Of a stretch of 35,624 nucleotides of DNA, positions 1 through 35,624 are shown piece by piece. Position numbers and translations under genes: made by a program. The notes below the pieces were generated by a model. That model ran no database searches and was not told the DNA's origin. It worked only from the letters and a program-made list of their open reading frames with translations. Positions within the stretch are counted from its first letter, which is position 1. Each line of letters begins with the position of its first letter. Source of the stretch: Cyclobacteriaceae bacterium (GTDB lineage Bacteria > Bacteroidota > Bacteroidia > Cytophagales > Cyclobacteriaceae); the NCBI GenBank assembly GCA_025350305.1, contig JANXYC010000213.1:1-35624 (forward strand), given 5' to 3'.

Positions 1-3000
1 CTCACTCCACTCTGCACTACCGTCCAGCTATAGGTCGTCCCCGCTACCGCGTTAGGATTACTCAATACTATATTCGTCGTCGCCCCACTGCAAAGCGTCT
101 GCGAGGCCGGCGTGGCCAACACAGTCGGCGTGGGATCGACGGTCACATTAACCGGACTACTAGCAGAAGAGCCATTAGCATCTTTGACCGTAACTGTATA
201 AGTGGTGGTACCCGGTGTACTTGCAGTGAAAACCGGGTTTGCCACGTTGGTGGCACTCAAACCTGTAACAGGAAACCACGCATAGCTATACCCCCCAACT
301 CCACCAGATGCGGTGGGCGCTCCACCCAATGTCACCGTCGCTAAATTACAAATGGTCTTATCCGTACCTGCGGCAGCAACAGGGTTTGAACCAGAAATAC
401 CTGTAAAAGCTGATGTTTGTCCTCCCACAATTGGTGCTCCAACTGCAGTAAGAGTGTTCCCAGCAAGTGCTGCATATTTTATCCAAGGATTGGTGATTTG
501 GTTAAACACGCCGGTCAATTCTGCGGCGCTGATACTACCTTCTGTACCAACAATGTTCAATGGTACATAGGTACCGGTCACAGTCGCACCACAACCAGTA
601 ATTCCAGATTGTGTGATATTCCAGTAACGACTTAAATAATCCGTAGTGCTGGCGTTGGACGGATGTTTTGCATCAACGACCGATACCCCCACATAGGCAG
701 CAACAAATCCGCTGCCAGCCGTAACATTTACCGTAATAGGTGAATAATCATAGGCACCTGTATTGTCACCAATCGGGAAAGTGAAAGAACCAACCGCTGT
801 AAATGTTTTTCTTACTTCGCTCCCTCCTGATGCGACAATCATTTTGGAAGCTGATGGTCCTGCTACTGAAATGGTAGAGGCAGGTCCCAATGTCAAATCA
901 TTGGCGCCGATGTTTAACCTCCCTGCATTTAATGTAAGTGTTCCGTTAACATTCGTTGCTCCATTTAATATTGCCTCTCCGCTTGATTGAGTAATGGTTA
1001 GACTGTTATAGGTTCCAGCAGTAACTGTCTGTGAGGCTCCATAGTATTCTATTGTTCCTGTACCAACTTCCAGGCCGTTTGATGGTCCAGAGAAACGAAT
1101 CATTCCACCCGTATTTGCAATTGCTCCAACAACAGAAAGGGTATTCGAAGCCATATCGAATACGGAAGAATTCGTGAGAGTAGAAGCTATATTAATGGTA
1201 CTTCCAGCATTCTTTTGACCTGCACCTGATAAGGTTAGATTATTATAGTTAACAGGGGTGACTGTCTGTGGCGAGCTACCATTGTAGTCAACTGTACCGC
1301 CATTATTGTTGAATGAACCACTGTTTGTGAAATTGCCGGAAATGCTCATTGTTCCTGATGTGGAGAGGAGCGTACCTGCGCTGACAATGAGATTTGTTAA
1401 CGTTACCGCATTGCTGGCAAAACTCAGTGTACCAGCACCGGCTTTTATCAAATCGAATGAACTTGAAATAACTCCTGTTAATGTGATCCCGTTTGTAGTC
1501 GTTATTGTACTTACACTGCCCAGGGTAATGTCTCCGCTATACGTTGCTGATGTCGCATTACTATTAATCAATGTACCCCCACTACTAATACCAGTTCCGT
1601 TTATTGTGAGCGCTTCGGCTCCGGCATAATTTATTCCATTCACATCAAGAACAGCTCCACTCGTAATAGTTGTTCCACCGACTATTGAACCTAAGGCTGA
1701 CATTGATCCTAGCTGTAATGTTCCCGTGCTGACGGTCGTTGTGCCGGAATACGTATTGACACCTGAGACCGTAAATATTCCTGCGCCTACTTTGGTCAGA
1801 CCGACGGCGGTTGCCGATCCGTCTTGAATAATTCCTGAAAAGGTAGTATTGGAATTGTCACCACCTGTTGTTAGTGCTATGGTACCCGCAACACTACTGG
1901 TCACTGTTCCTGCTCCCGCCAGAGAGCCTATGGTCTCACTATTACCTGCTAAATCCAACGTACCGCTTACCGTAACAGCACTTGCATCAGGTATTGTACC
2001 ACCAGCCAATCCAACTTGTAGGGTCCCTGCGCCGATGGTGGTTATACCTGAGTATGTATTGGCTCCGGAAAGTATCTGCACGCCCCCTCCGGTTTTAGAT
2101 AATGAAACCGTGCCGCTACCATTTTGTAAGACACCTGAAAATGTAGTGCTGGCGGCATTGCTTCCGGTAGTTAAGGTAACGGCACCGGCAACACCGCTTG
2201 TTATCGTCCCGCTGCCTTGTAAGTCCCCAACGGAGGTTGCAAAACCTCCAAGATCAAGGGTACCCGAAGTCATTATTAGGCTTCCAGTGATAGTTGTCGG
2301 TGCAGCCAGTGACACTGTAAAGGCTGGGTTGTTGATAGTCACATTGGCGGGCGTATTTTGCGTTAAACCATTGCCAACAGCCTGATCGGCAATTCCACTA
2401 TTATAAAAATAATTGGCACCCGTTGAATAGGTCCTTGTACCTGTTACTTGAATGTTTCCTGTCGCTCCTGAAGTTGTAACGCCAGCCGCTGAACTAACCC
2501 GGAGTGTTGCACCAGAACTTAGTACAAAATTACTGGCTCCCGCATCATTTATGACGCTGGTACTATTTATGGAAAGGTCTCCATCATTTTGAAATAACTG
2601 AGGCGTGCCACCCGAGTTAATCGTTACGGTTCCTGAAATGGTACCACTACCGGTTGACGCAAGTGTAAAGCTAAATTCGGTACCTGCTCCCGATCCCATG
2701 TTGAATGTCTTACCTGATGCAACCGTAAAGGAACCCGTCACTGTTACAAGATTGCCGGAAGCTGATGCAGCGAAAGTGCAGGTACCGTTTATCGTCAGGC
2801 TAAGTAAACTAATTGTCGGAACTGCAGTAATGCCTAGCAGTTGATCACTAGCTATAATGACGTCATCGCCAGGCAGTGGTGCACCGAGGGGGCTCCAGTT
2901 TGCTCCGGTAGTCCAGTTACCGCCGATAGTTCCGACCCAGGTTTTGGTCGCTGCAACTGCATCAAAACTTGCCCCTAAAGTAAAAATCAATAAGGCCAGC

Positions 3001-3053
3001 ACCAGTATACGATTGGTATTTCTTACAAGCGCCGCTAAAGAAAAAGTTTTCAA
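1..3053 (-). CDS. Giant secreted repeat protein, N-terminal part (autotransporter-type beta-strand repeats plus PKD-like domains); runs off left edge
   Basis: The minus-strand frame is open from about 3053 to base 1 (1017 codons) with no stop, so the C-terminus lies outside the window. The ORF track misses it because it has no in-window end. No ATG precedes the signal peptide. The best start is a TTG giving MKTFSLAALVRNTNRILVLALLIFTLG...AVAA, a clear Sec signal. Next comes a 'TWVGTIGGNWTTGANWSP' segment typical of surface repeat proteins. Two autotransporter-associated beta-strand repeats follow, each ending in an 'NTYSGxTTxxxGTLQ' motif and about 100 residues apart. Further on are a 'VGSFTFPIGDN' motif and, at the left edge, PKD-like modules ('TICNLATVTLGGAPTASGG', 'TPASQTLCSGATTNIVLSN'). 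Such proteins in Bacteroidota are usually exported by the type IX system and act in adhesion or gliding. The sorting domain would be in the missing part. Function is inferred; the reading frame is seen directly. Confidence 0.85.
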   Translation of the reverse strand, partial: MKTFSLAALVRNTNRILVLALLIFTLGASFDAVAATKTWVGTIGGNWTTGANWSPLGAPLPGDDVIIASDQLLGITAVPTISLLSLTINGTCTFAASASGNLVTVTGSFTVASGKTFNMGSGAGTEFSFTLASTGSGTISGTVTINSGGTPQLFQNDGDLSINSTSVINDAGASNFVLSSGATLRVSSAAGVTTSGATGNIQVTGTRTYSTGANYFYNSGIADQAVGNGLTQNTPANVTINNPAFTVSLAAPTTITGSLIMTSGTLDLGGFATSVGDLQGSGTITSGVAGAVTLTTGSNAASTTFSGVLQNGSGTVSLSKTGGGVQILSGANTYSGITTIGAGTLQVGLAGGTIPDASAVTVSGTLDLAGNSETIGSLAGAGTVTSSVAGTIALTTGGDNSNTTFSGIIQDGSATAVGLTKVGAGIFTVSGVNTYSGTTTVSTGTLQLGSMSALGSIVGGTTITSGAVLDVNGINYAGAEALTINGTGISSGGTLINSNATSATYSGDITLGSVSTITTTNGITLTGVISSSFDLIKAGAGTLSFASNAVTLTNLIVSAGTLLSTSGTMSISGNFTNSGSFNNNGGTVDYNGSSPQTVTPVNYNNLTLSGAGQKNAGSTINIASTLTNSSVFDMASNTLSVVGAIANTGGMIRFSGPSNGLEVGTGTIEYYGASQTVTAGTYNSLTITQSSGEAILNGATNVNGTLTLNAGRLNIGANDLTLGPASTISVAGPSASKMIVASGGSEVRKTFTAVGSFTFPIGDNTGAYDYSPITVNVTAGSGFVAAYVGVSVVDAKHPSNASTTDYLSRYWNITQSGITGCGATVTGTYVPLNIVGTEGSISAAELTGVFNQITNPWIKYAALAGNTLTAVGAPIVGGQTSAFTGISGSNPVAAAGTDKTICNLATVTLGGAPTASGGVGGYSYAWFPVTGLSATNVANPVFTASTPGTTTYTVTVKDANGSSASSPVNVTVDPTPTVLATPASQTLCSGATTNIVLSNPNAVAGTTYSWTVVQSGV

Positions 3054-3172
3054 ATTGTTGCTGTTAGTTTCAATGCCTTGGTCCTTAAACTAAAAGCATG
3101 CCTGGTGTCTGCGACGGCTGAATTGCTTTATTCAGCGAAGAATAAGAAATAAGGTAAATAAACCAACACCAA

Positions 3173-3180
3173 CAAAAATA
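3173..3180 (-). promoter_or_regulatory. Possible -7 promoter box (TATTTTTG) for the giant repeat protein
   Basis: The 276-base gap 3054-3329 between the lipoprotein gene and the giant repeat protein holds no convincing gene. On the minus strand it contains TATTTTTG, which fits the Bacteroidota -7 consensus TAnnTTTG, about 120 bases upstream of the TTG start. No good -33 TTTG is seen at the usual spacing, so this is weak. Confidence 0.25.
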
Positions 3181-3329
3181 GTTATAACAAGTGGAACCCG
3201 ATGGCAGTAAAATCACGGCGGGATAGGATTTTAGCGGTCTTAAAAATCGGTACATACAGTTATTGACCAAAACACAAGTTAAATATCCTTGAAACCTTAA
3301 AAGTAACCCAAATTAATCGCGTTTTGAAG

Positions 3330-4646
3330 CTAGTTTAACAACTTCCCATCTTGGTTCACTTTAATCAAGGTCAACTTGAATTCTCCAGCGTCTGATTTAC
3401 CGGTTCTCATGGTACCGATTAACAAAAGTCTGCCATCCGGTAACTCCTGGACTGCCCCAATTGCATCGAGTCCCTCTCCGCCAAACACAATGGGAAGATT
3501 CCAGGCAGTAGCGCCATCATTATTAACCTTTGTCAATATCCAGTTCTGATTATCATTAAAACTCTTCTCATTGGCTAAAACATAGAAGCCACCCTGTTGA
3601 GAACCGAAAACCGATGTCCTTTCATTCAGGTTACTACCAAGCACTATGGAAAGAGATTTTTGGAATTGATCGTCGGATGCATTGAATGCTAAGGGACTAC
3701 GCAATCGTAAAACATACATACTCCCGGCACCTGACTGATCGTACGTTATACCTGCCAGTATATACCCGCCACCGGATTGAGGAGGAGCAGCCGAAACTGA
3801 ACTCGGTTTTTCATTCTCAGACTGGTTGCCCAGATAACTATAATTTGAACCTACCCCTGTAAAATTAATTTTGTAATACCACACGTTATAATTTTCCTTG
3901 TTTTGTCCTGGAATCGGAGAATTTGAGAATCCAAACGCGTAAAACCCGTCGGATAACTGATAAATCTTCTTTGAAACATCGTCTGAGTAGAATCCATTCG
4001 TTTGAGTTATCGACCAGCCATTTTGATAAGGTTTCAAATCTTTCCTGACTCGAATATTCAAAGCATCCCTTGGGTCGCTCGATCCTTGCGTGCCCAAGGT
4101 CTTCCTGAAAACGTAAGAAGTGGAACCTGCAATAATAAAACCATCGGTTGTCTCCGTGACCGAGGCGGCATCTTCATCTCCTTTAGTAACATTTCCTGCA
4201 TTATCGAGAATGGGTATCAAAGCGCTGTCAAGCGGATCTCCATCCAATGTTAAGGTCATGATCCGGACATCCCGATCAGTGGCTGTTTTGTAGGTATTGC
4301 CGACAGCAACAAGCCGACCATCGGTGGTAAGCTCAATATCGCTTGCTTCTTCATCGGTTGTCCCTCCAAAGGTTTTCTCCCAAACCCGATTTCCTTTTGC
4401 ATCGGCCTTTACCAAATACCATTGACTGTTACTTCCTGCAGCTGACAGACGCGTTGTACCAAAGAGAATAAATGTTCCATCCGGCAACGCAACCAGGTCT
4501 GCCCCAGTCTGATCCCCATCACCGCCAAAAAATTTTACGAAATAGGATCTGTTCGGATCTTCAATTGATGAAGCAGAATCACAGCCCATCATGCTGGATA
4601 GAAAGAAGATACTTACAAAAAGAAAAAAGAAGCATACTAATCTCAT
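3330..4646 (-). CDS. Putative outer-envelope lipoprotein with beta-propeller-like repeats
   Basis: This 438-residue protein begins with a hydrophobic signal (MRLVCFFFLFVSIFFLSSMMGC) ending in a Cys at about residue 22. That is a plausible but non-ideal lipobox. The rest is built of repeated blades of the type 'FGGxxxDxAxDxxxxxDGxxxxxGxT' (for example 'FGGTTDEEASDIELTTDGRLVAVGNT', 'GGYILAGITYDQS' and 'FGGEGLDAIGAVQELPDGRLLLIGT'), resembling the kelch/beta-propeller-like repeats common in Bacteroidota lipoproteins. Its ATG overlaps the stop of the upstream barrel gene by four bases (ATGA), so translation is probably coupled. It is the third gene of the operon headed by the STAND NTPase. It has no recognised enzymatic motif; a binding or scaffold role at the outer membrane is inferred. 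Confidence 0.85.
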   Translation of the reverse strand: MRLVCFFFLFVSIFFLSSMMGCDSASSIEDPNRSYFVKFFGGDGDQTGADLVALPDGTFILFGTTRLSAAGSNSQWYLVKADAKGNRVWEKTFGGTTDEEASDIELTTDGRLVAVGNTYKTATDRDVRIMTLTLDGDPLDSALIPILDNAGNVTKGDEDAASVTETTDGFIIAGSTSYVFRKTLGTQGSSDPRDALNIRVRKDLKPYQNGWSITQTNGFYSDDVSKKIYQLSDGFYAFGFSNSPIPGQNKENYNVWYYKINFTGVGSNYSYLGNQSENEKPSSVSAAPPQSGGGYILAGITYDQSGAGSMYVLRLRSPLAFNASDDQFQKSLSIVLGSNLNERTSVFGSQQGGFYVLANEKSFNDNQNWILTKVNNDGATAWNLPIVFGGEGLDAIGAVQELPDGRLLLIGTMRTGKSDAGEFKLTLIKVNQDGKLLN

Positions 4647-5809
4647 TTGTCATTCCCTCCTTTTCTGATCTTACGAGACACGCTCCTGGTTCTGGCTTTT
4701 TTAACCTTACGGGGATCGTAAATGGGATGGATGTAACCCAATGAGAGCGATATGTTATCAAGTCGGAATAAATCGCTGACGTACCGAAACTTGGTTACAT
4801 TCTTAGAGATATAATAATCCGGATTGCCAATTTTATTTTTATCATTGTCCGCAGTCCGATCCGAATAAAAAATTTGGTTTTCTCTTGCCATGTTAGACAA
4901 TCCGCCCATGTAGCGGAGATCCACATACAAAAAGTCTTTCCCAATTTTATACTTTATTCCGCCACCAATAAGCCATGAACGATTCAGTTGGTTCTGCTGA
5001 TAGGTTACCTTCTCGCTCGGATCCGCCGCCAATAATTGGGAACCGTTGGGTTTAAAGTTCGTATATTGAAATAAATTTTTTGCCGACAGCAAATAGTTAA
5101 GGGCAAATCCGAAATAGCCAAACGGTCGAACTTTTCTATCGCTATTATCAGTATATTTTATGTATACTGGTACGTCCAACCAGAATTGAGTGTCTAGCAC
5201 TGTCTGTTCGTCAGATAGTCCAAACCTCGGAGAAATTCCACTGCGCACACGACGGTAGGCCCTGGACGCAAAATCAATTTCTGCACACAGGCTAATGTTA
5301 TCAGTAACATTCCAATCAATGCCGCCTCCGATTTGGCCATTAAGGCGCAGGGAGTTTTGCACCGAAACTCCATAAGGCTCGGTGCTGATGGAATAAATAC
5401 TTCGAAACAAAGACGTATTAAAACCGAGTCTGAAATGCGGAGTGAAGATGGGAGTAGCTGTAAATTTTTTGCTTAAATAGACAATATCAATAGGGTCCCG
5501 TTTATCATTTGCCACATATTCCGGATCGGCTTTCAGCAGTCTCAGATAACTGTCATCTGCTGCCAACGAATTATCTAAAATCAAATAGGCCTGACATAAC
5601 AAAAGATAGGCCCTGACGGTTTGTTCCTGTGACAATTTCCCTTCCGGACAATCACCCAATATCATTGGGATTGAATAGAAATGGCCTGCGTTAAATTCGG
5701 TCTCTGCGTGACTTAGTTTTTGGTCACATTCGCTTCCTTGCGCATACATTCGAAGGGTACAGGAAATAAGAAGAAGTCCCGCTAATAAAGGTCGCGCCGT
5801 TTTGTTCAT
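4643..5809 (-). CDS. PorT-family-like outer-membrane beta-barrel protein with periplasmic helical N-domain
   Basis: A signal peptide (MNKTARPLLAGLLLISCTLRMYAQ) is followed by a roughly 100-residue helical segment with TPR-like character ('CDQKLSHAETEFNAGHFYSIPMIL', 'AYLLLCQAYLILDNSLAADDSYLRLL'). From about residue 120 onward, alternating hydrophobic and aromatic strands resemble the Bacteroidota outer-membrane beta-barrel families (PorT/OMP_b-brl type), for example 'FRLGFNTSLFRSIYSIS', 'GGGIDWNVTDNISLCAEIDF' and 'LSLGYIHPIYDPRKV'. The ORF track starts at a TTG at 5812; the ATG at 5809 is preferred. That ATG shares one base with the stop of the NTPase gene (TGATG), which indicates translational coupling. 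It probably sits in the outer membrane with its helical domain facing the periplasm. The molecular role is unknown. Confidence 0.85.
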   Translation of the reverse strand: MNKTARPLLAGLLLISCTLRMYAQGSECDQKLSHAETEFNAGHFYSIPMILGDCPEGKLSQEQTVRAYLLLCQAYLILDNSLAADDSYLRLLKADPEYVANDKRDPIDIVYLSKKFTATPIFTPHFRLGFNTSLFRSIYSISTEPYGVSVQNSLRLNGQIGGGIDWNVTDNISLCAEIDFASRAYRRVRSGISPRFGLSDEQTVLDTQFWLDVPVYIKYTDNSDRKVRPFGYFGFALNYLLSAKNLFQYTNFKPNGSQLLAADPSEKVTYQQNQLNRSWLIGGGIKYKIGKDFLYVDLRYMGGLSNMARENQIFYSDRTADNDKNKIGNPDYYISKNVTKFRYVSDLFRLDNISLSLGYIHPIYDPRKVKKARTRSVSRKIRKGGNDK

Positions 5810-8800
5810 CAAAAGTCACTTATCAATAAACTTTTACATGTTGATTCATGGTCAATACCATTGCCAACGTAAATTTTCCATTCCTCCTTCGTCATATTGC
5901 GTTTCAGCCTGGGGCAAATCTGCTCGGCCAGCATCTTTGGATCGGTCTGCCAAACGCGAATTTCTCCATTATTACAAGAGGCCAATAAGTAATCCGAATC
6001 TTTTGTGAAGGCCAGTTTCCATACGTTGCTGTTGTTAATGTCCATGACGACTGGCAGGTCCTCTTTCTCATGATCCACTACCCACATTTGCAGCTTTTTA
6101 TCGAGACCTGCGCTGGCCAGCAGAAGTCCATCCGGACTAAACTCAACGTCGGAAACCCCTGCATTGTGTCCGGTAAGTTCCTTCATCAATTCAAGGGTCG
6201 CATAATTATACAGTTTCACAGAACCCTTCCACACCTGTTTTTCCTTAATAGTTTTATCCAAATACTCGGTTCCGTATGCAAGAATAGACTTTGTTGGATG
6301 AAAGGCGACTGAGAGTACCCGGATTTGATTAATTGATTCGTCAAACTTCAATTCGTATGAATTGTCTTTTAGATTCATCATTATCAATTGGCCAGATGCG
6401 GCAACGGCGGCGAGCAAACTTCCGTCCGGGCTGATATCAATCGATTTGATATCATAGGGTAAAGTGGTAAGCAATCTACCCTGCCCCGTGAAGTGGTTGG
6501 TAAATCGAACTGTATGATCTGAGCCAACCGAAATAAAGCCAGAGTTGTCGGGAAGAAATTTTATGTCAGCAATAAAACCTTTATGACCTTTTACCAGCCC
6601 CGGCTTTTCTCCGGGCTGGTCGAGATGGAAAATCTGAATGGTGGAAGAGTCACTTCCGTTGATAAGATATTTTTCGTCAAGACTAAGGGCCAGTACACGG
6701 TTTGGATAAGGGTTGAAATCGATAAGATTGTATGCCGTTTGTTTTAGATAATCTCCTTTAAATATTCTACCATCATTGCCGGTAGTGTAAAATGTACTGT
6801 TCCCATTTTTAGAAACTGCCAACCCAAACATCTTGTTTTTCAAGTTGCCTGGTATTTTTATCTGATTGTAATTAAAGTTCTCTGAAAGTTTTGCAATAGA
6901 ATAGTAAAGACCCTTGAATACATACGGATCATATTTGTGACCGCCATACTTCGTGTGATATAAATAACCTTGCATGGCGAGAAGGCCGGCCAGGTCCTTG
7001 TCATCTTCAATAGTAACTGATTTTGCTTCCAATGACTGCGCCACTGAAAGATATAATAACCTGTTTGCTTCATCACGTGCTTCTTGCGCTTTCACCTTTT
7101 GAGCAACGGCATCATCCTTCGCGGCAGCTTCCTGTTTTTGAGATGCAATGGCTATTTGTTCCTGCCGCACGGCTTCCTGTAAATTTTTCTCAGCCTCTGC
7201 CCGTGCAGTGTTTGCCTCCTTCAGCGCAATTGCGACTTGCTCAAGGGCCACACCAAGTTCTTTTGTTTTATTGACCGCTATGTCTGTTTGAGTCTTGGCA
7301 ATATCCCTTTGTTTATCTGCTTCATTTTTGGCTTCAATGGCTTGTTTCTCTTTTTCAAACGCACGATCTCGTTGCTTAGTGGCTTCAATAGACTGTGTGA
7401 ATCCATAAATCATAAAAAGCACAGCGATCACTGCAGCCGTACCCAACACAACCGAAGTAACCCGTGCTCTTCGCAGCGCCCTGCGCTGCAGCATTTCCTG
7501 ATTCTTCAGTTCTGCTTCGTAGGTGATCCTACTGGTGTCCAGGAAAACGATCGCTCTCTCAAAGGCTACATCATAGCGTTGCGCCCAAATGCGTGTAGGC
7601 TTTTGTTTTTTCTGCCAGTTTAGGGCAAGCTGCAAATCCGGTGGGCGCCAAAGACCGGCTTTTCCAGTCTGGTAGAGGGCCGCCGCATTTGAAATCCTCT
7701 TATACAACTGCGCTGATTCAAATTCCTCTTCCACCCAATTCGAGAGGCGCGTCCAAATGCGCATCAAACTTTCATGTGAAAGTTCTACAGTACTAGATCC
7801 ATTTAAATTAACCTGGCTGCCGGGCATCAGGAATGAACGACCAATTCTGCGGAAACATTCTACCACACGGATTACCTCATCCTCCGTAACACCTGCAAGT
7901 TCGGCCACTACTTTTATTTTTGCGGGTCTCCGAAGGCCTTGATTTTCCTGGTTCTTTTCAGTAAGGCTTTTAAACAATTCTTCCGCAACTTCCTTTTCTC
8001 CCGAAGTCAATTCCTCATACGCTTCATTGGCATGAAGGGAAAGGGCCTGACTGATTCTTCCGATAGCATTATAATGCCTCAAATCAATGGGTTCGCCTGG
8101 TTCCCGGTTGGCAACCCAGTAATCCCATGTTCGCATGAGAGCGTGCTGCATAATGGGCAATTGATCCTGGTGATCACCAATGTCGCTGAGCAACCTTTTC
8201 ATCAACCGCGAAGTAATGGTACCTCCCCCCACTGCTACCGGCCCTTCAATGGCCAGGCGCTTTTGCTCTCGGCTCATTTGAGGCACCAGATAATTGCTGC
8301 CATTGATCATTTCTGTGAGCCCGGAGAATACAGAACATTCACCTATGAAATCTGATCGCATGCTAAGCGCGATGTACAAGGATGTATCCCGCTGTCGCAC
8401 TGCATTGAGTATCAGGCATACATACTGTGCTGACTCGTTAGTAGGCTCTTCACCAAACTCACGATAGCGAAGTAATTCTTCAAATTGATCAATAAGGAAA
8501 AATACATTCTCCTGATCAAGACGTTGGAGATAGCGTGTCACCTCTATTAAGCCATCAGGACCACTCTGCAAAACTGACTTAATAATAGCGGATTGAATGA
8601 GCCTATCCTCTTGCTTAAGTCTACCACTCACTTCCAGATGATTGACGATCGATTCTGCAAGATTTGAGATGGGCGAATTACCTGGTCGCGTGGTGATCAC
8701 TTGCCAGTTAGGGCCTGTTTTGGTCATGAACCCCCCATAAAGTTCGGGCACCAGACCGCAGAACATCAGACTTGATTTGCCACTGCCAGAATAACCCATT

Positions 8801-8997
8801 ACGGTCACTGAGCGATGCTCAGAAAGCTTGAGAAGGATCTCATCTACCTGCCCTTCCCGGCCAAAAAACAGGTGTGATTCTTCAATGCTGAATGGACGCA
8901 GTCCCGGAAACGGATTGGCACCTAAAGGTTCCAAACCTTGCTCCCTTTGACGGTTCTCTTCAACCAATTCTCCCGTTTGTACGGAATAATTCAGCAT
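5809..8997 (-). CDS. nSTAND1-type NTPase - transmembrane helix - coiled coil - WD40 protein
   Basis: This 1062-residue protein has four parts. Residues 28-480 are a STAND-class P-loop NTPase of the nSTAND1 type: the lead-in motif 'NPFPGLRPFSIEESHLFFGRE', Walker A GYSGSGKS (68-75), Walker B 'FFLIDQFEELL' (166-176), a 'SMRSDF' sensor-like motif near 212, and 'LPIMQHALMRTW' near 280. Residues 513-532 form one transmembrane helix preceded by the basic run RRALRRAR. Residues 535-660 are a long Ala/Glu/Lys-rich coiled coil. Residues 720-1018 hold WD40 repeats ('GHKGFIADIKFLPDNSGFISVGSD', 'GHNAGVSDVEFSPDGLLLASAGLD'), closed by the 'NMTKEEWKIYVG' tail often seen after such propellers. STAND proteins are known as nucleotide-driven signalling switches. 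From positive-inside topology I infer a cytoplasmic NTPase and a periplasmic coiled coil and propeller. It heads the operon with the barrel and lipoprotein genes. Confidence 0.92.
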   Translation of the reverse strand: MLNYSVQTGELVEENRQREQGLEPLGANPFPGLRPFSIEESHLFFGREGQVDEILLKLSEHRSVTVMGYSGSGKSSLMFCGLVPELYGGFMTKTGPNWQVITTRPGNSPISNLAESIVNHLEVSGRLKQEDRLIQSAIIKSVLQSGPDGLIEVTRYLQRLDQENVFFLIDQFEELLRYREFGEEPTNESAQYVCLILNAVRQRDTSLYIALSMRSDFIGECSVFSGLTEMINGSNYLVPQMSREQKRLAIEGPVAVGGGTITSRLMKRLLSDIGDHQDQLPIMQHALMRTWDYWVANREPGEPIDLRHYNAIGRISQALSLHANEAYEELTSGEKEVAEELFKSLTEKNQENQGLRRPAKIKVVAELAGVTEDEVIRVVECFRRIGRSFLMPGSQVNLNGSSTVELSHESLMRIWTRLSNWVEEEFESAQLYKRISNAAALYQTGKAGLWRPPDLQLALNWQKKQKPTRIWAQRYDVAFERAIVFLDTSRITYEAELKNQEMLQRRALRRARVTSVVLGTAAVIAVLFMIYGFTQSIEATKQRDRAFEKEKQAIEAKNEADKQRDIAKTQTDIAVNKTKELGVALEQVAIALKEANTARAEAEKNLQEAVRQEQIAIASQKQEAAAKDDAVAQKVKAQEARDEANRLLYLSVAQSLEAKSVTIEDDKDLAGLLAMQGYLYHTKYGGHKYDPYVFKGLYYSIAKLSENFNYNQIKIPGNLKNKMFGLAVSKNGNSTFYTTGNDGRIFKGDYLKQTAYNLIDFNPYPNRVLALSLDEKYLINGSDSSTIQIFHLDQPGEKPGLVKGHKGFIADIKFLPDNSGFISVGSDHTVRFTNHFTGQGRLLTTLPYDIKSIDISPDGSLLAAVAASGQLIMMNLKDNSYELKFDESINQIRVLSVAFHPTKSILAYGTEYLDKTIKEKQVWKGSVKLYNYATLELMKELTGHNAGVSDVEFSPDGLLLASAGLDKKLQMWVVDHEKEDLPVVMDINNSNVWKLAFTKDSDYLLASCNNGEIRVWQTDPKMLAEQICPRLKRNMTKEEWKIYVGNGIDHESTCKSLLISDF

Positions 8998-9059
8998 TTG
9001 ACTTTTATAGAATCAGAAAATTAAACAAAATAACCTGTAACCGTAGCAGCCCTCCAAGT

Positions 9060-9122
9060 TTAAAAAATCATTGAATTTGCGGCAATTTGGGGAATCTGCT
9101 TAAAAAATCCTTGAAATTTAGC
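9060..9122. repeat. Pair of imperfect direct repeats (TTAAAAAATCxTTGAAxTTT..GC)
   Basis: Two copies, about 9060-9080 (TTAAAAAATCATTGAATTTGC) and 9100-9122 (TTAAAAAATCCTTGAAATTTAGC), lie 40 bases apart in the 130-base gap between the NTPase operon and the upstream permease gene. They could bind a regulator of the NTPase operon, or be chance A+T-rich similarity. Confidence 0.4.
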
Positions 9123-9127
9123 AGAAT

Positions 9128-12100
9128 TTACACATAATCCAAAATTCGATCCGCGAGCTTTACATTTTCAGTCAAAAGCTCATATAACAGGTCCTTGTTA
9201 AGTTTAAGGAGTATGGACTTCTCTTTCGCTAAAAGTGTGTTTGACTTTGCAAAGCCTGACAACGAAAGCATCTCGCCAAGAAACTGTCCTTTTTTGAATA
9301 CTGTCTGATGGACCCCTTTGTCATAAAAGTCAATTTCACCGGCATATACAATGTAAAAATTATTATTCGTCCGCTCATCCAGCGAAAGGGAGTCATTCTC
9401 CTTTAATAAATCTACTTCGGCGATGTCGGCCAGGAACGAAAGGCTGAGTCCTGAAATACCGGTGAATATTTTAATTGAACTTAAGAAAAGGATTTTATCA
9501 AAGAGCATAAGGTCAACCTGCTCTCCGGTTTTAATTACAGCGTCCAATTCTCGCTGGATCTCATGACCCAGTCGCCCTGCGTTAGTCTCGTACAATTCAG
9601 GATCTAATTGATACAATGCCCAAGCGGCCATCTCCCGTATCAATCGGTCAGGGTTAAACAACTGTGCAATCAGATCCAACGTAAACTCCTGGATCTTAAA
9701 GAGACCAATCTGGCGAAGAACGCACGCTTTGGTCCACCGGTTAGTTTGTGTAAAATCCCGGTTGATCAAAAATTTAAGAACGAGCTTTTCATCCAGTTCG
9801 ATTCGAGGATAGAAAACTTCCAGCTTCTTGATCCGATCCTGTTCCGAAAGCTCGTCCAGCACAGGGATGACCCGTTCTTTTAATTGCTCTGATAAGAATA
9901 CGTCCAGCAGTTCTATGGCAAATGCTGTTCCTTCGACCGTACCGCTTTCAATGTTCTCCTTTACCAATTGAATAGATCGCGTGTCGTGTAACATAGCCAT
10001 GAGCATATACACATGATCAATATCATTCGATATTTCAGCGCGGACGGCTTCCTTGACCTCCTTTGCGAAACCTTCATTTCCGAGTTCGACTACAGCGCTT
10101 AAATTCCAACTGATATCACCGATATCATTTTCAATAGCAAACTTGATTCTGGATATCTGCGCTATTCCCGCTTTAAAACCAGCTTCACCCATTGCCAATA
10201 ATACCTTTGCAACAACCACCTTATCAGGATAATCTATTTTATTCCACAAAAGATCCTTGCCACGCTGACCACCTATCCTGCCAATAATTTGGACAATTCG
10301 AATCAATATTTGGGTGGTTTGCCCGGATCGGTAAAATGAACTTTCAAGCTGGCTGAGTGCCTTCCCGCCGATCAGTACCAGGGCGCTCATTGCTTGGTTA
10401 CTGTAAATGGGATTGCTCAGATTTTCTATTAAGGCAAGGATTACCTCGGGACTATTCTTTTTTATTGAGGTCTTAATCGCAGTGTACCTCACCTTTGGTT
10501 CCGGATCATTCAACAACTCAATTAGGAAAGACGTGTTCTCATCGCTGGATGTATGCAGCAAGAGTTCCGCTGCATACTGTCGATCACCGGGTTCGTGCGA
10601 GCGAGTAAGCCTTAAGATTCTCGATTTTGTTATATCGCCGCCACTGTTGATAATCAATTCCAATTCACTCTTGCTCAAAAGGTTCTTGTCCGAAACATTT
10701 GACTTCGCCCGGTCATAGTGTATCACATAACGATCTGACACGGAGAGCCCCTTCATTTCATTCATCTTTCGTTGCGCATATTCACGCGTTTCTTCCTTTC
10801 CATTCCGGATCAGACTATTGATCCATTGGCTCATGTTCGTTGGGCTAATCTTCTCCAAAAGCTTATATGAAAAAACCGCGACACCTGGCTGCTCATTTAA
10901 CAATCTGGTTTCCAACTTATGAGTTATCTGGCCATACCCGATTTCAAGTTTTTCTGGCGATGACTCGGTCGTTTCCAACTTCGACCGGATTTTTGCTTTA
11001 TAGCCAGTGTATAATTTCCGAATTACAAGAAAATAAGAGCCTATTAAAACGCCAATGAGGATGGGCATCCAGACAATTTTGAAAAAAGGCAGGGTTGCAA
11101 ATACGAATATGAGAATCCCTGCGGTAAACCGACCTGTTTCATTAACCACACCCTCCACTTTTGATTGAATACCAAAGCGGTATCGATTGTCGATCGGGAT
11201 GAATAGCAATTTGAACATGGGGTTCTCCAACGAATCACGTATCATGTTGTTGAAAAGCCGGATTAAGGCGACGAACAAAAAGAAATAAATGAAACTCGTC
11301 GGTGCCATCTCCGGTGTATAACCAAAAACTAGACCGGTGAAACTGGCACTGATGACAAATACTCCTACTACAATCGGCAATAGCATGAGTGCAATCCGGA
11401 TTCCATAATTACTTATCAGCTTGTCATTGACGAATGTCTGCATAATGAAGCTAAGACCATAAATCGCCCCGTTGAAATAAGCAAGGAAGTTGGTCAACTC
11501 CCGCTGGTTGGGATATTGGACCTTAATAAGTTCCTGAAAAGTGAACTGACCGAAAATCAACGTCACCATGGAAATGATGAGAAACAAGGACAAGAGTTTG
11601 GTGTATGGATCGGTAAGCACTTTAGTCATACTGGTTTCCTTGACTACAGAGGCATCAAATTCCCTGGGATCATTCTTAATGAGGGGGAATTTGTATGAAA
11701 TAACTATAAAATGAACAGCGGATACCATGATGCTTAAGCAGCATATTATCAAGTAGTTATCAGTTGATGGAAAGAAACTTGCTGTAATTGGAATCAAGAT
11801 ATTAGCAAGGATCACAGCAATTAATTGCCCTGTATCAATCCATCCAATTATTCGCTTGGATTGTTTAAAATTGAAAAGTCTTCCAAAGATTCCCCAATAG
11901 CTTAACAGCAAAATGGCTGTAATAGGACCCGTCATGCAAAACATGAAGAAGATGATTGGTTTTTTATATTCCTCCGGCCCATAATGGTAGCCTACGTAAA
12001 AGAATGCCGTAATCGCCACGACAAACAGAATCGAGAACGTAGTAAGGTTTGAAAACTTAATTCTGTTTTGGACGAAGGAAAATAATAAGGTGGCAACGAT

Positions 12101-12289
12101 GCCGAGGACTCCAGATACCAGGAACGCTTTGTTTAACTCGCCTCCCAGGGTACTCAGGAAGAGCGATTCTGCTACAACGCTATAGGTTGCAAAGAAAATA
12201 CCCATAAAGAATCCTGCCCCAAGCATGAGCATGACCTGAAGCCGTTCCTCATGACGTACATTCAAAAAAGCCAGCAGTGACTGAAACAT
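9128..12289 (-). CDS. ATP/ADP-translocase-like (NTT family) permease fused to HEAT repeats and a cyclic-nucleotide-binding-like domain
   Basis: This 1053-residue protein starts with about 12 hydrophobic helices over residues 1-430, in the layout of the NTT nucleotide-transporter/MFS family ('VMLMLGAGFFMGIFFATYSVVAESLFL', 'MTGPITAILLLSYWGIFGRLFNFKQSKRIIGWIDTGQLI'). A soluble middle section of about residues 450-920 is rich in HEAT-type helix pairs ('LLNDPEPKVRYTAIKTSI', 'LFNPDRLIREMAAWALYQLDP'). The C-terminus, about 935-1053, is a cyclic-nucleotide-binding fold ('FYIVYAGEIDFYDKGVHQTVFKKGQFLGEMLSLSGF'). The phosphate-binding cassette lacks the usual Arg (KSNT where RxAT is expected), so cNMP binding may be lost. 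Permease-HEAT-cNMP fusions are known in free-living bacteria. The substrate cannot be told from sequence. It appears to be a single-gene unit. Confidence 0.85.
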   Translation of the reverse strand: MFQSLLAFLNVRHEERLQVMLMLGAGFFMGIFFATYSVVAESLFLSTLGGELNKAFLVSGVLGIVATLLFSFVQNRIKFSNLTTFSILFVVAITAFFYVGYHYGPEEYKKPIIFFMFCMTGPITAILLLSYWGIFGRLFNFKQSKRIIGWIDTGQLIAVILANILIPITASFFPSTDNYLIICCLSIMVSAVHFIVISYKFPLIKNDPREFDASVVKETSMTKVLTDPYTKLLSLFLIISMVTLIFGQFTFQELIKVQYPNQRELTNFLAYFNGAIYGLSFIMQTFVNDKLISNYGIRIALMLLPIVVGVFVISASFTGLVFGYTPEMAPTSFIYFFLFVALIRLFNNMIRDSLENPMFKLLFIPIDNRYRFGIQSKVEGVVNETGRFTAGILIFVFATLPFFKIVWMPILIGVLIGSYFLVIRKLYTGYKAKIRSKLETTESSPEKLEIGYGQITHKLETRLLNEQPGVAVFSYKLLEKISPTNMSQWINSLIRNGKEETREYAQRKMNEMKGLSVSDRYVIHYDRAKSNVSDKNLLSKSELELIINSGGDITKSRILRLTRSHEPGDRQYAAELLLHTSSDENTSFLIELLNDPEPKVRYTAIKTSIKKNSPEVILALIENLSNPIYSNQAMSALVLIGGKALSQLESSFYRSGQTTQILIRIVQIIGRIGGQRGKDLLWNKIDYPDKVVVAKVLLAMGEAGFKAGIAQISRIKFAIENDIGDISWNLSAVVELGNEGFAKEVKEAVRAEISNDIDHVYMLMAMLHDTRSIQLVKENIESGTVEGTAFAIELLDVFLSEQLKERVIPVLDELSEQDRIKKLEVFYPRIELDEKLVLKFLINRDFTQTNRWTKACVLRQIGLFKIQEFTLDLIAQLFNPDRLIREMAAWALYQLDPELYETNAGRLGHEIQRELDAVIKTGEQVDLMLFDKILFLSSIKIFTGISGLSLSFLADIAEVDLLKENDSLSLDERTNNNFYIVYAGEIDFYDKGVHQTVFKKGQFLGEMLSLSGFAKSNTLLAKEKSILLKLNKDLLYELLTENVKLADRILDYV

Positions 12290-12315
12290 GGTAGAAAGTT
12301 ACGTGGTTCAACGAC

Positions 12316-12346
12316 AAATAAAAAAAACCGGCCTTTGGTACCGGTT
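12316..12346 (-). terminator. Rho-independent terminator of the OmpH/Skp gene
   Basis: Read on the minus strand, AACCGG (TACCAAAGG loop region) CCGGTT is followed directly by TTTTTTTATTT. It lies about 30 bases after the stop of the OmpH-like gene and before the permease start, which separates the two transcripts. Confidence 0.85.
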
Positions 12347-12375
12347 CATTTCTTACAGAGCAGTGTGGTGATATT

Positions 12376-12999
12376 TTACTTCTTCTTACCAGCGATTGAG
12401 TCTTTCCTGGCAAGATTGGTTGCTTGTTCGGATTTATATAATTCGTTTAAGCCATTAATTACATCCTTGCTGATATTCAAGGTTTCACCCCCGAATAACA
12501 AATCGCTGGTTGCATCATATTTCAACACCACTTGCAGGTCTTTTTCTTGTCCATATTTTTTTAAATAGGACGTCACGCGATTGTATAGATCCTTGGTCAT
12601 CTTTTCCTGCTCGATCTGCATTTCTTGTGAAAGGCTCTCCTGGTACAATTGAAGATTCTGTCTCTTCTTTCCTAAATCCTCCTCCACGGCACGCGCCTGG
12701 CCCATTGTAAGGGTGCTGGAATTTCGCTGGTACGATTCAAATTCGTTTTGCAAACTTTGGGCGCGGCCTTGTAAATCCTGGTCCAATTTTTTGCCCTTCG
12801 ATTCCAATCGTTCCTTGCCCGCCTTGAAATAATCGTAATATTTTAATACGGAGTCTGAATTGATATAAGCAATTTTCAAGTCTTTGGTAGCGGATGTATC
12901 CGCGCTTTTAAGATTCCCATATCCTGAAAAGTGCAGGTAATAAAGTCCGGCGACTGCCAAAAGCAAAATTGCATTTAGTGCAAGGGATAGATTTTTCAT
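12376..12999 (-). CDS. OmpH/Skp-family periplasmic chaperone
   Basis: The 207-residue protein has an N-terminal hydrophobic helix (LSLALNAILLLAVAGLYYL), a signal or anchor. The Skp-type opening strand 'KIAYINSDSVLKYYDYFKAGKERLESKGKKLDQDL' follows, then a long charged coiled coil up to about residue 150 and the closing strand 'DLQVVLKYDATSDLLFGGETLNISKDVINGLNELY'. This is the OmpH layout. Skp-type proteins hold unfolded outer-membrane proteins in the periplasm. The length is slightly greater than E. coli Skp (161) because of a Lys-rich tail. The gene has its own terminator and a TATATTTG -7 box upstream, so it looks monocistronic. Confidence 0.9.
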   Translation of the reverse strand: MKNLSLALNAILLLAVAGLYYLHFSGYGNLKSADTSATKDLKIAYINSDSVLKYYDYFKAGKERLESKGKKLDQDLQGRAQSLQNEFESYQRNSSTLTMGQARAVEEDLGKKRQNLQLYQESLSQEMQIEQEKMTKDLYNRVTSYLKKYGQEKDLQVVLKYDATSDLLFGGETLNISKDVINGLNELYKSEQATNLARKDSIAGKKK

Positions 13000-13026
13000 A
13001 ATGAATGAATTAATTAATTAGGGCCG

Positions 13027-13034
13027 CAAATATA
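13027..13034 (-). promoter_or_regulatory. -7 promoter box (TATATTTG) for the OmpH/Skp gene
   Basis: A perfect match to the Bacteroidota TAnnTTTG box on the minus strand, 28 bases from the ATG. The leader carries short AATT/AATG repeats. No convincing -33 element was seen. Confidence 0.5.
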
Positions 13035-13048
13035 ATTGGAATAAAGAA

Positions 13049-13561
13049 TTACTGCTTATACCACTCCGCATACATGGGATAATTTCGCGCAGTTCTGAGA
13101 ATCGCCTCTTTCATTTCAGGCCCTATATCCTTTATTCTTTTTGCCGGTATGCCTGCATAAATACTTCCAGGCTCAACCCGTGTGCCTGGCAAAACCACAG
13201 CCCCGGCTGCGATTACTGATTCCTTGCCGATAACGGCATCATCCATTACGATGGCCCCCATTCCAATCAGGACATTATCTTCCACTGTGCAGCCATGGAC
13301 AATAGCATTATGGGCGATAGAAACATTACTTCCAATGACTGTTTTTGCCTTTTGATAGGTACAATGAATGATGGCTCCATCCTGGACGTTCGTGTTATTC
13401 CCAATGGTAATTGCGTGCACATCTCCCCGGATGATCGCGTTAAACCAAATTGTACATCGATCACCCATTTTGACCTCTCCCACTACTACAGCATTATCGG
13501 CGAGAAAACAGTCTTTGCCAAATTCAGGAGTATATCCTCGTAAGGATTTTATGATAGCCAT
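13049..13561 (-). CDS. Gamma-carbonic anhydrase-like left-handed beta-helix protein
   Basis: Hexapeptide-repeat protein of about 170 residues ('VVVGEVKMGDRCTIWFNAIIRGDVHAITIGNNTNVQDGAIIHCTY...IGSNVSIAHNAIVHGCTV...IGMGAIVMDDAVIG'). The three metal-binding His of gamma-class carbonic anhydrases are present: one in 'AIIHCTY' and the pair spaced by five in 'AHNAIVH'. The length and the helical C-terminal tail ('EMKEAILRTARNYPMYAEWYKQ') fit the YrdA/CaiE-like gamma-CA family. Carbonic anhydrase activity is not proven for most such members. The ORF track start at 13576 is a GTG; the ATG at 13561 giving MAIIKSLRG is the better start. It is divergent from miaB. Confidence 0.9.
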   Translation of the reverse strand: MAIIKSLRGYTPEFGKDCFLADNAVVVGEVKMGDRCTIWFNAIIRGDVHAITIGNNTNVQDGAIIHCTYQKAKTVIGSNVSIAHNAIVHGCTVEDNVLIGMGAIVMDDAVIGKESVIAAGAVVLPGTRVEPGSIYAGIPAKRIKDIGPEMKEAILRTARNYPMYAEWYKQ

Positions 13562-13595
13562 GTTCAAAACTACCACGCAAAATCAAATTAGTGAC

Positions 13596-13608
13596 TGACA
13601 AGATGTCA
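13596..13608. promoter_or_regulatory. Small palindrome TGACA-AGA-TGTCA between divergent genes
   Basis: A perfect 5-base inverted repeat with a 3-base spacer lies in the gap between the gamma-CA gene and miaB. It is operator-like in shape and position, but short enough to be chance. Confidence 0.25.
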
Positions 13609-13626
13609 CGATTGGCTGGAAAATTC

Positions 13627-13634
13627 TAAATTTG
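13627..13634 (+). promoter_or_regulatory. -7 promoter box (TAAATTTG) for the miaB operon
   Basis: A perfect TAnnTTTG match 18 bases before the preferred miaB ATG. Transcription starting about 7 bases later would leave a leader of roughly 10 bases. Confidence 0.5.
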
Positions 13635-13652
13635 TAGTCTCAAAAAGTGAAA

Positions 13653-15101
13653 ATGATGGAATTGATCAAGGATTTGAGCATTCTGACGGCAGACCAGCAA
13701 ATGGAGACACCGAAAATAACTGGTGTGAGGAGTTCTGGCAAACCAAAGAAGCTTTACATCGAGAGTTATGGTTGTCAAATGAATTTTTCGGATAGCGAAA
13801 TTGTGGCCTCTATTTTACAAAAGGAAGGATTTGAGACTACATCGGAAATTAAAGAGGCCGATGTGGTCTTTTTGAACACGTGTTCGATTCGCGAAAAAGC
13901 GGAACAGACTGTTCGCAACCGGCTCACTCATATAAACGGACTTAAAAAGAATAAGCCTGAATTGCTGGTGGGTGTCCTTGGGTGCATGGCTGAACGTCTG
14001 AAGGCTAAGTTTTTGGAAGAAGAAAAAATTGTGGACCTGGTAGCCGGGCCAGACGCTTACCGCGATTTGCCACAGTTAATTGCACAGGTAGAAGATGGCG
14101 ACAAGGCTGTCAATACAATCCTATCGAGAGAGGAAACGTATGCCGATATAAGTCCGATTAGATTAAACTCGAACGGTGTCACTGCCTTTATCTCGATCAT
14201 GCGGGGTTGCGACAATATGTGTTCCTTCTGTGTAGTACCTTTTACGAGAGGTCGGGAACGAAGTAGGGATCCTGAGTCAATTGTAACGGAAGCCAGCGAC
14301 TTATTTGAAAAAGGGTATCGTGAAGTAACCTTGCTTGGTCAGAATGTGGACTCATTTAAGTGGAGTCCTGATGAGAACAATAAAGCTCGACTGGAAAAAA
14401 AAGAGGTGCGTGAGGTGATCAATTTTTCTCAACTTCTGGAGAAAGTTGCTAACATTCATCCAGAATTGCGAGTACGGTTCTCCACTTCACACCCCAAGGA
14501 TATAACAGATGACGTGCTTCGCGTGATGGCCCGCTACGACAATATATGCAAGTACATACATCTTCCTGTCCAAAGTGGCAATTCGAGTGTATTAGAGCGG
14601 ATGAACCGGGGCTATTCACGCGAATGGTACCTGGAAAAAATCAGTCGTATTCGTAAAATCCTTGGAACGGAATGCGGCATTTCCTCTGATATGATATCTG
14701 GGTTCTGTGGGGAGTCAGAGGAGGAGCACCGTGAAACCATTTCGTTGATGGACCGTGTGAAGTACGATTTCGCTTATATGTTTATGTATTCTGAAAGACC
14801 CGGTACACTGGCTGAGAAGAAATTTAACGATAATGTGCCGGATGTCGTGAAACAGCGAAGACTTGAAGAAATCATTCAAAAACAGAACCTGCATTCGCTT
14901 GAACGCTATCAACAAGACATTGGAAAAATCCACAACGTGCTGATTGAAGGTTATTCAAAACGCTCCATCAATTTTCTCCAGGGAAGAAACTCTGCGAACA
15001 AGGTTATCATTTTCCCGAAAGAAAATAAAACGAAGGGTCAATACGTCAATGTCAGGGTAGAAACTTGTACGAAGGCAACATTACTAGGAAAAATTATATA
15101 A
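13653..15101 (+). CDS. miaB: tRNA-2-methylthio-N6-dimethylallyladenosine synthase MiaB
   Basis: Radical-SAM methylthiotransferase that adds the 2-methylthio group to i6A37 in tRNAs reading UNN codons. An N-terminal MTTase domain carries the three Cys of the auxiliary cluster ('[11 protein letters not shown]', '[12 protein letters not shown]', '[11 protein letters not shown]'). The radical-SAM CxxxCxxC is in '[23 protein letters not shown]'. '[18 protein letters not shown]' and a C-terminal TRAM domain follow. The length of about 482 residues fits Bacteroidota MiaB. The track begins at a GTG (13647); the ATG at 13653 (MMELIKDLS) is the more likely start. It is first gene of the operon miaB - sigma-54 activator - lptE - unknown - secG, with a 6-base gap to the next gene. 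Confidence 0.96.
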
Positions 15102-15107
15102 AGAAAA

Positions 15108-16358
15108 ATGGCGATTACAGAAAACGATATTCAAAGTGTAAAGCAGCGATTCGGAATCATTGGCAATGCACCGATGCTTAATAATGCGGTGCGGGTAGCC
15201 ATGCAGGTCGCGCCTACTGAAATGTCGGTGCTTATTACAGGTGAGAGCGGAAGTGGTAAGGAATCCTTTTCAAAGATTATTCATTTCCTCAGCCCCCGGA
15301 AACACGGACAGTTTATCGCCATCAACTGCGGTTCTATACCGGAGGGAACTATTGATTCCGAACTCTTTGGTCATGAAAAGGGCTCCTTCACCGGGGCCCA
15401 TGAATCACGCAAGGGCTATTTTGAAGTAACGAATGGAGGCACCAACTTTCTCGATGAAATCGGCGAGATGCCCCTCGGTACGCAGGCGCGTTTGTTACGT
15501 GTATTGGAGAATGGCGAATTCATAAAAGTGGGTTCGTCCAAAGTATTAAAGACGGATGTTCGCGTGGTGGCCGCAACCAATGTTAATCTCATGCACAAAG
15601 TGGAAAACGGTAAATTCCGCGAAGATCTTTACTACCGTCTTAACAGTGTTCCAATTTACGTACCCCCACTGCGTGAGCGGGGCAAGGATGAAGAGTTGTT
15701 ATTCAGAAAATTTGCATCGGATTTTGCAGAACGATATAAAGTGAAACCCATTTCATTGACGGAGGATGCAAAAGAAGTTTTGTTAAAATACCGGTTTCCG
15801 GGAAACATCCGTCAACTTAAAAATCTGGTCGATCAGATTTCGGTTCTTTCCACCGACACAAAGGAAATAAGTGGTGAAGTCCTGCAGAGTTATCTGCCCA
15901 ACCAAACAAGTTTGCCTGCCTTGTACAAAGACGTAGCAGGCCAGGATCTATCCGAGCGTGAGATTCTTTATAAAGTCTTATTTGATATGCGCAAAGATGT
16001 GAATGAGCTTAAGCGTATTGTCCTTGAAAGTGTTGGAAACCCGTCAAACGCTGCGCAGATTGTAAAGGAGAATCCACACTTATTTGCCGAGGTGCAACCC
16101 GAGCGGTCAATCACGCGGGAACCGGCCGTTTTCAATATCAATGGAAATGGAAAAACAACAGAAGAGCCAGCGGCCGAGGTCCAAGATATTAGTCATGAGG
16201 CAGAAGATGATTCACTTTCCATTGAAAAGAAAGAAAAAGAGTTGATCATGCGCGCGCTGCGCAAGAATAATAATAAACGGAAATATGCGGCACGGGATTT
16301 GGGAATTTCGGAGCGAACACTCTATCGCAAAATCAAAGAATACGAACTTGAGAGTTGA
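15108..16358 (+). CDS. Sigma-54-dependent transcriptional activator (AAA+ plus Fis-type HTH, no sensor domain)
   Basis: The 416-residue protein starts almost directly with the AAA+ domain: Walker A GESGSGKE (45-52), the sigma-54 contact loop as GSFTGA (92-97, usual form GAFTGA), Walker B 'GGTNFLDEIGE' (110-120), and the 'RFPGNIRQLKNLV' helical lid. A variable linker leads to a Fis-type helix-turn-helix at the end ('IMRALRKNNNKRKYAARDLGISERTLYRKIKEY'). No receiver, GAF or PAS domain precedes the ATPase, so control may come from a partner protein, expression level or the linker. Such proteins bind enhancer DNA and remodel sigma-54 RNA polymerase. It lies between miaB and lptE and overlaps the proposed lptE start. 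Target genes are unknown. Confidence 0.93.
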   Translation: MAITENDIQSVKQRFGIIGNAPMLNNAVRVAMQVAPTEMSVLITGESGSGKESFSKIIHFLSPRKHGQFIAINCGSIPEGTIDSELFGHEKGSFTGAHESRKGYFEVTNGGTNFLDEIGEMPLGTQARLLRVLENGEFIKVGSSKVLKTDVRVVAATNVNLMHKVENGKFREDLYYRLNSVPIYVPPLRERGKDEELLFRKFASDFAERYKVKPISLTEDAKEVLLKYRFPGNIRQLKNLVDQISVLSTDTKEISGEVLQSYLPNQTSLPALYKDVAGQDLSEREILYKVLFDMRKDVNELKRIVLESVGNPSNAAQIVKENPHLFAEVQPERSITREPAVFNINGNGKTTEEPAAEVQDISHEAEDDSLSIEKKEKELIMRALRKNNNKRKYAARDLGISERTLYRKIKEYELES

Positions 16359-16866
16359 AATTATAATCGTTGTTATTCTGGCCTTCATAACGGTAGAGAG
16401 CTGTAGTGTTTATTCCCTTTCCGGTGTGGCCACCACGGCAAAAACGATGGCCATTGATCCATTCTTTAACAATACGGATCTGGCTCCAGCCAATTTAGGC
16501 CAAACCTTTACGAACAAGCTCAAAGACTACTACCAGCAGAACTCGGGTCTTCGCGTCATCCCAGAAAATGCTGAATTGCACATTGAAGGGGTTATCTCCG
16601 ATTACCGGATAAATAATATAGCTCCAGTATCCACAGGCAACCCAAATGCTCCAAATACAGCAGCCCTTTCCAGGCTCACCATCGGCGTGAAAATTACGTA
16701 TGAGGACAACATTGAGCCTAAGAACGGTTTCAAGGACAGGACGTTCAGCTTCTACAAAGATTTCGACAACAATCTGATTTTCACAAACATTCAGGAGGAC
16801 CTTGAAAAGAAGATATTTGATCAAATATTGATTGATATTTTTAATGCTACCGTGGCAACCTGGTAG
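16348..16866 (+). CDS. lptE: LptE-family outer-membrane lipoprotein (LPS assembly)
   Basis: The track ORF begins at 16285, deep inside the upstream gene. The in-frame TTG at 16348 gives a proper short signal (MRVEIIIVVILAFITVESC) with the lipidated Cys just before 'SVYSLSGVATTAKTMAIDPFFNNTDL'. This matches the Bacteroidota LptE pattern ('C.vYSfsG....k...i..f.N'), followed by 'LGQTFTNKLKDYYQQNSGLRVIPENAELHIEGVISDYRI'. LptE plugs the LptD barrel and helps insert lipopolysaccharide in the outer membrane. The protein is about 172 residues, usual for the family. The start overlaps the activator gene by 11 bases, implying coupling. The lipobox (VESC) is non-ideal. Confidence 0.85.
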   Translation: MRVEIIIVVILAFITVESCSVYSLSGVATTAKTMAIDPFFNNTDLAPANLGQTFTNKLKDYYQQNSGLRVIPENAELHIEGVISDYRINNIAPVSTGNPNAPNTAALSRLTIGVKITYEDNIEPKNGFKDRTFSFYKDFDNNLIFTNIQEDLEKKIFDQILIDIFNATVATW

Positions 16867-16931
16867 TTTTCAGCGATTTGCGGACTCTCAGATTTTCCAT
16901 TAGATTTACTAGTCAACTTTATATTTCATCA

Positions 16932-17852
16932 ATGGATTCTTCTGGCTTTCGGTTGTTGTCAAAAAACTTTACGAACCTTACAGAAGAAGAATGTGTCCAG
17001 TTGCAGGAGCTCGCGAGACGGCACCCTTACAGCCAGCTTATTCACCTCATACATTCGAGAGCTGCCCAGGACCTGCACCATCCGGACAAAGTTCAATTAC
17101 TAAATCAAAGTGCCGTGTATTCCAGCGACCGCAGTATTTTGAAGTGGGTTATGACGACTTCCCGCAAGGAACGAATCGCAGTGCCTATACTTCCCAATGC
17201 TGTAGCTGATGAGAGAATCGAAGCCCCCGCAATCGACCCACCTGTAACTAAGGAAAAAAGCGATACGTACAGGATCGCTCTGCCAAATGGAATTATTGAG
17301 ACAAGCCAAAGACTTGAAAGCGGTAAAAAGATGACCCCACCTATCATGGTCCCAGATTACGAAGATGGGTTAACAGGTGATGCTTTACGTGAAGATCTTT
17401 ACTTCGAATTGCAAAAGTTGAAAAGACTCAAACATGAATTTGAGGTAAGTTTGGAAGAATTTCAAAAATCGAATTATGGGGTGGTTGAGGCTAATCCGCA
17501 GCCAAAGCTGAAGCATTCAAGTGAGCCGGCTACGGAACCGTTGCTTGAGGACATCAAGACTACCAGGAAAAAACTGAAAGTGGATAATCCAAAACAAAAA
17601 GAACAAAATGAGATTATCGATCAGTTTATTAAAACCCAGCCAATCATCCCAAAAGCAAAGGCACAGCCTGCTAACGACCTTTCCGAAGATGCTGGTATTT
17701 TCAGTGATAATATTGTGTCTGAAACGCTCGTAGGCATCTTGTTAAAACAGGGAAAAAAGGATAAGGCCATTGAAGTTCTAAAGAAGCTGATTTGGAAGTT
17801 TCCACAGAAAAAGGCTTACTTTGCGGCTCAAATCGAAGAACTGAAAAATTAA
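16932..17852 (+). CDS. Conserved protein of unknown function with TPR-like C-terminus (between lptE and secG)
   Basis: The track start at 16878 is a TTG; the ATG at 16932 giving MDSSGFRLLSKNFTNLTEEECVQLQELARRHPYSQLIHLI is preferred. The protein has about 306 residues. It has a helical N-terminal part, a long charged low-complexity middle with an apparent coiled coil near 'LYFELQKLKRLKHEFEVSLEEFQ', and a final TPR-like helix pair ('SETLVGILLKQGKKDKAIEVLKKLIWKFPQKKAYFAAQIEEL'). No signal peptide or enzyme motif was seen. Position in the lptE-secG operon suggests an envelope or secretion link, which is inference only. Confidence 0.8.
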   Translation: MDSSGFRLLSKNFTNLTEEECVQLQELARRHPYSQLIHLIHSRAAQDLHHPDKVQLLNQSAVYSSDRSILKWVMTTSRKERIAVPILPNAVADERIEAPAIDPPVTKEKSDTYRIALPNGIIETSQRLESGKKMTPPIMVPDYEDGLTGDALREDLYFELQKLKRLKHEFEVSLEEFQKSNYGVVEANPQPKLKHSSEPATEPLLEDIKTTRKKLKVDNPKQKEQNEIIDQFIKTQPIIPKAKAQPANDLSEDAGIFSDNIVSETLVGILLKQGKKDKAIEVLKKLIWKFPQKKAYFAAQIEELKN

Positions 17853-17855
17853 CTC

Positions 17856-18197
17856 ATGTACACTTTATATATCAGCCTAACGCTTTTCGCAGCTGTACTA
17901 CTGGTTTTGGTAGTATTAGCCCAAAACTCAAAAGGTGGCGGATTGTCAAGTCAATTTGGCGGAAGCAGTGCCAGCAATCTTATTGGGGTGAAAAAAACGG
18001 GTGACTTGCTTGAGCGCCTGACTTGGGGGCTAGCCATATCGGTGATGGTTTTTTCACTTGCAACCAACTTTTCTACTCCCAGCGGAGCCTCATCATCGGA
18101 TGAACTTCTGGAGAGGGCTAAGGAGCAACGTTCCATTCCTGCTAATCCAAGCCCGAAGAAGGCTGACTCTACGACCACTCAACCTAAACCTAAATAG
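17856..18197 (+). CDS. secG: Preprotein translocase subunit SecG
   Basis: The 113-residue protein has two transmembrane helices (about 3-22 and 52-70) around the SecG signature loop 'VVLAQNSKGGGLSSQFGGSSASNLIGVKKTGDLLERLTW'. A charged, Pro/Lys-rich C-terminal tail follows. SecG associates with SecYE in the inner membrane and helps SecA-driven protein export. It starts four bases after the preceding stop and is the last gene of the miaB operon. Its stop lies only four bases from the stop of the convergent unknown gene, with no hairpin between. Confidence 0.95.
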   Translation: MYTLYISLTLFAAVLLVLVVLAQNSKGGGLSSQFGGSSASNLIGVKKTGDLLERLTWGLAISVMVFSLATNFSTPSGASSSDELLERAKEQRSIPANPSPKKADSTTTQPKPK

Positions 18198-18201
18198 GAT
18201 T

Positions 18202-18918
18202 CTATTCAGTCTTGGAAAGATGCTTCACGAGCAATCTTTTCGCTACCGGGACGAGTGTTTGTAGATATGGGAATTTCATTTTTGACAAAACCAAAAATGC
18301 AGCGGGGTTGGGAAGGTCTGAATACTGGCGGATCAATGTCAGCTTCATTTGCTCGTATGTATTGGTGAAATTGTAGTGTGTTGTATAGACAAGCTTAGTT
18401 TGCAACCCACGCATTTGCTCCGCACTATTTTGATAAACGGTAACCTGGTAGCGGTAGACGCTCGTCTCGTTTTCCGGAGGTTGTGTGATAAACATATATC
18501 CTTCATTGGCGTATAGCGGCACCACTCCTACTGGAGACAGCTCGCATTTTGACTCAACAAATTCATAGATGGTAGATCCTTCTTTCATTGAATCCTTTAA
18601 TTGAGGAACTGCAAACTCCAGTATTGATTCAATTTCCTGCATAACAGTGTCGTCTTCGATCATCTTTTTGTAATTAAGCTCCAGCATTTTGAGATTTTCA
18701 AGTGAAAGCTCTTTCGGGAACGACTCGAAGATGAGTGCTTTATTATCCTGAAGGGCCACCAGGTTGCGGTAGTGAAAGACAAGGTCAGATAAGTGAGGAT
18801 ACAATTCTACCCTGCCAAAAGACTCTTTCACTCGCTTCAAATAGGCCAGCAAGACATATTTTTTATATTCAAAGTCTATGAGGCCATCGGTAAGCCAATT
18901 GTCTTTAAGATTATCCAT
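18202..18918 (-). CDS. Conserved hypothetical protein
   Basis: Soluble 238-residue protein (MDNLKDNWLTDGLIDFEYKKYVLLAYLKRVKESFGRVELYPHL...) with a helical first half and a beta-rich second half ('YANEGYMFITQPPENETSVYRYQVTVYQNSAEQMRGLQTKLVYTTHYNFTNTYEQMKLTLI'). It has no signal peptide, membrane helix or known catalytic motif. Base composition and codon use look native, and the ORF is long and flanked by housekeeping genes (secG and groES), so it is very likely real. It is transcribed divergently from groES. Function not recognised. Confidence 0.8.
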   Translation of the reverse strand: MDNLKDNWLTDGLIDFEYKKYVLLAYLKRVKESFGRVELYPHLSDLVFHYRNLVALQDNKALIFESFPKELSLENLKMLELNYKKMIEDDTVMQEIESILEFAVPQLKDSMKEGSTIYEFVESKCELSPVGVVPLYANEGYMFITQPPENETSVYRYQVTVYQNSAEQMRGLQTKLVYTTHYNFTNTYEQMKLTLIRQYSDLPNPAAFLVLSKMKFPYLQTLVPVAKRLLVKHLSKTE

Positions 18919-19027
18919 AGATGAAGATTTACCGCTAATGTATATGCAAAACTTAATTCTCCAGTTAATTCTGCCATTTTTTCAATGTAACCCTGACAGA
19001 GTATGTAATGTTGACGTGTTGAGGAAG

Positions 19028-19035
19028 TATCTTTG
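19028..19035 (+). promoter_or_regulatory. -7 promoter box (TATCTTTG) for groESL
   Basis: A perfect TAnnTTTG match about 96 bases upstream of groES. A TTGAC lies 12 bases before it (19011-19015). Transcription would start near 19042, placing the inverted repeat at 19054-19075 in the leader. Confidence 0.55.
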
Positions 19036-19053
19036 GGGAAAACTGACCTGAAT

Positions 19054-19075
19054 TGTCAAAAATGGCCTTTTGGCA
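19054..19075 (+). promoter_or_regulatory. Inverted repeat in the groESL leader (TGTCAAAA-ATGGCC-TTTTGGCA)
   Basis: Two 8-base arms with one T/C difference (a possible G-U pair in RNA) are separated by 6 bases. The element lies just downstream of the likely transcription start and 55 bases before the groES ATG. No CIRCE sequence (TTAGCACTC-N9-GAGTGCTAA) is present, so this could be an alternative heat-shock operator or an RNA hairpin. Confidence 0.45.
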
Positions 19076-19130
19076 TGAAAATCGACACACGGGAAGCAGT
19101 TTATATTAAAATTTAAACTCTAAAATCCAT

Positions 19131-19409
19131 ATGGCTAAAATCAATTTCAAACCCAACGAAGACCGCGTGCTGGTAGAACCTGCAGCGGCGGAAGAAAAGA
19201 CGGCCTCCGGCATCATTATCCCGGACACAGCCAAAGAAAAACCACAAAAAGGAAAAGTGATAGCCGTAGGCGAAGGCGTTAAAGACAAGCCTGTCACAGT
19301 GAAAGTTGGTGAGCATATTCTTTACGGAAAATATGCCGGCACCGAGATTACCATTGATGGTAAGGATTATCTCATTATGCGCAATTCCGATATTTTCGGA
19401 ACGATCTAA
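19131..19409 (+). CDS. groES: Co-chaperonin GroES
   Basis: The 92-residue heptameric lid of the GroEL chaperonin. The core signature is complete: '[44 protein letters not shown]', including the mobile loop with the IIIP-type GroEL-binding tripeptide, and '[33 protein letters not shown]' at the C-terminus. It is followed 28 bases later by groEL in the same transcript. Confidence 0.98.
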
Positions 19410-19422
19410 TTAACCCAATTAA

Positions 19423-21066
<1,644 letters not shown>

Positions 21067-21105
21067 TGTCAAACCATAAGTTGAGAAGAGAGAATTGGAA
21101 TAATC

Positions 21106-21140
21106 AAAGGCCCTGGCGAAAGCTGGGGCCTTTGTGTTTT
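21106..21140 (+). terminator. Rho-independent terminator after groEL
   Basis: AAAGGCCC-TG-GC-GAAA-GC-TG-GGGCCTTT forms a long G+C-rich hairpin capped by a GAAA tetraloop, followed by GTGTTTT, 40 bases after the groEL stop. Confidence 0.9.
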
Positions 21141-21187
21141 GGAAGTGTCTGAATTAGTAAAGACTTTATTGTTTTGAGAAGGGATGA

Positions 21188-21592
21188 ATGGAAATGGAAT
21201 TACTAACTTGGTTGGTCAATAGTCAAGTAATGGTAAGTGCTCTAGAACAAATTGAAGGTTTCACCTTGTTTCTCCTGCTCCACATGGGCCGTGTGGATGG
21301 CTCTCTTCATCCGAACGAACGAGATACGATCCTTGAAAAAATGAAGGAATTATTTCCAGAAAATTCTTCCTATGAACAAACGCTGACAGTGATGGAGCTG
21401 CAATACAGCCAATTAAAATATGGTGGGGCCGAAGCCATTCTGAAAGAAGGATTCCGGAAATTTTCTCAAATAGATCCTCTCAAACGAAAGGAAATCTACA
21501 CCGCTCTTTTTGACATTATCAATGCAAACGGGCGTGTCAACGAAGAAGAAACTCAAACGCTTCAGATTTTTAAATCGTGGCTCCTCTTTTAA
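21188..21592 (+). CDS. TerB-like domain protein
   Basis: Helical 134-residue protein with two acidic motifs of the TerB/DjlA-type fold: 'LLLHMGRVDGSLHPNERDTILEKMKELFP' near the N-terminus and 'FDIINANGRVNEEETQTLQIFKSWLLF' at the end. The pairing of 'D/N-G-x-(3)-E' loops is typical of TerB-like domains. Members are found in tellurite-resistance proteins and many uncharacterised bacterial proteins, and may bind metal. No signal peptide. A second ATG lies two codons in. It ends five bases from the convergent OPT gene. Function beyond the fold is unknown. Confidence 0.75.
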   Translation: MEMELLTWLVNSQVMVSALEQIEGFTLFLLLHMGRVDGSLHPNERDTILEKMKELFPENSSYEQTLTVMELQYSQLKYGGAEAILKEGFRKFSQIDPLKRKEIYTALFDIINANGRVNEEETQTLQIFKSWLLF

Positions 21593-21597
21593 GTGGT

Positions 21598-23637
21598 TCA
21601 GTCTTTCCTGGCACTACGGTATAGGAGCAGCAGCATACCAAAGAAGAAGAGTGTTCCCATTATGAAGTAACCACCCTCACCCAGGGCACTTGTCAGTCCG
21701 GATTCTGAATTGACGGTGGTCATTCCTTTAGAAAAGAAAACATTTAGTACGGCAACGATTACACCGGTGATCGCCCCGCCAGCCACCAGCCCAGTGGCAA
21801 ATAAATTACCATAACTTAACTCACCATCTGCTGCGTTATTTCTGTCTTTTCCTCTCCAATCGATAAAGCCCTTCACAGCGCCACCTACAAAAATGGGCAG
21901 TGTTGTAGACAATGGCAAATAGAGACCGATTGCAAACGCGAGCGCTTTGATATTGCATAATTCAAGCGTCACTGCAATAAAAATTCCTACCATAATATAT
22001 TGCCAATCGAGGTTGAATGATAAGATACCGCGAGTGAGTGTAGCCATCAACGTTGCCTGGGGAGCAGGGAATTTTTCTGTTCCAATGCCATGATGTATTC
22101 CTTGCTTCAACATTTCCTCTGTAGGCGAGTCAAGGACCTGGACAATCAATCCAATAGCAACCGAAGAGACAATGGCTCCAATAAAAAGTGCCAACTGCTG
22201 ATATTTCGGCGTGGCCCCAATGAGGAAGCCTGTTTTCAAATCTTGTGAAGTCCCGCCGGCATTGGCTGCTGCTATACAAATCATTCCGCCCACTACGAGC
22301 GCCAACGGTTCATAAAATTTTCCTGACCAACCAATCGAAGTAAAGATCAAACAGGTTCCCATCAATGTTGCAATGGTCATCCCCGATATAGGACTGTTAC
22401 TTGTACCGACCAGGCCCACGATACGGCTGGATACTGTGACAAAGAAGAACCCGAAGATGATCATCAATACTCCCAGAAAAAGTTTTTGAAGGATGTTGTC
22501 ACCAGGAATAAATTGAGAAGGTAGAAGCACGATAATCAGAACCAAAGCAAGGCTTCCAATGATGACTACGCGGAAAGATAAATCGCGCTCAGTACGAAGA
22601 ATGCTCGTTTCACTTTTGTCTTTTAAGGATACCAGGCTGTCGCGAAACGAATTGACAATGGTTGGAAGTGTTTTCAGGAGCGTTATAAAACCGCCCGCAG
22701 CGACGGCACCCGCTCCTATCTGGCGGATGTACGCGAAGTAAATCGCCAATGCCGGGTTGGAAAACGTTTTGGTAACAGGGTCCCAACCGCCCTTTCCGCC
22801 GGCCGTCGAAAGGTCCGCCAGGTATCCCACTTTTGTCAACTGTGTGGCTATCAGCTCGGGGTTCACTAATGTTGATAGCAAGGGAATCATGGCCCACCAT
22901 GCCAGCACGGACCCTGCCACCAGAACCCCCGATATTTTTGGACCAATGATGTATCCCACACCCAGGTACTCAGGAGTGATCTCACCGTTTATAGTGGCCG
23001 AAGGCCAAAACTTATTTGCCTGGTTTGTGATGAACGTTGGTGTTTCTGCAATGACATGGAAAACCTTTTGAAGCATGGCATAGAGAAAGGCCACGCCCAT
23101 TCCGGCAAAGGCCGTTTGAGCGAGTACCCCACCCTTCTCTCCCGCCTGCAGCACTGATGCACAGGCAGTGCCCTCCGGATACGGAAGGTTTTCATGTTCC
23201 TTAACGATCAAGGATCGTCGTAGCGGGATCATCATCATCGTGCCCAGCATACCGCCCAGTCCTGCTAGTACCAAAATCGTTATGTAATTGAAGTACGGTG
23301 CCCCAACACTGATGCCATCGTCTCCAACCGACAAGAACATAAATCCCGGCAGGGTAAATGCCACGCCGGCAGCAATCGACTCACCGGCCGAGCCGGTGGT
23401 TTGAATAATATTATTTTCAAGAATAGTCGTTTTGAATAGTTTTCTGCCAAGGGTGATTGCAATGACGGCAATCGGTATGGAGGCGGTAACTGTAAGGCCA
23501 GCACGCAGGGCCAGGTACACCGTTGAACATCCAAAGACGATGCCGAAGAAAGATCCCAATAGGATAGCCTTCAACGTGAATTCGGCCATGTTCTGTTCGG
23601 GGGCCACGTAGGGTTTGAATTTTTCTAAGCTTTCCAT
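21598..23637 (-). CDS. OPT-family oligopeptide transporter
   Basis: A 679-residue integral membrane protein with about 15-16 hydrophobic segments. It opens with the OPT signature region '[43 protein letters not shown]'. Further family-like segments are '[23 protein letters not shown]', '[24 protein letters not shown]' and '[21 protein letters not shown]'. Bacterial OPT members are proton-driven importers of peptides or metal chelates; the substrate here is not known. It starts ten bases after the POT-family gene stop, so the two transporters form an operon. Confidence 0.93.
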
Positions 23638-23647
23638 GTTAATAATA

Positions 23648-25156
23648 TTAGTGGATGTCTCCCATTAATTTCTTGAGGGGTTTGTTTAGTAGGATAACGA
23701 TGATCCCTGCAATCATCATCACTTTTACAACTACCCAGAATAAGTCGATCAACAATTTAGGATTTGCTGAGATAGCGCCACCGTCAAATTCCCCGGCAAA
23801 TAGACCTGCAATTAAATTTCCAAAAGCCAGTGACATAAACCAGATACCCATCATCTGGCCTACGATTCGTTTTGGCGAAAGCTTTGTTACAGAACTTAAC
23901 CCAATTGGATAAAGACATATCTCCCCAAAGGTGTGAAGAAGATAGGTAATGATAAGCCAGTTTGGCGATACGCCTTTGCCGCTATTCAGATAGATTAATG
24001 ATGCTCCCATCATGACTGCGTAGCCCAAACCCATAAAAATTAATCCGAAGGAAAGCTTTAAAGGTGTGGAGGGGCTTACGTTTCGCTTCGCGAGCCAAAC
24101 CCATAGCCAGGCAAACATCGGTGCAAAGATCAGCACGGCACCGGCGGGCACCGTCTGAAACCATCCCGATGGAAATTCAAAATCAAAAGCGTTCAAGAAC
24201 CGGTTCGTGTATCGATCTGCAAATAGGGTAAGCGATGAGCCTTGCTGTTCATAACCTGCATAAAACATGGCGGAGGCCAGAAAAAAAATTCCAATCACTT
24301 TGACTTTGCTTCGTTCATCCTTTTCCAGTTTTTCGAAGAATATGAGGTTTCCAAAATACAGTACGACGATTGCAATTATTATATAGGCAGAACCCTTTGC
24401 CATTGAAACCGGGTTGATACTTATTACCTGTGTCAGGAGCAAGGTCACCAGTACGACCAGGAGAAAGCCTAGAATCATCAGAGCTCTCTTGATATTCCTT
24501 TCCCGTGCAGCTTGCTTTAAGGGATCGGAAAGCTTGATTGGTTCCACCCCGGCAGAACCCAAATTATTCTCCGTAATTTTATACTGAATGACGCCCGCCA
24601 GCATACCGATGCCAGCTGCAGCAAATCCATAGTGCCAGTTAATTTTCTCTCCCAGATAACTGGTGATAATAGGCGCAATGGTTGCCCCGATATTGATCCC
24701 CACGTAAAAAATTGAGAAGCCAGCATCCCTTCGGGCCTGGTCAGATGAAGAATATAGTTCGCCTACCAGACTGCTGATGTTTGGCTTTAGTAAACCCGTG
24801 CCCATCACAATTAAAAGGAGTCCCACAAAAAAAGTTTGACTGAATGGGAAAGCGAGACAAAAATGTCCCATCGTTATAAGGCATCCTCCATAAAAAACAG
24901 ATTTGCGAAGGCCAAAATATTTATCTGCCAGCCAACCACCGGGCAAGGCAAGCAAATAGACGAACATGGTGTACAATCCGTAAACAGCCCCTCCAGTTTT
25001 TTCGTCCATGCCCATACCACCTTCCTCAATTGCGGCTGTCATGAATAAGATAAGCAGGGCCCGCATGCCGTAGTAGCTAAAACGCTCCCACATCTCGGTG
25101 AAAAATAAGGTAGCCAGTCCCCGAGGATGACCGAAGAAAGTTTTTGTATCAGGCAT
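23648..25156 (-). CDS. POT/PTR-family proton-dependent di/tripeptide transporter
   Basis: A 502-residue MFS-type permease with the POT signatures 'FFTEMWERFSYYGMRALLILFM' (the ExxER-type proton-coupling motif on helix 1), 'GGWLADKYFGLRKSVFYGG' and 'FSIFYVGINIGATIAPIITSYLGE' (PTR2 family pattern). It has about 14 helices. It imports di- and tripeptides with protons in characterised homologues. First gene of the two-gene peptide-uptake operon with the OPT transporter downstream. The 158 bases upstream hold the PEPCK terminator and no clean promoter box. Confidence 0.93.
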   Translation of the reverse strand: MPDTKTFFGHPRGLATLFFTEMWERFSYYGMRALLILFMTAAIEEGGMGMDEKTGGAVYGLYTMFVYLLALPGGWLADKYFGLRKSVFYGGCLITMGHFCLAFPFSQTFFVGLLLIVMGTGLLKPNISSLVGELYSSSDQARRDAGFSIFYVGINIGATIAPIITSYLGEKINWHYGFAAAGIGMLAGVIQYKITENNLGSAGVEPIKLSDPLKQAARERNIKRALMILGFLLVVLVTLLLTQVISINPVSMAKGSAYIIIAIVVLYFGNLIFFEKLEKDERSKVKVIGIFFLASAMFYAGYEQQGSSLTLFADRYTNRFLNAFDFEFPSGWFQTVPAGAVLIFAPMFAWLWVWLAKRNVSPSTPLKLSFGLIFMGLGYAVMMGASLIYLNSGKGVSPNWLIITYLLHTFGEICLYPIGLSSVTKLSPKRIVGQMMGIWFMSLAFGNLIAGLFAGEFDGGAISANPKLLIDLFWVVVKVMMIAGIIVILLNKPLKKLMGDIH

Positions 25157-25275
25157 TAACAGTCAAAGTAGGTCTATTAACGTTGCCAGTCAAGTTTCAA
25201 TGCGGCGATCCGTCCTGCAACAGCGTGCTCGAATTCCTTGATATTGCATTGCCCCCCGACTAGATGCTTTGTCAC

Positions 25276-25300
25276 AAAAAAAGCCCCAACGAATCGGGGC
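25276..25300 (-). terminator. Rho-independent terminator of the PEP carboxykinase gene
   Basis: On the minus strand GCCCCGATTCGTTGGGGC is followed by TTTTTTT, 15 bases after the pckG stop. The hairpin separates pckG from the downstream transporter operon. Confidence 0.9.
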
Positions 25301-25314
25301 ACCAATGACATTCA

Positions 25315-27174
25315 TCATTCCATTGTCTCGACTTCCAGTCGCCACTTCTCAGGAGAACGCCACAAGCTGGAGAGCAAGAGCTCCCGCATGAAAATAAATT
25401 CTTTTGGAAGCTTATCATACATCCGTTCGAAGAGCTCTGCGTGGTCAAGCAATTCTTTCTTCCAGGCTTCCCGGTCAATGTTCATGATCGCTTCAAACTG
25501 TTGGCGAGTGAAATCAGATCCAGTCCAATCGATATCGTCATAATGCGGCATCCATCCGATGGGGCTCTCGACAGCATTGGATTTGCCTTGAATTTTTTCA
25601 ACGATCCACTTCAATATTCTCATATTCTCGCCATAACCAGGCCACTGAAAATTTCCGTTCTCGTCTTTACGAAACCAATTGACACCAAAAATTCTTGGTG
25701 GATTGGGAATGTTACGCCCAAACTGCAGCCAATGATTAAAATATTCACCCATGTGATAACCGCAGAATGGAAGCATAGCGAAAGGATCTCTTCTCACCTT
25801 TCCAACCTCACCGAATGCAGCAGCTGTCGTTTCCGAGCCCATGGTCGCTGCGAGGTAGACGCCGGAATTCCAATTGTGCGCTTGATAAATCAACGGAATA
25901 GTGTTGCTGCGCCTGCCTCCAAAAACAAACGCTCCAACGGGTACTCCATTTGGATCTTCCCATGATGGATCAAGGACCGGATTTTGGATAGCGGGAGCAG
26001 TAAAACGAGCATTTGGATGCGCGCACGGCTTTCCACTGGCCGGATCCCATTTTTGTCTATGCCAATCGATCAGACCTTTTGGCGGTTCCTTCGTCATACC
26101 CTCCCACCACACGTCACCATCGGGTGTTACGCCAACATTCGTAAATATGGTGTCCTTTGAAATGGTTGCCATGGCATTTGGGTTGGTCTTTATGTTTGTC
26201 CCGGGGGCCACTCCGAAATATCCTGCCTCCGGGTTAATGGCATACAACTTCCCGTCCTTGCCAGGCTTTATCCAGGCGATATCATCTCCAACCGTTGTAA
26301 TCTTCCACCCACCGAATTCTTTTGGTGGGATAAGCATAGCAAAATTTGTTTTGCCACAGGCACTTGGAAAAGCGGCCGCAACATAGGATTTATCTCCCTG
26401 TGGACTTTGCACGCCCAGGAGAAGCATGTGTTCGGCAAGCCAGCCTTCATCCCGGGCCATCGATGATGCAATCCGCAATGCAAAACATTTTTTACCCAGT
26501 AAGGCATTGCCGCCATAGCCCGAGCCGTACGAAACAATGGAGCGGTCTTCGGGATAATGAACAATATATTTTACAGTGGGATTTGTTGGCCACTGTACAT
26601 CCTGCTGACCGGCCTTAAGTGGAGCGCCAACTGAATGCAAACATTTCACATACTCACCATCAGCGGCCAGGACGTCCATCACTTTTTTGCCAACCCGTGT
26701 CATGATGTGCATATTAACCACTACATATTCTGAATCAGAAATCTGCACACCAATGTGTGAGAGTGGGGAGCCTACGGGCCCCATGCTAAACGGAATCACA
26801 TATAACGTACGTCCCTGCATACAACCTTCAAAAAGTTTCTTAAGCCTGGGTTTCATCTCTTTTGGGTCAACCCAGTTATTGGTGGGGCCGGCATCTTCTT
26901 TCCAGCGGCTGCATATGTACGTGCGGTCTTCTACTCGAGCCACATCACTGGGATCAGAGAAACATGCATAACTATTTGGTCGCTTCTTTGGATCGAGTCG
27001 GATAAAGGTGCCTTTCTGCACCAGTTGCTCGCACAGATCCTTATATTCTTCTTTAGAACCATCGCACCAACGAATATCATCAGGCTTGCATAAACTAGAC
27101 ATTTGGTTCACCCAATCCTTCAATTCGGTATGCTTGATCGTGTAGGTGTTTTTGGAAATCTGAGGCTCAGTCAT
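25315..27174 (-). CDS. pckG: Phosphoenolpyruvate carboxykinase (GTP)
   Basis: Interconverts oxaloacetate plus GTP with PEP, CO2 and GDP; the gluconeogenic entry step. Family signatures: the P-loop '[18 protein letters not shown]' with the reactive Cys of the GTP class, '[37 protein letters not shown]', '[24 protein letters not shown]' and '[18 protein letters not shown]'. The length of 619 residues fits the GTP form rather than the shorter ATP form. The track start (27180) is a TTG; the ATG at 27174 (MTEPQISK) is preferred. It is monocistronic with its own terminator and divergent from aguB. Confidence 0.97.
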
Positions 27175-27308
27175 ATTCAAATGTGCTTTGTTGGAGTTGC
27201 AAAATAAGGATTGAAAAGGTCAAAATGAAATAGTTCAATCGATTGCGATGGCACAAAAAACTATTGTCTTCGCCAACGATTTAGGGGCATAGTTGTGCAA
27301 GAAGGATT

Positions 27309-27316
27309 TATATTTG
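27309..27316 (+). promoter_or_regulatory. -7 promoter box (TATATTTG) for aguB-aguA
   Basis: A perfect TAnnTTTG match 17 bases before the aguB GTG, giving a very short leader. The 158-base gap to pckG serves both divergent genes. Confidence 0.5.
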
Positions 27317-27332
27317 CTGAAATTTTCAAACC

Positions 27333-28217
27333 GTGACCAGAAAAGTAAACGTGGGAATCGTGCAGATGTCGTGTTGCGCTGTGCCCAAAGAAAACCTTGA
27401 AAAGGTGAAATCGAAAATCATCGAGCTCTCTAAACAGGGAGCCCAGATCATTTGCCTGCAGGAACTCTTTACCTCTTTGTATTTCTGCGATGAGGAGAAT
27501 CATGATAACTTTAAGTTGGCCGAAGCAATCCCGGGGCCTTCGACGGATTTTCTCGCTCCGCTGGCCAAGGAATATAAGGTTGTAATCATTGCTTCGCTTT
27601 TTGAGAAACGTGCCGAGGGACTTTACCACAATACCACCGCGGTTATTGACGCCGATGGGACCTACCTGGGAAAATATCGTAAGATGCACATCCCCGATGA
27701 TCCGGGTTACTATGAAAAATTCTATTTTACTCCAGGGGATCTGGGTTATAAAGTTTTTAAAACAAAATACACCACGATCGGAATTTTGATCTGCTGGGAT
27801 CAATGGTACCCGGAGGCTGCACGGATCACATCGTTGATGGGAGCGGAAATACTTTTCTATCCGACCGCGATTGGTTGGGCGAGCAACCAAAATCAAGAAA
27901 CGAATGAAGAGCAATACAATGCGTGGCAAACGATCCAGCGTTCCCATTCCATAGCAAATGGTGTTTATGTAGTTTCCGTTAACCGGGTGGGAACCGAAGG
28001 GCCGATGAAATTTTGGGGTGGTTCTTTTATCTCGAGCCCTTTCGGAAAATTATTATACAAAGCACCTCACGAACAAGAAACCATCCATGTAGAAGAGCTT
28101 GACCTGGAAAAGAGCGACCGCTATCGCACGCATTGGCCATTCCTGCGCGATCGCCGGATTGACAGCTATCAACCTATACTAAGTCGATTTTTGGATGAGA
28201 CCTGGGATAGAAAGTAG
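27333..28217 (+). CDS. aguB: N-carbamoylputrescine amidase (nitrilase superfamily)
   Basis: Hydrolyses N-carbamoylputrescine to putrescine, CO2 and ammonia. The nitrilase-fold catalytic triad is visible: Glu44 in 'ICLQELFTS', Lys117 in 'GKYRKMHIPD' and Cys154 in 'ILICWDQWYPEAARI'. 'GYYEKFYFTPGD' and 'NGVYVVSVNRVG' are typical of this subfamily. 294 residues, normal length. The start is GTG; no closer ATG keeps the first strand (KVNVGIVQMSC). The neighbouring agmatine deiminase makes its substrate, which supports the assignment. The stop codon lies inside a 7-base tandem repeat. Confidence 0.95.
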   Translation: MTRKVNVGIVQMSCCAVPKENLEKVKSKIIELSKQGAQIICLQELFTSLYFCDEENHDNFKLAEAIPGPSTDFLAPLAKEYKVVIIASLFEKRAEGLYHNTTAVIDADGTYLGKYRKMHIPDDPGYYEKFYFTPGDLGYKVFKTKYTTIGILICWDQWYPEAARITSLMGAEILFYPTAIGWASNQNQETNEEQYNAWQTIQRSHSIANGVYVVSVNRVGTEGPMKFWGGSFISSPFGKLLYKAPHEQETIHVEELDLEKSDRYRTHWPFLRDRRIDSYQPILSRFLDETWDRK

Positions 28218-28231
28218 AAAGTAGAAAGTAG
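28208..28231. repeat. Heptamer tandem repeat (TAGAAAG x3 plus TAG)
   Basis: Three exact TAGAAAG units and a final TAG span the aguB stop codon and the short spacer to aguA. Because the unit is seven bases and carries TAG, it puts stop codons in every frame. Confidence 0.85.
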
Positions 28232-28232
28232 C

Positions 28233-29273
28233 ATGGCTCAAACACCGAAGCAACTCGGCTTTCAATTTCCTGCCGAGTTTGAAAAACATACTGCAACATG
28301 GCTGAGCTGGCCTCACAAGGAGGCTTCATGGCCTGGTGAAATTGAAAGCATTTATCCTGCGTATTCGTTCTTCGTAAAGATTTTAGCACAATCTGAGCAC
28401 GTGCATATTAACGTGGCGGATCCGGTAATGAAAACAAAAGCTCTTGAACACTTGTCCCGGGTTGGGGCCAATCTCTTGGCCATCCAATTCCATTTTAACC
28501 CTACCAATGACGCCTGGTGTCGCGACCATGGTCCGGCTTTTCTTATCAATAAGAAGGAAAAAAAGAAAGCGATTATTGATTGGGGTTACAATGCATGGGG
28601 AGGTAAATATCCTCCCTATGATTTAGACGATATTATTCCAACGCGTATTGCGAATGATCTGAAACTTCAGGTATTCAATCCAGGAATCGTGATGGAAGGA
28701 GGTTCAGTCGATTTCAATGGAGCTGGCACCGTTCTCACAACCACGGCATGCCTCCTCAATAAGAACCGCAATCCAACGCTGACACAAAAACAGGTAGAAC
28801 AATATCTCATCAATTATTACGGCGTTGAACAGGTACTTTGGCTCGGTGATGGAATTATCGGAGATGATACAGACGGTCACATCGATGACATCGCCCGATT
28901 CGTAAATACCGATACGGTGGTGACGGTTGTGGAAGAGGATAAGTCTGATGAAAATTATGAGGTGCTGCAGGAAAATCTGAAGACGCTAAAGGCCATGCGT
29001 CTATTGAATGGCCAACCTCTTAGAATTATCGAACTCCCGATGCCCTCCCCTGTTTTGTATGAAGATCAACGGCTACCTGCCTCCTATGCTAACTTTTATA
29101 TCTCCAATCAACATGTGATCGTGCCGACCTACCGCTGCAAAAATGATCATAAGGCTTTACAGATTCTGAGTCAAGCCTTTCCCCAGCATGAAGTAATTGG
29201 TATTGACTCGGTTGACATTATCCGGGGGCTAGGCAGTTTTCATTGTCTCAGTCAGCAGGAACCGGCGCTATAG
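28233..29273 (+). CDS. aguA: Agmatine deiminase
   Basis: Converts agmatine to N-carbamoylputrescine and ammonia; the first step of the pathway completed by the upstream aguB product. Guanidino-modifying-enzyme (PPAD-type) features: 'EFEKHTATWLSWPH' at the N-terminus, 'NDAWCRDHGPAFLIN', 'VMEGGSVDFNGAGTVLTT', 'GIIGDDTDGHIDDIARF' and the catalytic Cys near residue 338 in 'GLGSFHCLSQQEPAL' (usual form GGGNIHCxTQQ). 346 residues, normal length. It is 15 bases after aguB. Its stop is one base from the stop of the convergent isomerase gene. Confidence 0.96.
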   Translation: MAQTPKQLGFQFPAEFEKHTATWLSWPHKEASWPGEIESIYPAYSFFVKILAQSEHVHINVADPVMKTKALEHLSRVGANLLAIQFHFNPTNDAWCRDHGPAFLINKKEKKKAIIDWGYNAWGGKYPPYDLDDIIPTRIANDLKLQVFNPGIVMEGGSVDFNGAGTVLTTTACLLNKNRNPTLTQKQVEQYLINYYGVEQVLWLGDGIIGDDTDGHIDDIARFVNTDTVVTVVEEDKSDENYEVLQENLKTLKAMRLLNGQPLRIIELPMPSPVLYEDQRLPASYANFYISNQHVIVPTYRCKNDHKALQILSQAFPQHEVIGIDSVDIIRGLGSFHCLSQQEPAL

Positions 29274-29274
29274 T

Positions 29275-30150
29275 TTAAAGCGTCTTGGCATAGATAATGT
29301 CAGCCTTCACACTCTCCCATGATGATTTAGGATAGGTGTCATGCTCAAGATATGCATGTTTAAGTCCCGCCAATGATGCATACGAAAGTAATTGTCTGAA
29401 ATCGATGGAGCCGGTGCCGAGGTCTGCATTTTTTTTGCGATCCGCCTTATCCATATCCTTCAAGTGCCATTGTTCAAAGTTGCCGGGATATTTTTTGAAA
29501 TAATCAACCGGGTTCTTTCCAGCAAAGGTGGTCCAATACATGTCCATCTCCATACCAACAAGTTTTGGGTCAAGTTCAGCGAGCATCAAATCATACGGAA
29601 CCTGATCACCAATCTTATCGAATTCGAACGCATGATTGTGATAATTCATGCGCACGTCATTCTTTTTACAAAGTTCTCCGGCCCTATTTAGTTTCTCGCA
29701 TACAAATTTGTAATCGTCAAGCGTTTTCCGTTCATCGTCAGCCAGATAGGCGAGGACCATGTATTCCTGTCCCACTTCCTTTGCATCATTCACAGCACGT
29801 TCCCATTCATTCAGGATTGTACCTTTCATAGCTTTTGATCGCTCCGCCTTTCCCAATGCGTAATGGCCGCTTGGCACACTCATTCCGAGGGTTTTCACAT
29901 AATCACCAAACTCCTTCACCTTCATTCCAAACAACATTCCATCATTGTACCCAAACGTTTCCAGTTCCTGATATCCCAGGTCTGACAATTGCTTGAGTAC
30001 GCCTTTCGCGTCCTTAAAAATCACATCGCGAAGGGTGTATAGTTGTATTCCAATTTTACGATTAGCAGGTAATGGAAAAGCCAGACCATTGAAGGTGGCC
30101 GTTGCTGCTACCGCCAATGTGCTGGCGCTAATAAATTGTCTTCGGTTCAT
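29275..30150 (-). CDS. Exported sugar phosphate isomerase/epimerase-like TIM-barrel protein
   Basis: A 291-residue member of the xylose-isomerase-like TIM-barrel (AP endonuclease 2) family. The N-terminus MNRRQFISASTLAVAATATFNGLA looks like a twin-arginine-type export signal of the kind common on Bacteroidota sugar enzymes. Core motifs: 'KIGIQLYTLRDVIFKDAKGVLKQLSDLGYQELETFGY', metal-ligand regions 'NYHNHAFEF' and 'GMEMDMYWTTFAGKNP', 'EQWHLKDMDK' and 'HAYLEHDTYPKSSWESV'. The metal-binding Glu/Asp/His pattern looks intact. The start overlaps the upstream gene's stop by four bases (ATGA). In this operon it probably acts on a keto- or epimerised sugar; the substrate is unknown. Confidence 0.88.
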   Translation of the reverse strand: MNRRQFISASTLAVAATATFNGLAFPLPANRKIGIQLYTLRDVIFKDAKGVLKQLSDLGYQELETFGYNDGMLFGMKVKEFGDYVKTLGMSVPSGHYALGKAERSKAMKGTILNEWERAVNDAKEVGQEYMVLAYLADDERKTLDDYKFVCEKLNRAGELCKKNDVRMNYHNHAFEFDKIGDQVPYDLMLAELDPKLVGMEMDMYWTTFAGKNPVDYFKKYPGNFEQWHLKDMDKADRKKNADLGTGSIDFRQLLSYASLAGLKHAYLEHDTYPKSSWESVKADIIYAKTL

Positions 30151-30584
30151 GTTGCTGATTGTTGTTGTTTGATCCAGTCGTACGCTTCCTTTTCGTTTGA
30201 GAAAACTCCAAGATGAATGTTCTTTAGCTTATATTTTTCATCTGTATCCAGTTTAAATTTTTCCATCGGGTAATCAGCAAAAATACTGGCCCCCAGTATG
30301 ACCGCATGAATGCGGACTCCGGCTTTATTGAAGAGTAAATCTTCCCACACATTTACCAACCAGGCTTCTACGTCTTCGTCTAATTCGCCCAGCAACTCGG
30401 TATCGGCCATCCAGGCCAGGTTACTATACGACTTCTTCAATTGGAGATATTCTTCCTGAATCCTTCGAAGATTGTATTTAAATTCCTCACCCGGTGGTTC
30501 TTTCACCCAGCGATGACGCAGCAGCGGGAGGCTGTCATCTAACTCACACTGAACATACTCATTTTCAAAAATGCTTATAAGCAT
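30147..30584 (-). CDS. Small conserved protein, possibly STAS/SpoIIAA-like
   Basis: Cytoplasmic 145-residue protein (MLISIFENEYVQCELDDSLPLLRHRWVKEPPGEEFKYNLRRIQEEYLQL...) with alternating strands and helices. A central 'LAWMADTELLGELDEDVEAWLVNVWEDLLFNKAGVRIHAVILG' and the ending 'LGVFSNEKEAYDWIKQQ' recall STAS/SpoIIAA-like proteins of Bacteroidota. No signal peptide or catalytic motif was seen. It is translationally coupled to the following isomerase gene by an ATGA overlap and lies 49 bases after the DUF1080 pseudogene. The role is unknown and the fold assignment tentative. Confidence 0.75.
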   Translation of the reverse strand: MLISIFENEYVQCELDDSLPLLRHRWVKEPPGEEFKYNLRRIQEEYLQLKKSYSNLAWMADTELLGELDEDVEAWLVNVWEDLLFNKAGVRIHAVILGASIFADYPMEKFKLDTDEKYKLKNIHLGVFSNEKEAYDWIKQQQSAT

Positions 30585-30633
30585 GAAATTGGGACCAGCA
30601 TTGGACTTATCCTGTATATCAAAAATTAGCTAC

Positions 30634-31368
30634 CTATTTTATCTCCCGGATCTTGATGTTTCTAAACCACACCTGGTTGCCATGATCTTGCAGGGCGATA
30701 TGACCTTTCCTGGCTTTGCCAAAATCAGGTGACGTCTTGAATTTACTTCCCTGGATCATCGCTTCCCATTCCGGCGTAAACATTTCTGTCTCCACTTGCT
30801 TCACATCATTCAACCATAGCTCGAGATGACCCCTGTTAGAAATGATTTTAGCCGTGTTCCATTCTCCCGCGGGGTGAACGGATTCAGTCTTGCTTGCTAT
30901 CAGATCATACAAGTTCCCCGCACGATGCTTATCAATCTTCGCATCCGGATGGCAGGTATTGTCCAGGACCTGCATTTCGGGGCCTGTCTTCCAAACATAA
31001 TCATACTTCGGATCTTCCACAACATTGAAAATTATTCCACTATTGCCACAGGGTTCTATTTTCCAGTCGACGCTGAATTCATAATTTTCGAATTCCTCCT
31101 TTGTGACAAGGTCACCGCCTCCCATGGTTTGCCAGTCCTTTTTGTTGGAAGCATCAAGATATAACGCTCACTCACCAATTTTCCAGGCCGGGCCGATTTT
31201 GTCACTCTTAAAGCTATGCCAACCGGAAAGGGTTTTGCCATCGAACAAAAGTTTCCAATCCGCTTTCTTTTCTTTGTCTGTGAGCGTATTTGGTGCTGAT
31301 GGCTGCGCAAACGAGTTACATCCGCTAATCAAAATACATCCCAGTAAAACGATCTTTTGCATCTTCAT
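30634..31368 (-). pseudogene. DUF1080 (3-keto-glycoside-acting) lipoprotein interrupted by one in-frame TGA
   Basis: The track shows two pieces, 31168-31368 (66 residues) and 30634-31125 (163 residues). They are in the same frame: codons run 'TGG AAA ATT GGT GAG TGA GCG TTA TAT', and the frame then stays open to 30634. Removing that single stop gives about 244 residues. These begin with a lipoprotein signal (MKMQKIVLLGCILISGC) and the DUF1080 opening 'WKLLFDGKTLSGWHSFKSDKIGPAWKIGE'. They continue 'GGGDLVTKEEFENYEFSVDWKIEPCGNSGIIF', 'VWKTGPEMQVLDNTCHPDA' and 'GHIALQDHGNQVWFRNIKIREIK'. Family members usually have Gly at the stop position, so GGA to TGA is likely. DUF1080 proteins have been linked to cleavage of 3-keto-glycosides. 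This is either a recent nonsense mutation or a sequencing error. Confidence 0.88.
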
Positions 31369-31379
31369 ATGTCATTAAT

Positions 31380-31793
31380 TTAATGTTCCTTTTCTCCATC
31401 CAGGGACAACACATATCTTGCCATCTTTTCAGCATCGGCCACTGACACGTCCGGATGAGCATTCATGGGCACCTCACCCCAGACCCCGACACCGCCTTTT
31501 ATGATTTTATCGGCCAGCATTTTCACATTGGCTTGCGTAAACTCATATTTCTTTGCGACATCTGTATGGGAAGGACCTATTATCTTATTGACGGAATGGT
31601 GGCAGGTCTTGCAATCGTTTGATTTTACAAGGGCTTCCCCTTGTGCGATAACATCCACTGAAGCCGGTGCCTCCGATTTGCTTTCATTGGCTGCATACTC
31701 TTCTGCATTGGAACCTTCCTTTTTTCCTCCACAAGCAGTCACGAGCGCAGCAAATGCAAGAAGACTAACGGAATAAATAATTTTCTTCATCAT
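31380..31793 (-). CDS. Lipoprotein c-type cytochrome (class I)
   Basis: The track ORF at 31862 overlaps the upstream gene. The ATG at 31793 gives MMKKIIYSVSLLAFAALVTAC, a clean lipoprotein signal with the lipidated Cys at residue 21. A short Glu/Ser-rich linker precedes one haem site, CKTCH (61-65), with the axial Met probably in 'VPMNAHPDVS' and the helix 'DAEKMARYVLSL' at the end. 137 residues, like small cytochrome c551/c552 proteins. It starts seven bases after the upstream isomerase stop. In this operon it may take electrons from sugar oxidation or simply be carried along. Anchored in the periplasm. Confidence 0.9.
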   Translation of the reverse strand: MMKKIIYSVSLLAFAALVTACGGKKEGSNAEEYAANESKSEAPASVDVIAQGEALVKSNDCKTCHHSVNKIIGPSHTDVAKKYEFTQANVKMLADKIIKGGVGVWGEVPMNAHPDVSVADAEKMARYVLSLDGEKEH

Positions 31794-31800
31794 TTTAAGT

Positions 31801-32853
31801 TTAGATACCCAGTATTTTTTTATTGAGTTTAGCGTTTTTTCCTGTAGATGCAAAGTCATCAAATGCTTTCTCCGTTACCTGGATCATATGATTTTTAATA
31901 AACGGTGCACCTTCAGCTGCCCCTTGCTCCGGATGCTTGATACAACACTCCCACTCCAGCACGGCCCATCCATCATAATCGTACTGTGCCAGTTTTGAAA
32001 AGATCGATTTAAAATCCACCTGTCCGTCACCCAACGACCGGAAACGGCCCGGCCGATCCACCCATCCCTGGTAACCCCCATACACCCCACTCCTTCCCGT
32101 TGAATTAAATTCTGCATCTTTTACGTGAAACATCTTGATGAACGAATGATAGAAATCAAGATATTGAAGGTAGTCAAGTTGCTGCAATACAAAGTGGCTG
32201 GGATCATAAAGAATGTTACAACGTTCATGTTTACCTGTGGCTTCCCAAAATCTTTCAAATGTAATGCCATCGTGCAGGTCCTCTCCAGGGTGAATTTCGT
32301 AACAAAGATCTACCCCATTCTTATCAAACGTATTCAGAATAGGCAACCATCGCCTTGCGAGCTCTTTAAATCCATCGTCCACCAATCCAGCCGGACGCTG
32401 TGGCCAGGGATAGACAGTATGCCACATGAGCGCGCCCGAAAATGTGACATGTGCATTCAATCCAAGATTCTTACTGGCCTTTGCTGCATACCGCAGCTGG
32501 TCAACGGCCCAGGCAGTCCTTTCTTTGGGCTTTCCTTGCACTGACTTGGGAGCAAAGCCATCAAACATTTCGTTGTACGCTGGATGAACAGCCACTAATT
32601 GGCCCTGCAGGTGGGTAGACAATTCGGTGATTTGCACACCGCAGGATTCTACAGTCTCTTTTAATTCATCACAATACTCTTTGCTCTCTGATGCTTTTTT
32701 CAAATCCATGCAACGACCGTCCCAGGTGGGTATCTGGACGCCCACATACCCAAGTGAAGCTGCCCACTTGCAAATAGATTTAAGGTTATTGAAGGGAGGT
32801 TCGTCACTCATGAACTGAGTAAGAAATATGGCCGGGCCTTTGATGTTCTTCAT
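31801..32853 (-). CDS. Sugar phosphate isomerase/epimerase-like TIM-barrel protein (cytoplasmic)
   Basis: A 350-residue xylose-isomerase-like TIM-barrel protein without a signal peptide. Recognisable segments: 'ICKWAASLGYVGVQIPTWDGRCMDL', 'GLNAHVTFSGALMW', 'NGVDLCYEIHPGEDLHDGITFERF', 'CNILYDPSHFVLQQLDYLQYLDFYHSFIKMFHVKDAEF', 'RFRSLGDGQVDFKSIFSKL' and 'DGWAVLEWECC'. The Glu (CYEIHPGED), Asp/His (YDPSHF), His (FHVKDAE) and Glu (LEWEC) metal-site set is in place. It lies 59 bases after the Gfo/Idh/MocA oxidoreductase, a pairing common in Bacteroidota sugar operons. Exact substrate not known. Confidence 0.9.
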   Translation of the reverse strand: MKNIKGPAIFLTQFMSDEPPFNNLKSICKWAASLGYVGVQIPTWDGRCMDLKKASESKEYCDELKETVESCGVQITELSTHLQGQLVAVHPAYNEMFDGFAPKSVQGKPKERTAWAVDQLRYAAKASKNLGLNAHVTFSGALMWHTVYPWPQRPAGLVDDGFKELARRWLPILNTFDKNGVDLCYEIHPGEDLHDGITFERFWEATGKHERCNILYDPSHFVLQQLDYLQYLDFYHSFIKMFHVKDAEFNSTGRSGVYGGYQGWVDRPGRFRSLGDGQVDFKSIFSKLAQYDYDGWAVLEWECCIKHPEQGAAEGAPFIKNHMIQVTEKAFDDFASTGKNAKLNKKILGI

Positions 32854-32912
32854 GCGGAGTTTAGTTATACTTCATGATTCTTAACTTCAATTCGCTGTCC
32901 ATTACCTAATGA

Positions 32913-34070
32913 CTAAATTTTTACTTTTGTCCATTTCTGGTTAGACCTGGAAGACTTGATCACTGTATCGACAAACGCCATTCCTCTAACGCCGTCTTCC
33001 ACATCGGGAAAATCGTATTTGGCCGGATCAACCTTCTTGCCGGGCTTATGGTCACGAACAGCTTTTGCAAAATTCATGTAAAGGTTAGCAAATGCTTCCA
33101 GGTATCCTTCCGGATGGCCATTTGGTGTGCGGATGTTTTTCTTCGCTGATTCGGAAAGATATCCCCATCCTGCGCGGTAAATTTCCCTGGGCTTGTCGAG
33201 CCATTTTAGGATTAACGTGTTGGGCTCTTCCTGTCTCCACTCCAGACCACCCTTTTCGCCGTACACCCGGATGTTCAAATTATTTTCATCACCAGCTGCC
33301 ACTTGAGTCGCCAACAGAATTCCGGTTGCGCCATTCTCAAACTTGAGCAGCATGGAGCTATCATCATCCAACTGACGGCCCTTTACCACAATGTTCAGCA
33401 TCGCACAGACTTCACTGATATTGGAGCCTGTGACATACTCGGCAAGATTTGCTGCGTGGGTTCCAATATCGCCAATGGCTCCGCCTGCACCAGACTTGGA
33501 CGGATCAGTTCGCCAGCTCGCCTGCTTTTGGCCGGTATTTTCAAGGAATGTAGCCAACCAGCCTTGTGGATATTCAACATACACCTTCCGCATTTTCCCA
33601 ATTTCCCCCGTGGCCACCATGTTACGCGCTTCCTTCACCATCGGATAGCCGGTATAGGTGTGGGTAAGAGCAAAAACGAGTTGGGTTTTATCAACAAGCT
33701 TCTTCAAGGCCTTCGCTTCGGTGAGGTTGAATGCGAGGGGCTTGTCGATAATCACATGAAAGCCATTTTCCAGCGCCATCTTGGCGGGAGCAAAGTGCAT
33801 GTGATTGGGCGTGACAATAGAAACGAAATCCATGCGCAAGTCTCCCGGAAGGTCTCGCTCCTTTTCCATCATCTCCGCAAAGCTGCCGTAGACGCGATGC
33901 GGGTTTAGATATAGTGCCTGACCGGTAGCCTTCGATTTTTCAGGGCTGCTGCTAAAAGCACCGCAGACCAATTCGATCTCACCATCAAGGTTTGCTGCCT
34001 TGCGATGGACGCCACCGATGAATGCATCCAGGCTACCGCCTACCATGCCCATGCGAATTTTTCGTTTCAT
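32913..34070 (-). CDS. Gfo/Idh/MocA-family NAD(P)-dependent oxidoreductase
   Basis: The track start at 34106 lies beside the palindrome. The ATG at 34070 (MKRKIRMGMVGGSLDAFIGGVHRKAA) places the Rossmann fold at the usual position. The GGSLDAFIG nucleotide loop is followed by 'DFVSIVTPNHMHFAPAKMALENGFHVIIDKPLAFNLTEAKAL', with the catalytic-type Lys of the 'xKP' motif, and 'GGAIGDIGTHAANLAEYVTG' with the His/Asp active-site pair. 385 residues. Family members oxidise or reduce sugars, inositols and related compounds. It is probably the first gene of the sugar operon and could supply keto-sugar substrates for the downstream enzymes. The substrate is inferred only from context. Confidence 0.92.
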   Translation of the reverse strand: MKRKIRMGMVGGSLDAFIGGVHRKAANLDGEIELVCGAFSSSPEKSKATGQALYLNPHRVYGSFAEMMEKERDLPGDLRMDFVSIVTPNHMHFAPAKMALENGFHVIIDKPLAFNLTEAKALKKLVDKTQLVFALTHTYTGYPMVKEARNMVATGEIGKMRKVYVEYPQGWLATFLENTGQKQASWRTDPSKSGAGGAIGDIGTHAANLAEYVTGSNISEVCAMLNIVVKGRQLDDDSSMLLKFENGATGILLATQVAAGDENNLNIRVYGEKGGLEWRQEEPNTLILKWLDKPREIYRAGWGYLSESAKKNIRTPNGHPEGYLEAFANLYMNFAKAVRDHKPGKKVDPAKYDFPDVEDGVRGMAFVDTVIKSSRSNQKWTKVKI

Positions 34071-34111
34071 TCTGTTAACCAATTTTAAAGAAGGCCTGAT
34101 GCCCATGTTAA

Positions 34112-34141
34112 AATTGCCACGGCCTTAAGGCCGTGGCAATT
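34112..34141. repeat. 30-base perfect palindrome (REP-like)
   Basis: AATTGCCACGGCCTT followed by AAGGCCGTGGCAATT is perfectly self-complementary over 30 bases, in the gap between wecE and the oxidoreductase gene. It is much more G+C-rich than its flanks. It could be a mobile REP-type element. With the short TTTT run on its minus-strand side it may also act as a weak wecE terminator. Confidence 0.85.
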
Positions 34142-34187
34142 CATTGGGTTTAAAGTTACTATTCCCAAACTTTAAAATGTCTAAAAA

Positions 34188-35315
34188 TCAGGAATTATAA
34201 AACTGGTGAATGGATTTTATTACCCGGTCAATTTCCTCTTCTGACAATTCCGTGTAGAAGGGAAGTCGGAGAATGCATTCGGAGAATCGGACAGCCGAAA
34301 AAAGCTCCCTTCCGCTATACTTTGAATGGAAGTAGGGACTGCTATGAAGTGGCAAATAATGGAAAATAGCCTGAATTTCCTGTTTTTTAAGGTGATTCAT
34401 GATTGCATTCCGTTCACTCTCCGATCGGCTTACCAGATAAAACATATGTGCATTATTTGTGGAATAGTCTGGGATGATAGGCAGTGAAAAATGACCTTCC
34501 TTCACTTGAAACTGTAGTCCTTCAAAATAATGATTCCAAACGGTGAGTCGTTTCTTCTGAATGGCATCCACTTCTTGTAATTGTGCCCAGAGGAAAGCAG
34601 CCGTCATTTCGGAAGGGAGAAAGGATGATCCTATATCAATCCAATTATACTTGTCCACTTCGCCCCGAAAAAACGCCGATCGATTTGTTCCCTTTTCCCA
34701 CAGTACCTCGGCACGTTGAGAAAATTTTTCGTCATTGATTATCAGCATTCCACCTTCACCGGAAATAATATTTTTGGTTTCGTGAAAGGAGAAACATGCC
34801 AGGTGACCGATCGAACCCAGGGGCTTCCCTTTGTAATAGGAATCAATTGCTTGCGCAGCATCTTCGACCACAAAAAATCGGTACTTGTCAGCCAGGTCCA
34901 TCAATGCATCCATGTCGCATGCAACTCCTGCATAGTGAACGGCGACCACAGCTTTTGTTTTATCCGTAATCAATTGACGAACGTGGTTCATATCCAGGTT
35001 AGGCGTTTCCTTTTCAGAATCAGCAAAAATCAATTTTGCTCCACGCAATGCAAAAGCGTTGGCTGTTGAAACGAATGTAAAAGAAGGAAGGATGATTTCA
35101 TCTTCAGGCCCAACGTCCAGAAGAAGTGCTGCCATTTCGAGGGCATCGGTGCACGACTGCGTTAAAAGTGTTTTCTTAAAACCATACCGGCTGGTGAAAA
35201 ACTGCTGGCATTGTTGAGTATAAAACCCATTACCCGAGAGCTTTTCACGCTCAACGGCATCACGGATATAATCTAATTCTCTACCCGTTAAATAAGGTTT
35301 GTTGAAGCCAAGCAT
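34188..35315 (-). CDS. wecE: dTDP-4-amino-4,6-dideoxygalactose transaminase (DegT/DnrJ/EryC1 family)
   Basis: PLP-dependent sugar aminotransferase (also called rffA) that makes dTDP-Fuc4N from the 4-keto sugar for surface polysaccharides. The sequence follows enterobacterial WecE closely: 'FNKPYLTGRELDYI', 'LTQSCTDALEMAALLLDVGPEDEIILPSFTFVSTANAFALRGAK', 'VHYAGVACDMDALM', 'VVEDAAQAIDSYYKGKPLGSIGH', the PLP Lys181 in 'CFSFHETKN', 'EKGTNRSAFFRGEVDKYNWIDIGSS' and 'IFHYLPLHSSP'. 375 residues, normal length. No other polysaccharide gene is visible nearby; an IS end lies directly upstream. Confidence 0.94.
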   Translation of the reverse strand: MLGFNKPYLTGRELDYIRDAVEREKLSGNGFYTQQCQQFFTSRYGFKKTLLTQSCTDALEMAALLLDVGPEDEIILPSFTFVSTANAFALRGAKLIFADSEKETPNLDMNHVRQLITDKTKAVVAVHYAGVACDMDALMDLADKYRFFVVEDAAQAIDSYYKGKPLGSIGHLACFSFHETKNIISGEGGMLIINDEKFSQRAEVLWEKGTNRSAFFRGEVDKYNWIDIGSSFLPSEMTAAFLWAQLQEVDAIQKKRLTVWNHYFEGLQFQVKEGHFSLPIIPDYSTNNAHMFYLVSRSESERNAIMNHLKKQEIQAIFHYLPLHSSPYFHSKYSGRELFSAVRFSECILRLPFYTELSEEEIDRVIKSIHQFYNS

Positions 35316-35329
35316 TGCTGAAATTCAAT

Positions 35330-35337
35330 CAAATTTA
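35330..35337 (-). promoter_or_regulatory. -7 promoter box (TAAATTTG) for wecE
   Basis: A perfect TAnnTTTG match on the minus strand, 14 bases before the wecE ATG. It sits only about 15 bases from the apparent end of the neighbouring insertion sequence. Confidence 0.45.
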
Positions 35338-35351
35338 GGATAAATAATGCT

Positions 35352-35624
35352 GGGGAATGGCACGGGTGTATCTCAAATTGTCGCGGTTAGGCAGCAACTT
35401 TAAAATTGGTTTTTGTTAGTTCAATAACTTTGCTCCATTGACCATTCATATGAGTTACCCTTAAGTTGAGCATATTTTGAGCACCCTTCTTGCTCCACCG
35501 TTGGCCTGAGAGTTTCATTCTTTTTTGGACTACTGTGCGATGAGCCGATTCAATGGCCCCTGAGCCAATAATCCCACAACCAATTTGTTGATAATATTTG
35601 TAATCCATTCTTGTCTTATTGCTT
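35352..35624 (-). mobile_element. Insertion sequence, right-edge truncated by window (ISKra4-like)
   Basis: The element includes the transposase C-terminus and the DNA after its stop. GGGGAATGGCACGGGTGTAT (35352-35371) is a candidate terminal inverted repeat end. The other end lies outside the window, so the boundary is tentative. Confidence 0.55.
35387..35624 (-). CDS. ISKra4-family-like transposase, C-terminal part (runs off right edge)
   Basis: The frame is open beyond the track's ATG at 35608 to the window edge (SNKTR before MDYKYY), so this is the end of a longer protein. The visible 79 residues carry the conserved tail of ISKra4-type DDE transposases: 'YYQQIGCGIIGSGAIESAHRTVVQKRMKLSGQRWSKKGAQNMLNLRV', with the catalytic Glu probably in 'GSGAIESAH'. 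Whether the full element is intact cannot be seen. Confidence 0.82.
   Translation of the reverse strand, partial: SNKTRMDYKYYQQIGCGIIGSGAIESAHRTVVQKRMKLSGQRWSKKGAQNMLNLRVTHMNGQWSKVIELTKTNFKVAA

What the first reader, a model, noticed from the sequence alone, without database searches (positions are those of the whole stretch)
3330..8997. Possible envelope-spanning STAND NTPase - outer-membrane barrel - propeller lipoprotein system
Three genes are joined by TGATG and ATGA overlaps. Seen: an NTPase with intact Walker A/B, one membrane helix after a basic run, a ~125-residue coiled coil and a WD40 propeller; a barrel protein with a helical periplasmic domain; and a propeller-like lipoprotein. 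Known: STAND NTPases are ligand-gated switches, usually with the sensor propeller in the cytoplasm. Inference: with the basic side inside, the coiled coil and WD40 region lie in the periplasm. A helix of that length could reach the outer membrane and touch the barrel and lipoprotein, linking outer-membrane state to a cytoplasmic ATPase.
Basis: partly seen in the sequence, partly recalled or inferred. Interest (0 to 1): 0.72.

Follow-up and report, generated by a model that had tools for sequence, protein, structure and literature searches.

The report
STAND NTPase wired to outer-membrane barrel
These Cytophagales bacteria carry a conserved operon in which an ATPase switch of the immune-receptor (STAND) type appears to reach across the periplasm and pair with an outer-membrane barrel, which would be a previously undescribed way of passing signals from the cell surface to the cytoplasm; it is inferred from sequence and not yet tested at the bench.

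Summary
Observation confirmed, interpretation largely supported, and the system is larger than reported. On the minus strand: ADP/ATP-carrier-like protein with HEAT and CNB domains, nSTAND1-TM-coiled coil-WD40 NTPase, barrel, propeller lipoprotein, large surface protein. A paralogous operon in the same genome adds a TIR/DUF4062-like gene. Tests: 118 of 126 distinct NTPases are followed by an outer-membrane (OM) protein carrying the barrel's ~98-residue N-terminal domain (NTD). Across 59 related genomes NTPase and NTD co-occur (45 both, 13 neither, 1 NTPase only); 76 of 78 NTDs lie directly downstream of the NTPase. Periplasmic placement of coiled coil and WD40 is supported by K/R excess on the N-terminal side of the helix (125/126), coiled-coil lengths differing in heptads, and a C-terminal cysteine pair kept or lost together (110 both, 16 neither, 0 single). 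New: the NTD also sits on TonB-dependent receptors. Outside Cytophagales, NTD-bearing proteins often follow inner-membrane proteins with Ser/Thr-kinase, AAA/nSTAND or histidine-kinase domains, or PEGA ectodomains alone. I read it as the OM half of a modular trans-envelope signalling system. Output unknown: the TIR partner usually lacks catalytic glutamates and is absent from this operon. Physical contact is inferred, not shown.

The parts
5809..8997 (-). STAND NTPase (1062 aa): nSTAND1 - TM - coiled coil - WD40 propeller
   Evidence: homologues and synteny
7663..8913 (-). nSTAND1 NTPase domain (residues 29-445), predicted cytoplasmic
   Evidence: Pfam PF20703 E 1.8e-89, profile 1-374/379
8770..8796 (-). 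Walker A GYSGSGKSS (residues 68-76)
   Evidence: Near-invariant in 47-sequence alignment; strict GxSGSGKS[ST] in 107/126
8476..8502 (-). Walker B FFLIDQFEE (residues 166-174)
   Evidence: D170, Q171, E173, E174 invariant in 47 sequences
7393..7461 (-). Single transmembrane helix (~513-535) after a basic run
   Evidence: One hydrophobic segment in 117/126 homologues; K/R excess N-side 125/126
7012..7392 (-). Periplasmic coiled coil (~536-662) with Ala at heptad spacing
   Evidence: Ala at 539, 546, 553, 560, 567, 595, 602, 609, 616, 630, 637; lengths differ by heptads, 116/126 in two adjacent classes mod 7; helix in model
5947..6864 (-). WD40 propeller (~712-1017), predicted periplasmic
   Evidence: Pfam, PDB profile match 2ymu, model
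5836..5916 (-). C-terminal tail with Cys1028 and Cys1054, probable disulfide
   Evidence: Both present 110, both absent 16, single 0 of 126
4643..5809 (-). Outer-membrane barrel protein with N-terminal periplasmic domain
   Evidence: OMP_b-brl_2 E 1.9e-11
5447..5737 (-). NTD: TPR-like ~98-residue domain shared with TonB-dependent receptors and kinase-adjacent OM proteins
   Evidence: Alignment A1; hhalign 99.5%, E 3e-23 between barrel and receptor versions; genome hits
3330..4646 (-). Beta-propeller lipoprotein
   Evidence: Cys22 lipobox; AF2 pLDDT 84.7; Foldseek CylK E 3e-13
9128..12289 (-). ADP/ATP-carrier (NTT)-like membrane protein with HEAT repeats and a CNB-like domain
   Evidence: Pfam HEAT/CNB; PDB 9j3n E 1.6e-22 over profile positions 11-443; near the NTPase in 94/104 small-barrel and 11/12 TonB-receptor loci
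3..3053 (-). Large surface protein (PATR, PKD), cut by contig end; complete relatives end in a T9SS sorting domain
   Evidence: relatives; Por_Secre_tail E 7e-15 in L094

Best explanation
The locus encodes a trans-envelope signalling unit. The nSTAND1 ATPase switch sits in the cytoplasm, one helix crosses the inner membrane, and a heptad-repeat coiled coil of ~127 residues (about 19 nm) carries a WD40 propeller into the outer periplasm. There it meets the TPR-like NTD of the outer-membrane barrel (or, in sister systems, of a TonB-dependent receptor). The propeller lipoprotein and the T9SS-secreted surface protein extend the sensing or adhesion side. A change at the OM or in the surface protein is passed through the NTD and coil to switch the NTPase's nucleotide state or oligomerisation. 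That state is read out by cytoplasmic partners: a mostly non-catalytic TIR/DUF4062-like scaffold in the paralogous operon, and the ADP/ATP-carrier-like HEAT/CNB membrane protein. Shown by computation: gene content, co-occurrence, adjacency, domain sharing, topology signals. Inferred: physical contact, signal direction, nucleotide switching, output.
For: Observation and order. NTPase-NTD co-occurrence 45/1/0/13 (Fisher p 3e-12; not phylogenetically corrected), other genera 11/11 versus 0/11; 76/78 NTDs directly downstream, median gap 87 bp. OM partner in 118/126. Same NTD on TonB-dependent receptors. Topology: K/R excess 125/126, single TM 117/126; Cys pair all-or-none, heptad-quantised coil. 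Outside Cytophagales the gene directly upstream of NTD proteins is a membrane-spanning transducer of a recognisable kind in 23 of 35 loci: 12 Ser/Thr kinases (PEGA confirmed in most of those scanned), 5 nSTAND/AAA_35 or related proteins with WD40, 5 TM-PEGA proteins without kinase, 1 hybrid histidine kinase. In five of those genomes 8 of 13 NTD loci follow a Ser/Thr kinase although only 103 kinase matches exist in ~23.6 Mb (binomial ~4e-16 with an assumed ~21,000 genes). Propeller lipoprotein.
Against: No direct evidence of contact; no complex model could be run. Topology is predicted. Eight of 126 NTPases have no adjacent NTD protein, and more distant nSTAND1 proteins (L061, L123-L127, the C291 pair in the own genome) lack it. 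The C-terminal Cys pair is missing in 9 of 12 receptor-type loci, so it is not needed for the architecture. About a third of NTD loci outside Cytophagales have no recognised transducer upstream. Homologues are related, so counts are not independent events. The ligand and the output are unknown.
Confidence: 0.68

Rival explanations
1. A NLR-like antiphage or programmed-death system: the NTPase senses invasion and triggers an NAD-consuming TIR/DUF4062 effector; the OM genes are incidental or detect phage adsorption.
For: nSTAND1 occurs in conflict systems (PMC8195603); DUF4062 is an NADase family used in antiphage defence (PMC13174449); the paralogous operon has a TIR_2+DUF4062 gene.
Against: No TIR gene in this operon or in any of the 25 A-clade members. 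The TIR_2 glutamate is missing in 47/47 Cyclobacteriaceae-type proteins (13/35 others keep it), and the residue taken as the DUF4062 equivalent is Gln in 46/47. No PADLOC match. Conserved position and one or two copies per genome in the genus, unlike defence islands.
Confidence: 0.12
2. The WD40 part stays in the cytoplasm as in classical STAND proteins; the hydrophobic segment is only an anchor and the OM genes are merely co-regulated.
For: Most characterised STAND sensors are cytoplasmic and WD40 propellers are common in the cytoplasm (general knowledge; APAF-1 and WD40 matches).
Against: K/R excess on the N-terminal side 125/126; all-or-none Cys pair and heptad-conserved coil; NTD-bearing OM proteins also follow kinase-TM-PEGA proteins, whose PEGA side is expected outside.
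Confidence: 0.08
3. An assembly or energising machine rather than a sensor: the NTPase drives placement or secretion of the T9SS surface protein through barrel and lipoprotein.
For: A large gene follows in 80/106 small-barrel loci; complete examples carry a T9SS sorting tail. The barrel has a very weak PorG resemblance (18.9 bits against cut-off 130).
Against: TonB-receptor versions lack lipoprotein and surface gene. The interchangeable partners of the NTD elsewhere are kinases and a histidine kinase, which are signalling proteins.
Confidence: 0.12

Closest known systems
TonB-dependent transducers (FecA-FecR-FecI)
   Same: An OM protein carries an N-terminal periplasmic domain that contacts a single-pass inner-membrane regulator, passing OM state to the cytoplasm (general knowledge); here too a TonB receptor or barrel carries an N-terminal periplasmic domain next to a single-pass regulator gene.
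   Different: The domain is TPR-like helical, not STN; the regulator is a STAND NTPase (elsewhere kinase or histidine kinase), not an anti-sigma factor; most barrels are small OMP_b-brl_2 barrels.
nSTAND1 / STAND NTPases (NLR-like switches)
   Same: Full-length nSTAND1 domain with Walker A/B and C-terminal WD40 repeats.
   Different: TM helix and long coiled coil put the propeller in the periplasm; tied to an OM barrel operon; no fused effector.
TEP1 and DUF4062 NADases (Swarozyc)
   Same: The paralogous operon combines DUF4062/TIR-like, STAND and WD40 parts, as TEP1 does in one chain (PMC13174449).
   Different: Parts are split over two proteins and two compartments; catalytic glutamates mostly absent; this window's operon has no such gene.
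PknB-like kinases with PEGA ectodomains
   Same: Cytoplasmic switch domain, one TM, extracytoplasmic beta domain; NTD-bearing OM proteins lie directly downstream of such kinases in other Bacteroidota.
   Different: ATPase switch and WD40 in place of kinase and PEGA, with a coiled coil between.

Membership tests
STAND NTPase, nSTAND1 clade | nSTAND1 domain over its full length with Walker A and B | tested here: met
   E 1.8e-89, 1-374/379; motifs conserved
STAND NTPase, nSTAND1 clade | C-terminal superstructure-forming sensor repeats | tested here: met
   WD40
STAND NTPase, nSTAND1 clade | Nucleotide-dependent oligomerisation switch | not testable with these tools
   Needs biochemistry
TonB-dependent transducer with anti-sigma | N-terminal STN signalling domain on the OM protein | tested here: not met
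   No STN match in barrel or receptors; only Plug and barrel
TonB-dependent transducer with anti-sigma | FecR anti-sigma and ECF sigma neighbours | tested here: not met
   None among the six genes scanned at the window locus
DUF4062/TIR NADase defence | Effector domain with catalytic Glu | tested here: not met
   No TIR gene in this operon; paralogue lacks Glu (DUF4062 position inferred)
DUF4062/TIR NADase defence | Match to a known defence-system profile | tested here: not met
   No PADLOC match for the three proteins
EACC1 conflict system (Kaur 2020) | EACC1 TM component plus caspase-fused partner | not tested
   Only read about
T9SS PorG | NCBIfam equivalog score over cut-off | tested here: not met
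   18.9 bits against 130
Bacterial lipoprotein | Signal peptide with lipobox Cys | tested here: met
   Cys22 in >=90% of 47; lipobox pattern in 81/100

The most novel reading that the evidence does not exclude
A previously undescribed family of trans-envelope receptors in Bacteroidota is built around one OM-side periplasmic domain (the NTD, two conserved Cys, TPR-like). It plugs outer-membrane barrels and TonB-dependent receptors into interchangeable inner-membrane transducers: STAND or AAA_35 ATPases with WD40, Ser/Thr kinases with PEGA, and histidine kinases. The STAND versions would be the first NLR-type switches whose sensor faces the outer membrane.
Probability: 0.55. Interest if true: 0.85.

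Novelty: new variant of a known kind. Interest (0 to 1): 0.72.

Why it matters
How OM events are reported to the cytoplasm is known for a handful of systems. A STAND switch wired to an OM barrel would place NLR-type machinery in envelope sensing and give a clean target for topology and crosslinking tests. The shared OM domain gives a sequence handle to find the partners of many orphan bacterial kinases and STAND proteins.

Tried and rejected
Defence reading: PADLOC gave nothing, TIR glutamates are missing. PorG or other T9SS membership of the barrel: score far below cut-off. CNB domain as a cNMP sensor: the window protein keeps GE of the phosphate cassette but the usual Arg is not evident (by eye), so not claimed. 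PDB search with the NTD gave only weak TPR matches. Paper searches for PEGA-kinase plus OM protein, STAND plus TonB or TIR, and trans-envelope kinase signalling gave no relevant prior description; the library is open-access only. PHROGs gave no match for barrel or lipoprotein. The two order-level NTD searches around G397 and G275 returned the same genomes, so they count once. My lipobox +2 and intergenic-distance statistics failed and are not used.
Full report
Observation. The three genes lie on the minus strand at the stated place, with TGATG and ATGA junctions. The NTPase has a complete nSTAND1 domain (E 1.8e-89), Walker A and B, one hydrophobic segment after a basic run, a long helix and a WD40 propeller. 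The barrel protein matches OMP_b-brl_2 and begins with a ~98-residue helical domain. The lipoprotein has a conserved lipobox Cys and is a predicted propeller (mean pLDDT 84.7; best Foldseek match CylK, E 3e-13).

The unit is larger. Upstream is a 1053-residue protein whose first ~440 residues match ADP/ATP carriers (9j3n, E 1.6e-22), followed by HEAT repeats and a CNB-like domain. Downstream is a large surface protein cut by the contig end; complete relatives of ~1,740-2,200 residues end in a T9SS sorting tail, confirmed by Pfam in one and read by eye in others. The same genome holds a paralogous operon on contig C85 (NTPase 41% identical) with a TIR/DUF4062-like gene before the NTPase. In the NTPase tree the window type (A) is one clade of 25 and the paralogue type (B) one of 46, each with support 1.0. 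All A have the barrel and no TIR gene; all B have both.

Neighbourhood test. Named carriers are Cytophagales, including Chryseolinea, Ohtaekwangia, Chryseosolibacter and Fulvivirga. At E 1e-90, 70 of 242 genomes of the order and 14 of 346 drawn across the phylum have the NTPase. Of 126 distinct full-length NTPases, 106 are followed by a small barrel with the NTD, 12 by a TonB-dependent receptor with it, 8 by neither. The receptor version of the domain is the same domain: hhalign 99.5%, E 3e-23. Genome by genome, 45 have NTPase and NTD, 1 NTPase only, 0 NTD only, 13 neither; in genera other than the window's, 11 both and 11 neither; 76 of 78 NTDs lie directly downstream of the NTPase. The lipoprotein is within three genes in 94 of 102 small-barrel loci and 0 of 12 receptor loci. 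These loci were picked by similarity to the NTPase, so the fractions describe this branch of nSTAND1 proteins, not all of them.

Topology. One hydrophobic segment in 117 of 126, and more K/R on the N-terminal side in 125 of 126 (mean net charge +4.4 against 0.0). The distance from the TM to the post-coil helix takes values such as 142, 156/157, 163/164, 170/171 and 177, with 116 of 126 in two adjacent classes modulo 7; receptor-type loci are longer, up to 187. Alanines recur every seven residues from 539. So insertions and deletions respect whole heptads, as expected for a load-bearing coiled coil. Two cysteines after the propeller are both present in 110 and both absent in 16, never single: the pattern expected of a disulfide, which favours the periplasm.

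Generality. Outside Cytophagales the NTD was found in other Bacteroidota lineages. In two sets (17 and 18 loci with a recovered NTD gene; one locus of the first set, L191, belongs to the order itself) the gene directly upstream is a Ser/Thr kinase in 6 and 6, an nSTAND, AAA_35 or related protein with WD40 in 2 and 3, a TM-PEGA protein without kinase in 1 and 4, and a hybrid histidine kinase in 1 and 0. Five kinases checked have the kinase, one TM and then the ectodomain. In five genomes 8 of 13 NTD loci follow a kinase although kinases number 103 in ~23.6 Mb. The OM-side domain therefore recurs beside different inner-membrane switches.

Mechanism. The best reading is an OM-to-cytoplasm signal relay: barrel NTD against the WD40/coil region, STAND state in the cytoplasm, output through cytoplasmic partners. 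In Cyclobacteriaceae the TIR-like partner lacks the TIR glutamate in 47 of 47 and has Gln at the position I take as the DUF4062 glutamate in 46 of 47. The latter position is inferred, but the own-genome copy has no Glu at either candidate position. A scaffold role is more likely than NAD depletion. The published NADase work on DUF4062, and its remark that TEP1 shares a STAND/WD40 architecture with APAF-1 (PMC13174449), make the paralogous operon look like a TEP1-like set split across the inner membrane; that is a resemblance, not membership.

What is not shown: contact, direction, ligand, output, and behaviour of the coil in vivo. The membrane side of the propeller rests on sequence signals. 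The counts are not corrected for phylogeny.

Noticed in passing
G000:C85, L064:4342-14517: Second, paralogous operon in the same genome with a 475-aa protein of TIR_2, DUF4062 and possibly a third TIR-like domain, mostly without catalytic glutamates.
   Followed up: yes
G000:C291, L065:6018-15950: TIR/DUF4062-like gene followed by two tandem, divergent ~1330-aa nSTAND1 proteins without a barrel.
   Followed up: partly
G000:C263, L066:8115-8710: Two small genes (107 and 91 aa) of one TM plus coiled coil; the first is 59% identical to the window NTPase's TM/coil start, next to a formylglutamate-amidohydrolase-like gene.
   Followed up: partly
L062:3618-12889 and similar loci: TonB-receptor version lies beside STAS and RsbW-like ATPase genes, suggesting a partner-switching link; an isoamylase-like gene sits among them.
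   Followed up: partly
L056:10867-12885, L143:10928-12961: SpoIIE/HAMP phosphatase gene (Pfam confirmed in L056) between the carrier-like and TIR genes in some loci.
   Followed up: no
L221:7638-9293: CHAT-domain protein directly upstream of an nSTAND1-WD40 and NTD pair.
   Followed up: no
window:12376-12999: Skp/OmpH-like gene upstream of the carrier-like gene in many A-type loci but not in B-type loci.
   Followed up: partly
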